From a virus: a stretch of DNA of 62,735 bases. A program made the position numbers and the translations under genes. Position 1 is the first letter of the stretch. Each line of letters opens with the position of its first letter. The notes beneath the pieces were generated by a model. The model had not been told where the DNA came from. It saw only the letters and a program-made list of their open reading frames with translations, and ran no database searches. Below are positions 1 through 62,735 of this stretch, one piece after another. Where the stretch lies: IMG/VR virus record IMGVR_UViG_3300027969_003138, positions 1 to 62,735 of that record; one strand, given 5' to 3'.

Positions 1-64
1 CATCACAGTTAACCCCACTGTGACTAGATTGACAGGGACTCAAACCTATCGTCTATCCCATAAC
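1..64 (-). other. Left-edge segment, possible truncated tRNA
   Basis: This stretch follows the tRNA-Gln gene. Read on the minus strand from 62, it shows a 7-nt acceptor-like segment, T8 and A9, and a GAC/GTC D stem enclosing an 11-nt loop with GG. A CTGT/ACAG stem then surrounds a loop containing CTA. The anticodon arm pairs imperfectly, and the 3' half lies beyond the window. Positions 3-9 and 17-23 also form a competing 7-bp hairpin. It may be a truncated tRNA gene; the isotype cannot be called. Confidence 0.25.
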
Positions 65-142
65 TGGCACCCCCTCAAGGATTCGAACCTCAGAATGTCG
101 GAATCAAAATCCGATGCCTTAGACCAACTTGGCGAAGGGGGT
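65..142 (-). tRNA. tRNA-Gln (anticodon TTG)
   Basis: A full cloverleaf is visible on the minus strand. The acceptor stem is ACCCCCT/AGGGGGT, the anticodon stem is TCGGA/TCCGA, and the 7-nt loop TTTTGAT gives anticodon TTG. The T arm has a normal TTCGAAT loop. The discriminator is G and the 3' CCA is encoded. It lies 5 nt from the next tRNA gene in a regularly spaced array. Confidence 0.93.
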
Positions 143-147
143 AAATT

Positions 148-221
148 TGGTACCCAGTAGAGGTAACGCTCCTCTGATTCACCCTTATCAGGGGTGTGTT
201 ATACTTTTTAACTAACCGGGC
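148..221 (-). tRNA. tRNA-Ile (anticodon GAT) with atypical D and T loops
   Basis: All four stems pair. The acceptor is GCCCGGT/ACTGGGT with discriminator A and encoded CCA, the D stem is GTTA/TAAC, the anticodon stem is CACCC/GGGTG and the T stem is AGAGG/CCTCT. The anticodon loop CTGATAA gives GAT. The anticodon arm is the same as in E. coli tRNA-Ile as I recall it. The D loop (AAAAGTA) lacks GG, and the T loop (AGCGTTA) lacks the TTCRANY consensus, so the usual D-loop/T-loop tertiary contacts cannot form in the standard way. Confidence 0.8.
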
Positions 222-226
222 ATGTT

Positions 227-301
227 TGGTGGATGTAAGTAGATTTGAACTACTGACCTATTCCGTATGAAGGAATTGCACTACCGCTGTGCTATACATC
301 C
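227..301 (-). tRNA. tRNA-Met or tRNA-Ile2 (anticodon CAT)
   Basis: The cloverleaf has acceptor GGATGTA/TACATCC, D stem GCAC/GTGC with GG in the loop, anticodon stem ATTCC/GGAAT with loop TTCATAC, and T loop TTCAAAT. CCA is encoded. A paired first base pair and the absence of three G-C pairs in the anticodon stem argue against an initiator. Sequence alone does not separate elongator Met from a lysidine-modified Ile tRNA. Confidence 0.92.
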
Positions 302-380
302 TGGTACCCCTGATCGGGTTTGAACCGACAACTGACGCTCTCTCTTGAAGAACCGACTTTTCCTATTTGTCTACAGGGGC
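302..380 (-). tRNA. tRNA, isotype unresolved
   Basis: The acceptor GCCCCTG/CAGGGGT, a 3-bp D stem GAC/GTC with GG in the loop, the T arm GTCGG/CCGAT with loop TTCAAAC, and an encoded CCA are all clear. The best anticodon stem is GTTCT/AGAGC. It leaves the loop TCAAGAG, which would read AAG (Leu) but has C instead of U at position 33. The variable region is 7 nt, too short for a standard bacterial tRNA-Leu. Its 3' end abuts the tRNA-Met 5' end with no spacer. Confidence 0.75.
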
Positions 381-386
381 ATTGAT

Positions 387-463
387 TGGGGTGCTTGATG
401 GGATTCGAACCCACGTATATCGGAATCACAATCCGAGGTCTTAACCGCTTGACGACAAGCACC
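387..463 (-). tRNA. tRNA-His (anticodon GTG)
   Basis: The anticodon loop is TTGTGAT within stem TCGGA/TCCGA. Discriminator C faces a G at position -1, the hallmark of tRNA-His. The acceptor is GTGCTTG/CAAGCAC, the T loop is TTCGAAT and the CCA is encoded. Confidence 0.95.
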
Positions 464-469
464 GTGTAT

Positions 470-559
470 TGGTAGAAACGGTGAGATTCGAACTCACGGA
501 CCCTTTCGGATCGACAGTTTTCAAGACTGTTGCCATAAACCTGACTCGACCACGTTTCC
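470..559 (-). tRNA. tRNA-Ser (anticodon TGA)
   Basis: This is a class II tRNA with a long variable arm. The anticodon stem is ACAGT/ACTGT with loop CTTGAAA (anticodon TGA). The acceptor is GGAAACG/CGTTTCT, the T loop is TTCGAAT and the CCA is encoded. Confidence 0.95.
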
Positions 560-565
560 ATATTA

Positions 566-641
566 TGGTGGGACCAGGGCGGTTCGAACGCCCGACCAAC
601 GGATTAAAAGTCCGCTGCTCTACCGACTGAGCTATGGTCCC
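566..641 (-). tRNA. tRNA-Lys (anticodon TTT)
   Basis: A canonical cloverleaf. The acceptor pairs GGGACCA with TGGTCCC, the anticodon loop CTTTTAA gives TTT, the T loop is TTCGAAC and the CCA is encoded. It would decode AAA/AAG, which are common in this AT-rich genome. Confidence 0.95.
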
Positions 642-647
642 GTATAT

Positions 648-724
648 TGGTGCGACCGGAAGGACTTGAACCTCCGACTCCCTATTTCGTAGACAGGTAC
701 TCTAATCCACTGAGTTACGGCCGC
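648..724 (-). tRNA. tRNA-Arg (anticodon ACG)
   Basis: The acceptor is GCGGCCG/CGGTCGC, the anticodon stem is CCTGT/ATAGG with loop CTACGAA (ACG, with A34 expected to become inosine), the T loop is TTCAAGT and the CCA is encoded. This is the promoter-proximal gene of the array. Confidence 0.95.
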
Positions 725-951
725 ATTCTAAAACACACATAGTACACCCTAGTCAACAGGGTTGCCCTCTTGGCCTTATTTTCCACGATGTATGTTTTAG
801 AATGCCGTGTATCTCTACACGACATGATAGGGTCAATACCCTACCCAGTAGTCTTACTAACATGTTGTCTCCATGCTTTCATGTATACTGTCCGCCCATT
901 CTATACATTTAACGTTGTATTACGGCTCTCGTTGCCTATTCACGTTATCTA
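725..951. other. Intergenic region upstream of the tRNA array
   Basis: I see no convincing gene here. On the minus strand there are two TTGAC hexamers (751-756 and 831-836), but neither has a good -10 box at 17 nt. A 6-bp hairpin with a 4-nt loop lies at 806-821. A tRNA-operon promoter or leader may be here but cannot be fixed by eye. Confidence 0.4.
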
Positions 952-1119
952 TCAAGCAATACCAGCTAGCTTGTTAGCTTTCTTGGTAGCCTCTTGAAAG
1001 ACTTTAGCACGTTGAAGTTTATTTTCTATCAACTGTGCTACTTGTTCCTTAGTCAAAACATGATTGCTAAACCAATCTTGTTTGTTTTCAGAAGTTTTGT
1101 ATTCTATCTGTTCATCCAT
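952..1119 (-). CDS. Small hypothetical protein, 55 aa
   Basis: A short frame starts at ATG 1119 and ends with TGA at 952. It begins MDEQIEYKTS and ends KANKLAGIA. It is rich in Lys, Gln and Glu, with no membrane segment or metal motif, and the C-terminal half should be a charged helix. The codons and AT content look like the neighbouring genes. An AGAGGA element sits about 12 nt upstream of the start. It lies between the terminator at 1141-1179 and the tRNA array. I do not recognise a family. Small phage proteins in such positions are often early host-takeover factors, but nothing in the sequence shows that here. Confidence 0.6.
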   Translation of the reverse strand: MDEQIEYKTSENKQDWFSNHVLTKEQVAQLIENKLQRAKVFQEATKKANKLAGIA

Positions 1120-1140
1120 TTCTTGTCAAATCCTCTCTGT

Positions 1141-1179
1141 AAAAGCAAAAACCCCTGAGACTGTTAGTTCCCAGGGGTT
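1141..1179 (-). terminator. Rho-independent terminator
   Basis: Positions 1150-1157 and 1172-1179 form a perfect 8-bp GC-rich stem, with further pairing (GACT/AGT) inside the loop. On the minus strand the stem runs into TTTTTGCTTTT. It would end transcripts coming from the promoter at 1400-1428. Confidence 0.8.
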
Positions 1180-1206
1180 AGATAAAGTTGTTATGATGTT
1201 AACTTG

Positions 1207-1344
1207 TTACCTAGTCCCCGGGGTTCTCTCTTGGTTATCATTTGAACCGCGAATACTTGTTGGATATGCTGGTACAAAGGATACACTGGCTAATGACAGC
1301 CACTGTCCGGTGTGTTTCAACATGTTACAAGTTTTATTCATCAT
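1207..1344 (-). CDS. Possible small protein, 45 aa
   Basis: A frame runs from ATG 1344 to TAA at 1207 and starts MMNKTCNMLK. It is the first open frame after the strong sigma70-like promoter at 1400-1428 and is followed at once by the terminator at 1141-1179, so the three form a compact transcription unit. The ribosome-binding site is weak (AGGA about 14 nt upstream). It has no recognised domain and no clear membrane segment. The unit could instead make a structured RNA: the leader contains an interrupted palindrome, GGTG...CACC, just upstream of the ATG. Confidence 0.4.
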   Translation of the reverse strand: MMNKTCNMLKHTGQWLSLASVSFVPAYPTSIRGSNDNQERTPGTR

Positions 1345-1399
1345 AGTCTTTTATTTAGTCCTGGGTGCAAAATTTACACCTTTTCTCAATTCATGCTGA

Positions 1400-1428
1400 A
1401 GTATAGCATAGGTCGGAATTAATGTCAA
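1400..1428 (-). promoter_or_regulatory. Sigma70-like promoter
   Basis: On the minus strand, TTGACA (1423-1428) is separated by exactly 17 nt from TATACT (1400-1405). This is a near-consensus host-type promoter and suggests early expression. It sits just downstream of the 1439-2329 gene and drives the small unit at 1207-1344. Confidence 0.85.
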
Positions 1429-1438
1429 CATCTTAGGG

Positions 1439-2329
1439 TTATTTCACATTTTTGATAGCAGAATCTACATGAGCCTTAAGAGTAGCTGGCCCAAATTTTG
1501 ATGGTTCAATGTGTTCCGTTGTAAAATATTCAACTGTTGAAGTATCTGTTAAATATTTTTGTATTAAATTACCCCAAAAGATATGTACTTCTGTATTAGT
1601 ATTATTTGGCAGCACTATAGCAAAACCATCGTTAGATTCCCAATTTGGATATCTTTTGTATAAATCTGTGGTTTCATTAATTTTTACAGTAGTAGCTATC
1701 AATACTATTTTCTTAGAATCAATTTGAGATTTTACTATATTGAGTGGAACTACTGCAACATCAATATGCCCTCCTAATAAATCATTGAGTAGAGGATTTG
1801 CTCCCTTATAAGGAATGAAGTCCGGCGGTGTTGTTTTATTATGTAAAAATAATTGGTTTAGTGCAATTTTTTGTGCTGGTGCACCAAATGCAAAACTTTT
1901 TGTTATCTTTTTAGCTTTGATTTCAACTTCTAAATCATTAATAGTTTTAATTCCACTATTTGTATGTGTGATTACAGCCATTGTCGGCTTGCTAATCATA
2001 GAGATGTAATCAAATTGGTAATCGGGATATTTGTTTTTGTACGTAGCAATACCTGCTATAGTAACAAATCCTATGGTTGATCCATTATTTTTTGCGGCCG
2101 CGATTTCAGACAAACCAATTAAACTATCTGCACCGGGTTTGTATGTTGGAATAATTACCAATCCACTAGTTTCTTCTATATATTTTTGAAAATGTTTGAA
2201 TGCAATATCTGTTCCGCCCCCCGGTGGAAATGGTATAATCATTTTTACAGAATTTTTATCTGAATTAAATAACTGGGCTGAACATAAAGATGATATTGTA
2301 AGTAAAAATATTGTTATAAATTTTTTCAT
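1439..2329 (-). CDS. Bug/TctC-family periplasmic solute-binding protein
   Basis: A 296-residue protein with a Sec signal peptide: a KK n-region, a hydrophobic FITIFLLTISSL core and a likely type I cleavage after CSA near residue 18. The loop PFPPGGGTD at about 32-40 and the second-lobe signature PYKGANPLLNDLLGGHIDV are the hallmarks of tripartite-tricarboxylate (Bug/TctC) receptors, which bind carboxylates in the periplasm and pass them to a TctAB permease. No permease genes are in the window, so it would need host partners or act as a lone binder. It overlaps the upstream PP-loop gene by 4 nt (ATGA), suggesting coupled translation. Such a receptor is unusual in a phage. Family call firm, ligand unknown. 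Confidence 0.88.
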   Translation of the reverse strand: MKKFITIFLLTISSLCSAQLFNSDKNSVKMIIPFPPGGGTDIAFKHFQKYIEETSGLVIIPTYKPGADSLIGLSEIAAAKNNGSTIGFVTIAGIATYKNKYPDYQFDYISMISKPTMAVITHTNSGIKTINDLEVEIKAKKITKSFAFGAPAQKIALNQLFLHNKTTPPDFIPYKGANPLLNDLLGGHIDVAVVPLNIVKSQIDSKKIVLIATTVKINETTDLYKRYPNWESNDGFAIVLPNNTNTEVHIFWGNLIQKYLTDTSTVEYFTTEHIEPSKFGPATLKAHVDSAIKNVK

Positions 2330-3456
2330 ATGTCGGTTACATAAAAGTATTTTGACGAGGTTACCTCATATACTTGAGGACCCGTGGAAGATTTTTTTGT
2401 TAGAAATCTATCGTCAATCATATTTACCCTAGTAACAACATTGTGAAAATATTTCTCTCTAATAGTAGACAATTCCGGATGTTCATAAAACCAAAAGAAT
2501 TTATCTGTTCTACTAGCACTATTTGGTTTGTCCGCTTGAAATCGATTATCCCAATTACTATATAATAAACTCCTAGACAAATCATTTTGAAACTGGTTAA
2601 CTATGACTTTTTCTTCAGGTGGCCTAGTTGTAATATTCCATAGAAATTTTTGCTTATCAGGATTTGCTTTATAATATAACGCTAATTGATATGCCTGTTC
2701 AAAAGGTAGTATAGGGAAATCAGGCGTCCAATAAAAACACTCAGTATTTTCTGAATCAATGTTTCCACGTCCAGCCTGATCCAAACATACATCAGTAAAA
2801 AACATATAAATCTTTTGTTTATGAGTAAACAATAATGGTTTATCTATGCCATATATATGCGATACTTTTTTACTGTTAAAATACAGATTACTATCAGACA
2901 TTACACTGTTTAGTAAAATACCACCACCCCTTACAAAATTCAATTTTTCAAAAATTTCATCAACATTTAACGTATCAATTGATTCAGTGTAATCTTTAAT
3001 TGTTATTTTAACGTTTGGTTTGTTTTTTGCCATCCATTCAAGTATCGGTTTAATAGCATAATTCCATTCACTCCAGTAGTTTCTTGCTGAGGTATCACTA
3101 CTGTTCGGGGAATAGAACATACCATCCATTAATGTTTTGGGCCACTTTACACAAACCTCATCTAGTTTGATGTCATTATCAACAAAGGTGCGTAGTATGT
3201 TGTGGCTATCTGCGCCACCACTATAATACAATATCAAATAATCATATGTATCCCTGAGTTGTTGCGCTCTATCTCTATACAACTCATTAAGTGAACGTTT
3301 GCCTAACTGAGACCGATCAAAGTTATTCCACACGTTATTGTGATAGTGAAAATTTATTGGAAAGGTAGTTGGGGATGCACTTACTAATGCATCATATTTG
3401 TTCAAATATTTTTGATCATTAACTGTCCAATAGCCATATTTCTCTGTTTGAATCAT
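2326..3456 (-). CDS. PP-loop (asparagine-synthase-like) protein A
   Basis: A 376-residue protein with the PP-loop signature SGGADS at 79-84, after a hydrophobic strand YLILYY. This motif binds ATP in enzymes that adenylate a carbonyl and release pyrophosphate (asparagine synthetase, beta-lactam synthetase, ExsB/QueC, PAPS reductase). There is no N-terminal glutaminase domain, so any amine would have to be free or come from a partner. The C-terminal half is Trp/Tyr/Phe-rich and unrecognised. It lies between a small gene (14 nt upstream) and the Bug receptor (ATGA overlap). It is one of four PP-loop genes within 11 kb. Substrate unknown. Confidence 0.72.
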   Translation of the reverse strand: MIQTEKYGYWTVNDQKYLNKYDALVSASPTTFPINFHYHNNVWNNFDRSQLGKRSLNELYRDRAQQLRDTYDYLILYYSGGADSHNILRTFVDNDIKLDEVCVKWPKTLMDGMFYSPNSSDTSARNYWSEWNYAIKPILEWMAKNKPNVKITIKDYTESIDTLNVDEIFEKLNFVRGGGILLNSVMSDSNLYFNSKKVSHIYGIDKPLLFTHKQKIYMFFTDVCLDQAGRGNIDSENTECFYWTPDFPILPFEQAYQLALYYKANPDKQKFLWNITTRPPEEKVIVNQFQNDLSRSLLYSNWDNRFQADKPNSASRTDKFFWFYEHPELSTIREKYFHNVVTRVNMIDDRFLTKKSSTGPQVYEVTSSKYFYVTDI

Positions 3457-3470
3457 ACCTAATAGGAGGT

Positions 3471-3770
3471 CTATTCAAATATTTTAGGGCCGATGGTAAT
3501 TCCAACTGCTTCGTTGTATGCATTTCTTATATCCCAGTATGGAGTAAGATCAGGATCTACGTCATATTCGTCAAAATCTTCACGACTGGCCCAAACTCCC
3601 TCATAAAACATTTGCAATCCATCTTCGCTAAATGAAACGTTATATGAAATATGCTTACCCGAATCTATATATGTTTGAAGTTTTAATTTAAATTCTGTAG
3701 ATGATAGTATATTACCATGCCATGGTATATCTACTGATGGTCTTGTATATTGTCTTTTAATTTTAATCAT
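3471..3770 (-). CDS. Small hypothetical protein, 99 aa
   Basis: I start it at ATG 3770 rather than at an in-frame TTG at 3791, because a perfect AGGAGGT ribosome-binding site lies 7 nt upstream of that ATG. The protein begins MIKIKRQYTRP and has alternating hydrophobic strands followed by an acidic C-terminal part (DFDEYDVDPD). Size and pattern are compatible with a small alpha/beta dimeric fold, but no motif proves this. It stops with TAG at 3471. A late-promoter motif at 3793-3800, inside the end of the upstream cupin gene, could drive this gene and those after it. Confidence 0.75.
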   Translation of the reverse strand: MIKIKRQYTRPSVDIPWHGNILSSTEFKLKLQTYIDSGKHISYNVSFSEDGLQMFYEGVWASREDFDEYDVDPDLTPYWDIRNAYNEAVGITIGPKIFE

Positions 3771-3787
3771 TAACTTACCTCCTGTTA

Positions 3788-4438
3788 TCAATTATTTATC
3801 AAAGTTCTAGTTTTCATGGGATTGGCTTCATCTTTGGGGCCTGAATCACTGTCTGGATGAAATACCATAACAGATAAAGAGTCATCGGTTGTCTTAAATC
3901 TATGTATGGTGTGTCTAGGTAAATTATATACCTGTCCGGGAATTAAAGGTATTTCTGAATCTTTTAAAGAACATACTCCTTGTCCACTTAATATAAGTAT
4001 GATACGAACACTAGGGTGCGTATGAAAAGTTTGGTCTGTATTTTTTGGAATAAACAAATAGTTAACGCACGGATCACCGTTTCGTGGAGGATCAATTATA
4101 TTACTATTACTACAACCATCAATATAACTTAAATGTCCAGGAGTATTTACATTATTCAATATAGTAGCTTTGTCATCAAGACCATTAAATCCCGTGGCAT
4201 GTATAATAACAATTTTTCCAGTATTATCCATTTTTGATAAGGTAATTTTTTTACGTGTAGTTACTGCAAAACACCCAGAGATCGAAAAGTCGTCAGTATT
4301 ACATTTTGCATGTGTGGCCATAATAAATTTACAATGACTTGTTTCACTAATGGTATCAATGGCGTCTGATTGATTAGTTACCGATAATATAGTCCTATCA
4401 GATATATAAATTGTTTCATTGGTTTTAATTATATTCAT
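3788..4438 (-). CDS. Cupin-domain protein
   Basis: A 216-residue protein. The C-terminal half (about 125-195) is a cupin barrel: a first motif with H139 and H141 (FHTHPSVR) and a second motif with PRHTIHRF around H176-H179, which together can bind a metal. The N-terminal half is divergent and may be a second, degenerate barrel. Cupins act as dioxygenases, isomerases or small-molecule binders, and here one sits inside a run of PP-loop and hydroxylase genes. It overlaps the upstream PP-loop gene by 4 nt (ATGA). No signal peptide, so cytoplasmic. Fold call fairly firm, reaction unknown. Confidence 0.75.
   Translation of the reverse strand: MNIIKTNETIYISDRTILSVTNQSDAIDTISETSHCKFIMATHAKCNTDDFSISGCFAVTTRKKITLSKMDNTGKIVIIHATGFNGLDDKATILNNVNTPGHLSYIDGCSNSNIIDPPRNGDPCVNYLFIPKNTDQTFHTHPSVRIILILSGQGVCSLKDSEIPLIPGQVYNLPRHTIHRFKTTDDSLSVMVFHPDSDSGPKDEANPMKTRTLINN
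3793..3800 (-). promoter_or_regulatory. T4-like late promoter motif
   Basis: GATAAATA on the minus strand, 22 nt upstream of the ATG at 3770, with AGGAGGT in between. It matches the T4 late -10 box TATAAATA in seven of eight bases. Confidence 0.5.
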
Positions 4439-5322
4439 TTTAAATAATCTCGGTGTATCTTAACAATATCTCCTATTCCACTAGACCAATTAGTAATATT
4501 AGTCCCGTAAGAATGCAAATGGTCAAATAGTAATTTCCAATAATATTGATTTTCAAAATTTAAAGTTTTTATGGGGGATAACAAATTTAATCGATCTTTA
4601 ATATTTTGTAAAAAATTAGTCTTAGGATCGTAACGATACTTTCCATTTGATATTAATTCAGTACTATTTAGTATATGATACCATAGATTAAAATCTGTAC
4701 TAAAGAAATTACCCTCACCTTTTTTCTTATAATACTCAAGGCTAAGGTTATATGAAATCTCGCTTAAATGCATAGGTACATATAGATAATTAGGGTCATA
4801 ATAGGTTATTTTTTCATTAAAAAGTTTTGAATACTTTACATCATTGGTTTTTTCAATATCACCTTCACCTATTACAATATAATAATCGTCAGGTACATGT
4901 TTTATTAAATACGGAACTGATGCATATGTTGGAAAACAAATTTTATGTATATTAAAATTATCAATACTTATGTTACTAAGTAGTTCATTGAATTTAATTG
5001 TAATCACATTTAGTTTAGTGTTGTATTTTTCAGCTATTTTTCTTACCAACAATAAATCTAATTCGTTTACATCTAATATATGAAGAAAATAATATTCTGT
5101 GGATATTTTTTGGTTATAAAGAGACCTGGCAATAAGTTCACTATCTATCCCTGACAAAAATAAAGCAACAGTATTGCAGTTATTATTGATAATTGTATTT
5201 TTTAAATTGTTACAAGCTTGATCAATTGCATCAATAAAATCAATTGTGGTTATATCATCAATACCGTCTAACGAGTAACTAAATTCAAAAGAGACTGGAT
5301 TAAAATTATAAATTCTTTTCAT
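4435..5322 (-). CDS. PP-loop-like protein B with degenerate signature
   Basis: A 295-residue protein resembling the neighbouring PP-loop proteins. The strand TVALF leads into LSGIDSE at 56-62, where the family has SGGxDS. Either one glycine is missing or the first Ser and Gly are replaced, so ATP binding may be altered. The following segment ELIARSL matches the helix after the PP-loop in its paralogues. No glutaminase domain is present. It overlaps the upstream PP-loop gene by 17 nt and the downstream cupin by 4 nt. It may be a non-catalytic partner of one of the other PP-loop proteins, in the manner of a heterodimer; that is inference. Confidence 0.65.
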   Translation of the reverse strand: MKRIYNFNPVSFEFSYSLDGIDDITTIDFIDAIDQACNNLKNTIINNNCNTVALFLSGIDSELIARSLYNQKISTEYYFLHILDVNELDLLLVRKIAEKYNTKLNVITIKFNELLSNISIDNFNIHKICFPTYASVPYLIKHVPDDYYIVIGEGDIEKTNDVKYSKLFNEKITYYDPNYLYVPMHLSEISYNLSLEYYKKKGEGNFFSTDFNLWYHILNSTELISNGKYRYDPKTNFLQNIKDRLNLLSPIKTLNFENQYYWKLLFDHLHSYGTNITNWSSGIGDIVKIHRDYLK

Positions 5323-6421
5323 AATTTTTAATTATATTATCTGATTGATACACCGTATTGATATCTAAATTTTTATAAATTTTTAAATCACCACTTAATG
5401 AACCACTTCGTTGTCTTAAATATACAATATTTTTTAAACTTTGTCTTTTAGTTTTTTGCATATAAAAATCAGTTCCAATAAAATTACTTACTAACTTTTT
5501 AGCAGTAAATTTATACGAATCCCAAGACCCGTAATTTTTAGGCTCATCTGAATACATTGACCACAATTGAAATTCATCTGAACTAAAGAAAGGAAAGTAG
5601 TCTTTTTCAATCCAGTCAGTATCAACCTCTGTAGCTATCCTACTAAACAGGAATACTCTATAATAAACATAAATCCATTTCCATGTAAAATTGTACCACC
5701 AAAATACATCCCACATTGTATGATCTGTCCGGGGACACGATTCTAAATTTTTAATAAAAACACTTGTCCAAAAATGCGCCGCATTGGCATTAACTTTTTT
5801 ACCTTCTGTTATAAACTTAAATAACAAATTGTAATTTAATGGGCAAGATAGACTATTGCTGCCGGCAAACATTTCATAACTTTGTTGTATATCGGCGCCA
5901 AATAATTGATCATTTAGCTCACCGGATACATATATCATTTTAGTAATGTCTGTATCATTGTAACTGAAGTCACTGTTTACTACATTAAAGTGAGGACGTA
6001 TAAAAGAATACCACATCTCAGGATTTTCATCAATACTTTGCTTGTTCATAATTATATTAATTCTTTTTTTTGCTTTGTCCACACCTAAAAGTTTAATAAA
6101 AGAACACAATACTACACTAGAATCTATTCCACCACTGTACATTAGGTATATTGGTTTATCTATTTGAATCTGTCTATCTAATATTTGTTGAGTTTTTAAT
6201 AAAGCACATTCTTCATAACTATATGATTGATTATTACTAACAGGTATATTAAATCTGTCAGGCACATATGTATTAATAGGAAATTTAAATACCCGCGACC
6301 TATCGTTTAATCCAATATTTTTATCACCAATAATTTTAAATAATTGTTTCCAGTATTCAGACTCTGAAAATTTATTAGCCTGATCAATAAATTGCCGACT
6401 TTGATATGCTATTAATTCCAT
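5306..6421 (-). CDS. Asparagine-synthase-like PP-loop protein C
   Basis: A 371-residue protein with the cleanest PP-loop of the set: SGGIDSS at 96-102 after strand PIYLMY. A later motif, SGELNDQLFG (about 166-175), corresponds to the SGEGADELFGG element of asparagine synthetase. This supports an AsnB C-domain-type adenylating amide-forming fold without the N-terminal glutaminase domain. Rich in Trp and Tyr in the C-terminal part. It overlaps genes on both sides (10 nt upstream, 17 nt downstream). It probably activates a carboxylate with ATP and joins it to an amine; substrates unknown. Confidence 0.78.
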   Translation of the reverse strand: MELIAYQSRQFIDQANKFSESEYWKQLFKIIGDKNIGLNDRSRVFKFPINTYVPDRFNIPVSNNQSYSYEECALLKTQQILDRQIQIDKPIYLMYSGGIDSSVVLCSFIKLLGVDKAKKRINIIMNKQSIDENPEMWYSFIRPHFNVVNSDFSYNDTDITKMIYVSGELNDQLFGADIQQSYEMFAGSNSLSCPLNYNLLFKFITEGKKVNANAAHFWTSVFIKNLESCPRTDHTMWDVFWWYNFTWKWIYVYYRVFLFSRIATEVDTDWIEKDYFPFFSSDEFQLWSMYSDEPKNYGSWDSYKFTAKKLVSNFIGTDFYMQKTKRQSLKNIVYLRQRSGSLSGDLKIYKNLDINTVYQSDNIIKNYEKNL

Positions 6422-7011
6422 ATACGTAATCTTTCTGCAAATTCATGAATCATCATTTCCAATTTTTCTACATCGTTCTCTAATATTATTTGCTCAGTAT
6501 AACAATCAACAACCGATTGCACCTTAATTAATAAACCTTTGTAACTATTAATTTTAATCTCAATATCTTTTATTGCCTCATGTCTTGGTAATTTCCTATA
6601 CTCCAAGTATTCTGTTAAATATTTTTCTTCATTACCAGCAAGCATAGATTCGAACAAATGCGGAATATACGGATTTATAAAATATGAACAATGCGATATT
6701 GGAGTAGCCACAAGATTATACAAATGTTCTATTACTGATTTTTTTGTAAATGTTAATTCTTTTTTTTGAATGATTGCTGTATTTACTTCAATGTTATCTA
6801 ATACAGTTATTATTCTGTTTTTATAAAGTATACACATATTTTTAATATTGTGGTCGGTAATTGTATCATAAAAGGTACTATGTATGCCTGCCTTAAAAAT
6901 TGTCAATACTTCTACATCTATTATGGCGTTTTTGATCGCAGTGGCAACTTTGGAATCTTCAGTTTGTGATAGGATTAGGCTAGTCTTTATATCTACAATG
7001 ATATGTTTCAT
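6412..7011 (-). CDS. Hypothetical protein, 199 aa
   Basis: No recognised domain. The N-terminal half alternates short hydrophobic strands (KHIIVDIKTSLILSQ; VEVLTIFKAG). The C-terminal third is a charged helical stretch (EKLEMMIHEFAERLRIWN) that may mediate pairing with another protein. No signal peptide or membrane segment. A perfect T4 late consensus TATAAATA (7017-7024) ends 5 nt before its ATG, with no ribosome-binding site between, so it may be translated from a leaderless transcript. It overlaps the next gene by 10 nt, so it belongs to the same unit as the PP-loop genes. Confidence 0.7.
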   Translation of the reverse strand: MKHIIVDIKTSLILSQTEDSKVATAIKNAIIDVEVLTIFKAGIHSTFYDTITDHNIKNMCILYKNRIITVLDNIEVNTAIIQKKELTFTKKSVIEHLYNLVATPISHCSYFINPYIPHLFESMLAGNEEKYLTEYLEYRKLPRHEAIKDIEIKINSYKGLLIKVQSVVDCYTEQIILENDVEKLEMMIHEFAERLRIWN

Positions 7012-7016
7012 AAATC

Positions 7017-7024
7017 TATTTATA
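7017..7024 (-). promoter_or_regulatory. T4 late promoter, perfect consensus
   Basis: TATAAATA on the minus strand, 5 nt from the ATG at 7011. With T4 spacing, transcription would begin at or next to the start codon. It lies in the only clear gap (7012-7056) inside the PP-loop gene run. Confidence 0.65.
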
Positions 7025-7056
7025 TTAAAAATTTTAAGGTAGATAAAAATATAAAA

Positions 7057-7644
7057 TTAAATTAAATTATTAAAACTTTTTTTAGATAGAGATTTGGCAA
7101 TTTCACTGAAGGAAGGGAAACCGTCAAATTTTGTTTGTATTATTATTCTAGGTTTATCTCCAATACACTTAAAACTATGATAGGTATCTACATCTAACGC
7201 ATACACGTCTCCAATTTCATTATGTAATTCTTCTATAAATGGAACATTTTCATATGCATATATGTCGGTATTTCTACTCTTACCCAAATTGGTTGAGTAT
7301 TTGAGGGTTGATATACTATTAATATAATCTTCATCATACCAGCGTACCCAATCATCAAAATTACATGATATGGCAATATTTAATGCACTTTGGCATTTAA
7401 AGCCATCTTTATGAATTCTATACCCATGGCCAGGATCTGAATAAAACGCTTTTTGTATACGCCCGATTTCTGAACATTGTATTTTCAATTCTGTATTAAT
7501 AAACAATTTTAAAAATTCATTGTTGAGATACTCATCAAAATGGATCCATTGGTACGGTATATTTGGTTGTTTTCTTTTTAATATTTCAATTAAAAAGAAG
7601 TCAATAGTCTCCTTAGGCAATTTACCCAATTTTAGATATTTCAT
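7057..7644 (-). CDS. 2OG-Fe(II) dioxygenase-like hydroxylase 1
   Basis: A 195-residue protein with a double-stranded beta-helix hydroxylase layout. A HxD motif is at H78-K-D80, a distal His at H156 (DTYHSFKC), and an Arg ten residues later (R166, in PRIIIQTKF) is placed to bind the 2-oxoglutarate carboxylate. Such enzymes use Fe(II), oxygen and 2-oxoglutarate to hydroxylate side chains or small molecules. It starts inside the end of the radical SAM gene (23-nt overlap), so the two are translationally linked. Substrate unknown. Confidence 0.7.
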   Translation of the reverse strand: MKYLKLGKLPKETIDFFLIEILKRKQPNIPYQWIHFDEYLNNEFLKLFINTELKIQCSEIGRIQKAFYSDPGHGYRIHKDGFKCQSALNIAISCNFDDWVRWYDEDYINSISTLKYSTNLGKSRNTDIYAYENVPFIEELHNEIGDVYALDVDTYHSFKCIGDKPRIIIQTKFDGFPSFSEIAKSLSKKSFNNLI

Positions 7645-8947
7645 TTTTTTCTATCATTTCTACTATTTTAGGAAATACAGATTTCCAATCTGTGTTTCTA
7701 GTGCCATCAAGATAGTTCATAAATTTTAAAAATTCTTTGATGCTATCAGGTTTATGAAATTCATCACCCGTATGATTTTTTAAATATGTTATAATCATAT
7801 CTGCTTTTACAGAGTTGTGTTTATTCTCAATATAATACTTTATTAAATCTTGCTTTGATTGATCTGATAATGACGATACAGACAACCGTTCCGGGCCTTC
7901 TAAAAATCTTAGATGAAAGTCTACACCAATTGACTTGCACCATTCTTCACTTTCAATAATACTATAGCAAGTTGGAATTTGAAAGCATGTACTGACTGAC
8001 ATTAATTTTATTTTGTTGTTAGAATCAATTTGATATTGTTTTAATTTGTTAATATTAGTTTGAAACTTTTCCCACTTGCCACCAAATCGTATCAACTCAT
8101 ATTGATCTCCTATTGCATCCATACTAGCACGAATATGCACTTTCTTAAAATGACTCCAACGTTGTGCTATCTTATCATTAATAGCACTAGCATTTGTATC
8201 ATATTCTAACCATATATTTTTAGCATACCCCGATTCAATTAATTTATCAAGCATAATATCGTGTGCAGGAGTGACCATTGGTTCCCCACCTGTAATATAG
8301 ATATGCTTTAAATGCGGCATCATTTCTTCAAATTTGGGCCACCATCTAGGATCTTCAAACCATTGTAATTCCGGTGGCTCTATCCATTTATTTGTTGTTA
8401 AATTTTTGGTAACAGTTATCTTAGTTCCGTGCCCAAATGAGTTAGTATTAAAATAATCAAAATGTTCCTCGTACCATAAATTACTAAACACCGGACTACA
8501 CATTACGCATTTTTGATTACATAAATTACCAAACCGAATATCTAACGAATTGGGCATCCAATCTACATTGCCCTGCTCATCTATTTTATTTTTTGAATAA
8601 TTAGATTCAGAAACAACATCATTATTTTCAATATTCATCAAATAAAGTCTACGACTTTTATTTTTATGTTCCCTGTCATGATTTGTGATTATTTCTCTAT
8701 TTTCACAACAATCGCAATGAGGGCTCCATTTATCAGGATTATTAGTATTAAATAATCTCACCTGACGATGTTTATCGCTATTCATAATATCGTTGATACT
8801 ATGGGTTAGTATATGCATAATATTGCCATCTTTATCTCTGGCTCTCTGCATATCTAAACTTTTATCTGAATTTGTACCAATTGAACATAATCTGATATAA
8901 CCATCAGGTAAAATATGCATTCCGTTCCAAACTGTTTTACAAAACAT
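7622..8947 (-). CDS. Radical SAM protein with auxiliary-cluster cysteines
   Basis: A 441-residue protein. The radical SAM core has C143xxxC147xxC150 (NLCNQKCVMC) and the SAM-binding GGEP at 220-223. N-terminal to it lies a cysteine-bearing segment: FCKTVWNGMHILPDG, then RLCS with C21, and CDCC around 78-81. This resembles the auxiliary [4Fe-4S] half-sites of twitch/SPASM-type enzymes, placed before the core rather than after it. The enzyme would cleave SAM reductively to start radical chemistry; targets in this class are often peptides or carrier-bound substrates. The start is supported by AGGG 7 nt upstream and a late-promoter motif before that. The 5' neighbour ends 12 nt away. Confidence 0.85.
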   Translation of the reverse strand: MFCKTVWNGMHILPDGYIRLCSIGTNSDKSLDMQRARDKDGNIMHILTHSINDIMNSDKHRQVRLFNTNNPDKWSPHCDCCENREIITNHDREHKNKSRRLYLMNIENNDVVSESNYSKNKIDEQGNVDWMPNSLDIRFGNLCNQKCVMCSPVFSNLWYEEHFDYFNTNSFGHGTKITVTKNLTTNKWIEPPELQWFEDPRWWPKFEEMMPHLKHIYITGGEPMVTPAHDIMLDKLIESGYAKNIWLEYDTNASAINDKIAQRWSHFKKVHIRASMDAIGDQYELIRFGGKWEKFQTNINKLKQYQIDSNNKIKLMSVSTCFQIPTCYSIIESEEWCKSIGVDFHLRFLEGPERLSVSSLSDQSKQDLIKYYIENKHNSVKADMIITYLKNHTGDEFHKPDSIKEFLKFMNYLDGTRNTDWKSVFPKIVEMIEKNEISKIG

Positions 8948-8958
8948 AAATTTCCCTA

Positions 8959-9534
8959 TTATTTATTTAAATCAAATACCATTAATATTAAGTCTTGAGA
9001 ACTGTTATTATGGTATTTGTGTATTTGCCTATGATCAAAATGATAAAGATAGCCTGGTCTAACCAAAAATAGTGTATCATTTATTATCTGTATCATTTCA
9101 TCATTACCTGTATAATAAAATTGATAACGATTTATGGTATCCCAATACGGACCATCAGTATCACAATGTGAATATATTTGCTTTTTTGTACCTAGACAAG
9201 TTACATATGCTCTTGTTATAATCTTAGAATCTGTTGGATCTATGATTTTTTTTAATCTATCTAACAATAAAAATGTTTCTACAAATTTATCTTTATCTGA
9301 TTTTATCAAACCTTTTGTGTCCCTGATAAGATGTGATGATATGCATTCTCTTAGTGGCCCGGTTTTAATATACACGGGATTATACGAATGTGCGGTAAAT
9401 ATATTTTTATTTTTTAATATTTCATTATAGCTATTTTCATATCCCTCAACTGTTTCTAACAAGGTTGTAATATTTGGTTTTAAATAATACCCCCTGTGAG
9501 TATTCCAAGTATCTTCAATATTTTGTTTATTCAT
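8959..9534 (-). CDS. Aspartyl/asparaginyl hydroxylase-like protein 2
   Basis: I choose ATG 9534 (191 aa) over the in-frame TTG at 9549. The protein has HxD at H123-C-D125 (SHCDTD), the strand NRYQFYY that follows the metal site in Asp/Asn beta-hydroxylases, and a distal His-rich segment HFDHRQIHKYHN (about 165-176). The usual Arg ligand is not obvious in the last strand (LILMVFD), so co-substrate binding may differ. TTAAATA lies exactly 5 nt before the ATG, a spacing shared with other late-promoter genes here. It is divergent from the plus-strand hydroxylase at 9573. Iron-dependent fold likely, activity unproven. Confidence 0.68.
   Translation of the reverse strand: MNKQNIEDTWNTHRGYYLKPNITTLLETVEGYENSYNEILKNKNIFTAHSYNPVYIKTGPLRECISSHLIRDTKGLIKSDKDKFVETFLLLDRLKKIIDPTDSKIITRAYVTCLGTKKQIYSHCDTDGPYWDTINRYQFYYTGNDEMIQIINDTLFLVRPGYLYHFDHRQIHKYHNNSSQDLILMVFDLNK
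8960..8967 (-). promoter_or_regulatory. T4-like late promoter motif
   Basis: AATAAATA on the minus strand, 12 nt upstream of the radical SAM start, with its ribosome-binding site in between. It overlaps the stop codon of the upstream hydroxylase gene. Confidence 0.45.
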
Positions 9535-9539
9535 ACTTG

Positions 9540-9546
9540 TATTTAA
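9540..9546 (-). promoter_or_regulatory. Late-promoter-like motif
   Basis: TTAAATA on the minus strand, 5 nt upstream of the ATG at 9534. It forms half of a compact divergent promoter region together with the plus-strand motif at 9551-9558. Confidence 0.35.
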
Positions 9547-9550
9547 CAAT

Positions 9551-9558
9551 GATAAATA
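9551..9558 (+). promoter_or_regulatory. T4-like late promoter motif
   Basis: GATAAATA on the plus strand, 14 nt before the ATG at 9573. The intervening sequence is all A and T and has no ribosome-binding site. Confidence 0.5.
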
Positions 9559-9572
9559 TAATTTAATATAAT

Positions 9573-10175
9573 ATGTTAATCAAAACTTTATTTAAAATCC
9601 CAGATGCCGTTTTTAATCCTGCCGCAGAAGAAATTGCGACTATTGATTGGATCAATTTTAATATTGATTCTGTTCGTGGTAATCGGCCGGAATTTAAAAA
9701 TTGCCTTACTATACCAATTCGCGGGGTTCGCGGGGTCAATTTAAGAGAAAATTGTAATAGAAGTCATGCAGAAAATTTAACTATAACTGAATGTTATGAT
9801 AAACCTAAATTTATTGTAATATATCCTTCAACCTTTACTTTAGCTGAATGGATAAGCAAAGAATTAGGTGGGCTTGTGTTAGGAAAAATAATGATAGTTA
9901 ACTTGTTACCGCATGGTAAAATACCTATACATTGTGATTCAATGAGCCCCGGGGATTATTCTACTGTGTATTCACGATTTCATATACCATTTAAAACTAA
10001 TGAGAAGGTTCTTTTTTACGGGGATGATAGTTATGATTTTCCTGAACATGTACCATACGGTATGCTAAGCCAATTGAATAATATGGCGCAACACCGGGTA
10101 GAAAATCACAGCGAAGAGGGACGAGTTCATGTTATAATAGATGTTGCATTACCCGGTGGTAATTACATATTTTAG
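9573..10175 (+). CDS. Aspartyl/asparaginyl beta-hydroxylase-like protein 3
   Basis: A 200-residue protein and the only plus-strand gene in the metabolic region. It is the clearest family member of the set: HxD at H120-C-D122, the SRFHIPF strand, a distal His at H174 (MAQHRVEN) and the conserved R184 in GRVHVIID. The family hydroxylates Asp/Asn or related substrates with Fe(II) and 2-oxoglutarate. It is divergent from the hydroxylase at 8959-9534. It ends tail-to-tail with a 4-nt overlap with the hydroxylase at 10172-10771, so transcription across this spot is convergent. It may be a late insertion into the cluster. Confidence 0.78.
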   Translation: MLIKTLFKIPDAVFNPAAEEIATIDWINFNIDSVRGNRPEFKNCLTIPIRGVRGVNLRENCNRSHAENLTITECYDKPKFIVIYPSTFTLAEWISKELGGLVLGKIMIVNLLPHGKIPIHCDSMSPGDYSTVYSRFHIPFKTNEKVLFYGDDSYDFPEHVPYGMLSQLNNMAQHRVENHSEEGRVHVIIDVALPGGNYIF

Positions 10176-10771
10176 ACTTTTAAATTATACGAAATTATAA
10201 TTCTTTTGGTATCAGCTTTGATAAAATCTACCCAATGAGCATGATGAGTATTTAATATTACAACATCTCTGTCATTCATTTGATATTGATAAGAAGGAAT
10301 ATCTTTGGTTCTTTTCTTATCTTTTGATTCACTAACATTAGTTATTGCGTTTGATGAGTTTTTTAAACCTATATTAAGTGCATATTCTCTTAAATCCACA
10401 TGTGGTGTTACTGATCTTTGACATTCTATTAATCTTACAAATCTGGGTTCAAATGATGCGGTATTGATAAAATGTTCAACAAGTACAGAATTTATGTTTT
10501 CATGTTTAATAGTGTTTTTTAATATAGTTAAATTGTCGCAAATATTAATACATTCGTCAGTAAAGAATTTCCAAAAAGTATGACTTGTATTTACTCCGCT
10601 AGGGTATATTTGAAAGCAAGGATAAGTTATATTCTTGACTGGATAATGCTCACCATCCGGACCGACTGTTTCATCAACAATGTAATTGTTCATTTTACTT
10701 AAAACTGATTCAACATCCCAATCGACTTTAAAATCTTTTCCTAAATGACAAAATAAATCATTTTTATTCAT
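10172..10771 (-). CDS. 2OG-Fe(II) dioxygenase-like hydroxylase 4
   Basis: A 199-residue protein. HxD is at H124-V-D126 (VTPHVDLREY), followed by a strand ALNIGLKNS, a distal histidine cluster NTHHAHWV (H176-H179) and R190 in KRIIISYNL. This order matches 2-oxoglutarate hydroxylases. Its start overlaps the desaturase stop by 4 nt (ATGA), so it is the last gene of the operon that begins near 15240. A hydroxylase coupled to a desaturase and an acyl carrier protein suggests an acyl or amino-acyl substrate; inference only. Confidence 0.7.
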   Translation of the reverse strand: MNKNDLFCHLGKDFKVDWDVESVLSKMNNYIVDETVGPDGEHYPVKNITYPCFQIYPSGVNTSHTFWKFFTDECINICDNLTILKNTIKHENINSVLVEHFINTASFEPRFVRLIECQRSVTPHVDLREYALNIGLKNSSNAITNVSESKDKKRTKDIPSYQYQMNDRDVVILNTHHAHWVDFIKADTKRIIISYNLKV

Positions 10772-11562
10772 AGCAAAACTTTAAAAATGTTACATGGGTC
10801 CCATTCCCACCGTTTACCACTTACACCTTTACCAAAATCATATGACGCAGGTGCATGATGATGATTGTTGTGCCATCCTTGTCCCCATGCTAGATACCCT
10901 AATATAATATTATTTTGTGAATTATCTTTGGTTTCAAAATTTCTATATCCAAACCAACCTTTAACATGACCAAACACATTAACTAAATTATCTTGTGTAG
11001 ATCCAATTAATGTTACCAACCAAAATGCAGTTAATGCTAACTTCCAGTCAAACATTGCAACTAATGCAGGAACTGTCCATAGTATTTTAATACTATGTTT
11101 GTGGAAGAATACATGATTTGGTTTTCTTAACAAGTCAACTGCATATTTTAAACCAATGGGGTTATCTTTCTCAGTAACTTTAAAGTACCATCCCACAAAC
11201 GCAGTTTTCTTATCATATGTAATTGGGCTATGCAAGTCTTTTACAGTGTCGCTATGTGGATGATGGTATCCTCTATGCATTGCCGCCCAAAATATACTTC
11301 CACCTTGACCTGCAAATGTAGCAAAGAATAGAATAATATTCTCTTTCCATCTAGGTAAGTGATATGTTCTATGACTGAATACTCTATGATATCCTACAGC
11401 GATTCCCAAACCGCAAACTAATACCCACATAATGAATGTTGCAATAAGATAGTATGGAGGTATAACACCAACTACAAGTAGTCCAATTGTAAGTAGCCCA
11501 AATATCCATGCAGGAACAAATTGAAACCAAAATGATTTGGATATTGTTTGTAGATAATTCAT
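10768..11562 (-). CDS. Membrane fatty-acid desaturase (delta-9 type)
   Basis: A 264-residue membrane diiron enzyme with all three histidine boxes: HX4H at H59-H64, HX3HH at H96/H100/H101 and HX2HH at H231/H234/H235. Hydrophobic spans lie around 18-35, 37-56, 75-95 and 165-190, as in acyl-CoA/acyl-lipid delta-9 desaturases. A strong GGAGGAAA site precedes the ATG. These enzymes place a double bond in a fatty chain using oxygen and two electrons, usually from ferredoxin, cytochrome b5 or a rubredoxin-like donor. A rubredoxin and an acyl carrier protein are encoded upstream in the same operon. Family call firm; whether its substrate is lipid, CoA or ACP-bound is open. Confidence 0.92.
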   Translation of the reverse strand: MNYLQTISKSFWFQFVPAWIFGLLTIGLLVVGVIPPYYLIATFIMWVLVCGLGIAVGYHRVFSHRTYHLPRWKENIILFFATFAGQGGSIFWAAMHRGYHHPHSDTVKDLHSPITYDKKTAFVGWYFKVTEKDNPIGLKYAVDLLRKPNHVFFHKHSIKILWTVPALVAMFDWKLALTAFWLVTLIGSTQDNLVNVFGHVKGWFGYRNFETKDNSQNNIILGYLAWGQGWHNNHHHAPASYDFGKGVSGKRWEWDPCNIFKVLL

Positions 11563-12149
11563 AAATTTCCTCCAATTGGTAATATATTCCTATATTCTTG
11601 TTTTAAATAATTACATCTTACAATTGAATCTTCTGGTAATAGTAGTCTCTTATATAGCAATTCCCATGCATTTACATAAAAACATTTATTTTTTGATGGT
11701 ACAATGAATTCATCAAAATATCCATAACGCTCATTGTTATATTTACTCCAATGGAATCTTCTTAAAAGTCTAGTATGTCTGCTATGAGTCAATGTATAAA
11801 ACTTTAATCTTCCATTACTTTCGTTGTATTTTATAACTTCATCTAATACTTCTTTTAATAAATTATTATCGCCGGAGCTTCTATATAAAGTATAAAACCA
11901 ACTTGGTTCTTCTACACTTTCATAAAATGATATTAATGCTTTTACTATTCCATCTTTCACATAGCCAAACGCATGATAATTATTCAAATCACTCAAATAG
12001 TTAGCACAAAATATATCATAAGTTAGTGCATTTAACCCGGTATTTTCTACTTGATATACCTTATCACTATCAATTCCCATATATTTTGAATGTTTAAAAA
12101 TATCTCTAACAGCAAGTGCATGTTTACTTGTTAATTTAACAACCGACAT
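11559..12149 (-). CDS. Acyltransferase-like (GNAT-type) protein
   Basis: I start it at the ATG at 12149 (MSVVKLTSKH, 196 aa), which has GGGGAA 5 nt upstream, rather than at an in-frame ATG 11 codons earlier lying deeper in the upstream gene. The layout looks like a GNAT fold: an N-terminal helix pair, a central strand ALISFYES, a turn, then a helix NLLKEVLDEVIKY and a strand KFYTLTHS. No clean acetyl-CoA loop is visible, so this is a fold-level guess. It overlaps the desaturase start by 4 nt and the PP-loop gene end by 14 nt. It may transfer an acyl group from the carrier protein or CoA. Confidence 0.5.
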   Translation of the reverse strand: MSVVKLTSKHALAVRDIFKHSKYMGIDSDKVYQVENTGLNALTYDIFCANYLSDLNNYHAFGYVKDGIVKALISFYESVEEPSWFYTLYRSSGDNNLLKEVLDEVIKYNESNGRLKFYTLTHSRHTRLLRRFHWSKYNNERYGYFDEFIVPSKNKCFYVNAWELLYKRLLLPEDSIVRCNYLKQEYRNILPIGGNL

Positions 12150-13065
12150 AGTTTTCCCCAAATAATTGTGCGTACAAATCATCTATAAAGATTCCGTCTA
12201 AACTAGATTCTAATCTTTTGGTATGACTTAAATATAATGAATTGTAGGTTTCTCCGTTAAAACCCATCAATTTTTCATAACCGTGTGTTTTTACTTTATC
12301 TAAGATATCAGGCATTAATTCTTTAAGAATATCATTCTTAGAACTTACACTAGATGTTTTATAATTATATCGTTCCGTAATTAGCCATTGTATTTTAGGG
12401 TGCTCTAAGTAATATCCCATCATTTCGGGAGTATAGCTAAACCATTCATTGACTAATGGAATACCATATTTTAAACTAAATCGCATTGCACTAGCATCTT
12501 CATTTTCTCTGAAACAATAATACCATTTACTGCCATTTAGAAAAGTATGTCTACGTAACATCATTTCCCCGCCCATAATTGCCGGTAATTTCATTTGACG
12601 AATATGATGATAAACCGTTAAATATGCCATTTGTCTACATTGTATATCTGCGGCAAATTCATATGCTTGACCACTATGATAAAAATCCTTTACATCAAAT
12701 TCAACTGATTCCAATTTCATACCTATATCATCCGTGATACGTTGTGCTATTTGATAGTCAGAAATGTTGTAATCATTTTTAAATTTAATAAAAACAACTC
12801 TAGGGTTTACTCCAATATGCTTAAAGGCTCGCAATACTATTTCACTATCAGTGCCGCCGCTAAACATTACTACAAAATCATTGCCATATTCTTTGTGTAT
12901 CAAGTCAGCAGTACGATATTGTTCTTCTAACCAATTACTTGTTTTATAGTAATCCAGGTCTATTTTACCTACATTCACTTTAAATTTATCACAAGGTGTC
13001 TCACGATTACCAAATAATATATCGCCAATTGAATACGTTAAGTGATTTTTATATGTGAAGTTCAT
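12136..13065 (-). CDS. PP-loop protein D
   Basis: A 309-residue protein with SGGTDS at 69-74 after strand DFVVMF, then EIVLRAF, very like PP-loop protein A. Downstream there is a second strand RVVFIKF and a GGE element (about 165-167) that may close the active site. No N-terminal glutaminase. It overlaps the acyl carrier protein gene by 4 nt (ATGA), the tightest link of any PP-loop gene here to a carrier protein. An adenylating enzyme that loads or amidates a carrier-bound acid is an attractive but unproven reading. Confidence 0.75.
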   Translation of the reverse strand: MNFTYKNHLTYSIGDILFGNRETPCDKFKVNVGKIDLDYYKTSNWLEEQYRTADLIHKEYGNDFVVMFSGGTDSEIVLRAFKHIGVNPRVVFIKFKNDYNISDYQIAQRITDDIGMKLESVEFDVKDFYHSGQAYEFAADIQCRQMAYLTVYHHIRQMKLPAIMGGEMMLRRHTFLNGSKWYYCFRENEDASAMRFSLKYGIPLVNEWFSYTPEMMGYYLEHPKIQWLITERYNYKTSSVSSKNDILKELMPDILDKVKTHGYEKLMGFNGETYNSLYLSHTKRLESSLDGIFIDDLYAQLFGENYVGC

Positions 13066-13280
13066 TTCATAAGCGACATTAACTCAGCAACAGTGGATGC
13101 TTTTGCATCATCACTTACTTCATTAGCAGTAACTTCCTCATAATACACTTGTAACTCAACTACATCTAATGAGTCCAAACCTACTTCTAAAAGATTATCC
13201 GTCGGTGATAATTTAATAGTTTTTTTAAAAAGCGTTAAAACTGCATCTTCAATAAATTTAATTTTTTCTTGGTCTGTCAT
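13062..13280 (-). CDS. Acyl carrier protein
   Basis: A 72-residue acidic helical protein with the phosphopantetheine attachment motif GLDSLDVVEL; Ser37 is the expected 4'-phosphopantetheine site. The length is typical for ACP (about 75-80). It carries acyl or aminoacyl thioesters for cytoplasmic biosynthesis. No phosphopantetheinyl transferase is in the window, so the host enzyme would have to activate it. It is coupled by ATGA overlaps to the genes on both sides (an acyltransferase-like gene and PP-loop D), which argues for a dedicated pathway rather than bulk fatty-acid synthesis. Confidence 0.93.
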   Translation of the reverse strand: MTDQEKIKFIEDAVLTLFKKTIKLSPTDNLLEVGLDSLDVVELQVYYEEVTANEVSDDAKASTVAELMSLMK

Positions 13281-13825
13281 TTTATGGTCCTATCTAATTC
13301 TGCTACATATTGTTCAGTGTAGTATATATTCTTTTTTCCTATGGGTTTGAATTTTCTATAAATATCGGGCCATTGATTAAACATTGCAGGTCTTTTGCCT
13401 TCATTTGCCCGTACAAACCATTGATATATTGCACTATTATGTGAGTCTGCTGTGATATACAAATGGTCGTACTGCACCGTATTTTCAATAATTTTTGGAA
13501 GAATAAATTCTCCCATGCAGTATTTAGTTCGATATTTTGGATTAATATAGGCCCTAGTTAATGCGAGTGCTATTGTTTGATCTAAGTCATACTCATTGTA
13601 TCCAGCACTACATACATACTCGCCTTCATCTTCTAGCACGTAGTAACATCCACGATTGTATCTTCCGTGTACATCATTCAATATATAAAAAATATTGGCA
13701 GGATCATTTTTGTAATCAGGATGATAATTTTTGATAATATCATTATCTGTTATCTTAGAAAGAGAAACCTCTAACAAGTTCATTACAAACTTATTAGAGG
13801 AATCATGTAGCTCATTCAATAACAT
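13277..13825 (-). CDS. N-acyltransferase-like protein, 182 aa
   Basis: The pattern suggests a GNAT-like fold: strand GCYYVLEDEGEYVCSAGY, then a helix and the arginine-rich stretch YINPKYRTKYCMGEFIL where the CoA-binding turn would sit, then strand LYITADSHN before a C-terminal helix. The fold call is tentative. It starts inside the rubredoxin stop codon (TAATG) and overlaps the ACP start by 4 nt, so all three are translated together. With an ACP next door, the donor could be acyl-ACP rather than acyl-CoA, as in autoinducer synthases; that is inference. Confidence 0.5.
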   Translation of the reverse strand: MLLNELHDSSNKFVMNLLEVSLSKITDNDIIKNYHPDYKNDPANIFYILNDVHGRYNRGCYYVLEDEGEYVCSAGYNEYDLDQTIALALTRAYINPKYRTKYCMGEFILPKIIENTVQYDHLYITADSHNSAIYQWFVRANEGKRPAMFNQWPDIYRKFKPIGKKNIYYTEQYVAELDRTIK

Positions 13826-13956
13826 TAAATAGTTTCGTAATCAACTTTAAAGCCGCCGCATTCTGGGCAGGGAAAATCTTCTGGTAGATCATCCCATTTT
13901 CCTTCTGTTTCTTCATCATGTACATGTCCGCAAATTACGCATATATGATCCATCAT
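13825..13956 (-). CDS. Rubredoxin
   Basis: A very short gene of 43 codons (or 42 from the next ATG at 13953). Two iron-binding knuckles are present, CVICGH and CPECGG, joined by an acidic linker with DDLPEDF, the signature just before the second knuckle of true rubredoxins. The loop between the knuckles is about ten residues shorter than in the usual 52-54-residue protein. A single Fe(Cys)4 centre would carry one electron. The ATG at 13956 makes an ATGA overlap with the rubrerythrin stop and has GGGAG 5 nt upstream, so I prefer it. Likely partners are the rubrerythrin-like protein or the desaturase. Confidence 0.93.
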   Translation of the reverse strand: MMDHICVICGHVHDEETEGKWDDLPEDFPCPECGGFKVDYETI

Positions 13957-14417
13957 TCTGCTCCCTTTGTTAGTTCATCTAATTTTTGTTGATATGCTTC
14001 TGCATGACGCTTCTCTACTTTAGCAAGTGCGGCAAAACGCTTTTCGGCTTTATTTAGTATTGTTTGGAATTCACTAGCATGACGCTGTGATTCTTCAATC
14101 TGATGTTGTGCTTCTTTTGCCGCAAGTAAATTACCTTCAAATTCTGCAATCTCACGGAACTCAGGGTACATAACCTGATACTCATAAGTCTCACCTTCAA
14201 TTGCCATCTCTAAACATTGTTTAGTATCTGGCTTCTTAATAAGCAATTCTAAATGACCCCAGGCATGTAATAGCTCTTGGTCTGCTGTATGCTCAAAATG
14301 TTTTGCAATATCCTCATATCCTTCAGCACGTGCTATTTTTGCAAAATATTTATATTTTACATGTGCTTGGCTTTCGCCGGCTAGTGCCCCTTGTAGGCTA
14401 GTTATAGTTTCTGACAT
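13953..14417 (-). CDS. Rubrerythrin-like diiron protein
   Basis: A 154-residue four-helix ferritin-like protein. Metal ligands are visible as E15 (AGESQA), E48xxH51 (QELLH), E75/E77 (EGETYEY) and E135xxH138 (VEKRH). Rubrerythrins reduce hydrogen peroxide with electrons from a rubredoxin centre. The usual C-terminal rubredoxin domain is absent; a separate rubredoxin gene overlaps its stop codon instead. A GGAGAAAC site precedes the start. Together they could protect iron enzymes of the infected cell from peroxide. Family call firm; it is closer in layout to the short sulerythrin type. Confidence 0.92.
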   Translation of the reverse strand: MSETITSLQGALAGESQAHVKYKYFAKIARAEGYEDIAKHFEHTADQELLHAWGHLELLIKKPDTKQCLEMAIEGETYEYQVMYPEFREIAEFEGNLLAAKEAQHQIEESQRHASEFQTILNKAEKRFAALAKVEKRHAEAYQQKLDELTKGAE

Positions 14418-14438
14418 AGTTTCTCCTTTGTGTGTAAA

Positions 14439-14741
14439 TCATTCATCAGTGGATTTTAATCCATTACTGTGTTTATCTGTTGTTTTTTCAATATCCTGAA
14501 ATAAACGTTTCTCTTGTGCTGTTAGTTTATCTTTATGTGACCTACGTGGGTTGCCACATATATAACATTCTTTATTACCACAATCCATTACATGATGTTT
14601 TGTTAACCTGTGTGGTTCTTTTACTACTTTATCTTTAGTAGTTAACCCGTGTGCTTTTGCTATCTTAACTTGTTTCTTAACTGCTGTTTCGTCCCGATAT
14701 CGGCGTTGTGAGTTTAAAAATTTTGCTAATTCATTGGCCAT
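14439..14741 (-). CDS. Small zinc-ribbon-like protein
   Basis: A 100-residue basic protein. The centre has HHVMDC-GNKECYICGNPRR, with three cysteines in a CX5CX2C pattern plus two His, which can hold one zinc. Both flanks are charged and helical. It overlaps the IscU stop by 11 nt and lies 21 nt from the rubrerythrin start. I do not know its function; the motif suggests nucleic-acid or protein binding, and the position ties it to the iron module. Confidence 0.72.
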   Translation of the reverse strand: MANELAKFLNSQRRYRDETAVKKQVKIAKAHGLTTKDKVVKEPHRLTKHHVMDCGNKECYICGNPRRSHKDKLTAQEKRLFQDIEKTTDKHSNGLKSTDE

Positions 14742-15120
14742 TATATCTCTTTCTATAATCTTCTACTGCGGCTTTGATGGCGTCTTCGGCAAGGATACTA
14801 CAGTGGATTTTAACTGGGGGGAGGCTGAGTTCGTCGGCAATATGGGAGTTTTTAATGGATGTTGCTTCATCCAATGTTTTACCCTTGACCCAGTCTGTGA
14901 CAAGGCTTGAAGAAGCAATTGCCGACCCACACCCATATGTTTTAAATTTGGCATCTGTTATTATTCCTGTTTCTTTATTTACTTTTATTTGGAGCCGCAT
15001 CACATCACCGCATGCCGGGGCACCTACCATACCTGTACCTATATCATCTTCATCTTTACTAAAACTTCCCACATTTCGTGGGTTTTCATAGTGGTCAATT
15101 ACTTGTGCGCTATAAGCCAT
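14731..15120 (-). CDS. iscU: IscU-type Fe-S cluster scaffold
   Basis: A 129-residue protein, the same length as bacterial IscU. All key residues are kept: C37 and D39 (GAPACGDV), C64 (TYGCGSA), H106-C107 (KIHCS), and the LPPVK motif at 100-104 that the HscA chaperone recognises. It assembles [2Fe-2S] and [4Fe-4S] clusters on sulfur from IscS and hands them to apo-proteins with HscAB. No iscS or hscAB is present, so it would plug into host machinery. It stands at the head of the operon leading to the rubredoxin and desaturase. AAGGA precedes the start. High sequence conservation suggests fairly recent host origin. Confidence 0.95.
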   Translation of the reverse strand: MAYSAQVIDHYENPRNVGSFSKDEDDIGTGMVGAPACGDVMRLQIKVNKETGIITDAKFKTYGCGSAIASSSLVTDWVKGKTLDEATSIKNSHIADELSLPPVKIHCSILAEDAIKAAVEDYRKRYNGQ

Positions 15121-15123
15121 ATA

Positions 15124-15240
15124 TTAATCCTTTTTGAACATCGTCAAAATCTTTGTTTGAATGTTCTTTGCGAATTCAGGCTGTGGGAAATTCCAACCAA
15201 TAAAAGCACCCAGTGCTAACCAAAATAATGTTTCTAACAT
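15124..15240 (-). CDS. Tiny membrane protein, 38 aa
   Basis: A frame from ATG 15240 to TAA 15124 with a perfect AAGGAG site 8 nt upstream. The sequence starts MLETLFWLALGAFIGWN, one hydrophobic span, then a PQPEF turn and a basic tail ending MFKKD. It should be a single-pass inner-membrane protein with its tail in the cytoplasm. It is the first gene of the iron-module operon, 3 nt before iscU, and a CTAAATA late motif lies 24 nt upstream. Function unknown. Confidence 0.8.
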   Translation of the reverse strand: MLETLFWLALGAFIGWNFPQPEFAKNIQTKILTMFKKD

Positions 15241-15264
15241 GATATATACTCCTTGTATGTATTG

Positions 15265-15271
15265 TATTTAG
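15265..15271 (-). promoter_or_regulatory. Late-promoter-like motif (CTAAATA)
   Basis: CTAAATA on the minus strand, 24 nt before the ATG at 15240 with AAGGAG between. It is placed to drive the operon that runs from the 38-aa gene through iscU to the hydroxylase at 10172. Confidence 0.5.
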
Positions 15272-15837
15272 TATTCTTCTTTATCATCAATTACAATCCA
15301 GCCTAATTTTAACAAATCTTCTCGTATCTCATCAGTTACACAACTTTCTGGTACAAACTTTTTACCTTGTATATATCCTTCTTGTTGTTCTTTTGTAAGT
15401 GCTTGATATTCATCATCATCTAGTATCTTACTATCTTTAATACCACTACAGTACCAATCAATGTAGTCACCCTTCTCTTGCATATCAGCAATAATACCAC
15501 CGGCATGTCTCCAACTACAACTCCATTTTTTCTCAGTTAATATAGGCCATACATCATTTTTAGTAAAATCATTGTTACACATAGAAGCATAAAGATGTTG
15601 TGCGTATACATCATCAGCTTTAGTTTTATCTATAATCCATTGAGTACTACGTAAGTCATACTCCATATTATCTTTTTTCCACTCGTCAGTTTCTTCAAGT
15701 TCAAGCCGTTGTTGTTGCCATGACTTATATACTTGAATAGTTCCTTCTACATCTTCTGCCTTTGCAGTACCTAGCTCAACTTCTTCAACTAGTCTTTTAA
15801 TTTGAAATGTGCCACGATTTGGACTTTTACTTATCAT
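15268..15837 (-). CDS. Conserved phage hypothetical protein, 189 aa
   Basis: I start it at ATG 15837, which has GAGG 7 nt upstream; an in-frame TTG lies two codons earlier. The protein is acidic, with a helical N-terminal half rich in Glu, Gln and Lys. A distinctive central block, WSCSWRHAGGIIADM followed by IDWYCSG, looks like a conserved core. No catalytic motif is recognised. It overlaps the DUF2452-like gene by 11 nt. Likely cytoplasmic; function unknown. Confidence 0.8.
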   Translation of the reverse strand: MISKSPNRGTFQIKRLVEEVELGTAKAEDVEGTIQVYKSWQQQRLELEETDEWKKDNMEYDLRSTQWIIDKTKADDVYAQHLYASMCNNDFTKNDVWPILTEKKWSCSWRHAGGIIADMQEKGDYIDWYCSGIKDSKILDDDEYQALTKEQQEGYIQGKKFVPESCVTDEIREDLLKLGWIVIDDKEEY

Positions 15838-16303
15838 CTTCAACCTCTATCCAAGTATGATCGCCTAACCATTTAACTTTACATATATATTCGTAATCAA
15901 TCGGCTTACCGGTTGACCAATCATTAGGTCCGTTAATACTCAATCTTGTAATCTGTTTACGTGTGTCAAACAATAACCAATAGATGTTACCATTCGATAA
16001 TTGAAAATCATACTTTGCGGCATGTACCATATCAGTCAAATCAAGTCTATGCTTAATCTGTTCTGCTTGCTTCTGTAATACTTCAACTAGTTCCATGATT
16101 CTGTCATATTCTTGCTTGGCATGCAACCTTGCAACATTTAACATAATGTCTTTATGCTTCTCTACTGGTACTAAATCAAATTTAGGTCCTGAACTTTCTG
16201 TAGCGTAGGGTGTTACATTACGATTAAAGAAATGAATCAACGATCCGGAACTAGTAGAATCATAACTACTGACGCCATTAGCTGAATTAGGTTTGTCGCT
16301 CAT
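15827..16303 (-). CDS. DUF2452-like protein
   Basis: A 158-residue protein. After a Ser/Asn-rich disordered start, a helical segment (about 50-92) with AEQIKHRL leads to AAKYDFQLSNGNIYWLLFD and a C-terminal WLGDHTWIEVED. This matches my memory of DUF2452, a small family of unknown function found in bacteria and their phages. ATG at 16303 follows a weak ribosome-binding site. No signal or membrane segment. Confidence 0.6.
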   Translation of the reverse strand: MSDKPNSANGVSSYDSTSSGSLIHFFNRNVTPYATESSGPKFDLVPVEKHKDIMLNVARLHAKQEYDRIMELVEVLQKQAEQIKHRLDLTDMVHAAKYDFQLSNGNIYWLLFDTRKQITRLSINGPNDWSTGKPIDYEYICKVKWLGDHTWIEVEDDK

Positions 16304-16309
16304 TAGCTA

Positions 16310-16903
16310 TTATATATCATTTTCTGATTTAACTGTAGGCTTTTGGGTAGGCTTTTTAGCCTTACTATAGAATATATGATTGCCAATTTTGGCTACTTGT
16401 TTATACGGCCACAATGGATCTACACTTAAATTATGAAAAAATAATGCTGATCTGGGAATTACATCCTTGTATTCATCGTATGCTAATACATTATAGGCTA
16501 CTTGTTCTGCTTGTTTATATTTTGTACTGTTTTTATTAGGATCATTTTTACCCTCACATACCCAACTAAACTGGCATAGTTTAACTTTCTGTACTTCATC
16601 ATCTACTAGTTTATCTACCTGAGATGTTTGATATATTACAGCACATGGGTTATTACCAAAACCATGTGCGATTCTATTCATTACTACACGTGCCACTGCC
16701 GCTTGCCCATTCAATGATTCACTGCCTGCTTCATAGAATATGTTTTTTGCTAAACAGTTTAATTGTTTTGGATCCACTATTTTTGCTACTTTAATTTCTT
16801 CAACAATTGTATTATTTTCTACAGGTATTATTGGCCCAAAAGTAAGAACTAGAGTGACAAATATAATTGCTATTACAATTTTAATAGGTTGGCTTAAATT
16901 CAT
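16310..16903 (-). CDS. SleB/CwlJ-type cell-wall hydrolase
   Basis: A 197-residue protein with an N-terminal membrane anchor or signal (about 8-27, VIAIIFVTLVLTFGPII). It is followed by the SleB/CwlJ fold: LNCLAKNIFYEAGSES with the likely catalytic Glu in YEAGSE, then GQAAVARVVMNRI, and CQFSWVCEG. The family acts as lytic transglycosylases or amidases on peptidoglycan. The anchor suggests a signal-arrest type endolysin that works at the periplasmic face. AAAGG precedes the start. It is probably the lysis enzyme, as no other is seen; no holin was found in the window. Confidence 0.85.
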   Translation of the reverse strand: MNLSQPIKIVIAIIFVTLVLTFGPIIPVENNTIVEEIKVAKIVDPKQLNCLAKNIFYEAGSESLNGQAAVARVVMNRIAHGFGNNPCAVIYQTSQVDKLVDDEVQKVKLCQFSWVCEGKNDPNKNSTKYKQAEQVAYNVLAYDEYKDVIPRSALFFHNLSVDPLWPYKQVAKIGNHIFYSKAKKPTQKPTVKSENDI

Positions 16904-16938
16904 AATTTATCCTTTCTGCTTATTAAACGGTGAGGGAT

Positions 16939-18519
16939 TTAAATATTATCCCAACAATCACAATTGCAACGAATTACTTCGTCTATTGCTTCTTGTACAG
17001 AATAAGTTGCAGGTAATAAAATGTCAGATGCATATATTACCGATAATTGAGGTGGTATTAAATTACTATACCTTGAACCAGCAAAACTTCCTGGCTCAAC
17101 TGCTTCACCTACATCTATTGCCTGACCGTCACTATAATAACGTTCATCAGTTGGATTATAATATCCAGCTGGGATTGGTGATCCAATCTCAGTTGCTAAT
17201 GTTGCTGGAATACTACCACCCAATGTTCCATTAGCAATTAACTCTGATTCTTGTTGTTTAGTTAATTTGTTATCTATGTTGTTATCTACTGGTATACCTG
17301 CTTCTTGTAATCTAGCCTGATTGCGAGATTCACGTAACATTGCCACAAGACTTTGCCCTCCCGCAGTATTATAATCAGCGATAGCTTCCAGTGTCTGTGA
17401 ATACATATGCGGTTGTGTAAATGTAGCATAACGTGGTATAGTATCTACAAACGCATATTGTGTTGTAGGGTATGACGCTATTGTTGGTTCTCTTAAATTG
17501 TCCGGAGAACTATTAGGTACTCTAATTGGCAAACCAGTAACAATTGCACGTTGTTCTGTTGATAATATTTTACCAGTCAATTCCCAATTAGTAATTAACT
17601 GTTGTGCAGTTGCCGGTTTAGTATTTTTAATTGATAATATTTCAGCATTGGCAGCATCAATATAATCTTGAACAATACTATTAGAGAAACTTGAGCCACC
17701 CGGGGGATATGCTATTGATATTGTAGGGACGGACCCTGATGTGCCTGGAGTAAAATTCAATGTGGTAACTCTACCAAAATTTGTAATGTCAGTGTCATCA
17801 GTTCCGATAGTGGCAGTAACAGTAGCACCATTAACTGTAACTACAGGAGCGGCTGCTCCTTCACGTCCATATCCACCGCCCGGGTCAGTAAGTGTTACTC
17901 CTGTTGTAGTATATGTGCTTATACCATCATATGTATATTGAATTGTAGCAGTTGCACGTTCCCATGTTACTGCCAAATATAATTGCTTATAAATGTTAAG
18001 TAATGTAGTTGTTTGTAAATTCTTTGTTAATCCATCAATATCTATACCAAGATAAGGTAATCCACTCATACATCCTAAGAAATTACTCATGGTATACGTG
18101 CCATATGGGCCATTACCTAATGCAATTAATGCTAGTCCTTGACTTGCTAATGTAGTATCAGTTGGAACACTGGTACCACTGACACTCAAATTTTTAGTTG
18201 TTTCTAAACTATTAACTACTTGTGCAAACTTTTCAATTGGTATACTTGATATGTTTTTAATCTGTTGAATTGACGCACTAAAACAACCGGCAGCTTTGGC
18301 AATATCAGGTGGTAGTATACCATCTAAGTATGAACCAAACCCTTGCGGAATAGCTTGTATTGCTAATGTATTAGATTGTGTACCTTCAGGTGTAATTTGT
18401 TCTGTGCTAGATTGGGGAACATTTGTACTAGGGGCAGTAGTTTCATATGCATTGCTAGCAGGACCATCCATATCATTACGCTCTGATACTAATCTATTAT
18501 TTTGAAAAAAACCAGCCAT
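16939..18519 (-). CDS. Putative virion structural protein, 526 aa
   Basis: A Ser/Thr/Gly/Asn-rich protein with a beta-sandwich-like middle segment (about 190-270: TYTTTGVTLTDPGGG, then FGRVTTLNFTPGTSG) flanked by helical regions. No signal peptide. The low-complexity start (SSTEQITPEGTQSN) and ITPEG-type turns fit a baseplate or tail component. It follows another large structural-type gene and a PAAR spike gene with end-to-end overlaps, which supports a place near the baseplate centre. I do not recognise a T4 orthologue. Confidence 0.6.
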   Translation of the reverse strand: MAGFFQNNRLVSERNDMDGPASNAYETTAPSTNVPQSSTEQITPEGTQSNTLAIQAIPQGFGSYLDGILPPDIAKAAGCFSASIQQIKNISSIPIEKFAQVVNSLETTKNLSVSGTSVPTDTTLASQGLALIALGNGPYGTYTMSNFLGCMSGLPYLGIDIDGLTKNLQTTTLLNIYKQLYLAVTWERATATIQYTYDGISTYTTTGVTLTDPGGGYGREGAAAPVVTVNGATVTATIGTDDTDITNFGRVTTLNFTPGTSGSVPTISIAYPPGGSSFSNSIVQDYIDAANAEILSIKNTKPATAQQLITNWELTGKILSTEQRAIVTGLPIRVPNSSPDNLREPTIASYPTTQYAFVDTIPRYATFTQPHMYSQTLEAIADYNTAGGQSLVAMLRESRNQARLQEAGIPVDNNIDNKLTKQQESELIANGTLGGSIPATLATEIGSPIPAGYYNPTDERYYSDGQAIDVGEAVEPGSFAGSRYSNLIPPQLSVIYASDILLPATYSVQEAIDEVIRCNCDCWDNI

Positions 18520-19625
18520 TATGTTACTACTCCATTTTGTTGGATTGCTGTAGGTGATCTTAGTTGACTGTTTAATCCATCATTTACATAGATAGGATAA
18601 TATATTTTGCTATTAGCCGGTCCACCAACTGTATTGTATATTGGAACTGTTAATGTTGTATAACTATTAGGAAATAACTTTATTGGATTCAATAAATCAG
18701 CTAATGATTCTAATCCCACGGTCTTACAATTTAATGATACTAATACATCTTTTAAATCTTGTCCTAATATAATACCAAACGCGCCGTATATCTTACGTTC
18801 TTGTTCTTTTGTCACTGCTGATATATTTCCCAGCATCTGTTCTAACTCGGTTACATTTATATTACTAGCAATCAAAGCAAGACTTACTGATTTAGTAATA
18901 GCATTATTTTTTTGTAGTGTGGATAATAAATTACTAGGCAACCCAAATGTAGCAATAGTTTGTAAATTTATTGCTTTACCACTAGCAATTAAATCTTGCC
19001 CAAATACAGTAGTTGCTACACTTACACCAGTAATATCACCTGTTATTAAATCGTTCATATTACTATATGTACCATCTAAGAATTCTTGTGAATTGTTTAC
19101 TGCTAATATAGCATCATTACTAGATTCAATAAAACTATAAGATGACATAAAGCCGGATAAGAAATCTTTATATGCACCGCTATCTGCTGATAGTCCACTA
19201 TTATAATTAAATTCGTTATAACCTTGCAAAGCAAACAATCTCACATAACCCCAACGTGTTACTTCATTTGTATATGTATAGTTGCTTGCCCAATTAGGAT
19301 AACCAGTCCAGTTAAATGTTGATGGTGGACTATTGCCTAACGCAGGAATACTTGTAGAACCTATAGATATTAAATTATTATAGGTTGTACTATTAATATT
19401 AGTAGCCCATCCAGGAGCTCCTCTAGCATAAGCATCATTGATAGCATATGTAAGTAATCTTAAACAAGTATCATTAACAATCTTACCTAATTGAGTAGCA
19501 GATGACGCACTGGTACTAGAACCAGTAAAGTCTATCATAATAGGGTTAATATTAAATCCAATATTTTGTAATAATGAACTTAATGTGTTAACACCTAATG
19601 GACTTTGTTTACCTGTATCGCTCAT
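18519..19625 (-). CDS. Putative virion structural protein, 368 aa
   Basis: It starts MSDTGKQSPLG and is Ser/Asn/Leu-rich, with mixed helical segments (EQERKIYGAFGIILGQDLKDV) and a hydrophobic C-terminal part. It overlaps the PAAR gene by 4 nt (ATGA) upstream and the 526-residue gene by 1 nt downstream (TAATG), so the three are co-translated. A baseplate or spike-associated role is inferred only from this linkage. Confidence 0.6.
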   Translation of the reverse strand: MSDTGKQSPLGVNTLSSLLQNIGFNINPIMIDFTGSSTSASSATQLGKIVNDTCLRLLTYAINDAYARGAPGWATNINSTTYNNLISIGSTSIPALGNSPPSTFNWTGYPNWASNYTYTNEVTRWGYVRLFALQGYNEFNYNSGLSADSGAYKDFLSGFMSSYSFIESSNDAILAVNNSQEFLDGTYSNMNDLITGDITGVSVATTVFGQDLIASGKAINLQTIATFGLPSNLLSTLQKNNAITKSVSLALIASNINVTELEQMLGNISAVTKEQERKIYGAFGIILGQDLKDVLVSLNCKTVGLESLADLLNPIKLFPNSYTTLTVPIYNTVGGPANSKIYYPIYVNDGLNSQLRSPTAIQQNGVVT

Positions 19626-19906
19626 GGAACAAACACATCAGGACTACCTTGTACGATACTATGACCGCAAGTGTTTCCTGATCCTACTCTAAGTACTGGT
19701 GCACCTTCACAAAATACAGTAGGACTACCTTCAGTAGTTGATGCGTTTTTGTGCGGTGGATGAGGTTTTCTAGCCCAAGGAGCGTGTGGGGTAATCTGAC
19801 TAACATGTAATCCAACTTGAATTCCATTCGCAAATACAGTACTAGCACCACGCATTATTGCGCCGCCTTCCTGATTTGTATCACCCACACGACTTAGTTT
19901 TGCCAT
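19622..19906 (-). CDS. PAAR-domain spike tip protein
   Basis: A 94-residue protein with repeated PAAR features: VGDTNQEGGAI near the start, GASTVFANG, then a second half GSPTVFCEGAP and VGSGNTCGHSIVQGSPDV. PAAR proteins form a small cone that caps the trimeric tail spike of contractile tails and holds a metal through His/Cys residues. This fits the T4 gp5.4 role at the tip of the puncturing device. GGGATAAA precedes the start. Family call firm. Confidence 0.9.
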   Translation of the reverse strand: MAKLSRVGDTNQEGGAIMRGASTVFANGIQVGLHVSQITPHAPWARKPHPPHKNASTTEGSPTVFCEGAPVLRVGSGNTCGHSIVQGSPDVFVP

Positions 19907-19907
19907 T

Positions 19908-20213
19908 TTATCCCAATACGATTTTTTTACTAGGTACCTTAATGCCAGTTGTTGCTTCTAGGTACTTATCTTTTATGTTGTCATCTGTCTCTGCATACAT
20001 TGCAACACTAGTAGTATTTAGTCTATATTCGCCCTTCGGATCTGCGGTAAAGATACTTGGAATCATTTGCATACCTTGTTGACTTGGTGCAATAGATACC
20101 GGTTCTTCAATCTGAATAAACTCACTACCAGCTTGAATTACTTTAGCAATAAGTTCTTCTCCTGAGTTAAGTTTAAATGTGTATACAGTGTTTGGTTGTA
20201 TTGATATTTGCAT
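19908..20213 (-). CDS. Sm-like small beta-barrel protein
   Basis: A 101-residue protein. The segment VYTFKLNSGEELIAKVIQ, then EFIQIEEPVSIAP, has the bent-strand pattern of Sm/LSm proteins. A short tail with KDKYLEATTG follows, and it ends VPSKKIVLG. It could bind RNA like Hfq or be a scaffold-like phage protein. It overlaps the glutaredoxin stop by one base (TAATG) and is followed by the PAAR gene after 1 nt. Fold guess moderate, function unknown. Confidence 0.6.
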   Translation of the reverse strand: MQISIQPNTVYTFKLNSGEELIAKVIQAGSEFIQIEEPVSIAPSQQGMQMIPSIFTADPKGEYRLNTTSVAMYAETDDNIKDKYLEATTGIKVPSKKIVLG

Positions 20214-20443
20214 TACGCTGCCTTTGTTAAAAATTGTTTAAGTTCGTTAAATCCACCGATCAATTCACCATCAATGATAATTTGTGGTACTGTTCGTGCT
20301 GATGGAATTGCTTCTAATAGTTCTTCTTTAGTGTACCCGTCTCCGATTTTCTTTTCTTCAAACGGGATTTCTCGTTGACCCAACAATGCTTTTGCTTGGT
20401 CACAATAGGGACAGTGATATTTACTCCATACGATTGCTTTCAT
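20213..20443 (-). CDS. Glutaredoxin
   Basis: A 76-residue thioredoxin-fold protein with the active site C11-P-Y-C14, the cis-Pro segment TVPQ, and GGFNEL in the last helix. It reduces disulfides with glutathione and is the usual electron donor for class Ia ribonucleotide reductase, whose two genes lie just upstream in the same direction. An AAGGAG site precedes the start. Cytoplasmic. T4 NrdC plays this part. Confidence 0.93.
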   Translation of the reverse strand: MKAIVWSKYHCPYCDQAKALLGQREIPFEEKKIGDGYTKEELLEAIPSARTVPQIIIDGELIGGFNELKQFLTKAA

Positions 20444-20454
20444 TATTATTCTCC

Positions 20455-21555
20455 TTAAATATTTGGTAAGTCATCATAATCCAGTGACTCTGACATAATT
20501 CCTATTACATAGTTTGTGCTTTCCGTTTCTTGAAGTGCGGACTGCTTCTTACTCGTATCACTATGTTTATTAAACCATGGAATAGGTGTGCTTTTTGGGG
20601 CAGGACTATTATATTTAATACCAATCTCTTTCAATGCTCCTACAGCAGTATAATCAACAAAGTCTTTTAATACAGTTGAATTCAATCCAATAACTGGACC
20701 AAACTTAAATAAGTAATCAGCCCACTCTTTTTCTTCACGTATAACATCCATATAAAGCTGATAGACTTCACCTTCACATTCTGATTTAACTTGTGCAAAA
20801 CGGCTGTCTTCTTTAACTACTTGATTAATAAGGTAAGCAGTCCACCCTTTATGGAGAAGTTCATCTTGGAGAATTAAACTGATAATATTGCCATTACCAA
20901 TAAAGATTTTGTTCTCAACCATTGCTAACGATGTAGCAAATGATACCATAAATCGGAATGCTTCCAATGCGTAACTAGCATGTAGTGCCAGATAAATTGC
21001 TTTAATATGTTCTTTTTCATTAACATCTTCACCCAATTCTTTACGACAATTAACTTTGTGTAATGCATCATAGTAGTTACCTACACTACTTGCCATATCT
21101 ACAATCTCTTTTGTATCGTGGATAGTATTGAATACATCTTTAGGCACATTATAAATGTTACGAATGATGTGGCTGTAACTACGACTGTGAATGTTGGTTT
21201 CAAAGAATGTCCAGTTGTAAATCAATGCTTCTAATTCAGGTAACGATACTACTGGAGTGAATACTTGACTTGGTGCTCGTCCTTGTAAACTGTCTAATGC
21301 TGTTTGTCTTAGTAAGTTACTAGTAAAGATATGTTTTACTGTATCGCTTGAGTCTTTGAAATCATTGGCATCTTTAGTTAATGAAATTTCTTCTGGGACC
21401 CAGAAGAAGCCACGCGCCGTTGTTTCAAAGTCGGCAATCTTTTTATACTTAACCTCTTCAAATCTTTGAATGGTTACGGGACCTTCCGGGTCCAAAAACA
21501 TTTTTCTGTTCAAATAATCTGTCTTAGTGTTTAAGTTGTATTGTTGTTTACTCAT
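20455..21555 (-). CDS. nrdB: Ribonucleotide reductase class Ia, beta subunit
   Basis: A 366-residue diiron-tyrosyl radical subunit. Visible ligands are the Asp in TALDSLQGR, Glu and His in FETNIHSRSY, the Glu in ALEAFRF, and DELLH. The radical Tyr is the final Y of HSRSY. The first iron helix reads E-T-N-I-H, one residue longer than the E-x-x-H spacing of E. coli R2. The C-terminal tail (SLDYDDLPNI) is the part that docks on NrdA. Its ATG overlaps the nrdA stop by 4 nt. It supplies the radical that starts ribonucleotide reduction for phage DNA synthesis. Confidence 0.95.
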   Translation of the reverse strand: MSKQQYNLNTKTDYLNRKMFLDPEGPVTIQRFEEVKYKKIADFETTARGFFWVPEEISLTKDANDFKDSSDTVKHIFTSNLLRQTALDSLQGRAPSQVFTPVVSLPELEALIYNWTFFETNIHSRSYSHIIRNIYNVPKDVFNTIHDTKEIVDMASSVGNYYDALHKVNCRKELGEDVNEKEHIKAIYLALHASYALEAFRFMVSFATSLAMVENKIFIGNGNIISLILQDELLHKGWTAYLINQVVKEDSRFAQVKSECEGEVYQLYMDVIREEKEWADYLFKFGPVIGLNSTVLKDFVDYTAVGALKEIGIKYNSPAPKSTPIPWFNKHSDTSKKQSALQETESTNYVIGIMSESLDYDDLPNI

Positions 21556-23870
21556 AATTTACATGCTTCGCAATCTTCTTCATCCATATCATTAAAGCCA
21601 CTTGGCAAATCTAATACAGTTTCATCTTGGCTCTTACTACCTGCTTTATTAATCAAGCTATAGTAGAATGTCTTTAATCCCCACATATGTGCCTGCATCA
21701 AGTTCTTAGCAATCAATGTTGTTGGAACTTTACGCTCAGGGAAATGTGCTGGGTTATAGAAAGTATTAGTGCTTATGCTTTGGTCAACGTAGGCTGCAAT
21801 CACTGCCGCTGTCTTTAAGTAACCATCACAATCTTTTTGATCCCACATCAATTGATATTTGTTTTTCAATCTATGGTATTCGGGTACAACTTGTACAAAA
21901 CTACCTGCTTTACTTTCTTTAACTGATATCAAACTCATTGGCATTTCAATACCATTTGTACTGTTGATAACTACTGAACTAGATTCTACAGGAGCTACAG
22001 CCATTTGTGTAGCATTACGGACACCATGACTACGCATCATAGCACGTAGTCCTTCCCAGTTTAATTCGGGAGTAAAGTTAGCTAATTCGTTAACACCTTT
22101 AGCACGTAACTCCCAGGGGAAAATGCCTTGACCATAACGTGTCTTGTCACTATGTTCACATCTTCCACGTTCTTGTGCTAGTTCTACACTTGCTTCAGTT
22201 AAGTAGAAGGATAAGTGTTCCATCCACGTCTTGACTTCAGCCAGGGCGTCTTTTTCTCCGTACTTGAAACTTCGTTTGGCGTGCCAGTAGGCAAGATTAG
22301 TGATTCCAATTCCGAGAGGTCTGATTTCATCGTTTGATAGTTTAGACTGAATGGATAGAAAGTCTTGATAGTCAAGAATGTTATTGAGGCTACGATGCAA
22401 TATGCGACAAGCACGGCGCATGTCTTCTGGATTACGGAACGCACCCCAATTGATACTGCCCAATGTGCAAAGAGCGATACGACCATCGCTGTCATCCAGA
22501 CGTTTAAAGGATTTAGTAGGTAAAAGAATTTCACAACATAAGTTACTCTGGTAAATTGTATGATATTCAGGATCAAATGGTCCTTGATTCATAACATTGT
22601 CAACGAACACTAGGTAGATACGACCTGTATCTGTTCGTTCTTTTAATATGCCAGACTTGAATACTTCTTCAGCCGACATTGTTTTCTTACGTAAGTCTTT
22701 ACGTTTTTCATATTTTACGTAGAGTTCTTCAAACAGGGCGGTGTTTCTGTAGAACGCTTCGTACAAATCAGGCACTTCATTTGGGTCGAAAAAGGTGATC
22801 TGCTCTTTATTTTTGAAACGTCTCCAGAAGAAAGCGGACAAGACAACCCCGTAGTCCATGAAACGAACACGAGTTTCGTCAGTACCTTGATTGTTTTTAA
22901 GTACAATAAGATCATCAAACTGATGATGCCAAATTGGATAGAATACTGTAGCACTAGCATTACGGATACCTCCCTGTGAGCAACTTCTTAAATCACCGAA
23001 CCATTTCTTTAAGAACGGAATCATGCCGGTGTGCATAATCTCGCCACCACGAATAGGACTACCTAACGGGCGTAATCTGCCTATCTCTAATCCAATGCCA
23101 GCACGTTTACTAGCATACTTTGCCATCATTTCACCAGAAGCGAAAATACTATCCAAGTCATCATCACTGCGAATAAGTACGCACGAACTGAATTGTTTAG
23201 TAGGGGTACCGAGACCAGCAAGGACAGGGGTAGCAAGAGTAAATAATCCATCACTTGCGGCATTGTAGTATTCCTTTATATAACGCATTCTAGCGTTGTT
23301 GGGTTCTTCACTATGAAATACAGTAGCTGCCGCTATCATATAGCGAACTTGTGGTGTTTCATACGTTTGTTTAGTAGAACGATTCTTTACTAAATATTTT
23401 TCAATCAGTTGTTCAATGGCGGCATAACTGTATTGTTCGTCCTTAGAATGGTCAAGCATGTCATCCATCTTGTTCCAATCTTCTTCACTATACCATTCTA
23501 GTAGTTCTGGTGTATATAATCCTGTAGCAACATTAGTTACTACGATATCGTACAGACGGGGAGGCTCATAGTTGCCATAAACATCTTTACGTAGCATTGA
23601 TAGACGTTGTTTACCTGCTACATATTGATAGTTTGTATGTCCTACATCTGGATTATTTTCTACGTCAATTAAGTCTACAACCGCACGTAATGTAATTTCA
23701 TCTATTTGATGTGTAGTGATACCATCATAGAAGTGAAGTTGTGATTTTATTTCTACCATAGAAGGGCTAACATCAGCTATCCCTACACATATTTTTGCCA
23801 CTTGCGCTTGCCATTTTTCTAACATTAATGGCTCTTTTGTCCCATTTCTCTTAGTGACGTATATTTTCAT
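21552..23870 (-). CDS. nrdA: Ribonucleotide reductase class Ia, alpha subunit
   Basis: A 772-residue catalytic subunit. The N-terminal ATP-cone begins YVTKRNGTKEPL. FSSCVLI carries the first redox Cys, and NLCCEILLP carries the active-site Cys and Glu. The C-terminal tail ends EEDCEACKL, whose CxxC pair relays electrons from glutaredoxin. It reduces ribonucleoside diphosphates to deoxy forms in the cytoplasm. AAGGTAAA precedes the start. The order nrdA, nrdB, glutaredoxin makes a complete, translationally linked set. Length is normal for the family. Confidence 0.97.
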   Translation of the reverse strand: MKIYVTKRNGTKEPLMLEKWQAQVAKICVGIADVSPSMVEIKSQLHFYDGITTHQIDEITLRAVVDLIDVENNPDVGHTNYQYVAGKQRLSMLRKDVYGNYEPPRLYDIVVTNVATGLYTPELLEWYSEEDWNKMDDMLDHSKDEQYSYAAIEQLIEKYLVKNRSTKQTYETPQVRYMIAAATVFHSEEPNNARMRYIKEYYNAASDGLFTLATPVLAGLGTPTKQFSSCVLIRSDDDLDSIFASGEMMAKYASKRAGIGLEIGRLRPLGSPIRGGEIMHTGMIPFLKKWFGDLRSCSQGGIRNASATVFYPIWHHQFDDLIVLKNNQGTDETRVRFMDYGVVLSAFFWRRFKNKEQITFFDPNEVPDLYEAFYRNTALFEELYVKYEKRKDLRKKTMSAEEVFKSGILKERTDTGRIYLVFVDNVMNQGPFDPEYHTIYQSNLCCEILLPTKSFKRLDDSDGRIALCTLGSINWGAFRNPEDMRRACRILHRSLNNILDYQDFLSIQSKLSNDEIRPLGIGITNLAYWHAKRSFKYGEKDALAEVKTWMEHLSFYLTEASVELAQERGRCEHSDKTRYGQGIFPWELRAKGVNELANFTPELNWEGLRAMMRSHGVRNATQMAVAPVESSSVVINSTNGIEMPMSLISVKESKAGSFVQVVPEYHRLKNKYQLMWDQKDCDGYLKTAAVIAAYVDQSISTNTFYNPAHFPERKVPTTLIAKNLMQAHMWGLKTFYYSLINKAGSKSQDETVLDLPSGFNDMDEEDCEACKL

Positions 23871-23873
23871 GTT

Positions 23874-24311
23874 TTACCTTATCTTATTATTAATTGTTGT
23901 TATATCTAGTTTACTTACTATTTTAAATTCTTGTAGATTATTACTTATCACCGTGTCTGGCCAATAATTAAGTATATATTTTGCGTTGTCTACCAAGACT
24001 AATGGTACTTCGTTGTCATCAATATCCTTAGCCAAAACGTATTCTATATCAATAATGTTCATTAACAGTAGAGTATAACACATTCCTAGACCTCTAGCAA
24101 GAGTACAATAGGTGTTTTCTACCAAAAGTTCCCAAGGACCGGGCCAATTGGGTAAATCAGATGGGTGTAGATAGTGATTGATTAATGGTGTTTGTTGCCA
24201 CCATTTATCTATTTCCACACATTGTTGACTTAAATCAAGTGATTTGATTTGATTGCGTAAGTTGTACCAAGATTGTAATCTATTGTCGTAAGACGATTGA
24301 AATGTATTCAT
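23874..24311 (-). CDS. Conserved phage hypothetical protein, 145 aa
   Basis: It starts MNTFQSSYDNRLQSWYNLR. The core has WWQQTPLINHYLH, then LPNWPGPWELLVENTYCTLARGLG, and a C-terminal strand pair VPLVLVDNAKYILNYWP. I recall similar proteins in marine T4-like phages but no known function. It is Trp-rich and cytoplasmic. It directly precedes nrdA (3-nt gap). Its start codon is joined to an 8-bp inverted repeat and has no Shine-Dalgarno sequence, so its translation may be controlled. Confidence 0.8.
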   Translation of the reverse strand: MNTFQSSYDNRLQSWYNLRNQIKSLDLSQQCVEIDKWWQQTPLINHYLHPSDLPNWPGPWELLVENTYCTLARGLGMCYTLLLMNIIDIEYVLAKDIDDNEVPLVLVDNAKYILNYWPDTVISNNLQEFKIVSKLDITTINNKIR

Positions 24312-24330
24312 TAGATAACTACTTATCTAA
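24311..24330 (-). promoter_or_regulatory. Inverted repeat overlapping a start codon
   Basis: TTAGATAA, a 4-nt loop and TTATCTAA form a perfect 8-bp hairpin whose last base is the A of the start codon at 24311. No ribosome-binding site is present in or beside it. It could be an operator or an RNA hairpin that governs translation of this gene and, through it, nrdA. Confidence 0.5.
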
Positions 24331-24349
24331 ATTAAAATATTGTTATAGA

Positions 24350-24356
24350 TATTTAG
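24350..24356 (-). promoter_or_regulatory. Late-promoter-like motif (CTAAATA)
   Basis: CTAAATA on the minus strand, 38 nt before the ATG at 24311 and overlapping the stop of the 901-residue adhesin gene. The transcript would carry the hairpin at 24311-24330 in its leader. Confidence 0.35.
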
Positions 24357-27058
24357 AAGAATTGAGCCATATTACATTGAACCATAGAAGCGCCTGCACC
24401 AAAGTCCCATGGTCCTTGATTATTACCTAAGTTTCCTGATGAGTTATTACTAGCAAAGAAAGTATAAGGTGAGGTTATAAACGCATCTCTAATATTTGCG
24501 TATTGTATATTTGCAGTATTACCAGTATTTGTTTTATAAATACCCCATTGCGATCCGGAAACGTTACATTGTATTGCTGATGGATTTCCAGGAGTACCAC
24601 TGTAGGAAAAGTTAGCTACTGTAAGTGTCACACCTGCACCGACTAGAATTCTTGATCCTCCAACCGTAGTTTGTATGTCGTTTACTGTTCCACTATTTAG
24701 TATATAAAGATTACTGGCGCTGTTATTAATTATATTACCGTATGTGCCGCCATTCAAATTAGCTAATTTACCCAAACTAACAGCGGTGTTTCCTGTTGAG
24801 CCACTAACGTTAGAAAAATATATATTTGGTACAGGAAGGCCAGGCGCTGATCCTAAATTATTTGCACTTCCTGAATTCATTGATCCTCTTCCACTAGGTA
24901 ATCCGGTAAGATTTATGTTTCCCGGACCATTTAAATAACCGGTACCAACTGTTCGTAATAAAGTTAATACATTACCTATATTTATAGTGACTCCGGTGTT
25001 GAGAGTTATATCGCCGGATCCGGACACAACAATAAAATTACTTACATTACCTGAATCTAAAAAGGTCATACTACCAAAGGTATTACCAAAAGTAATATTA
25101 TTTATATTACTATTATTTAATGTTATAGTTCCTACAACTCCGGTTGTATTACAAGTAAGGTTGGGTGCAGGAGAGCTATCCCAACCTGTAGTTCCAGTTC
25201 CTATATTCAAACTTTGAAAATTTATAAGACTATTGGCTTGAATTGAACCAGTATAGCCTAATGTGTTTGTGTCAAACATTTTAGCTGCAATACCTGCAAT
25301 ATTAGCTGCTCTATTACCATACATATAAACATTAAATGCATTTTGTCTAGCGGACACATTGGTAATTCCAGAAGCATTGCCAATGCACAGGGCGCTGACT
25401 AACGGCGCACCTGTAACATAATATCCAAATTGAAATCCACCATTTCCCATAGTGGTTGCCGCATCAGTAAAAAAGTTAGTAAAAACTGGCATATCACATG
25501 TAAACCCGGCGTTTACGTCTGTCCTGCGATTTTCTATAATAATATTACCACCTTGAAAATTAAGGTATTGAGTAGATCCTGTAATAATACCACTATTAGC
25601 ATAGCTTACACCAGAACCAAATTTCATTTGATATCCATTAAGATTTAATGTAGTATTTCCACCCAAAGTTAATTGGGAAGAAGTTACGGCAGTAGTAGTA
25701 TTACCTATAAGGTTGGCATACAAATTAAAAGTTTTAGGATTTTGTGTGCCAACAAGATTTAATCCCCTAATATCTATAGGAGTTCCATAATAATTAATAG
25801 TTCCGGACCACAAATAAAGGCCAGAAGTACTGTTTGAAAATGTGGTACTTCCGGTAATGTTACCAGGCGCATTGGCAACATTTGAAAAATTAAGTTGATT
25901 ACTTCCTATATCTACTGCTAATGCAGAAAAAGTCAATGTTCCGGTATTAACAAAAAATCCTGGACCTTGAGAAGAGGACTCGCTACCTACTCGTGATTGT
26001 GCATTTGGAAAGGCGGCAGTAAATCCTTTAAAATCTAGAGTAGCACTATTGTTAACTATTAATGGGAAAGTAGTATTAAAGGTACCAATTGCCGATTGCA
26101 GTTCAGTATATACACTGCCAATTAAAAGATTTCCAAAATAGGATCCTCCTGAATTTATTGTTGTATTGCCTGAATAATTAGCACTGGTCATTCTTATATT
26201 TAAATTAGCTTGATTATTAGCAAAGTTAACTGATGACATTACACAAGCAGTCATAAATGCAGAATTTGCAGCAACGTTGTTTAAATTTAAGTTTTTTACA
26301 TGCAAGGCCCCGGTACTCGTTATGGTTGAAGCGCCGGGTCCAACAACAAAATTTGGCGGGGCACCATCGATGGTAACACCGGTACCAGTAGACGCAAATA
26401 TTACTTGACGTTGTACTGATGTATCTGTATAAAAGCCGCCACCGGAATCTGAACATGTCAGTGATGATACGCTTGCCATCAATAATATATTTGCATTGGC
26501 TGCTGAATTTAACATATTAATATTACCAGTACCAAAATTAATAACTCTAACAGCGGCAGCATTACTTGAAAATACTCCGCAATTAATGTTAAAGTTATTT
26601 AAATTAATAGTGCCTGAGGTCAATGTAAAGGTGCCAGCTGTACCGGTTAAGGTCCTTAGAGTATAATTTGCCGCTAAATTCCAAGTAAGAGCGGAACCGG
26701 TTAAATTAATCGGCGGGGCGCCGCCGGTAGGTACGGCTGATATTGTGCCTCCATTAGTAATGGCTGCTACTGTTGCCGTATTAGTCCAAGTTATTGCACT
26801 AGATATATAAAAATCTCCACGAACGGTAAGAACACCGGATCCGGCAACAGTGATTGCATTTGTTGAGTTTGCATAAAAATTTAAACAACTACCCAAAGTT
26901 AGTGTAATAGTTCCGGTACCACTGCTATTATTAATGAATACGTTGTCCGCGGCGCCGGGTACCGAGGCACCAGCTGGTCCTCCTGGTGAAGCGGACCATC
27001 TTGTGGTTCCAGTTGCTGCCCATGTTCCAGTACCAAGTACCCAATATCTATCTGCCAT
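24353..27058 (-). CDS. Repetitive beta-helix-type virion adhesin, 901 aa
   Basis: It starts MADRYWVLGTGTWAATGTTRW, a module I recall at the start of marine-phage fibre-like proteins. The rest is Asn/Thr/Gly/Ser-rich with repeating short strands of the type LTLGSCLNF and ITLNNSNINN, as in parallel beta-helices. There are almost no charged residues. It closes with a short unique end (FGAGASMVQCNMAQFF). No signal peptide. Likely a fibre or surface appendage that touches the host or carbohydrate. AGGAAAA precedes the start. Confidence 0.75.
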   Translation of the reverse strand: MADRYWVLGTGTWAATGTTRWSASPGGPAGASVPGAADNVFINNSSGTGTITLTLGSCLNFYANSTNAITVAGSGVLTVRGDFYISSAITWTNTATVAAITNGGTISAVPTGGAPPINLTGSALTWNLAANYTLRTLTGTAGTFTLTSGTINLNNFNINCGVFSSNAAAVRVINFGTGNINMLNSAANANILLMASVSSLTCSDSGGGFYTDTSVQRQVIFASTGTGVTIDGAPPNFVVGPGASTITSTGALHVKNLNLNNVAANSAFMTACVMSSVNFANNQANLNIRMTSANYSGNTTINSGGSYFGNLLIGSVYTELQSAIGTFNTTFPLIVNNSATLDFKGFTAAFPNAQSRVGSESSSQGPGFFVNTGTLTFSALAVDIGSNQLNFSNVANAPGNITGSTTFSNSTSGLYLWSGTINYYGTPIDIRGLNLVGTQNPKTFNLYANLIGNTTTAVTSSQLTLGGNTTLNLNGYQMKFGSGVSYANSGIITGSTQYLNFQGGNIIIENRRTDVNAGFTCDMPVFTNFFTDAATTMGNGGFQFGYYVTGAPLVSALCIGNASGITNVSARQNAFNVYMYGNRAANIAGIAAKMFDTNTLGYTGSIQANSLINFQSLNIGTGTTGWDSSPAPNLTCNTTGVVGTITLNNSNINNITFGNTFGSMTFLDSGNVSNFIVVSGSGDITLNTGVTINIGNVLTLLRTVGTGYLNGPGNINLTGLPSGRGSMNSGSANNLGSAPGLPVPNIYFSNVSGSTGNTAVSLGKLANLNGGTYGNIINNSASNLYILNSGTVNDIQTTVGGSRILVGAGVTLTVANFSYSGTPGNPSAIQCNVSGSQWGIYKTNTGNTANIQYANIRDAFITSPYTFFASNNSSGNLGNNQGPWDFGAGASMVQCNMAQFF

Positions 27059-27075
27059 TGTTTTTTCCTATATTC

Positions 27076-27083
27076 TATTTATT
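27076..27083 (-). promoter_or_regulatory. T4-like late promoter motif
   Basis: AATAAATA on the minus strand, 17 nt upstream of the ATG at 27058, with AGGAAAA between. Confidence 0.5.
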
Positions 27084-27114
27084 GTTGTATACTATTTGTT
27101 AATTTTCATAATTA

Positions 27115-27414
27115 TTATATAGCCTGTTGTGATGGGTCAACGGTTGAAGTATCAGTAACTACATCAGTAACTACATCAGTAACTACATCAGTAACTACAT
27201 CAGTTACTTCATCCGTCAAATCTTGAGATGATGCTAGCAGGGCAAGGTAATTGTCAAATCGTTGTTGTTTTATTGTGTTGATTTCTGCTTGAGTTAGTGT
27301 ATCATACACTTCTTGTGTAAACCATAACGCATCCTTATAAGGAAATCCAACATCGGGTATAATTTCAAAAATTACCTGTACATTTCCATCTATTTGATTA
27401 ATAATATCTTCCAC
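27115..27414 (-). CDS. Small protein with DVVT repeats, 99 aa
   Basis: A GTG start at 27414 with a perfect AAGGAG 9 nt upstream. The first 65 residues form a compact-looking part (GNVQVIFEIIPDVGFPYKD, then a helical QAEINTIKQQRFDNYLALL). A low-complexity acidic tail of four to five DVVT units follows, encoded by the 12-nt tandem repeat at 27151-27210. It lies between two fibre genes and has its own perfect late promoter. It may be a fibre assembly chaperone, as small genes after fibre genes often are; this rests on position only. Confidence 0.7.
   Translation of the reverse strand: MEDIINQIDGNVQVIFEIIPDVGFPYKDALWFTQEVYDTLTQAEINTIKQQRFDNYLALLASSQDLTDEVTDVVTDVVTDVVTDVVTDTSTVDPSQQAI
27151..27210. 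repeat. 12-nt tandem repeat
   Basis: Four perfect copies of ATCAGTAACTAC (27151-27198) followed by one degenerate copy (27199-27210). Being a multiple of three, copy-number change would lengthen or shorten the DVVT tail of the 99-residue protein without a frameshift. Confidence 0.93.
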
Positions 27415-27472
27415 TTTGATATCTCCTTTCTTATATGTTAAACAAAGTTAAAGTTTTTACAAATTAATAATA

Positions 27473-27480
27473 TATTTATA
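27473..27480 (-). promoter_or_regulatory. T4 late promoter, perfect consensus
   Basis: TATAAATA on the minus strand just after the 1935-residue fibre gene ends, 58 nt before the GTG at 27414. Confidence 0.65.
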
Positions 27481-30400
27481 TTAAGCAAAACCAAAGTTTC
27501 TAGAAATAAGATTCCATGAAGAATCTGGACTATTATATATCCATCCCATATAATCATATTTATTACTACCAGACGTTACTGTAGGTGGTGCTAAATCTGT
27601 TGATCCATTAAAGATTGCATTAAAACTAAATGTTAAACTGTTAGTAGATTGTATTCTAAATAAAAGTTTTTGCCCATCGTACGGTGTACCTGTCGGGGCA
27701 TTTATAGTCACTGTTCCGGAACCTGTATTTGTTTGTGTAGCCATATCAGTGATATCTGCGTTTATCGTAACTGATAAAGAATCTGCTATAGCTACAACTC
27801 TGGGTTTTAAGGCAGCTGAAATACCAGTAGTACTAACTACAACTACATTTGCTACACCACCAACACCCATTGTGATGTTGCCGCCGGATGTAGCAATATT
27901 AACATTACTAGTACCATTTGCGATATTGGCTCCACCACCGCCTCCTCCTCCACCTGTTGCCCAAGATAGATTGCCAGCACCATCAGTTGACAAGAATTGT
28001 CCACTAGTACCACCTGTAATTTTAATGTCGGCATTACTACCTAATGATAATACCCCACTAGCATATGTAGCAGTTGATATACCCCCAAATGCTCCGGCAT
28101 TGTTATATTGTAATTGTGTATTAGAACCACCGGGTGATCCACCACCTCCGCCGCCGCCGGCAGCCCAACTTAATCCACCAGAACCATCTGTTTGTAAATA
28201 ATATCCTGATGTACCACCACTAATATGTAGGTTAGATACTGATCCTAAAGTAACGTTAGCAGTTGTTGTAAAATTAACAACCCCTGTTGCATTACTTACT
28301 GTTAAACCAGTTAATGATCCAGTTGAAGTGATATTGGGTTGAGCGGCAGTTGTTAATGTACCAGTAAATAGTGTGGCACTTAATGTACTAGTGGCAGCGT
28401 TATATGATAAATTAGTATTTGCTGATTCAGCAACATTACCGGTTACCGCATTAGCAAATATTGGATAATAAGTACCGGTAGTTGCAGTGGTAACGTTAAT
28501 AAAATCAGCAACATTGGCATAATCAACACTTAAATTACCAACCCGTGTAGTACTCGTAACAACGAACGGAGCTGTTCCTGTAGCTACATTAGATATCAAT
28601 TGCGGTGAAGTAATAGTGTTAGACGCTAAGAAAGTATTAGCAGAAATAACATTAGCACTAGATATATTACCACCAGAACCAGAACTAATAAGATTACCCA
28701 CAGTTGCATTGCCACTTACGTTCAACGTACCTGTTATATTTGAACCAGTACTAGTAACAACTAATACATTTGCGGCGCCAGTCGCACTAATGTTAACATT
28801 ACCATTAGCAGCCGGTATACTTACATTACTATTTCCATTAGCAAATACACCAAGTAAGTTACCACCAGTTATATTAGCTGTAGTAGTAATTGCGTTTGCA
28901 CCAGCCGCAATGATACCAATAATGTTACCACCTAATATATTACCGGTGCCTGTATTTAACGTACCTACTATATTAGCACCAGTACCAGTAATTACCATTG
29001 TTGTGTTTCCAACAGCAGTAAAGTTTATATTACCATTAGCAGCCGGTATGTTAACATTACTATTTCCATTAGCATGTGGTCCAAGTAAGTTTCCACCAGT
29101 TATATTAGCTGTAGTAGTAATTGCGTTTGCGCCGGCAGCGATAATACCAATGATATTTCCACCTAAGATATTACCTGTACCTGTATTTAATGTACCGGCA
29201 ACGTTAACACCAGTACCAGTAATTACTACTACGTTAGCATTTCCAACAGCACTAAAGTTAATGTTTCCATTAGCTGCCGGTATACTTACATTACTATTAC
29301 CATTAGCAAATACACCAATAAACGTATTAGCTGTAATAACATTAGCTCCGGATATGTTACCACCTGATCCTCCTCCTGCAACAATACTATTAGCAAAAAT
29401 AACATTTGCACCGGTTATGTTACCACCAGACCCAGAACCTGCAATAAGATTTCCAACAGTTGCGTTACCGGCTGCTGTGATTGTAGTAGCAGAAATAACA
29501 TTAGCACCAGATATGTTACCACCTGTACCACCACCGGTATTTAAATTACCACCTAAATAAGTATCACCGGATGCAACAAACATTGCATATGAAGTAGTTA
29601 CAGTAGCATTGGTACTTGCTGTTGGATTAGATGCAATATAAAATGTAGCTAAGTTTGTATACGTCATTGCATTAGAACCAACAATTGTTGGGGTAGCAAT
29701 ATAATGTATTGCTCCATTTGCAATAGTTGCTGCCGCTGATGTGTCTGTATATGTAGATGCGACTGTCCTTAATCCCATATTACCCATCGTAGCTAATACA
29801 TTAGCTACACCACTTGCAGCGCCAGTAATTGTTATATTATTTGATTGTACAGTTCCATTAGCACCAGTTGTTGTAAAGTTAGCCCCGGTTACTAAACCAG
29901 TAATATTAGCTGTACCGGTTATATTTGCGCCTGTAGTAGTAAAATTTGCTCTTGCTGTTGCATTGCCAGCAACAAACAGTGTTATGTTTGCATTAGAAGT
30001 AATAGTAATATTACTATTACCATTTGCTAGTTTACCAACAAAGTTTGCGCCAACAACATTACCTGTGATATTTGCAGTACCTACTATATTGGCGCCTGTA
30101 CCAGTGATTACCATTACTGTATTACCAACAGCACTAATATTGACATTGCCATTAGCTACCGGTATACTAACATTACTATTTCCATTAGCTAATGTAGAAC
30201 TTGAACTTATACTTGCCCAACTTAAATTACCTGCACCATCTGTTTGTAAGTACTGACTACTGGTGCCACCGGTTATAACTACATTACCAACTGCACCTAA
30301 ATTACTTTGTCCACTTACGTTGAATGTACCGGCTACATTAGCACCGGTGCTAGTTACAACTAATACATTTGCTGTTCCACCTACACTTGTATTAACATTG

Positions 30401-33288
30401 CCGCCGGAAGCCGGGATATCAACATTACTAGTACCATTTGCGATATTGGCTCCACCGCCCCCTCCACCTGATTGAGCTACCCAAGATAAAGTACCCGATC
30501 CATCTGTTTGTAATACATAACCACTAGTACCACCAGATATATGTAAATTAGCTACAGCACCCAAAGTAACATTGGCAGTAGTTGTAAAGTTGACCACACC
30601 AGTTGCATTGCTTACTGTTAATCCAGTTAAGCTACCAACACTTGTAATATTTGGTTGAGCATTTGTATACACTGTACCGGCTACCAATGCATTACCAACT
30701 TGACCGGTAACGTTAGCACCTACGATAGAACTTAATCCATTACCATTACCAGTAAACACTCCTGTATTGGCAGTAAATGCTGAAGCTGTAACGGTTCCGC
30801 TAACATCTAAACTTGTTAAGGTACCAACACTTGTAATATTTGGTTGTGCCGCAGTTGTTACAGTACCGGCTGTAGTTGCACTTCCGGCTGTTGTAGCAGA
30901 TCCTGCTGTTGCTACACTTAAATTAGCTACTTGAGTAGTACTTGTAACTATAAACGGTGCTGTACCAGTTGTAACATTTGATATGAGTTGAGGTGAGGTA
31001 ATGTTGGCAGATGCAAGTACTTGGGCCGTTCCTAAGTTACCTATGTTGGCATTGCCTGCGCCTGTATTTAATGTACCGGCTACGTTAATTCCTGTACCAG
31101 TAACAACAACAACATTAGCAGTACCTATTGCTGATATATTAACATTGCCATTTGCGGCTGGTATACTTATATTACTATTTCCATTAACAAAGACACCGGT
31201 AAAGAAATTAGCAGATATTAAATTGGCACCAGTAATATTACCACCTGTACCAGATCCAGCTGTAATATTGCCTGCGATTAAATTTCCAGTTACATTAGCC
31301 GTACCTGAAATATTTGCACCTGTGCCAGTTATTACCAAAACGTTAGCATTGCCAACAGCACTTAAATTTATATTGCCATTTGCGGCCGGTATACTTATAT
31401 TACTATTACCATTAGCAAAGACACCGATTAAATTACCACCGGTAATGTTACCTGTAGTAGTAATTGAGTTTGATCCGGCTGCAATAATACCAATAATGTT
31501 GCCACCGGTAATGTTACCTGTAGTAGTAATTGCATTTGATCCGGCTGCGATAATACCAATAATGTTACCACCTGAGATATTACCTGTAGTAGTAATTGAA
31601 TTTGATCCGGCTGCAATAATACCAATAATGTTACCACCTGAGATATTACCTGTAGTAGTAATTGCATTTGATCCGGCTGCGATAATACCAATAATGTTAC
31701 CACCAATGATATTGCCTGTACCTGTATTTAAGGTGCCTGCTACATTGACCCCTGTACCACTAACTACCATTGTTGTATTTCCAACAGCAGTAAAGTTTAT
31801 ATTGCCATTAGCAGCCGGTATGTTAACATTACTATTACCATTGCTGATATTAGAACTGCCACCTCCACCGGATTGTGCTACCCAAGATAGAGTACCTGAT
31901 CCATCTGTTTGTAATACATAACCACTAGTACCACCAGATATATGTAAATTAGCTACAGCACCCAAAGTAACATTGGCAGTAGTTGTAAAGTTGACCACAC
32001 CAGTTGCATTGCTTACTGTTAAGCCAGTTAAACTGCCGACCGACGTTATATTTGGTTGAGCGTTGGTTGTTACTGTACCGGCTGTTGTAGCAGTACCCGA
32101 AGTAGCTACGCTTAAATTAGCAACTTGAGTAGTACTTGTAACTACAAATGGTGCTGTGCCTGTAGCTATATTTGATATGAGTTGAGGTGAAGTAATGTTG
32201 GCAGAAGCAAGTACTTGTGCTGTGCCTAAATTACCTATGTTAGCATTGCCTGTTACTGTTAAAGATGTTAATGATCCAACACTAGTAATGTTTGGCTGAG
32301 CATTAGTTGTTAATGTACCGGTGAAATAATTAGCAGATACTAAATTAGCCCCTGTTATATTACCACCTGTACCAGATCCAGCACTAATATTACCTGCACT
32401 TAAATTACCAGTAATGTTTGCTGTACCTGCTATATTTGCACCGGTACCAGTGATTACTAAGATGTTAGCATTGCCGGCGGATGATATATTAACATTACCA
32501 TTTGCGGCCGGAATGTTTATATTGCTATTACCATTTGCTAGTATACCAATAAAATTACCTGATGTAGTATTACCAGTTACTGCTAATGAACTCAATGTAC
32601 CAACTGAAGTTATATTTGGTTGAGCATTTGTATATACCGTACCGGAAATCAATGCGTTACCTACTTGGCCGGTTACATTAGCACCTACTATTGAACTTAG
32701 TCCATTGCCATTACCAGTAATTATTCCTGAGCCAGTGTTCAATGTACCGGCTACATTAACTCCTGTACCAGTAACAATCATTATATTTGCGTTACCCACA
32801 GCACTAAAGTTTATATTACCATTTGCGGCTGGTATATTTACATTACTATTACCATTGCTGATACTGCTAGTTGAACCAGATGTTACTGTAGCCCAAGTTA
32901 ATGTACCTGAACCGTCTGTTTGTAGATATTGACCACTAGAGCCTCCTGTGATATGTACATTACCAACAGCACCAAGTGAAGTATTACTTGTATTAGAAAA
33001 GTTTACAATGCCATTACTTGTTAGTCCGGTTAATGTACCAACACTAGTGATATTTGGTTGTGCATTTGTATATACAGTGCCGGAAACTAATGCGTTACTT
33101 ACTTGTCCGGTTACGTTTGCGCCCTGAATATTACTTAGATTATTACCAGATCCTATGAAGAAATTAGCTGTTGCTGTATTACCAAGATTAGCGTTAAGTG
33201 AAGATAGGTTACCCGTAGCTGTTACGTTATTGAACGTAAAGTTACCTGTTGTGTCTACGATGTAGGGTTCTATCAGTATTAAAGCCAT
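27481..33288 (-). CDS. Giant repetitive tail fibre protein, 1935 aa
   Basis: Built from a few modules used many times: NGNSNVNIPAANGN with a following V-strand module, TNAQPNITSVGTLT, GAVANLHISGGTSGY with LQTDGSG, and GGNIIGIIAAGSNAITTTG. The last is repeated four times in tandem from a 66-nt DNA repeat. This is a long, thin Asn/Gly/Thr-rich beta shaft with nearly no Lys, Arg or Cys. The C-terminal 110 residues differ: DGQKLLFRI, FNAIFNG and DYMGWIYNSPDSSW look like a folded tip domain, the likely receptor-binding part. It has its own CTAAATA motif. Its modules recur in the fibre genes at 38.4-58.7 kb, so recombination between them is possible. Confidence 0.85.
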   Translation of the reverse strand: MALILIEPYIVDTTGNFTFNNVTATGNLSSLNANLGNTATANFFIGSGNNLSNIQGANVTGQVSNALVSGTVYTNAQPNITSVGTLTGLTSNGIVNFSNTSNTSLGAVGNVHITGGSSGQYLQTDGSGTLTWATVTSGSTSSISNGNSNVNIPAANGNINFSAVGNANIMIVTGTGVNVAGTLNTGSGIITGNGNGLSSIVGANVTGQVGNALISGTVYTNAQPNITSVGTLSSLAVTGNTTSGNFIGILANGNSNINIPAANGNVNISSAGNANILVITGTGANIAGTANITGNLSAGNISAGSGTGGNITGANLVSANYFTGTLTTNAQPNITSVGSLTSLTVTGNANIGNLGTAQVLASANITSPQLISNIATGTAPFVVTSTTQVANLSVATSGTATTAGTVTTNAQPNITSVGSLTGLTVSNATGVVNFTTTANVTLGAVANLHISGGTSGYVLQTDGSGTLSWVAQSGGGGSSNISNGNSNVNIPAANGNINFTAVGNTTMVVSGTGVNVAGTLNTGTGNIIGGNIIGIIAAGSNAITTTGNISGGNIIGIIAAGSNSITTTGNISGGNIIGIIAAGSNAITTTGNITGGNIIGIIAAGSNSITTTGNITGGNLIGVFANGNSNISIPAANGNINLSAVGNANVLVITGTGANISGTANVTGNLIAGNITAGSGTGGNITGANLISANFFTGVFVNGNSNISIPAANGNVNISAIGTANVVVVTGTGINVAGTLNTGAGNANIGNLGTAQVLASANITSPQLISNVTTGTAPFIVTSTTQVANLSVATAGSATTAGSATTAGTVTTAAQPNITSVGTLTSLDVSGTVTASAFTANTGVFTGNGNGLSSIVGANVTGQVGNALVAGTVYTNAQPNITSVGSLTGLTVSNATGVVNFTTTANVTLGAVANLHISGGTSGYVLQTDGSGTLSWVAQSGGGGGGANIANGTSNVDIPASGGNVNTSVGGTANVLVVTSTGANVAGTFNVSGQSNLGAVGNVVITGGTSSQYLQTDGAGNLSWASISSSSTLANGNSNVSIPVANGNVNISAVGNTVMVITGTGANIVGTANITGNVVGANFVGKLANGNSNITITSNANITLFVAGNATARANFTTTGANITGTANITGLVTGANFTTTGANGTVQSNNITITGAASGVANVLATMGNMGLRTVASTYTDTSAAATIANGAIHYIATPTIVGSNAMTYTNLATFYIASNPTASTNATVTTSYAMFVASGDTYLGGNLNTGGGTGGNISGANVISATTITAAGNATVGNLIAGSGSGGNITGANVIFANSIVAGGGSGGNISGANVITANTFIGVFANGNSNVSIPAANGNINFSAVGNANVVVITGTGVNVAGTLNTGTGNILGGNIIGIIAAGANAITTTANITGGNLLGPHANGNSNVNIPAANGNINFTAVGNTTMVITGTGANIVGTLNTGTGNILGGNIIGIIAAGANAITTTANITGGNLLGVFANGNSNVSIPAANGNVNISATGAANVLVVTSTGSNITGTLNVSGNATVGNLISSGSGGNISSANVISANTFLASNTITSPQLISNVATGTAPFVVTSTTRVGNLSVDYANVADFINVTTATTGTYYPIFANAVTGNVAESANTNLSYNAATSTLSATLFTGTLTTAAQPNITSTGSLTGLTVSNATGVVNFTTTANVTLGSVSNLHISGGTSGYYLQTDGSGGLSWAAGGGGGGGSPGGSNTQLQYNNAGAFGGISTATYASGVLSLGSNADIKITGGTSGQFLSTDGAGNLSWATGGGGGGGGANIANGTSNVNIATSGGNITMGVGGVANVVVVSTTGISAALKPRVVAIADSLSVTINADITDMATQTNTGSGTVTINAPTGTPYDGQKLLFRIQSTNSLTFSFNAIFNGSTDLAPPTVTSGSNKYDYMGWIYNSPDSSWNLISRNFGFA
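31436..31699. repeat. 66-nt tandem repeat, four units
   Basis: Four near-identical 66-nt units begin at 31436, 31502, 31568 and 31634 inside the 1935-residue fibre gene, each encoding 22 residues. The units alternate at one codon (SNA, SNS, SNA, SNS), as expected if a 132-nt pair was duplicated. Confidence 0.93.
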
Positions 33289-33307
33289 TTTTTATCCTAT
33301 TATACTA

Positions 33308-33314
33308 TATTTAG
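33308..33314 (-). promoter_or_regulatory. Late-promoter-like motif (CTAAATA)
   Basis: CTAAATA on the minus strand, 19 nt upstream of the ATG at 33288 of the giant fibre gene. Confidence 0.5.
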
Positions 33315-33340
33315 TCTTTTTATTCATGGAGGTCATCTGT

Positions 33341-36300
33341 TTAATATATTGGGAAAGCACTTGTTGGGGCGGTGAAGTTACTTGTATAACGTGCATACCC
33401 TTTTGTAACGCGGAGATCGTCTATGTAACCATTTAGACCATTCGTTCCGAGGTTAGTTCCATCTCCGCCTATAAATGGTCTTAATGCGGCATTTAAATAT
33501 ACATTTGTGTCTGTATATGTAGATCCAGATTGTATTCCATTAACAAATAATTTAGTGCTTGTGCTTGATCTTGAAACTGCAATGTGATACCACTGGCTTG
33601 TGGATAAAGTGCTTCCAGTAATTCTATTTGCTGAGTTAGTGTAATAATAAAGCGTGGACCCACTCATATAAAGAGTTGGATATACTCCACCGGCTAACGG
33701 TCTTTGGTCATAAAAAACCTGTGTCCCACTAACAGAATTTAAATAAAGCCACATTTCAATTGTAAAATCTCCACTACCAAATGCATACAAATCAGTTGTT
33801 GCGGCATTACTTGTTAGATAATCACCAGTACCATCAAAAAACATACTGCTTCCGCCAAACTTACTTATTGCTGTACTTAGTTTTGCATCACCAACAGTTT
33901 CCATATTATTCATCATTGCGGCATCGTAGATACCAGCACTAGTCATATTAGTTAATATACTTGTATTTTGTACTGCTGTTAATGGTGCTGACGGTGGTAC
34001 AAAGTTACTGGTGTATAGTGCGGTACCGTTTAATAGGCGAGCATCTGATAGATATCCAAAATAATACTCTACACCAGGACCGGGGTTAGTACCAATAACA
34101 CAGGCAGCATTAGTAAACGCAGTGGATGTGGTCCAAGAATTAGTGCTAACAACGCCATTGATATATATATAAACTATTCCACTGTTTCTAACTACAGCAA
34201 CATGATTCCATGCATTTAACGTCATTGCATTACTGGATGTTACTACAAAACTTGAGTTAGAGTAAATAAAAATATTACCCGCGGAGTTCAATCCAACATG
34301 TAATCCCGTAGAGTTAATAGTGTTTGTATTTGACCAAATGCCTTTGTAGCTTGAGAATGCAGTTGGATATAACCATGTTTCAAAAGTAAAAGCTGCACTA
34401 AGACTAAAAACATTATTAGTTGGTGCTGTTAAATAATCCCCAGTACCATCAAAGTAACCACTACCGCCGATTGTACTTACTGTATAGCCATTTGTAGTTG
34501 CACTAGTAAAACCGAATGGATTTTGTTGTGTTGGTTGGCTATTACCAAATGCAGATATAGTAAAGTTGTTTGTACTGTTATCTATAAATGTTGGTGATTG
34601 ACATGTTAATAAACTTGTACCAGATATTGCTGTTAGGGGACTTGTTGGAGGTGTGAATGCTGATGTATACACTGCGGTACCTTTAACTATACGGGCATTA
34701 GAAATATATCCTGTTACATATTCACCATTATATGCACCGTTTCTACCAATAGCAACTATTTGAGTTGAGTCAGTTATGGCTAAACTTCCCATATTCAATG
34801 CAGTAGATTGAACTCCATTTACATATATATAAACACTGGCTCCGTTACGAACTCCTGCTAGGTGTACCCATGTGTTTGTAGAAATTGCAGATGCCGCTGT
34901 AGCAAAATACATAGCACCGGCATAACCTACTCCTATTTTAGGTGTTCCACTGTTAACATTAAGGACAAAACTCATAGAACCCTGAGAACCACCTGAATCA
35001 CAGGTTCCGATTACTATCTGAGAACCGGAAATTGTTGATAAATTTACCCAGCATTCAATTGTAAAGTCTCCGGCTCCCATAGTAAAGGTAACATTATCCG
35101 GAACACTTATATAATCTCCAGTACCATCAAAATAACCACTATAACTAGTTGGGGTTAATGATGATGGATTGAATGGTGAGAAACGCTGTACTGTTGGTGT
35201 ACCTGATATAGTAACTGCGTATCTGTTAGGACTGTTGTCAACAAATGATTGAGATTGGCAAGTTAGTAGGGATGTATTGGCTATTGCAGTTAATGGTGTA
35301 GTTGATGGCGTAAACGTTGATGTGTAAACTGCTGTTCCGTTAACAATGCGTAAATTACTAATATAACCATTATATCCACCTGATGCTCCGGGATCACGAC
35401 CAATATATGTAGTTTCTAAAGAACCAACAGTTCCAGAATTTGTATAAGTTGCCGCATCAGCAACACCATTAATATAAATCTTAGCAATGCCTGAGCTTCT
35501 TACTAATGCTATGTGAGTCCATGTATTTAACGAAACAGTAAGAGATGTTGTTATTCTTACTGATGCTGGTGTGTAGTAAGAAACTGTTCCATTTGTATTA
35601 ATCCATAATTCCCATGTCTGACCAATAATTACGCCATTGTTTGGCAAACTTGTTACGTACACCCAACATTCAACTGTAAAGGCAGCCGTCATTGCTTGAA
35701 TTGTTGTTTGAATATAGTTTGATTGTCCGTTATTAAAATAGTTACTCCAGTTACCACCGTATGGCGAGAATGTACCTTGAGTAGTATTACCAGCTCTTGT
35801 TACTAAAAAGTTATTACTACTGTTATCTAAAAATACACTATTGTTTACTGATTGATTGTTTTGTAATACTAATAAACTTGTATTTGCTATAGCGGTTAAG
35901 GGTGCTGATGGTGGTGTGAATATTTGAGTGCCGGTAGTTGTACTGCTTGTTTGATAACCAGCTGGAATTGATCCTTTGATTATGCGAAGGTCAACTAGAT
36001 ATCCGTTAAGGGCAGTTCCACTATAACCTGTACCAATATTTAATTGACTAACAGATGAAACATTTTGTGATGCGCCGGTTGTATAACTAGATAGATTACC
36101 ATTTAAGAATCCACGAATAACAGAACCACTTCTTGTATAAACAAGATGGTGCCATACCTTAGGAGTAATAGATCCTATTGAATAAGCAGTACCTACTACA
36201 TATAAAGAAGATGTGCTAGTGTTTAATGTCCAATCAAACCCAGATCCATTATAGTCAGAAGTCGCACATATCCTATCAAACGTTCCAGTGCTAATACTGT

Positions 36301-38101
36301 TTGCGTATAACCATACTTCTAAAGTAAAATCACCAGTACCAAATGCAAATACTGAATTGCCCGGAACAGTTAAGTAATCCCCGGTACCATCAAAGTATCC
36401 ACTACCATATGTACTATAACTGGTGTTTGGCGTGAAGGGTTGGAATGAACTTGCTTGCGTTGATGTGCCGGCTGTAAGCGTATACGTATTTGTACTATTA
36501 TCAATAAAACGATTACTTTGACTTGTCAATAAACTTGTATTTGCTATAGCCGTTAACGGTGAAGTAGGTGGTGTAAATGCCGCTGTATACAATCCAGTAC
36601 CTTTAAGGATACGAATATTAGATAGATATCCAGGAAAATATCCTACCCCATCATTTGCTCTACCGATATAAAATCCTCCGGCTTGTTCTCCGGAATTTGT
36701 AATATTAACTGAAGAAGCTTGAGTTGATCCTATCTGTACACCGTTAATAAATGCTCTAATGCTTCCACTGGCTCTACAGATAGCAAGGTGTACCCATTGA
36801 TTAGGTGTAATTGTATATGCGAAATCATAACCAACTGCCGGAGCATTACAAAAGAATGAAATTTTATATGTTGGTGAACCGTAAAAATATATACTCCAAA
36901 CTCCAAACACAGTTGAGCCGGCATTAAGATTACCCATTAAACATGTGCCAGCCGGTATTGATGCAAAATTAACCCAACATTCAACTGTAAAATCACTAGT
37001 ACCAAATACTAAAGTTGCCGGTACTGTTGATCCAATATTTAGAGAACTTGTACTACCATTAAAATAATTACTGTAATAACCCGGTGTATACGGATTAAAA
37101 CTGTTTGGCTTTGTATCACCAAAAATACTTACAGCAAAGTTATTTGTACTAGCATCATCTACAAACGTTGTACTTGCTCCTGGTATCAATAATGTATTAT
37201 ACTCAAAATAAGTATCATTCGCTACTGTAATACTCCAATTGATAGTTCTAGTAGCAGTACGATTTGTTGTCGCAGCCGTAGCTGTTAACAATGTACTACT
37301 ATCAGCTATCACAGTTGGCGTACCGGATATATTAGAACCACTTAAACTTAATCCAGTTGGTAATGCATTAGCACTATAACTAACATTATAACCAGCGGCA
37401 TCAGTCGCACTTAATGCTACATTAGAAATAGCACTGTTAACCGCACTGGTATATGTTGTAGCATTTGCTGGACTAACCCATGTAACAGCATCAACATTAA
37501 TCGTTAAACTGAAACTTCTTGTACTATCTTGTAATTGAGCATCGGTTGCTTGTATCGTAAATGAATATGTTGTGCTACTACTATCTACTGGTGCTGTACC
37601 AGTTATGACACCATTAGCATATAATGTAGAACCAGTTGGTAATGAACCAGAAAATAGTGAATAAGTTATTGGGGCATCACCACTAGCAACAACAGTATTA
37701 GATATACTTGTTGTCTCATAGTAACTACCTAATGATCCGGCTGCTGTTGTCCAAGTTGGTAACACGCTATAGATGATGCCAGGAATAAATATTGCCGTAC
37801 CACCATCTGGGTTTACCGCATAGATTGTATATGTGCCTGCACTTTTTGCAGGACTTGTAAATGTTAAACGATTTGGATTAACATAAGTTACTACTGCTAC
37901 AGCACTACCATCAAATGTAATAGTTGCGCCCGCTAAAAAGCCAGTACCATTAATCTGTACCGTTTGACCACCGGCTGGGTCTAATGCAGTATCATCTAAT
38001 CCGCCAACACTATAACCAGAGATAGTTGGAGGTAAAGGTTTTAATGCGTTAATGACACTTACGCTAGTTACAAGGTCATTTACAACTGAGGTTATACTCA
38101 T
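33341..38101 (-). CDS. Multi-domain LamG adhesin, 1586 aa
   Basis: Domains in order: an IPT/TIG-like Ig fold (about 28-112, GGQTVQINGTGFLAGATITF); two putative-Ig repeats (about 115-290, with LPTGSTLYANGVITGTAP and LPTGLSLSGSNISGTP); then six laminin-G/concanavalin-like domains to the end. Each LamG unit shows a strand pair like FDGTGDYLTVP, GDFTIECWV, then YINGV and a GYISNLRI segment. LamG domains commonly bind sugars or host glycoproteins. No signal peptide, so probably a virion surface protein that binds capsule or lipopolysaccharide. It overlaps the 109-residue gene start by 4 nt. Units differ enough that duplication is old. Confidence 0.88.
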   Translation of the reverse strand: MSITSVVNDLVTSVSVINALKPLPPTISGYSVGGLDDTALDPAGGQTVQINGTGFLAGATITFDGSAVAVVTYVNPNRLTFTSPAKSAGTYTIYAVNPDGGTAIFIPGIIYSVLPTWTTAAGSLGSYYETTSISNTVVASGDAPITYSLFSGSLPTGSTLYANGVITGTAPVDSSSTTYSFTIQATDAQLQDSTRSFSLTINVDAVTWVSPANATTYTSAVNSAISNVALSATDAAGYNVSYSANALPTGLSLSGSNISGTPTVIADSSTLLTATAATTNRTATRTINWSITVANDTYFEYNTLLIPGASTTFVDDASTNNFAVSIFGDTKPNSFNPYTPGYYSNYFNGSTSSLNIGSTVPATLVFGTSDFTVECWVNFASIPAGTCLMGNLNAGSTVFGVWSIYFYGSPTYKISFFCNAPAVGYDFAYTITPNQWVHLAICRASGSIRAFINGVQIGSTQASSVNITNSGEQAGGFYIGRANDGVGYFPGYLSNIRILKGTGLYTAAFTPPTSPLTAIANTSLLTSQSNRFIDNSTNTYTLTAGTSTQASSFQPFTPNTSYSTYGSGYFDGTGDYLTVPGNSVFAFGTGDFTLEVWLYANSISTGTFDRICATSDYNGSGFDWTLNTSTSSLYVVGTAYSIGSITPKVWHHLVYTRSGSVIRGFLNGNLSSYTTGASQNVSSVSQLNIGTGYSGTALNGYLVDLRIIKGSIPAGYQTSSTTTGTQIFTPPSAPLTAIANTSLLVLQNNQSVNNSVFLDNSSNNFLVTRAGNTTQGTFSPYGGNWSNYFNNGQSNYIQTTIQAMTAAFTVECWVYVTSLPNNGVIIGQTWELWINTNGTVSYYTPASVRITTSLTVSLNTWTHIALVRSSGIAKIYINGVADAATYTNSGTVGSLETTYIGRDPGASGGYNGYISNLRIVNGTAVYTSTFTPSTTPLTAIANTSLLTCQSQSFVDNSPNRYAVTISGTPTVQRFSPFNPSSLTPTSYSGYFDGTGDYISVPDNVTFTMGAGDFTIECWVNLSTISGSQIVIGTCDSGGSQGSMSFVLNVNSGTPKIGVGYAGAMYFATAASAISTNTWVHLAGVRNGASVYIYVNGVQSTALNMGSLAITDSTQIVAIGRNGAYNGEYVTGYISNARIVKGTAVYTSAFTPPTSPLTAISGTSLLTCQSPTFIDNSTNNFTISAFGNSQPTQQNPFGFTSATTNGYTVSTIGGSGYFDGTGDYLTAPTNNVFSLSAAFTFETWLYPTAFSSYKGIWSNTNTINSTGLHVGLNSAGNIFIYSNSSFVVTSSNAMTLNAWNHVAVVRNSGIVYIYINGVVSTNSWTTSTAFTNAACVIGTNPGPGVEYYFGYLSDARLLNGTALYTSNFVPPSAPLTAVQNTSILTNMTSAGIYDAAMMNNMETVGDAKLSTAISKFGGSSMFFDGTGDYLTSNAATTDLYAFGSGDFTIEMWLYLNSVSGTQVFYDQRPLAGGVYPTLYMSGSTLYYYTNSANRITGSTLSTSQWYHIAVSRSSTSTKLFVNGIQSGSTYTDTNVYLNAALRPFIGGDGTNLGTNGLNGYIDDLRVTKGYARYTSNFTAPTSAFPIY

Positions 38102-38427
38102 GTCAACTCTGATCCAAATAAGTTAAAACTAACTGTAGTTGTGTTAGCTCTTACTGTAACAACATCAGTTGTTGCTAATGTAATACCAATAGTCATTGTA
38201 ATACTGTCATTAGCATTTACGTTAGTATCATATGAGATATACTGTGATGTTGCAATTGCAGCTCCAGCTGGTCGTACTGCAACACGAAATGTTGCGGCAC
38301 TTGCTGCCTGATTACAAATTACAATTGTACTACATACTGCTGAGGTTGCTGATGGTACTGTATACAAATCTGAATTTGTATTTGCTGCCGGGTTACTTTG
38401 CCCTAAAACTTTATATGTGATTGCCAT
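38098..38427 (-). CDS. Small virion-associated beta protein, 109 aa
   Basis: It starts MAITYKVLGQSNPAANTNSD and is made of strand-length hydrophobic runs (STIVICNQAASAATFRVAV; SITMTIGITLATTDVVTV), ending FNLFGSELT. This looks like a single beta-sandwich. I recall similar proteins between fibre genes of marine phages. AAGGAAAT precedes the start. It may be a small capsid/tail decoration or a fibre-tip partner; function unproven. Confidence 0.7.
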   Translation of the reverse strand: MAITYKVLGQSNPAANTNSDLYTVPSATSAVCSTIVICNQAASAATFRVAVRPAGAAIATSQYISYDTNVNANDSITMTIGITLATTDVVTVRANTTTVSFNLFGSELT

Positions 38428-38436
38428 GTTATTTCC

Positions 38437-40830
38437 TTATGCTCCCATTAACAAGAACGGGCTTAATAAATCTTGTGCGGTTATTCCACCACCGCCACCT
38501 CCGGTACCGGTAGTAAATGTTGTTACTTCTATTGGTGCTGTGTTTGGTGGGGCAGAACTAAATGTAATTACATTTCCAGTTAACGAATACACTGTTCTTG
38601 GCTGAAAAGTACCCGCAATACTAACTAATGTATAATTAATATTTGCCGGAGTAGCTGTTAAGGTGTATGCTGTTTGAACACCGTTACCGGTAAAATCATC
38701 TACTGCGATATTTGTACCAGATGCCGATGACCAACTCAAGTTACCAGATCCATCAGTACTTAAAACATACGTATTCGAACCACCTGAAATATGTAAGTTA
38801 GCTACTGCTCCCAATGTGACGTTAGCACCACTAAGTGCTACGTTACCAGTGATATTTGAATAGCCACTAATGTTTGCACCTGTACCAGTAATAACTACTA
38901 CATTGGCATTGCCCACAGCACTAAAGTTGATATTGCCATTTGCTGATGGAATGCTAACATTACTATTGCCGTTGCTTATATTACTTGTACTACCGCCACC
39001 TGATTGGGCTACCCAAGATAAAGTACTAGATCCATCTGTACTTAATACATACCCATTAGTACCACCGCTGATATGTAAATTAGCAACAGCCCCCAATGAT
39101 ACATTAGCTGTGGTTGTAAAATTAACTATACCGGTTGCATTACTTACGGTAAGCCCACTTAAATTACCAACACTTGTTATGTTAGGTTGTGCCGCAGTTG
39201 TTACCGTACCCGATGTTGCTACATTTAAATTAGCCACTTGAGTCGTACTTGTGACTACGAATGGTGCTGTACCAGTTGCTATATTTGATATAAATTGAGG
39301 TGTTGTGATGTTAGCTGAGGCTAATACTTGTGCTGTGCCCAAATTACCTACATTAGCATTACCCGTACCTGTATTTAATGTACCTGCTACATTGACACCA
39401 GTACCAGTAATTACCATTACAGTATTTCCAACGGCTGATATGTTAACATTGCCATTAGCTGCCGGTATATTTACATTGCTGTTTCCATTTGATATACTTG
39501 ATAGTGTTATACCAGTTAAATATACACCATTACCAGTAAAGAAATTAGCTGATGCGTTGTTACCTAAACTAGCGTTACCAGAACGAATATTAGCTAATGA
39601 AGTAAATGTTACCACTTCGGATGTTATACCTACATTAGCACCAAAGGCTATTTCAGCATTGCTTACATCCCATCCCATCCAAGCAATTTTTGCGCTTGTG
39701 TCATAATAATTTAATGCTGTACCAACATCTTTTCCACTATTGGCAACCGGAGCAGCACCGTTTGGTCCTGTTTGTAAATTAATGATTGGATCACTAATTG
39801 ATAATGTAGTTGAATTGATATATGTTAATGTACCATTAACTGTTAGGTTGCCACCAAAAACACCATTACCTGATACTGATAAATCTGTTAATGTGCCTAC
39901 ACTTGTAATATTTGGTTGAGCATTTGTATATACTGTACCAGCTACCAATGCGTTAGCCACTTGTCCAGAAATATTAGCAGCCTGAATATTACTTAAATTA
40001 TTACCACTACCAACAAAATAGTTAGCTGTTACAGCATTACCTAAATTAGCATTGCCGGATGATATGTTACCAGTAACAGATAAACTTGTTAATGATCCAA
40101 CACTAGTAATGTTTGGCTGAGCATTAGTTGTTAATGTACCAGTAAAGAAATTAGCAGATACTAAATTAGCTCCGGTTATATTACCGCCCGAACCGGATCC
40201 AGCACTAATATTACCTGCACTTAAATTACCGGTAATATTAGCCGTTCCAGATATGTTTGCGCCAGTGCCAGTGATTACTAAAATGTTGGCGTTACCCACT
40301 GCGCTAATATTGACATTGCCATTAGCTGAAGGTATATTTACATTACTGTTACCGTTTGCTAATCCTGCGGTTGTAATACCGGTTAAGTATATACCATTAC
40401 CAGTAAAGAAATTAGCTGATGCGTTATTACCTAAATTAGCATTGCCGGCTGATATATTACCTGTTATATTAGCTGTGCCTGATATATTTGCACCAGTTCC
40501 AGTAATCACTAAAATGTTAGCATTACCTACGGCTGATATGTTAACATTGCCATTAGCTGAAGGTATGTTTACATTACTATTACCATTGCTAATAGAAGCA
40601 CTGATGCTTGATTGTGCGGCCCAACTTAAATTACCAGTACCATCTGTCTGTAATACATAACCATTAGTACCACCGGTAATTTTAACATTACCTACTGCTC
40701 CTAAATTTGCTGAACTTGTGACACTGATATTTCCAAGGAAGTAATTTGCCTGTACGTTTGCATTAGCAGAATGCAATGATATATTTCCGGTCGTGAGGCC
40801 GTTCTTTACGTTAAAATATTTAAATGACAC
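38437..40830 (-). CDS. Repetitive tail fibre protein, 797 aa
   Basis: The start is GTG at 40830, supported by alignment of its first residues (MSFKYFNVKNGLTTG) with the neighbour at 44372 (MTTKYFNVKQGITTG). The shaft repeats the NGNSNVNIP, GNANILVITGTG and TNAQPNITSVG modules. A segment near 330-420 is unique (LTYINSTTLSISDPIINLQTG, a DPIINLG-type fibre module). The C-terminal end DDFTGNGVQTAYTL, then FSSAPPNTAPIEV and a Gly run, is a common fibre end module. A likely tail-fibre subunit. Confidence 0.85.
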   Translation of the reverse strand: MSFKYFNVKNGLTTGNISLHSANANVQANYFLGNISVTSSANLGAVGNVKITGGTNGYVLQTDGTGNLSWAAQSSISASISNGNSNVNIPSANGNVNISAVGNANILVITGTGANISGTANITGNISAGNANLGNNASANFFTGNGIYLTGITTAGLANGNSNVNIPSANGNVNISAVGNANILVITGTGANISGTANITGNLSAGNISAGSGSGGNITGANLVSANFFTGTLTTNAQPNITSVGSLTSLSVTGNISSGNANLGNAVTANYFVGSGNNLSNIQAANISGQVANALVAGTVYTNAQPNITSVGTLTDLSVSGNGVFGGNLTVNGTLTYINSTTLSISDPIINLQTGPNGAAPVANSGKDVGTALNYYDTSAKIAWMGWDVSNAEIAFGANVGITSEVVTFTSLANIRSGNASLGNNASANFFTGNGVYLTGITLSSISNGNSNVNIPAANGNVNISAVGNTVMVITGTGVNVAGTLNTGTGNANVGNLGTAQVLASANITTPQFISNIATGTAPFVVTSTTQVANLNVATSGTVTTAAQPNITSVGNLSGLTVSNATGIVNFTTTANVSLGAVANLHISGGTNGYVLSTDGSSTLSWVAQSGGGSTSNISNGNSNVSIPSANGNINFSAVGNANVVVITGTGANISGYSNITGNVALSGANVTLGAVANLHISGGSNTYVLSTDGSGNLSWSSASGTNIAVDDFTGNGVQTAYTLTATPANINYTLVSIAGTFQPRTVYSLTGNVITFSSAPPNTAPIEVTTFTTGTGGGGGGITAQDLLSPFLLMGA

Positions 40831-40862
40831 AGTTCCATATTCCCTGTTTACGAATTATATTA

Positions 40863-40870
40863 TATTTATC
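40863..40870 (-). promoter_or_regulatory. T4-like late promoter motif
   Basis: GATAAATA on the minus strand, 32 nt before the GTG at 40830. It overlaps the left arm of the hairpin at 40866-40889. Confidence 0.55.
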
Positions 40871-40889
40871 CCCCGATTAAGGGGGATAA
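40866..40889 (-). terminator. Intergenic hairpin, possible terminator
   Basis: TTATCCCCC, a 6-nt loop and GGGGGATAA make a perfect 9-bp stem between two fibre genes. It lacks a strong U-tract on the minus strand (ATAATATAATT follows), so termination may be weak or the stem may protect a processed end. Confidence 0.5.
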
Positions 40890-40895
40890 ATTTGA

Positions 40896-43800
40896 TTAAG
40901 TTTTTATGTATGTACTAACTAGATTGACTTTTAAGTTTGCACTAGTTCCGGTTGCATACAACGATACATTACCCGATATATTATTAATATTACTTGATAG
41001 TTCAATAATATCAGCAGTGTTATTACTGCAAATACTACCATAAATTGTAATATATGCTGTAGTACCGTCGTGTATTAATAATGTTTCTACTGATTGAAAT
41101 CCGTCATCTCCTGATGAACTAATAATATATTTTGCTGTTCTGAATGCTCCAGGGGCAAATGAATCAATAACTGTATTAGTAGTTACTGTTACATTAGTAC
41201 GATTACTTGTTAAACCATTATTAAGAGAAACATAATTAGCAGTTACATTACCAAATGTTGTTGCTCCAGTTACTATTAGTGTACCTACATTAGCGACACC
41301 AGTTGTGTTTATATTTCCACCGGATATATTACCAGTTACATCTAAGCTTGTTAGTGTACCAACACTTGTTATATTACCTTGTGCATTGCCTGTCACTGCA
41401 ACTGCTAACCCAGCTGTACCGGCGGTTGCTACATTTAAATTAGCTACTTGCGTAGTAGAATTAACAACGAAAGGTGCTGTACCAGTAGTTACAAGAGAAG
41501 TAAACGTGTTAGCACTAATGTTATTAGCTCCAGCAATATTGCCAGTTGCACCAGTAGTTGTTATATTACCGGCAGTTACAGTACCTGTAACATCAAAATT
41601 ACCAGAAATATTACCACCAACACCAGTAACAACTAATACATTTGCAGTGCCAACGGCTGATATATTAACATTGCCATTTGCACTTGGGATATTTACATTA
41701 CTATTACCGTTAGAAATACTTGATGTGCTAACACTAACCCAAGTTAAATTGCCTGCGCCATCTGTCTGTAATACATAGTTTGCAGAACCGCCACTAATAT
41801 GTAAGTTAGCTACCGCACCTAATGTTACATTAGCTGTAGTGGTAAAGTTAACTATACCGGTTGCATTACTTACTGTTAATCCAGTTAAACTTCCAACACT
41901 TGTAATATTTGGTTGTGCCGCAGTTGTTAATGTACCAGTAAATGTATTAGCACTAATATTATTAGCACCACTAATATTACCACTTGCGCCAGCAGTCGTT
42001 ATGTTCCCTGCACTTAAATTACCTGTAACATCAAAATTACCAGAAACATTCGCACCAATATTAGTAATAACCATTGAGGTATTACCACCTGCCGTAATAT
42101 TAACATTACCATTAGCTGTTGGTATATTTACGTTACTATTACCATTAGCAATACCTGTACCTGACGGAACAGCTGCCCAAACTAAAGCACCCGAACCATT
42201 TGTTTGTAAATAATATCCATTAGTGCCACCAGTAATTGTAACATTACCAACGTTACCTAAATTGCTTGTACCAGTCACTATTAAAGCACCGGTGTTAGCA
42301 GTACCAACAGTGTTTATATTTCCACCAGATATATTACCAGTTACACTTAAACTTGTTAGTGTACCAACTGATGTTATATTTGGTTGGGCATTAGTTGTTA
42401 AATTACCCGCTAGAGTTACTGCGCCAATAGCACCACTATTAGCATAAACATTACCACTCGTAATATTAGCTGTAACTGATAAACTACCCAATGTTCCAAC
42501 TGTTGTTAAACTAGAAGTAACAATAGATGAATTTAATGTTGTCCCTGTTAGATTAGCGGCGTTAGCAGTAATAGCTGTATTAGATGCCGCTGTTAATTGA
42601 CCTTGTTGATTAACTGTAAATGTTGCTACAGCATCACCATTACCGTATGTACCAGATGTTACTGATGTATTACTAATATTAAATTCATTGCCAATTAATG
42701 TTAATCCTGTACCAGCTGTGTATGCACCTGCACTAGAGAATTGCGTCCATAAAATTTGTGTTGTACCAACTGTTACCGGAGCATTTACAGTAGCAACCCA
42801 ACCTGTATCTGCGTTAACTGTACCTTGTTCAACAAAGGTGAATGCTCCTGGCATTTCAGTACCAACGTCAAAATCAGTTGAACGTGTTAATACAAAAGCT
42901 GCTGCTCCTGAACCAACTACTGTTACTACATATATACCATTAAATGCGGCTGATTGAGTAGTGTTATTGACAAATGCACCAACTTCGTTTTTAATTAAAA
43001 CTCGAGCACCAACAGTTGGAGTAGACCCATCGATACTTAATGCTCCATTAGTACTAGCAGTAATTGTTGCTCCAACACCACTAGTTCCATTATTGTATGT
43101 GTATCCACTACCAAAAATACTTGTTGTAGTAGCATATACTACTGACGCTTTAGGATCAAGGCCTTGGGCAGTTGAATCAACATAAGCTTTTGTGGCTGCG
43201 TCAGTATCATTAACTGGCGTAGCTAGACCGGTAATGTTAAAACTATTCATAGCAACATTGCCACCAAAACTACCTGTACCAGTTGCAACTAATGCTGTTG
43301 TTCCTAAATTACCAACGTTAGCATTACCACTTACATTTAATGTTGTTAGTGTACCAACACTAGTAATATTACCCTGTGCGTTACCTGTTACAGCAATTGC
43401 TGTTGTAGCATTACCTGAATAAGCTGAATAATTAGCATTTGCTACAGTACCAATTATGTTTCCGCCTGCAATATTTGATAAACCAAAACCATCACCTGTA
43501 AATATACCTGTGTTAGCAGTAAATCCTACAGCAGTTACAGTCGCATTAACATTTAAACCTGTTAGTGTACCAACACTAGTAATATTACCTTGTGCAGCAC
43601 CTGTAACTGCAACTGCTAAACCTGCTGTTGCTACATTTAAATTAGCAACTTGTGTTGTAGATGTGACGATGAACGGTGCTGTACCAGTAGCTATAGTAGA
43701 AGTAAATGTGTTAGCAGATATATTATTAGCACCAGTAATGTTACCAGTTGCACCAGTAGTTGTTATGTTACCTGCACTTAAATTACCGGTAACATCTAAA

Positions 43801-44372
43801 TTACCAGAAATGTTAGCTCCGGTATTAGTAATCACTAGTGAGGTATTACCACCTGCTGTTATATTAACATTACCGTTAGCAGTTGGAATATTTACATTAC
43901 TATTACCATTAGCAATACCTGTACCTGACGGAACAGCTGCCCAATTTAAAGCACCTGAACCATTTGTTTGTAGATAGTATCCGTTAGTACCGCCTGTAAT
44001 TGTAACATTACCCACGTTACCTAAATTACTTGTACCTGTTACTGCTAGTGTTCCTACATTAGCAAAACCCGTAGTAGATAAGTTACCACCAGTTATTGTA
44101 CCAGTTACACTTAAATTAGCTAGTGTACCAACACTTGTAATATTTGGTTGAGCATTAGTATAAACTGTTCCAGCAACTAAGGCATTGCCTACTTGTCCGG
44201 AAACATTAGCACCTGCTATGTTGCTGATAGTAATACCATTACCAATAAAGTAATTAGCTGTTACAGCATTACCTAAGTTAGCATTGTTTGCTGTAATGTT
44301 GCCGGTGGTAGCATCTAGTAATATATTACCAGTTGTTATACCTTGTTTTACATTAAAATATTTTGTAGTCAT
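40896..44372 (-). CDS. Repetitive tail fibre protein with shared C-terminal domain, 1158 aa
   Basis: It starts MTTKYFNVKQGITTG. A block of about 130 residues (GTSNLGNVGNVTITGG onward) occurs twice, near 110 and near 750, with matching DNA near 43.8-44.05 kb and 42.0-42.3 kb. Between them is the fibre module LATPVNDTDAATKAYVDS, GLDPKASVVYATT and NADTGWV, which is shared with two other fibres here. The C-terminal 80 residues (FRTAKYIISSSGDDGFQSVE then LLIHDGTTAYITIYGS) match the end of the 536-residue fibre and probably form a tip or trimerisation fold. An AAAGGAAT site precedes the start. Confidence 0.85.
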   Translation of the reverse strand: MTTKYFNVKQGITTGNILLDATTGNITANNANLGNAVTANYFIGNGITISNIAGANVSGQVGNALVAGTVYTNAQPNITSVGTLANLSVTGTITGGNLSTTGFANVGTLAVTGTSNLGNVGNVTITGGTNGYYLQTNGSGALNWAAVPSGTGIANGNSNVNIPTANGNVNITAGGNTSLVITNTGANISGNLDVTGNLSAGNITTTGATGNITGANNISANTFTSTIATGTAPFIVTSTTQVANLNVATAGLAVAVTGAAQGNITSVGTLTGLNVNATVTAVGFTANTGIFTGDGFGLSNIAGGNIIGTVANANYSAYSGNATTAIAVTGNAQGNITSVGTLTTLNVSGNANVGNLGTTALVATGTGSFGGNVAMNSFNITGLATPVNDTDAATKAYVDSTAQGLDPKASVVYATTTSIFGSGYTYNNGTSGVGATITASTNGALSIDGSTPTVGARVLIKNEVGAFVNNTTQSAAFNGIYVVTVVGSGAAAFVLTRSTDFDVGTEMPGAFTFVEQGTVNADTGWVATVNAPVTVGTTQILWTQFSSAGAYTAGTGLTLIGNEFNISNTSVTSGTYGNGDAVATFTVNQQGQLTAASNTAITANAANLTGTTLNSSIVTSSLTTVGTLGSLSVTANITSGNVYANSGAIGAVTLAGNLTTNAQPNITSVGTLTSLSVTGNISGGNINTVGTANTGALIVTGTSNLGNVGNVTITGGTNGYYLQTNGSGALVWAAVPSGTGIANGNSNVNIPTANGNVNITAGGNTSMVITNIGANVSGNFDVTGNLSAGNITTAGASGNISGANNISANTFTGTLTTAAQPNITSVGSLTGLTVSNATGIVNFTTTANVTLGAVANLHISGGSANYVLQTDGAGNLTWVSVSTSSISNGNSNVNIPSANGNVNISAVGTANVLVVTGVGGNISGNFDVTGTVTAGNITTTGATGNIAGANNISANTFTSLVTTGTAPFVVNSTTQVANLNVATAGTAGLAVAVTGNAQGNITSVGTLTSLDVTGNISGGNINTTGVANVGTLIVTGATTFGNVTANYVSLNNGLTSNRTNVTVTTNTVIDSFAPGAFRTAKYIISSSGDDGFQSVETLLIHDGTTAYITIYGSICSNNTADIIELSSNINNISGNVSLYATGTSANLKVNLVSTYIKT

Positions 44373-44383
44373 TTTTATTCCTT

Positions 44384-45994
44384 TTAATCTGCTACGTAAA
44401 CGCCCAATAAATTCACCGTTGTGTTAGCGTAGCCAGTTGTGGCTAACAGCCTAACATTTCCGGATAGTATATCTGTTGATAATGCTATAATATCAAATCC
44501 CACTGTAGATAAACTACCGTATATGGTGACATAACTATTAGCACTATCATGTATCAATAATACTTCAACAGCTTGGTATCCGTCATCGCTGTTGACTCTC
44601 ATTGTGTATTTAGCTGACCTGTACTGATTGACCGGAAAGCTGTCAATTACGGTGTTTGTAATAACAACTATTGGGGTTCTGTTACTATAAATATCGCTGA
44701 CTTTTAAACTTGTTATGGTTGCGTTATTATTGACAATCAAATTGCCTCGGGCAGTCACATTTCCAGTAGTACTCCCCAGTGAAATATTAGATACTAGACC
44801 AAAATTAATGTTGCCAATAGCTGTGGTAAAAATACCAGCATCACCGCCACTTACAGCTATAACACCGGTACTTAAAGTTAATGTTCCGGCAGTTGAAGAT
44901 ATATTTCCAGTAATATTGGCATTACCACTAGCAATGACATCACCTGTTATATCAACATTGGTTTTGTTAATAGTTGTTACTACATTCCCTGTACCCGGGC
45001 CACCAACTACAAATTTTACTGCGGTAAACGTTCTACTAGTTCCTAAAACTAAATTGCCACCTCGTATATATAAATATCCATCATCAGGTGTTAATACATT
45101 GCCCAATGAATTTGTTTGAGTACCATCCCATGCACTACTGGTAATACCCATATTGATATAGTTATTTACGCTGTTACCATTATCGGCGGTTACTACAATA
45201 TCAGTACTTGCGGTTGCTCCAGTATTGATATTTTGAAAGTTTATCTGTGTAGCACTATTTAAATTACCAGTATATTGTGCTATTGTATTTGGAACAGATG
45301 TAAAACCCGTAACCCCTACTTGTAATGCATTTTTACCATTAATAAGATTACCGGAGATTGTGCTAACATTAGAACTTAAATTACCAGTTAATGTTAATAT
45401 GTTTCCTACATAATCAAATACATAGGCGTTACTACCTTGAATATCACCATTAGCATTGAATAATACTTGTGTGTTGGAGCCACCAATTTTAATATTACCA
45501 CTAACATCAATATTACCACTGAAATTTCCACTGAAATTACCATTAAAGTTATTAGCATCAATAGATCCAGTAGCAGTAATATTGCCACCAATTATAATTA
45601 CATTAGATGTAGCATTACCTACAGTTAGACCAGTTAAATTGCCAACACTTGAAATATTAGGTTGACTAGAACTGGTAGCATCAAATATCCCATGAAAGTA
45701 ATTACTTGTTGTTAAGTTACCTAAATTAGCATTACCCGCTGATATATTACCAGTAAGACTTAATGTTGTAGCAGTACCTGGATAGGCAGTGGTTTGTGTA
45801 GTGGTATCCGGAAATACAACATTTCCGGTACTATCAAAATTCCAAATTTTATTACCATTATCAGAAACTATGTCAACATCTATATATGAAGTAATCTTAG
45901 ATGTAAAAATGTTACCTGAGGTATCTATAACCTCGGTGAGTTCATCACCCACCGAGAATCCGTTTATAGAATTAAACCACTTAATTGTTGCCAT
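44384..45994 (-). CDS. Short fibre paralogue, 536 aa
   Basis: It starts MATIKWFNSINGFSVGDELTE, an attachment-type N-terminal domain shared with the next two upstream fibre genes (FNSxGGxSVG). The middle is the Asn/Gly/Thr repeat shaft with a block around GGSNTQVLFNANGDIQGSNAY. The C-terminus (YRSAKYTMRVNSDDGYQAVE, LLIHDSANSYVTIYGS) is clearly related to the 1158-residue fibre end. It is the shortest of the large fibres. No Shine-Dalgarno sequence is obvious before its ATG, so translation may depend on readthrough from the upstream gene 20 nt away. Confidence 0.82.
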   Translation of the reverse strand: MATIKWFNSINGFSVGDELTEVIDTSGNIFTSKITSYIDVDIVSDNGNKIWNFDSTGNVVFPDTTTQTTAYPGTATTLSLTGNISAGNANLGNLTTSNYFHGIFDATSSSQPNISSVGNLTGLTVGNATSNVIIIGGNITATGSIDANNFNGNFSGNFSGNIDVSGNIKIGGSNTQVLFNANGDIQGSNAYVFDYVGNILTLTGNLSSNVSTISGNLINGKNALQVGVTGFTSVPNTIAQYTGNLNSATQINFQNINTGATASTDIVVTADNGNSVNNYINMGITSSAWDGTQTNSLGNVLTPDDGYLYIRGGNLVLGTSRTFTAVKFVVGGPGTGNVVTTINKTNVDITGDVIASGNANITGNISSTAGTLTLSTGVIAVSGGDAGIFTTAIGNINFGLVSNISLGSTTGNVTARGNLIVNNNATITSLKVSDIYSNRTPIVVITNTVIDSFPVNQYRSAKYTMRVNSDDGYQAVEVLLIHDSANSYVTIYGSLSTVGFDIIALSTDILSGNVRLLATTGYANTTVNLLGVYVAD

Positions 45995-46013
45995 ATTATG
46001 TAATCAGCAATAC

Positions 46014-49000
46014 TTAAATTGTCCTAATCTGTGTAGTCCAAGTAGTACTGTTACCACTAGATGGTGTAACTTGTAATGCTATATTACCTGAAGCAATATT
46101 AACCGCTAATACACCTGTAGTAGTACCAATACGAACTGTTCCGTAAACTGTATAATCTACATCAGTGCCATCAGTAACAGCTAGTACAGTTGCTACACTA
46201 TATTTTGCTCCAGGAGTATCGTGTCCCTTAACTAAGAATTCAACACCTGTTACATTAGAACCAGTTAACTGGTATGTAGCAATTGTTTGATTAGCAGTAA
46301 TAGCTGTAGTAGTTACGGTGTTTGCTGTAACTGAAGTATTACCAATATCTAACGTAGCAACAGAGAATGAATTTGCACTTAATCCACCGGTTGAAAGATT
46401 TCCAACACTTACGTTACCTATTTTAGAAACACTGAATTTACTTACTCCACCAACTTGTAAATCCATCAATAATGAAGATGCGCTTGAAGTTGTATCGGTT
46501 ACATTTTCTAGTATACCGGTGAATACTGCTGATGCATTATTCCATGTTTGAGTTACATTTACAGCCGGGTTACTTGCTGTTATTGTGCCAGTTGCTAGTT
46601 GTACGGTGTTACCTACAAAATTAACACCATTAACATTAGCTGTTGCTGTTAATGTATTTGCAGATATTACATTAGCACCAGAAATATTGCCACCAGATCC
46701 AGTAGTAGATATGTTACCAAATGTACCATTACCGGTTGCTGTAACAGTTCCACCTGTTGAAATATTTCCACCGGTAATATTACCTGTTGCTATAATAAGA
46801 CCAGCTGTACCTAAATTACCCACGTTAGCATTACCTGTAACATCTAATGTTAAGTTAGCTGTTAATACATTGGCAATAACGTTAGAGGTTACTGTTAATG
46901 AGGTGCCGGTTGCCGCCCCAATATTTGGTGTAGTAAATGCTGCATTAGCCGGAACATAAATGTTACCGTTACCGTCAAACGCAGTTGTTGGGTTAGAGTT
47001 ACCGTCAACCTTAGCATTAAACTGTGTACCTATTAGTACTAAACCAGCACTTGTATTAGCAGTAAATGAACCAGCACCAGAGAACTGTACAAATACAATA
47101 TCAGTTGTACCAACTGTAACTGGAGCGTTAGTTGTACATACCCAACCAGTATCAGCATTAGTTGTACCATATTCAACGAATACAAACGCACCTGGTATCT
47201 CGCCACTAGGTGATGCACTATCAAAGTCGGCTGTTCTTGTAAGTACGTATGCAGCCGCACCTGAACCTGCAGCAGTAACTAGATATATACCATTATAAGG
47301 TGCATTAGTTGAAGTTTCATTTTTAATCAATACTCGTTCGTTTATAGAAACTGCAGATCCATCAATTGACAATGCGCCAACTGCGTTACCTGTAATTGTT
47401 GCTCCTACGCCACTTGCACCGTTATTGTAAGTGTAAGCAGGAAGTCCGGCTGCTGTAGCATATACTACAGATGCTTTTGGATCTAGTCCTTGAGCCACAC
47501 TATCAACATATGCTTTAGTAGCGGCATCACTATCTAGTGTTGGTGTAGCAAGATTTATAATTTTCTTGCTAGAAATACTAACAGCGCCAGTACCAGTTGG
47601 AACTAGTATAACATCATTATTACCGGCTGCGGCAGATAATGTTAACGTAGTAGTATTAGAAGTCAATGTAGGTGATACTAGAGCAAGCGCATTAACGCTG
47701 ACACTAGCATTGATACTAGTGGTAGTTATATTTCCAACACTTATGTTACCTGTACCAATGATTTCACCAGTACCAAATCCAAGATTACCAACGTTAGCAT
47801 TACCAGTTGTAGTAATTGTATTAGATCCGGCAGCAATAGTACCAATGACATTACCAACAGTTAGATTAGCAGTAACGTTAGCATTACCAGTAACAGTTAA
47901 TAGATTTGTAGTATTATCAAATGTAAAGTTGGCACTAGCACCAAACTCACTAGCATTATTAAATTGGATCTCTGTATTGCTACCGGCCGGGTTTCCACCT
48001 AAATCCCATGCCGTACCGTTTGCGTATAGTAAATTATTTGTTCTTAAGTTACCTACATTTGCTGTGTTAGTTACGTTTAAATTACTAGTAACATTTATAA
48101 AGTTTGCTGTAGCTAGATTACCTAAATTAACAGCACCTGCTGTAGGGAATGATGTGTTACCATCATTAACAAATGTCCAAGTATTAGCAATTGTGCCGCC
48201 TGTACCAACTTGTACAGTTACATTGCCACCACGATTTTGGAATATATCTGTTTGAGCAGTACCTACTGTAAGTCCAGAACCACTAAATGTTCCACCTACA
48301 ATTTGTGAAGCACCACTTAATTCTACTTGACCACTTGCTTTAAATAGTGTTGTATTACCGGCAACATTGATGCCAACAAGACCAGTACTAGAACTTAATT
48401 CAATTCGTGTATCGTTTGTGCTTGCATTTGATACAATATTTGAAGCGAATACAAAACTATTAGCAGTTACATTTGCCGCTCTTATATTACCAGTAAAGTT
48501 AGCAGTATTGCCCGATAGTTCTAAATTAACTGTAACATTTGGAGCAATAACATTACCAATGAAGTTTGCTGTGTTACCTTGTATATTAAGACTAACGTTT
48601 GCGTTACCACTTACAACAACATCAGTTAAGTATGTTGTGTTTGATAGTGATATACCACTGGCATTTGATGATATATTTTGATCGCCAATAAGAATACTAC
48701 TACCACTTAGAAATAAATCTTTCCAACGATTTGTAGCATTACCTAAATTAAATGTTACATTAGCTGAAGGAATTAAATTACCAGTAGTTGTACCAGAAAT
48801 TTCTAAATTACCAATATTAGCTAAACCAAGCGTTTTTAAGTTAGCACCAGTAATATTAGCATTAGCATTAATATTTGCGTTAGCTTCAATATTACCAGTG
48901 ACATTTACAGTGTTAGCTAAATTAGCAATACCATCAACATTTAATGAAATTAGATTGCCAACTGCAGTGATATTTGCTTGATTAGAACTAGTAGAGTCAA

Positions 49001-49373
49001 ATACACCATGAAAGAAATTAGCAGTTGCTAGATTGCCTAAATTAGCATTAGAAGCATTAACATTACCACCAACTGTTAATAAATTAGAAGTTTTATCAAA
49101 CGTAAATCCAGCTACCCCACCAAACGCATTACCATCATTAAACTGAACATATGTGTTTGCCCCAGCTGCATTAGTCGTGAATACGTAAGGAACGCCATTT
49201 GCGTAATAGATGTGGTCTGTTCGTAAATTTCCAACATTTGCAGTGTCAGAAACGTACAAATTAGCTGTTAGATTAGCATTACTTGTGGTAATGTCACCGT
49301 TTGCTAGTATAATATTAGCGGCATTTTCCCCTACTGAGAAGCCGCCGATTGAGTTAAATGCTTTAATTGCCAT
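46014..49373 (-). CDS. Repetitive tail fibre protein, 1119 aa
   Basis: N-terminal MAIKAFNSIGGFSVG attachment domain, then the shaft module NVGNLRTDHIYYANGVPYV with FNDGNAFGG, and many GNANVGNL repeats. The middle holds the conserved fibre segment LATPTLDSDAATKAYVDS, GLDPKASVVYATA and NADTGWVCTTN, with GEIPGAFVFVEYG between. The C-terminus (VEFLVKGHDTPGAKYSVA, DYTVYGTVRIG) is a distinct end domain, related in layout to those of the 1158- and 536-residue fibres. A CATAAATA late motif and AAAAGGAAAT precede the start. Confidence 0.85.
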   Translation of the reverse strand: MAIKAFNSIGGFSVGENAANIILANGDITTSNANLTANLYVSDTANVGNLRTDHIYYANGVPYVFTTNAAGANTYVQFNDGNAFGGVAGFTFDKTSNLLTVGGNVNASNANLGNLATANFFHGVFDSTSSNQANITAVGNLISLNVDGIANLANTVNVTGNIEANANINANANITGANLKTLGLANIGNLEISGTTTGNLIPSANVTFNLGNATNRWKDLFLSGSSILIGDQNISSNASGISLSNTTYLTDVVVSGNANVSLNIQGNTANFIGNVIAPNVTVNLELSGNTANFTGNIRAANVTANSFVFASNIVSNASTNDTRIELSSSTGLVGINVAGNTTLFKASGQVELSGASQIVGGTFSGSGLTVGTAQTDIFQNRGGNVTVQVGTGGTIANTWTFVNDGNTSFPTAGAVNLGNLATANFINVTSNLNVTNTANVGNLRTNNLLYANGTAWDLGGNPAGSNTEIQFNNASEFGASANFTFDNTTNLLTVTGNANVTANLTVGNVIGTIAAGSNTITTTGNANVGNLGFGTGEIIGTGNISVGNITTTSINASVSVNALALVSPTLTSNTTTLTLSAAAGNNDVILVPTGTGAVSISSKKIINLATPTLDSDAATKAYVDSVAQGLDPKASVVYATAAGLPAYTYNNGASGVGATITGNAVGALSIDGSAVSINERVLIKNETSTNAPYNGIYLVTAAGSGAAAYVLTRTADFDSASPSGEIPGAFVFVEYGTTNADTGWVCTTNAPVTVGTTDIVFVQFSGAGSFTANTSAGLVLIGTQFNAKVDGNSNPTTAFDGNGNIYVPANAAFTTPNIGAATGTSLTVTSNVIANVLTANLTLDVTGNANVGNLGTAGLIIATGNITGGNISTGGTVTATGNGTFGNISTTGSGGNISGANVISANTLTATANVNGVNFVGNTVQLATGTITASNPAVNVTQTWNNASAVFTGILENVTDTTSSASSLLMDLQVGGVSKFSVSKIGNVSVGNLSTGGLSANSFSVATLDIGNTSVTANTVTTTAITANQTIATYQLTGSNVTGVEFLVKGHDTPGAKYSVATVLAVTDGTDVDYTVYGTVRIGTTTGVLAVNIASGNIALQVTPSSGNSTTWTTQIRTI

Positions 49374-49394
49374 GGTAATTTCCTTTTATAAGTG

Positions 49395-49402
49395 TATTTA
49401 TG
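49395..49402 (-). promoter_or_regulatory. T4-like late promoter motif
   Basis: CATAAATA on the minus strand, 21 nt upstream of the ATG at 49373, with the ribosome-binding site AAAAGG between. Confidence 0.5.
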
Positions 49403-49417
49403 CTAAGGTTGATATAG

Positions 49418-52138
49418 TTACTTCGCATATTGTATGATCATCATGTTATATTTCGTTAAATTAATAGAGTCTGGAGTCACTACTAATTGAACCGTATCAG
49501 GTGATCCCGCCTGATAATTTACTGAAAAACTCCCTACACCACCATTGATGTAGAGTCCAGAATACTCATTAAATACCACCTCAGTTCCTAAAACTGCGGC
49601 AGCTATTTTTGCTGTTTGTCTCGTATTACTTGTTGCGTCTGTGGAAATAATAGTAAAATCTATTGCTGATATATTAGCCATCGATGTTGACCACAAGACT
49701 TGATTAGGTGTCGTAGCGGCCGTGGTAGCAAAATATACAGTTGAATGGTAAAATTCATTAACCCCAACACCCATTTGGAATGTGTTTGCTATAACATTAT
49801 TAGCAATAGCTACATTACCTAAAGTAGCATTGGCCGAAGTAATATTACCGGATGCGGTAAGTGTTACCGTAGATATTAAATTAGCCCCGGTAATATCTCC
49901 GGCTACCCCAGTAGTAGATATATTACCAAATACACCGTTAGCGGCAGTAACATTACTAGAAACATTAAGATTACCGGTAATGTTCCCTGTACCGGTTAAG
50001 GTTAATATATTTCCCACATAATCAAACACGAAGGCATTACTACCGTTAACATCCCCATCAAAGTTAAATAACACTTGTGTGTTAGAACCAATACCTGTAA
50101 TATTACCATTAACGTTACCAGTAAACGTTCCAGTAAAATTACCATTCATATTAGTAGCATTAATATTTCCGCTAGCGGTAACGTCACCGTTGGATATAAC
50201 TACATTAGAGGTAGAATTACCTACAAATAGGTTAGTTAAGTTACCAACACTAGTAATGTTTGGTTGGCTTGCACTGGTGTTATCAAATACACCATGAAAA
50301 TAATTACTAGTTGTTAAGTTACCCAAATTAGCATTACCGGCTGCTATATTACCTGTTACATTAATAATACCAGAAGCATTGAGATTAGTTACGTTAGCAG
50401 TACCAATAACATTTAATAATTGAGTACTATCATCATATGTGAAATTAGCACTTGCACCAAAGTTAGTATTACCATCATTATATTGAATATATGTATTAGA
50501 TCCGGCAGCTTCTTGTAAGTCCCATGGTTGACCATTTGCATATAGTAAATAATTTGTGCGTAAAATACCTACATTTGCTGTATCAGCAACAGACAAATTA
50601 GCTACCACACTTATAAAATTAGCTGTTGCTATATTACCCAAATTAGCATTACTAACACTAATATTACCAGCAACAGTTAATAATTGAGTAGTATCATTAT
50701 AAGTAAAGTTGGCACTAGCACCAAAGTCTCCGTTATCAGCATTATATTGAATTTGAGTAATGAGACCGGCCGCTTCTTGTAAATCCCATGAACTTCCATT
50801 TGCATATAAGAGATGATCTGTTCTTACATTACCAATAAGTGCAGTATCAGCAACATAAAGATTACTTGATATGTTAGCATTGCCAGTAAGTAATAATAAT
50901 TGAGTACTATCATCATACGTGAAGTTAGCACTTGCACCAAAGTTAGTATTACCATCATTATATTGAATCTGAGTATTAGAACCTGCGGCTTCTTGTAAGT
51001 CCCATGGTTGACCATTTGCATATAAGATATGGTCTGTTCTTACATTACCAATAAGTGCAGTATCAGCAACATAAAGATTTCCTGATATATTTGCAGAATT
51101 TGCATCAACTACATTTGATGATACGTTGGCATTAATATTACCAGCTGTTAATGTACCAGTTATAGTTAAATAACCTTGAACGTTAACTCCGTCACCGGTA
51201 ATCACCATTGTAGTGTTGCCAACGGACGTTAGATTAATATTACCATCAATATTTGGAATATTAATATTACTGTTTCCGTTACTGATGCCTGACCCGGTTG
51301 GTACATCTGCCCAAATTAAATTACCTGAACCATTTGTTTGTAGATAGTATCCATTAGAACCACCGGTAATAGTAACGTTACCAACATTACCTAAATTACT
51401 TAAAGCATTAACAGTAAAATTTCCATTAGAAAATAAAGATGATGTTACTTGTACATTTCCAGTACCATTTGGGGTAAGATATATGTTACTGTTTGTAGTT
51501 ATAGTACTGATAGTAGTATCGGTAAAGTTTAAATTACCAATATTAGTATTACCACTAATGTTACCACTAGGTTGATTAGTTACACCAATCAAACCAACAT
51601 AACGAAAACCCACAACATAAACGCTTTTACCTGTAATAGGACTGGCAATTTGACTTGGTACAGTTGCACCATTAAAATTCAATACACCAGATTGATAATC
51701 AAAGAACCATGTATCATCTGAGCCAGAACCAGCTTGGAATAATTTAGTACCCGATGTTTGCGGGTTAGTTACACCAGAGTTAGCTACATATACTTGTATT
51801 AGGTAGTTGTCACCAAATTGAGTTGGTACCCAATTAGTTAAATTAGTTTGCCATGTTTGATTGTCAGGTGCAGTTAAATCTTCTGTACATTCTACACTAG
51901 GGCTAAAACTACCTACACCGTCTTTATAAACTTCAATAATACTATTAGTAGACGTAGGAGGAGAGGTAGTTATCTGACCACTTTGCATCCAAACAAGATC
52001 GCCACGATATAGTAACGGGCTAGGAATATTCTCATTGAAGGCTTGTTTACTAGTTGGTTCTGCGGTTTTAGTTACCCCGTAACCAACCTTTTTCCACAAA
52101 TAGTCTATCTTTTGTGATTCGTTAAACGTTGCGGCCAT
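49418..52138 (-). CDS. Tail fibre protein with conserved N-terminal head, 906 aa
   Basis: The first 190 residues are not repeats: ESQKIDYLWKKVGYGVTKT, PSPLLYRGDLVWMQSG, then WFFDYQSGVLNF and VVGFRYVGL. I recall this as an N-terminal attachment domain of marine T4-like fibre proteins. A repeat shaft follows with three copies of a NVRTDHxLYANGxxWDLQEAAG unit. The end (AIDFTIISTDATSNTRQTAK, VFNEYSGLYINGG) is a folded tip domain. Its ATG overlaps the upstream 2191-residue gene's stop (TAATG), so both are co-translated. Confidence 0.85.
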   Translation of the reverse strand: MAATFNESQKIDYLWKKVGYGVTKTAEPTSKQAFNENIPSPLLYRGDLVWMQSGQITTSPPTSTNSIIEVYKDGVGSFSPSVECTEDLTAPDNQTWQTNLTNWVPTQFGDNYLIQVYVANSGVTNPQTSGTKLFQAGSGSDDTWFFDYQSGVLNFNGATVPSQIASPITGKSVYVVGFRYVGLIGVTNQPSGNISGNTNIGNLNFTDTTISTITTNSNIYLTPNGTGNVQVTSSLFSNGNFTVNALSNLGNVGNVTITGGSNGYYLQTNGSGNLIWADVPTGSGISNGNSNINIPNIDGNINLTSVGNTTMVITGDGVNVQGYLTITGTLTAGNINANVSSNVVDANSANISGNLYVADTALIGNVRTDHILYANGQPWDLQEAAGSNTQIQYNDGNTNFGASANFTYDDSTQLLLLTGNANISSNLYVADTALIGNVRTDHLLYANGSSWDLQEAAGLITQIQYNADNGDFGASANFTYNDTTQLLTVAGNISVSNANLGNIATANFISVVANLSVADTANVGILRTNYLLYANGQPWDLQEAAGSNTYIQYNDGNTNFGASANFTYDDSTQLLNVIGTANVTNLNASGIINVTGNIAAGNANLGNLTTSNYFHGVFDNTSASQPNITSVGNLTNLFVGNSTSNVVISNGDVTASGNINATNMNGNFTGTFTGNVNGNITGIGSNTQVLFNFDGDVNGSNAFVFDYVGNILTLTGTGNITGNLNVSSNVTAANGVFGNISTTGVAGDITGANLISTVTLTASGNITSANATLGNVAIANNVIANTFQMGVGVNEFYHSTVYFATTAATTPNQVLWSTSMANISAIDFTIISTDATSNTRQTAKIAAAVLGTEVVFNEYSGLYINGGVGSFSVNYQAGSPDTVQLVVTPDSINLTKYNMMIIQYAK

Positions 52139-55100
52139 TACGTTTCTACTCCTATCTGTAAATCAGTTATAGTTTGACCGGATGCCAACGCAATTCTAAT
52201 TAAAATATTATTACCAAAACTTCTAGATGCATTCTGTGAACCAAGTGTCATGGTGTATCTTACATTTGATATCTGTGTATTCAATGGTATCACATCAGCC
52301 CCAGTTAAAGCACATCCGTTAGTACCAGCGGGATTACCACCTGTATTACTATTACCCGGTACACCCGCACCATTGTATTGTTCATATCCAGTTAACCATC
52401 CGTTAATTGTACTAGTGGGTCCTGGATTACCCGGTACATTAGCACCAAATCCACCTGTGTCAATAGATGTTCCCGGTGCAGCTACCCATAACCCTGATAT
52501 ACCAGTTGAGCCGGTAGTTAATATAACATCAAAGTTAGCCAAGCTAGGTCTTACAAATGCAAAAGTAAAATATTGTAATCCTGATCGACCGGTTGCTAAA
52601 TCTGGTCCAATTGGTAAATATCCAGTAGACAAGTTTACAGCATAATGTTTTAATACACCATATCTAACTACTGCTTCTGGCGTACCTGCAATAGTTTGAG
52701 CACCTGTCCAAGCATTGCTGGTATAATAATTTGTACTTCCACTAAACGCCGGTGTGTTACCTGCAGTACTCAAAACAACACGAATCGCAGGTTGTGTATT
52801 ACTTGCTACATTAGCAGGTATATTTGCTTCATTAAAGCCAGAATTTGCACCAGCATACATTTGTATTTTTGTAGGCAATTGAATTGTTGTACTAGTACCA
52901 ACTACGTTGAATATGTTTGCCGCTAATGTTGATACCCCGTTAACAGCACCGTTAAGCAATACATTCATATTACCCATTGAATAGTTAGTTGAAATACCAA
53001 TGTTAGCTTTAACATTAGATCCAGTCAACATAGAATTAGCACTATTATCAATTTGTGCTAATGTTTTAGTTTGTGTGGCTATGACTGATCCAGAACCTTC
53101 ATATGATGTACCAGATGCTACTGTGAATGGATCAGCACTACGGAATGTTTGTCCTGTAAAGTTCTGTAATTCTAAATTAGCTACAGTTATTGCCGGCGAT
53201 CCAGTAGCACTATAGTAAGGGATACCAGAAATATAACGATATGTTCCTGCAGTAGCAGTAACCATTATTGTATTTGTGGTAATTAAACTTGGTGCAGAAT
53301 TTAAGTTATCTTTTACCATTCCAATAGTATTGGTGTTACCTGTAGTTGAATGACGTAATTGGAAATCATTATAACCATTACCCAAACTAGCTAATGTATT
53401 GCTAATTGTAGCTGAGAATACTTTATAGAATCCTGTAGGAACAGCGGCATTTGCTACGTGTAAATCTCTATCTGCTGATACTATCAATGAACTATATGTT
53501 CCAACAGCATTTCCCACATTACTGAATGACGTATTACCACTAGCAGTATTATTTACATAAGCAGTTAATGTGCCTGTAAGTGATGTGTTAGCATTAGTTA
53601 CTTGTGTACTAGTTGATACCGGTGTAGTTGTAGCAATACGTGTAACTGCTGTACCATTAGCTAATATATTTCCACCAGTATTATCAGCCGCTCCTGCCGC
53701 TAATAACGGACTAGTACCTTGACTTGATGTAGCAATAGTAACATTAGTGAAACTACTTAGATTAGCAGGAGCTGTTGGGTTAGCTAAAATAGTAATATAA
53801 TTTGTTTTTGTATTTGTATTACTTTGTAAAGTAGTTCCTGGAGTACCGTTTGCTTGTAATGCCACAGTCTTACCACCAATAGTAGGTGATCCATAATCGT
53901 TAAGATATGAGTGTGTAATATTAGCACGACTTGTTAGGCCTGTGTTACTTGTAGTATCACCCCATGTCCAATTAAACACGTTACCAGTAAAATTAACGTT
54001 AGGTGATGTATCATTACTGAAGTTAAACAAGCTTCTATCACGACCTAAATAGTCAGTAAACAAGTAACCAACCTGAGCGTTAGAAGTATAACCAGTAGCG
54101 TCAGTTTGAGTATTGGCTGTTCCTGTAAAGTTAGCTCTAACTTCCGGTTCAACTGTAATTGTAATATTACTAGATATGAATGGGCTAGTACTATACCCGG
54201 TGTATAGTGAAAGATTTGTTACATAACTTACTGTAGTGGCAGCATTTTGTTGTACTGAACTCAAAGCAAATGCGTGAGTAATATTAGCCGCTCCTGGATT
54301 ACCAGCAAGTCCTGTTTGAATATTAATGTTACTATTAGCGGTACCGTCTCCCCAACGATAGTTATATAATTGTTGTGCACCAAAGCTAGCAGTATTACCC
54401 GGACTACCCGGAGTATCATTTCTAAAACTAATTACACCACCTGAAGTAGCAAGATAGTTAATTGTTGAAGTAGCATTGGCTGAGAATGCAGGACTTTGCG
54501 GAGAATATACTTTAACATTAGTATTAGCTGTTGTAACACTATACGGAGGTGCATTACCTGCTGTTTGATTTGTACCAGTTAAATTAATTCCATATATAGT
54601 ATCAACGTTAGCAGAATTAATATATCTATGGGTGTTAGTTGTCCAAGAGTTACCTGGGTTAACAGCACTATTACCATCACCATAATTAATTGTATATGAT
54701 GTAGCATACAAACTTGTATTAGTTAGTGTAACGTTACTACCAGTATCTAAACTAGTAGGAGTAGTTGTAAATGATGGTATTGGTAATGGTGTATATAATG
54801 TTATATAATTTGTATTAGTTGATGTAGCAGTTGAGCCTTTTGCTCCATTAGCCGCATTACCACCATATGTACCGTTAACATTGTATGCTGTAAATGTAAC
54901 TGTAAATTGTCCGCCCGATGTATTACTATATGTTTTTGTAGGGTTGCGTAATGTGCTAGTTGTACCGTCACCAAAATCCCAAAGATAATTTGTGGGATTA
55001 CCAATATAGTATCCGTTAAATGCTACTGTTATCGGGCTAGGTCCTGATGTAGTATTTGCCCCAATGTATATATTACCTACAAACGTATTTCCAGCAATGT

Positions 55101-58100
55101 TTAAGCTAACCTGATTTAAATCATCTAATCCATCAGTAACATATGTACCGGTAGTCCAACCATTGTATGCTACATTGGTTGTTAGATCACCGTCAGTAGG
55201 TGTCCCTAATATAATAGAGTTACCTATAACACCTGAAATGTTACCTCCACCAATCCAAGTTAGATTGCCAGTACCGTCTGTACCTAATAGATATCCTGCA
55301 GTTCCGCCACCAATGTGTACATTAGAAACACTTCCTAATGCTACGTTAGCAGTATTTGAGAAGTTAACTGTACCAATTGATGTTAGTCCAGTTAGATTAC
55401 CCACACTTGTTAAATTACTAGTGATAATATTTGAATTTAATGATGTTCCTGATAAGTTAGCCGCATTAGCAGTAATTGTTACATTGCTAGCGGCAGTTAG
55501 TTGACCTTGTTGGTTAACTGTAAATGTAGCAACAGTGTCACTACCACCGTATGTATTGGGTGTTACTGCTGTATTACTAATATTAAATTGATTGCCAATT
55601 AATGTGAGTCCTGTACCAGCAGTGTATGAACCTGCACCAGAAAACTGTACAAATATAATTGGTGTTGTACCCATTACAACCGGTGAGTTTGTTGTACAAA
55701 CCCAACCAGTATCAGCATTAATTGTACCATACTCAACAAAGGTAAACGCTCCTGGAATTTCACCACTCGGTGAACCATTATCAAAATCATTAGACCGTGT
55801 TAATACAAAAACTGAACTTACACTACCGGTGTCTGTGACTACATATATACCATTATAAGGATCATTGGCACCTGTTTCATTTTTAATTAATACACGACTA
55901 TTAACAACTGGGGAACCACTGTCAAGTTCCAATGCTCCATTACTAGTTGCGGTAATAGTTGCTCCGACGCCACTTGATCCGTTATTATATGTATATGCCG
56001 GTAATGAAGTTGAACTAGCATAGGTTACAGATGCTTTTGGATCTAGTCCTTGGGCAACTGCGTCAACATAACCTTTAGTTGCAGCATCTTGATTATTTAC
56101 AGGCTCAGCTAAACTTGTAATGTTTTGGCTGTTCATGTTTACATTGCCACTGAAACTTCCTGTACCAGTAGCAATAAAGTTATTTGTTCCTAAATTACCT
56201 ACGTTAGCATTACCGATAAAATTAGCTGTATTTCCGGTTAAATCAAACGCAATATTTGCGTAGTTTGATGTTACTAGGTTACCTAAATTAGCATTACCTG
56301 AGGTTAAATTAGCAGTGATATTTGCTGTATTAGCATTTAAATGCTCTGCTACATTTACATAATTTGCTGTTGCTAAATTACCTAAATTAGCATTTGCAGA
56401 AGTTAAATTACCAATAAAAGTAGCTATATTACCATTAAGGTCATACGCAACGTTTACATAATTTGCTAGTGCTAGGTTACCTAAATCAGCATTACCTGAG
56501 GTTAAATTAGCAGTGATATTTGCTGTAGTTGCGTATACACCGTTTGATGTGTTTAAATTTGCACCAGTTATATTACCTAATGCAACAATAGTTTCGCCCA
56601 CATCTAGTTTATTAGTGATATTTGCGTTACCGTTTACTAATAAACCACCAGATGAAATAACCACCACGTTACTAACAGTATCTACACTTATGTTAACATT
56701 TGAATTTGCATCTATTATAATACTACTACTACCATTTAAGATACTAGCTGTATTAGAATTACCTGTTCCTATTACAGTAAATGTGCCACCTAATGGGTTT
56801 GTTAACGCAATTCCATCAGGACCTGATGATATTGTAGAACCGTTTAAATCAATTGTATTACCTGATACATATAAATCTTTCCAACGTTGTGTTGGACTAC
56901 CTAAATTATATGTTAAATTAGAACTTGGTAATAAATCTCCAGTTACTGTTAAATCAAACTCTGTTACTGTCAATGTAGTGTTGCCATTGGCTGTAAGAGT
57001 TATATTACCATCTGTCGTTGGTATTTCTATATAACTACTACCATTAGCAAGTCTGCCAATAAAATTACTAGCAGTTATATTACCTGTTGCGTTAATGTTC
57101 CCATCAACTATAACAACATTTGATGTGGTATCACCTACTGTTAAATCTGTTAAATTACCTAATGTATGAATATTTGGTTGATTACTATCTGTAACTTGAC
57201 CAGCAAAATTTGCAAAATTTGCATCAATCCCAGCCCATGTACCATCACCATAAAGAACATTTGATACATTACCATCTAAATTAATAGTAGCAATATTACC
57301 AATACCCGATACGTTAGCAACATTTACTGAATAAGCAGTTCCTGCAATATTTGCATAGTTTGCGTTTGCTACAGCTCCGCTTACATTAGCACCCTGTATA
57401 TTACTTAAATTATTACCTGATCCAATAAAGAAATTTGCTCTTACTACATTACCCAAATTAGCATTGCCGGCTGTTAAATTACCACTGAGGTTAGCTGTGT
57501 TTCCGTTTATCTGGTAAGCAACGTTTACATAATTAGCTGTGGCTAGATTACCTAAATTAGCATTATTAAATTGTGTATTTCCTAATACTGTTAATAAATT
57601 AGTAGTATTGTTAAATGTAAAATTAGCACTAGCACCAAATTCACTATTATCATTAAATTGAATCTGTGTGTTATTTCCAGCTGGATTTCCACCTAAATCC
57701 CATGGACTTCCATTTGAATATAACAAATTATTTGTACGTAAATTCCCTACATTTGCAGTATTAACAACATTAATATTTCCCGAAACATTAACATAATTTG
57801 CCGTTACTAAATTACCCAAATTAGCATTATCAGAAGTTAAATTACCGGTAACTGTTAAACTTGTTAAGTTACCAATACTAGTTATATTAGGTTGAGCATT
57901 AGTGTAGACTGTACCTGCTACCAGTGAGTTAGCTACTTGTCCTGTTACATTAGCACCTGTAATTGATGTTAATCCAGAACCGTTTCCTGTAATATTAGTA
58001 ACAGCTAATGTTTTAGTTGTATTATTAAATGTAAAGTTAGCACTAGCACCAAATGCGTTACTATTATTAAATTGAACCTGTGTGTTACTACCAGCGGCAT

Positions 58101-58713
58101 TAGTTGTGAATATATACGGGTCACCATTTGCGTATAAAATATTATCCGTTTTTATAGTATCAGTAGTAGTGTTGCCTTGAACTGTAATACCATCTGATTT
58201 GATAACAACTACATTAGCTGTTCCATTAACACCGGCTGTTATGTTTCCATTAAAATCTGCAATGACTACATTACTTTGACCATTACTGATTGCTGAACCA
58301 GAGCCAGGTGGTGACCATTGTAGTAAACCATTTCCATCAGTTGATAGTAAATACCCAGTACTACCGCCGGTAATAGTAACATTAGATACTGGTCCTAAAT
58401 TACTTAACCCAGTGACATCTATGTTTGGAACTGTAACTAAATTTGTTACATCGTTAAATGTTAAATTTGAACTACCAGCAAATAATCCATCATTACTATA
58501 TTGAATACTAGTATTAGGACCTTGTGGGTTTCCACCAGCATTGAACGGTCTTCCATTGGCATAAAAGTAGTTTCCAGCATATACATTAGCGGCTGCAACA
58601 TTACCAGATGTGACTAATACGTTAGTAACTACATTGCCATTGGCATCAATTACTGGTACAGGTGGAATACCTACTGAGTACCCACCTAACGAATTAAATT
58701 TATCTGCTGACAT
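52138..58713 (-). CDS. Giant PKD-containing tail fibre/adhesin, 2191 aa
   Basis: The largest gene of the window. It starts MSADKFNSLGGYSVG and carries the repeat shaft for about 900 residues. It includes the shared fibre segment LAEPVNNQDAATKGYVDA, GLDPKASVTYASS and NADTGWVCTTN. From about 1230 on come PKD-like domains: SPITVAFNGYYIGNPTNYLWDFGDGTTSTL, then TYSNTSGGQFTVTFTAYN, with three further units (YTINYGDGNSAV; YNYRWGDGTANSN; FNWTWGDTTSN). The last 600 residues are unique, with RYGVLKHYAVNLSTGYLPIG and a final FGNNILIRIALASGQ. PKD domains are extracellular spacers or sugar binders. It is probably a long fibre whose tip touches the receptor. AGGA precedes the start. Confidence 0.87.
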   Translation of the reverse strand: MSADKFNSLGGYSVGIPPVPVIDANGNVVTNVLVTSGNVAAANVYAGNYFYANGRPFNAGGNPQGPNTSIQYSNDGLFAGSSNLTFNDVTNLVTVPNIDVTGLSNLGPVSNVTITGGSTGYLLSTDGNGLLQWSPPGSGSAISNGQSNVVIADFNGNITAGVNGTANVVVIKSDGITVQGNTTTDTIKTDNILYANGDPYIFTTNAAGSNTQVQFNNSNAFGASANFTFNNTTKTLAVTNITGNGSGLTSITGANVTGQVANSLVAGTVYTNAQPNITSIGNLTSLTVTGNLTSDNANLGNLVTANYVNVSGNINVVNTANVGNLRTNNLLYSNGSPWDLGGNPAGNNTQIQFNDNSEFGASANFTFNNTTNLLTVLGNTQFNNANLGNLATANYVNVAYQINGNTANLSGNLTAGNANLGNVVRANFFIGSGNNLSNIQGANVSGAVANANYANIAGTAYSVNVANVSGIGNIATINLDGNVSNVLYGDGTWAGIDANFANFAGQVTDSNQPNIHTLGNLTDLTVGDTTSNVVIVDGNINATGNITASNFIGRLANGSSYIEIPTTDGNITLTANGNTTLTVTEFDLTVTGDLLPSSNLTYNLGSPTQRWKDLYVSGNTIDLNGSTISSGPDGIALTNPLGGTFTVIGTGNSNTASILNGSSSIIIDANSNVNISVDTVSNVVVISSGGLLVNGNANITNKLDVGETIVALGNITGANLNTSNGVYATTANITANLTSGNADLGNLALANYVNVAYDLNGNIATFIGNLTSANANLGNLATANYVNVAEHLNANTANITANLTSGNANLGNLVTSNYANIAFDLTGNTANFIGNANVGNLGTNNFIATGTGSFSGNVNMNSQNITSLAEPVNNQDAATKGYVDAVAQGLDPKASVTYASSTSLPAYTYNNGSSGVGATITATSNGALELDSGSPVVNSRVLIKNETGANDPYNGIYVVTDTGSVSSVFVLTRSNDFDNGSPSGEIPGAFTFVEYGTINADTGWVCTTNSPVVMGTTPIIFVQFSGAGSYTAGTGLTLIGNQFNISNTAVTPNTYGGSDTVATFTVNQQGQLTAASNVTITANAANLSGTSLNSNIITSNLTSVGNLTGLTSIGTVNFSNTANVALGSVSNVHIGGGTAGYLLGTDGTGNLTWIGGGNISGVIGNSIILGTPTDGDLTTNVAYNGWTTGTYVTDGLDDLNQVSLNIAGNTFVGNIYIGANTTSGPSPITVAFNGYYIGNPTNYLWDFGDGTTSTLRNPTKTYSNTSGGQFTVTFTAYNVNGTYGGNAANGAKGSTATSTNTNYITLYTPLPIPSFTTTPTSLDTGSNVTLTNTSLYATSYTINYGDGNSAVNPGNSWTTNTHRYINSANVDTIYGINLTGTNQTAGNAPPYSVTTANTNVKVYSPQSPAFSANATSTINYLATSGGVISFRNDTPGSPGNTASFGAQQLYNYRWGDGTANSNINIQTGLAGNPGAANITHAFALSSVQQNAATTVSYVTNLSLYTGYSTSPFISSNITITVEPEVRANFTGTANTQTDATGYTSNAQVGYLFTDYLGRDRSLFNFSNDTSPNVNFTGNVFNWTWGDTTSNTGLTSRANITHSYLNDYGSPTIGGKTVALQANGTPGTTLQSNTNTKTNYITILANPTAPANLSSFTNVTIATSSQGTSPLLAAGAADNTGGNILANGTAVTRIATTTPVSTSTQVTNANTSLTGTLTAYVNNTASGNTSFSNVGNAVGTYSSLIVSADRDLHVANAAVPTGFYKVFSATISNTLASLGNGYNDFQLRHSTTGNTNTIGMVKDNLNSAPSLITTNTIMVTATAGTYRYISGIPYYSATGSPAITVANLELQNFTGQTFRSADPFTVASGTSYEGSGSVIATQTKTLAQIDNSANSMLTGSNVKANIGISTNYSMGNMNVLLNGAVNGVSTLAANIFNVVGTSTTIQLPTKIQMYAGANSGFNEANIPANVASNTQPAIRVVLSTAGNTPAFSGSTNYYTSNAWTGAQTIAGTPEAVVRYGVLKHYAVNLSTGYLPIGPDLATGRSGLQYFTFAFVRPSLANFDVILTTGSTGISGLWVAAPGTSIDTGGFGANVPGNPGPTSTINGWLTGYEQYNGAGVPGNSNTGGNPAGTNGCALTGADVIPLNTQISNVRYTMTLGSQNASRSFGNNILIRIALASGQTITDLQIGVET

Positions 58714-58740
58714 CTAGTATCCTGAATAATAGTTATTATA

Positions 58741-58748
58741 TATTTATC
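58741..58748 (-). promoter_or_regulatory. T4-like late promoter motif
   Basis: GATAAATA on the minus strand, 27 nt before the ATG at 58713. It is placed to start the long fibre operon. Confidence 0.6.
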
Positions 58749-58798
58749 TTTTCCTAGTTGGTAAAAAGCACAAAAAAAGCACCCTGGAAATCTTTTTT

Positions 58799-58805
58799 CT
58801 AAATA
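58799..58805 (+). promoter_or_regulatory. Late-promoter-like motif (CTAAATA)
   Basis: CTAAATA on the plus strand ends 4 nt before the ATG at 58810. A transcript from it would have little or no leader. Confidence 0.45.
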
Positions 58806-58809
58806 CACT

Positions 58810-59175
58810 ATGCTCACACGACAACAACCAAGACCACTCTGCGAAAATTGTAAAGTAACACTATCAAAAAGTAATGGTACTAGCAAACATGGCTTTAAGA
58901 AGTGGCACAGATATTGTGTTGAATGTAGTAAAGCCGCATACAATCCAAAACATGGTTATCTATTACATAAGAAAAACAAATGTGAAAAGTGTGGATTTAT
59001 ACCAGAAGATAAATGCCAACTTGACATTGTATATAAAGATAACAATAAAAAGAACAAAGAGAAAACTAATTTGAAAACTCTATGTGCTAACTGTAATAGA
59101 GTGTATCAAAAAAAGTTAAAAGAAAAACGTAAAAGTATATTAGATATCACAGTTGATACTGACTATACTTTATAA
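58810..59175 (+). CDS. HNH-like zinc protein with lost catalytic residues
   Basis: A 121-residue basic protein. Zinc pairs CENC, CVEC, CEKC and CANC are visible; the last two frame the core of an HNH fold. In active phage relatives as I recall them, a D-H-I-D element and a final His sit in that core. Here the positions read CQLDIVYKDNNKKN, and the CANC pair is followed by Asn. The nucleophile-activating His appears lost, so cleavage is doubtful and DNA binding alone is more likely. It lies on the plus strand between minus-strand fibre genes, like a mobile endonuclease gene, with no ribosome-binding site near its ATG. Confidence 0.72.
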   Translation: MLTRQQPRPLCENCKVTLSKSNGTSKHGFKKWHRYCVECSKAAYNPKHGYLLHKKNKCEKCGFIPEDKCQLDIVYKDNNKKNKEKTNLKTLCANCNRVYQKKLKEKRKSILDITVDTDYTL

Positions 59176-59186
59176 GTAGATTGTTT

Positions 59187-60095
59187 TTAAGTGTAACCGT
59201 AACTTGCGGCTGCTAATCCGTTTCTAACAGTACCCACACCTGTAGTATCTGTGGCAACTACTCCGGTATTTGATACTAGATTGGTTATTGATAGTGCGGT
59301 CGGGTAAGTAGTAAATCCATATCCAAAGATAGCAGTATCAATTCCATATCCTGCAGCCGCAAGTTGTTGTCTATCAGTACCAACTCCTGTTGTATTAGTA
59401 GCAACTACACCTGTGTTTGATACTAGATTGGTTATTGATGTTGGGCCAGATCCATATCCAAAAATAGCTTTATCTGTGCCATACCTAGCTGCGGCTAGCC
59501 ATTCTCTAGCAGTACCTACACCTGTAGTATCTGTAGCTACTACACCTGTATTTGATACTAGGTTGGTCATTGATGCCGAGCCGCTACCATATCCAAATAT
59601 TGCTTTATCGGTACTATACCCGGCAGCTGATAATCCATATCTAGCAGTACCAACTCCTGTAACATCATTACCAACTACGCCGGTGTTTGATACTAGGTTG
59701 GTTAATGACAGTAAACCGGTATTATATCCATATCCAAATATAGCTTTGTCTGTTCCGTATGTTGCAGCACTAGGGCCAAATCTTACAGTACCAACACCGG
59801 TTACATCATTGCCTACAACACCGATATTTGTTACTAGATTGGTTATTGCTGTATATGCAGGACCGGTATCTCCGTATCCAAATATAGCTTTATCACCTCC
59901 ATAGCCTGCGGCAGCTAATTGCAATCTAGCTGTACCTACCCCAGTAGTATCTGTAGCAACAACACCGGTAGCTGATACTAAATTAGTAATAGCTGTTGCC
60001 GGTTGACCATATCCAAATATAGCCTTATTACCTGCCGGTGGAGCTGGTGGCTCAATACTAACCCCACCACTTATTGTCATTCCGCTAAAGTCCAT
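59187..60095 (-). CDS. Kelch-like beta-propeller protein, 302 aa
   Basis: Six tandem units of about 45 residues share DKAIFGYG, then TNLVSNTGVVATD, TTGVGTAR and LAAAxYG. The unit looks like a kelch blade. The N-terminus enters with KAIFGYG, and the C-terminus leaves with a GTVRNGLAAASYG half, so the first and last halves would pair to close a six-bladed ring. No charged active site is evident. It begins MDFSGMTISGGVSIEPPAPP, a short proline-rich lead. Likely a virion or fibre-tip ligand-binding disc. A GATAAATA motif and AAAGGAT precede the start. Confidence 0.8.
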   Translation of the reverse strand: MDFSGMTISGGVSIEPPAPPAGNKAIFGYGQPATAITNLVSATGVVATDTTGVGTARLQLAAAGYGGDKAIFGYGDTGPAYTAITNLVTNIGVVGNDVTGVGTVRFGPSAATYGTDKAIFGYGYNTGLLSLTNLVSNTGVVGNDVTGVGTARYGLSAAGYSTDKAIFGYGSGSASMTNLVSNTGVVATDTTGVGTAREWLAAARYGTDKAIFGYGSGPTSITNLVSNTGVVATNTTGVGTDRQQLAAAGYGIDTAIFGYGFTTYPTALSITNLVSNTGVVATDTTGVGTVRNGLAAASYGYT

Positions 60096-60114
60096 AATAT
60101 GTTATCCTTTAACA

Positions 60115-60122
60115 TATTTATC
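60115..60122 (-). promoter_or_regulatory. T4-like late promoter motif
   Basis: GATAAATA on the minus strand, 19 nt upstream of the ATG at 60095, with AAAGGAT between. Confidence 0.55.
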
Positions 60123-60138
60123 AAAAAATCATAGCCAA

Positions 60139-60163
60139 CAAAAAAGCACTACGAATAGTGCTT
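60139..60163 (-). terminator. Rho-independent terminator
   Basis: AAGCACTA (60144-60151), a 4-nt loop and TAGTGCTT (60156-60163) form a perfect 8-bp stem. On the minus strand the stem runs into a T tract. It ends transcripts from the 60217-60642 gene and from the late motif at 60195. Confidence 0.85.
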
Positions 60164-60194
60164 GATTGTAACTTCCCATCCCATTGAGATATTG

Positions 60195-60202
60195 TATTTA
60201 TG
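60195..60202 (-). promoter_or_regulatory. T4-like late promoter motif upstream of a terminator
   Basis: CATAAATA on the minus strand only about 30 nt before the terminator hairpin at 60144-60163. No sizeable gene lies between (an 11-codon frame at most), so it would produce an RNA of about 50 nt. Confidence 0.35.
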
Positions 60203-60216
60203 CTAGTTTACGCTTT

Positions 60217-60642
60217 TTACGAACTCCAACTATATGCACCGTTCTTATTTTGAATACCTACATCAGGTGATGCAAATGTTATGTGTGTACCTTTACCATA
60301 ACCGAATGACTTATGTAGGGCTTTACCAAACTTAGTAAAGCAAAACTGTTTTTCTCCTGGCATCCATGTATCATCAAATAATAACACTTCAAGTTGCATT
60401 AGTACATGCGACATTGGAATTTTATCATCTTCTAAGTCTTTTGATAATACTACTAAGTAGGCGTGTTGTTTTTTGTCGTTTTCAATGTAAATTCTAGTTA
60501 GCCCGTCGTATGACCATTTACCAGGATTAATCCCATCAATTTCCCATTTTAATATATTTTCAATTTCAGGATGCACCCATTCTAACTTTTCAAACTGAAT
60601 AAGCACTGGGGTAATCATTTCATATGTGACTTGTTTTTTCAT
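60217..60642 (-). CDS. Hypothetical protein, 141 aa
   Basis: It starts MKKQVTYEMITPVLIQFEKLEWVHPEI. It has mixed alpha/beta character with strands RIYIENDKKQHAYLVVLS and a Gly/aromatic-rich C-terminus (FGYGKGTHITFASPDVG). No known motif, signal peptide or membrane span. It has its own sigma70-like promoter (60674-60702) and a terminator (60139-60163), so it seems to be a monocistronic, perhaps early gene. No ribosome-binding site is clear before the ATG. Confidence 0.72.
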   Translation of the reverse strand: MKKQVTYEMITPVLIQFEKLEWVHPEIENILKWEIDGINPGKWSYDGLTRIYIENDKKQHAYLVVLSKDLEDDKIPMSHVLMQLEVLLFDDTWMPGEKQFCFTKFGKALHKSFGYGKGTHITFASPDVGIQNKNGAYSWSS

Positions 60643-60673
60643 TTTACAATAATACGGTTGTTAATCAGTAGTC

Positions 60674-60702
60674 ATACTAACACTTATTACTGGTATTGTC
60701 AG
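60674..60702 (-). promoter_or_regulatory. Sigma70-like promoter
   Basis: CTGACA (60697-60702), a 17-nt spacer and TAGTAT (60674-60679) on the minus strand, ending about 30 nt before the ATG at 60642. Confidence 0.55.
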
Positions 60703-61446
60703 CTATTTTGGGTAAACATATATACGCTGTTGCTGACAATTGGGTCCGTGACCATACATCTTGTAATGACTTTCTCTCATTGTTTTACCGCATACTTCAC
60801 ATGTTTTCATTACTTTGTTCTTTTCTTTGGTCTCACTTATTTTTTGTTTCTGCTTCTCATCCATTGGAATATTTTTGTTTTTAGCAGTTTTTCCTTTTTT
60901 AGCTTTACTAATATTCTCTGCTCTTTCTTTGGTACAACCTTTACCGAACATAGGATTATTACTACCAGATTTAGCTTTGGACATTTTTTTACGGTAGGCT
61001 TGCGTTCTTATACCTTTTTTCTTACCAATATTTGACTTACTAAGTTTGTCTTTGTGGTCTGTTGTTTTGGGTTTATCTTTATGTGTTTCACTAATCTTTT
61101 TAGCACCTGCTTCAGTAAGTATTTTTTTACCGGCTATATTCCCGTTCAACCATTTATCTTGTCGTTCTAATACACGACTGCGAGTTAGTACTCTTGTTTC
61201 CCAGTCTGCCATTTCTTCCACAGTGTCAAAGGTTCTGCGTATTTCATATTCAAAGGCTTCTTTACCTTCAGCTTTAATAATGTTATTGATATTCACACTA
61301 CTAGTGGTGTAATGTTTCCAAAAATCTTCTTTAGGAGTTCTGTTCAGTGTAGTGAAGTTTTTACATCTACTTCCGTAATATACTTTACCTGTTGTTTTAT
61401 GTTTCACAAGATAGGTGTAAGGTTTTACTTTGTTTATTTCTTTCAT
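60703..61446 (-). CDS. GIY-YIG homing endonuclease
   Basis: A 247-residue basic protein. The N-terminal domain has the GIY-YIG variant YTYLVKHKTTGKVYYGSR (the two Tyr motifs at about 10-26) and a following W. The middle carries NUMOD3-like DNA-binding repeats (KISETHKDKPKTTDH; SGSNNPMFGKG). The C-terminus is a zinc finger, CEVCGK with HYKMYGHGPNC. This is the layout of free-standing phage homing endonucleases such as the T4 Seg group. It sits between gp23 and other genes, a common site for them. The late motif GATAAATA ends 5 nt before its ATG, and a terminator isolates it from gp23. Confidence 0.85.
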   Translation of the reverse strand: MKEINKVKPYTYLVKHKTTGKVYYGSRCKNFTTLNRTPKEDFWKHYTTSSVNINNIIKAEGKEAFEYEIRRTFDTVEEMADWETRVLTRSRVLERQDKWLNGNIAGKKILTEAGAKKISETHKDKPKTTDHKDKLSKSNIGKKKGIRTQAYRKKMSKAKSGSNNPMFGKGCTKERAENISKAKKGKTAKNKNIPMDEKQKQKISETKEKNKVMKTCEVCGKTMRESHYKMYGHGPNCQQQRIYVYPK

Positions 61447-61451
61447 ACTAC

Positions 61452-61459
61452 TATTTATC
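61452..61459 (-). promoter_or_regulatory. T4-like late promoter motif
   Basis: GATAAATA on the minus strand, ending 5 nt before the ATG at 61446. It gives an almost leaderless transcript if T4 spacing applies. Confidence 0.5.
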
Positions 61460-61491
61460 TGTACCGCAACATCACCTATTTTTCATGAGGT

Positions 61492-61521
61492 AAAAAAAAA
61501 ACGCACCGAAGTGCGTTTTTT
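61492..61521. terminator. Bidirectional rho-independent terminator
   Basis: CGCAC, loop CGAA and GTGCG, with an A tract on one side and a T tract on the other, so a stem with a U-tail forms on either strand. It lies 40 nt after the gp23 stop and would end capsid transcripts. Confidence 0.9.
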
Positions 61522-61561
61522 GATTTGATAACATCTGAAAGATATTAGCGTGTACTGAATT

Positions 61562-62735
61562 TCACTGAAAGGTGAGATTTTGTACGGCTATTTCTCCCAC
61601 GTAATCGGCAGCATTACCGAAAGAACTTGCGGTGTTGGTTAATTCAATGTACCCGTAACGTGTCATAAATGATACGACTGGTTCGAATGTTGATGGATCT
61701 AGAACAACACCACTGCTCATCAATGGAATGTATGGGCAATAGAATGCGGCTGCATCAGTCTCTGAAGAACCTTTATAACCAACCAATACTGGAATAGTAT
61801 CTGCGGCATAAGAGTCAACGAACACACGCATAGCGCCGTTCAATGTACCAACGAACTTAGTGTTAGTTGGAGCTTCGAATGTACCTTCTGTAGTACGAGC
61901 AAAAGCACTAGTAGTTGCAGACTGTAGAACAGTTAGTGCAGCACTAGAAACAACAGCCCAGTTACCAGCACCACGACGTGTGCGTTGTGCGATCAAGTTA
62001 GCAACACGATTGATAAGAACAGCTAGTGCAGCGTGTTCGTCACCAACGTAAGTAGCTGTACCAGATACAGTAGCTTGGTTGTATGTATACTCTGTACTTG
62101 CTAGAGTACGCAATGACAAGAGAATCTCTTGGTCGATCTCAGCAGTAATTTCTTGTGCTAGAGCGGCCATGATTTCTGCCTCAACGTCAATACCATGTTG
62201 GCTTTGAGCGTCTTGAGCAGCTTCGAATGTCCAGCGAGCTTGTAACTTACGTGATTTAGCTTCAACAGCTTGACGTAGAATTTGAACGCTGATTTGCTTA
62301 CCACCGTTGCCTTCAAGGGCAGCAGTATCGTTAGCAGTATAATAGCTAGATGTTGTTGCATCACTCTTGCTACGTGAGTAAGCTTGAGCAATCAAGAATG
62401 GACTCAATGCCTCTTGACCAGCTGTAACGCTAGTTTGAGCGGCACTATTGTCTGTTAATGACTGAGCATAACGTACACGTAGTGTGTGAATTTGACCAAC
62501 TGGTCCTGTCATTGGCTGAACGCCTACCAATTCGTTAGCGATAACGGTTGGCATGACACGACGAATAACTGGAAGAATCACACGGTTTAGTGTAGCGATA
62601 TTACCAGATGTTGTAGTACCGGCTGAAGATTCAGCTAGTAACTGTTTTTTGGTGTTTTCTAAAATAACACCCATTGTTGAACGGCGAGTTCCTTTTAAGC
62701 CTTCTAACAGAGCTTCTTTGGTCTCGTCCCAACGG
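61562..62735 (-). CDS. Major capsid protein, gp23 family (5' end outside window)
   Basis: The frame stays open past the internal ATG at 62674 to the window edge; upstream residues read RWDETKEALLEGLKGTRRST, typical of the gp23 N-terminal region, so the true start is beyond 62735. Gp23-family blocks are clear: MPTVIANELVGVQPMTGPVG, the AQDAQSQHGIDVEAE region, and YCPYIPLMSSGVVLDP followed by FEPVVSFMTRYGY. It builds the hexamers of the T4-type head. Two L-x-E sites (LLEG near the edge and LAES at 62640-62630) could be gp21 protease cuts. Codon use is less AT-biased than elsewhere, as is common for highly expressed capsid genes. Confidence 0.96.
   Translation of the reverse strand, partial: RWDETKEALLEGLKGTRRSTMGVILENTKKQLLAESSAGTTTSGNIATLNRVILPVIRRVMPTVIANELVGVQPMTGPVGQIHTLRVRYAQSLTDNSAAQTSVTAGQEALSPFLIAQAYSRSKSDATTSSYYTANDTAALEGNGGKQISVQILRQAVEAKSRKLQARWTFEAAQDAQSQHGIDVEAEIMAALAQEITAEIDQEILLSLRTLASTEYTYNQATVSGTATYVGDEHAALAVLINRVANLIAQRTRRGAGNWAVVSSAALTVLQSATTSAFARTTEGTFEAPTNTKFVGTLNGAMRVFVDSYAADTIPVLVGYKGSSETDAAAFYCPYIPLMSSGVVLDPSTFEPVVSFMTRYGYIELTNTASSFGNAADYVGEIAVQNLTFQ

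Follow-up and report, generated by a model that had tools for sequence, protein, structure and literature searches.

G18G19 in the D loop and TΨC in the T loop are taught as near-universal marks of tRNA, and U54 and U55 are the sites of m5U and pseudouridine. A tRNA-Ile gene in the viral record IMGVR_UViG_3300027969_003138 (the whole stretch of 62,735 nucleotides is referred to as the window) has paired stems and lacks both marks. Is the gene decaying, or is the elbow of its tRNA formed by other contacts? The analysis indicates that it very likely encodes a working elongator tRNA-Ile that reads AUU and AUC, has a compensated non-TΨC elbow, and belongs to a recurrent phage and bacterial class.

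A tRNA-Ile(GAU) gene with altered D and T loops

ARAGORN identified positions 148–221 on the minus strand as tRNA-Ile(gat) with exact boundaries, and the bases were re-read. Covariance-model scoring, the check suggested by a first-pass annotation of this DNA, gave 48.5 bits against Rfam RF00005 (E = 2.6e-7), above the gathering cut-off of 29. The structure read from the bases bears out the annotation that all four stems pair. The acceptor stem GCCCGGT/ACTGGGT is fully paired with G-U at 1-72 and 5-68, and the D stem (GTTA/TAAC), anticodon stem (CACCC/GGGTG), and T stem (AGAGG/CCTCT) are all paired. The anticodon GAT (GAU; 187–189, minus strand) lies in the loop CTGATAA with U33, and the 3' end ACCA is encoded. 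A73 and the GAU anticodon identify the gene as tRNA-Ile(GAU).

The D loop is AAAAGTA (202–208, minus strand). Numbering its seven bases 14, 15, 16, 18, 19, 20, and 21, which is our own assignment, places A18 at 205 and G19 at 204. The T loop is AGCGTTA (164–170, minus strand), with A54 at 170, G55 at 169, C56 at 168, and T58 at 166. Re-reading confirmed that the D loop is without GG and the T loop without TTCRANY. To call the loops replaced is too strong. With its seven bases the D loop is of an ordinary kind in which A has taken the place of G18, and C56 and G57 are retained in the T loop. The changes relative to GG/TTCRANY are G18A, U54A, U55G, A58U, and Y60A; G19, C56, and G57 are unchanged. 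U54 and U55 are absent, so the tRNA has neither m5U54 nor pseudouridine 55. The gene resembles a canonical bacterial tRNA-Ile(GAU) in its cloverleaf, GAU anticodon, A73, CCA, G19, C56, U8, A14, and A21. It differs in having A18 and A54/G55/U58 instead of G18 and U54/U55/A58, and in having no site for m5U54 or pseudouridine 55. The four stems and the CCA of RF00005 are present, whereas G18G19 and TTCRANY are not, and the gene is a variant and not a standard member of that family. The re-read bases A18 with G55 and A54 with U58 define it as a member of a compensated-elbow class.

ARAGORN and loop reading place the gene in a cluster of eight tRNAs (Arg, Lys, Ser, His, Leu, Met, Ile, and Gln; 65–724, minus strand) in which only tRNA-Ile has the swapped elbow. 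The D and T loops of the other seven contain GG and TTC, respectively. The Rfam score of tRNA-Ile ranks second lowest among the eight. The lowest score in the cluster, 37.2 bits, belongs to the tRNA-Leu at 302–380, for which ARAGORN gives the anticodon AAG. A tRNA-Leu with this anticodon is unusual in bacteria.

Recurrence of the loops in phages and bacteria

Two sequence patterns were used to look for relatives. The first contained the anticodon loop and the T loop only, excluded the D loop, and matched at least 120 stretches of viral contigs. Among the viral matches listed plus the window itself, the anticodon and T stems are paired in 43 of 121 loci. One of the 43 is the window and one (L086) is an evident chance match. 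In the other rows the D loop, which lay outside the pattern, reads AAAAGTA or AATAGTA or differs slightly from these.

The second pattern was free of the anticodon and matched at least 117 bacterial and at least 120 viral stretches. It held ACCA and the GG/CC closing pairs, and these features are therefore selected. Our own script then built cloverleaves around every AGCGTTA in the 340 listed loci and returned 182, of which 169 are distinct. The script accepted only cloverleaves with at least 4 pairs in the T stem, 4 in the anticodon stem, and 5 in the acceptor, and the pairing of the stems in its output is partly selected as a result. Among the matches listed, a class cloverleaf is present in 50 of 117 bacterial loci, 41 of 120 viral loci from the first pattern, and 50 of 102 new viral loci from the second; the remaining loci are chance matches or were rejected by the script filter. 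The anticodons vary, with the loop CTGATAA in 47 of the 169 and TTT, GAC, TGC, and other anticodons also found. Positions 18-19 of the 125 distinct AGCGTTA cloverleaves with a 7-base D loop are AG in 122, UG in 2, and GG in 1. The D loop was in no search pattern. Of the distinct cloverleaves with AGCGTTA and seven bases in the D loop, at least 54, the window included, are Ile(GAU). These counts show that the loops of the window gene are more than a chance occurrence.

The cultured Pseudomonas phage 16Q (OR001909.1) has loops of the window type in a gene annotated as tRNA-Ile. ARAGORN does not call this gene, and it calls only 64 of the 169 distinct class cloverleaves from our script, which means that such tRNAs are lost by a gene finder. 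Of 147 Pelagibacter-order genomes 2 contain the exact AGCGTTA pattern, among them G001, as do 3 of 115 from the Chthoniobacter phylum, among them G007. The double swap is therefore sporadic in hosts, as counted with an exact pattern that misses TGCRANY arrays and AGCGTAA forms. These data place the window tRNA-Ile in a recurrent class in phages and some bacteria.

Two further observations were made. C33 replaces U33 in 25 of the 169 class cloverleaves (e.g., L123, L133, L134, L151, L155, and L169, with the loops CCGATAA and CCTGCAA). The Ala, Cys, and Phe tRNAs of phage 16Q (L341) have T at 56, and the D loops of Ala and Cys have GA and no GG.

Stem covariation among Ile(GAU) relatives

An alignment (A1) was assembled from 55 Ile(GAU) rows, 54 from the script (7-base D loop, 4-base variable loop) plus phage 16Q, whose row mistakenly starts and stops one base late. 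The stem cells are paired in 97.1% of cases, a percentage partly selected by the script, compared to 62.7% after shuffling and 38–44% after sliding. Cells changed on both sides number 388 compared to 114 after shuffling, and neither this value nor the pairing was equalled in 500 shuffles. Two-sided change is seen in 20 of the 21 stem pairs. For a lesser measure, the number of further pair types, 9 of 500 shuffles did as well as the alignment. The variety of pair types is unaffected by the selection of the script. Thus, the loops of these relatives are nearly fixed while their stems vary and covary, and the window tRNA-Ile shows neither broken stems nor relaxed constraint. The earlier suggestion that the gene is decaying is not supported by this pattern.

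Decay had also been said to predict relatives with normal loops and a clear mutation path to this copy. One tRNA-Ile (L286) looks intermediate. Its D loop is AAAGGTA and its T loop ATCGTTA, meaning that 54 and 58 are changed with G18 and U55 still in place, and its acceptor, D, and T stems resemble those of L060 and the window gene. Its changes are also paired, and it does not make the case for decay. An order from canonical loops through ATCGTTA/GG to AGCGTTA/AG is plausible from these sequences. By stem similarity the nearest genes to the window gene are the swapped L023 and L055, and the canonical Ile tRNAs L665 and L342 are about as near as the next swapped ones.

Joint changes at the elbow positions

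The pairing of D and T loops was next counted in 2093 distinct tRNAs that ARAGORN called in the collected loci. Positions 18 and 19 are strict only in 7-base D loops; otherwise GG or AG was accepted anywhere in the loop. TTCRANY occurs with GG in 1454 of 1467 tRNAs. AGCGTTA has an AG D loop in 70 of 73 cases, as most of the common TGCRANY T loops do. A less biased sample of 543 distinct tRNAs came from viral arrays chosen by a canonical T arm with the bait tRNAs dropped. This count also demanded A at both loop ends, and its totals differ from those of the mutual-information sets below. It contains 482 TTC..A loops (478 with GG), 18 ATC..T (all GG), 12 TTT..A (none GG), 11 TCC..A (all GG), 5 TGC..A (all AG), 5 of odd length, and 10 of rarer types. 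Among 225 bacterial TGC..A tRNAs, 19 have a GG D loop; these and the 11 TCC..A tRNAs are uncompensated.

Mutual information was calculated over 45 position pairs in three sets, again with bait tRNAs dropped. The order in the viral background (n = 128) is 54-58, 58-60, 54-60, 59-60, 19-56, and 18-55, and the sixth-ranked 18-55 (0.116) is no higher than in its best shuffle. Among tRNAs of the viral AGCGTTA loci that have another T loop (n = 379), the order is 54-58, 18-55, 54-60, 58-60, and 19-56. In the bacterial set without AGCGTTA (n = 98) the order is 18-55, 54-60, and 54-58, and 19-56 lies outside the best nine. Joint changes therefore concentrate on the textbook contacts 18-55 and 54-58, and on 19-56 in the viral sets, besides pairs internal to the T loop. 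These rankings show that elbow contacts are recoverable from sequence data alone by covariation.

The base combinations were tabulated for the pooled 605 tRNAs. Positions 18/55 are G/U in 505, A/G in 84, U/U in 6, G/C in 4, C/G in 4, U/G in 1, G/G in 1, and A/U in none. In 7-base D loops of this pool, A18 is accompanied by G55 in 84 of 84 cases and G55 by A18 in 84 of 90 (Fisher's test, 2e-96; relatedness is ignored, as in the other counts). Positions 54/58 are U/A in 553, A/U in 40, and twelve others. Positions 19/56 are G/C in 581, A/U in 12, U/C in 7, and five others, so only 12 of the 24 changed combinations are A/U. Most elbow changes are matched and some are not, with the poorest matching at 19/56. 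The joint change of 18/55 and 54/58 in the class, in the 2093 tRNAs, and in the further sets upholds the early view that this elbow is formed in a non-standard way. The Levitt pair 15-48 is A/C or A/A in 43 of 53 tRNAs of the AGC..T class.

Viral tRNAs fall into canonical (2307), A54 (157), A18/G55 (150), U56 (50), and other (102) types; baits are included, and these numbers are no estimate of frequency. Each of the 20 amino-acid isotypes includes viral tRNAs with an alternative elbow, with Ser represented by one case only.

A18/G55 in the only tRNA-Phe found in one Pelagibacter-order genome

Host genes were examined in the order of G001, a genome whose record L129 is named Pelagibacteraceae. 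A swapped tRNA-Phe query matched 49 of 97 genomes. The best 30 loci comprise 26 A18/G55 and 4 canonical genes, a split biased toward swapped genes by the query. A tRNA-His lies in the fetched stretch at several tRNA-Phe loci of both elbow states, and in L553 the tRNA-His is swapped and the tRNA-Phe canonical.

All 33 tRNAs found in one genome of this order (G037) were read, and they cover 20 amino acids. Its sole tRNA-Phe found has the loops AGTAGTA/TGCGATT (A18/G55). Val(gac), with AATAGTA/AGCGTAA, is double-swapped, and the genome also has a canonical Val(tac). Thr(ggt), with TAGTGTTA/TTAGATT, is read as U19 with A56 and likewise has a canonical counterpart, Thr(tgt). All of the remaining 30 are canonical. 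Provided no copy was missed, tRNA-Phe is single in this genome, and a tRNA with A18/G55 must therefore decode. Because the double-swapped Val has a canonical Val(UAC) beside it, the sole-copy argument covers A18/G55 only and not the double swap. Natural phage and bacterial tRNAs, including this tRNA-Phe, dispense with U55.

The 19-56 pair itself is changed in Thr(ggt) of G037 (L586) and in Arg tRNAs of L134, L155, L169, L208, and L225. Their T loops are TTAGATT, TGGGAGT, TGGAACT, and TGAGAGT, and there is no G at the expected position 19. Some of these changes are complementary (U19/A56, C19/G56) and others are not, with the numbering uncertain in longer D loops.

A compensated elbow as the proposed structure

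A review of the elbow (PMC4810234) terms pseudouridine 55 universally conserved. It describes residue 18 as stacked between 57 and 58 and paired to 55 by one hydrogen bond, the T loop as closed by a U-A reverse-Hoogsteen pair, and 19-56 as an exposed pair that offers a recognition surface. In the window tRNA-Ile, A18 with G55 would stand in for G18 with pseudouridine 55, and A54 with U58 would stand in for U54 with A58. The outer, exposed G19:C56 pair would be retained while the inner contacts are rewritten pairwise. The fold is thus probably kept by different base contacts. A rearranged T loop instead of a simple swapped pair is possible because base 60 also changes (Y to A) together with A54. 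The simplest account would be an elongator tRNA with normal docking. The three-dimensional contacts, charging, production, and translational use of the window tRNA-Ile are inferred. Natural double mutants of this compensated kind provide test material for the purpose of the elbow and its modifications.

Swapped tRNA arrays, some of them beside RNA-repair genes

In bacterial contigs, swapped tRNAs form arrays. Among the matches listed, 38 bacterial loci have at least three G55 tRNAs, and G55 is present in 294 of their 355 ARAGORN tRNAs. Ten of the eleven loci printed in full are arrays of 7–21 tRNAs that are mostly A18/G55 with some canonical. Of these ten, all but L208 and L225 bear the name Verrucomicrobia or that of one of its classes, orders, or genera. 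L169 is labelled Akkermansia muciniphila, a name made doubtful by the 7.9 Mb given for its genome, G006. The Chthoniobacter genome G007 has 61 tRNAs, and the 31 distinct tRNAs of its best 30 loci are all canonical, a choice by score that favors canonical genes.

Neighbor genes were collected as the ORFs of 51 loci (these 38 plus 13 longer regions from 11 genomes), clustered by blastp, and counted once per genome. A cluster in 12 genomes is HNH by Pfam in 4 of 4 members tested, and a cluster in 10 genomes is RtcB in 6 of 6. A cluster in 5 genomes is TROVE in the one member tested, with a sixth TROVE gene in L142 and a distant one in L520, and a cluster in 4 genomes is RlaP in the one member tested. 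L510 also has an HD-kinase gene, and L518 a gene for a Band_7 protein. The TROVE, RtcB, HD-kinase, and RlaP genes beside swapped arrays are located at 2254–4119 of L142, 673–3426 of L208, 13538–15154 of L519, 2615–5189 of L510, and 14901–17479 of L521. L208 has three such genes in succession, for TROVE, RtcB, and a protein of the HNH cluster. We did not detect HNH, RtcB, TROVE, RlaP, HD-kinase, or Band_7 in the stretches examined around the other arrays. Between the tRNAs of L134 and L155, the proteins tested proved to be a TPR protein and one for cytochrome assembly.

The viral loci were also searched for RtcB or Ro60 genes linked to swapped tRNAs. The RtcB query had no match in the 222 viral AGCGTTA loci or the 115 viral TGC loci and matched 3 of 117 viral background loci, and the TROVE query matched 1 of 222, 1 of 115, and 0 of 117, respectively. 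Only 91 of the 222 viral AGCGTTA loci contain a class cloverleaf. The link was not found in these viral loci, a weak result because the loci are short.

Possible reasons for keeping the altered elbow

Neutral compensatory drift is ranked slightly above escape from an elbow- or modification-dependent attack on tRNA. Drift, in which the elbow of phages and small genomes would wander among equivalent pairings without itself bringing an advantage, is our tentative first choice among the explanations for its persistence. Independence from the host's tRNA modification is a further candidate reason. It is consistent with the coexistence of A54, A18/G55, and U56 solutions across all 20 viral isotypes combined, with three unusual elbows in one genome (G037), and with the intermediate-looking L286. 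The bacterial arrays fit it less well, being mostly swapped compared to the canonical best-scoring tRNAs of Chthoniobacter. One-sided 18/55 intermediates are also nearly absent, with one G18/G55 and no A18/U55 among the 605 tRNAs.

A second explanation, adaptive evasion, is possible but doubtful. An altered elbow would be a poor substrate for host tRNases or other defense factors that recognize the elbow, its modifications, or the T loop, and translation would survive destruction of the host tRNAs. Two reports describe phage tRNAs that replace or escape the targets of defense nucleases, in one case by changes in the anticodon loop (PMC10264068; PMC11555353). The swapped arrays of bacterial contigs, many of them named Verrucomicrobia, would fit evasion, and some of them adjoin RtcB, TROVE/Ro60, RlaP, HD-kinase, and HNH genes. 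However, no nuclease that requires U54, U55, or G18 was identified here, and Cas12a3 touches the T arm via the backbone (PMC12851939). Only one of the eight window tRNAs is swapped. Among the window ORFs, there is no phmmer match at E ≤ 1 to one RtcB and one TROVE query, in a record that starts 64 bases from the last tRNA and so lacks one flank. The RtcB and TROVE counts in the viral loci give no support either. If it operates, evasion would be a candidate route for phages to escape tRNA-directed immunity.

A broader version joins phages and bacteria. The swapped tRNAs may form a re-keyed second tRNA set shared by phages and RNA-repair islands, whose pairwise-rewritten elbow would dock and decode unseen by destroying or modifying enzymes that read U54, U55, or G18. 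The window tRNA-Ile would be one key of this set. We regard this idea as rather unlikely.

A charged tRNA with a role outside elongation, for example as a non-ribosomal aminoacyl donor or a decoy, is improbable. The staphylococcal tRNA-Gly for cell-wall synthesis has lost G18, U54, and U55. The losses in the window tRNA-Ile resemble that case, and the C33 of some class cloverleaves points the same way. On the other side, the window tRNA retains U33 and an anticodon that matches AUU and AUC, which make up 689 of 15316 codons in 19 window ORFs, and the sole tRNA-Phe of G037 has A18/G55. Least probable is a decaying pseudo-tRNA, a reading that could draw on the low rank of the Rfam score and the missing GG and TTCRANY but is opposed by the 55 aligned relatives, the encoded ACCA, and the identical loops in a cultured phage.

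Relation to known tRNAs

Suppressor tRNAs from selections with randomized D and T loops show that alternative elbow pairings can function in E. coli. They are laboratory selections and not a natural class, and are perhaps the nearest precedent to the compensated elbow. Already known are phage tRNAs that resist or replace attacked tRNAs, A54 in initiators, and tRNA arrays. The phage tRNAs that counter defense (van den Berg 2023, PMC10264068; Azam 2024, PMC11555353) are similar in their altered sequence or supply. They differ in that the former reports changes in the anticodon loop, and the words T-loop, D-loop, elbow, and T-arm are absent from the main texts of both as far as these were available. 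Eukaryotic initiator tRNA also has A54 (PMC7912444), which pairs there with A58. Here A54 is mostly accompanied by U58, and in the class by G55 and A18 as well.

The tRNA array units and stress-induced operons of Mycobacterium and Anabaena resemble the bacterial arrays as additional tRNA sets. The Anabaena trn operon and rtcB are under the common repressor TrcR (PMC10272220). In the texts searched on these systems the words T-loop and D-loop are absent, whereas the bacterial arrays described here are mostly swapped. RtcB and TROVE, families found beside some swapped arrays, are also RNA-repair genes of jumbo phages, and the accessible text on these does not mention an elbow change (PMC7824862). 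No description of a compensated-elbow tRNA class was found in the open-license PMC literature, which omits most subscription papers. One occurrence of AGCGUUA with tRNA in the literature is a flexizyme and not such a tRNA.

Other genes of the window

Three ORFs in the window have matches in Pfam and are probable phage-carried metabolic genes. The ORF at 1439–2329 matches TctC, the receptor of tripartite tricarboxylate transporters (E = 2.8e-14), the ORF at 7622–8947 matches radical SAM/SPASM (4.5e-8), and the ORF at 10768–11562 matches a fatty acid desaturase (7e-12). The region 1439–8947 has no match to any named phage. The small and large subunits of ribonucleotide reductase and the major head protein are encoded within 20455–23870 and 61562–62674 of the window.
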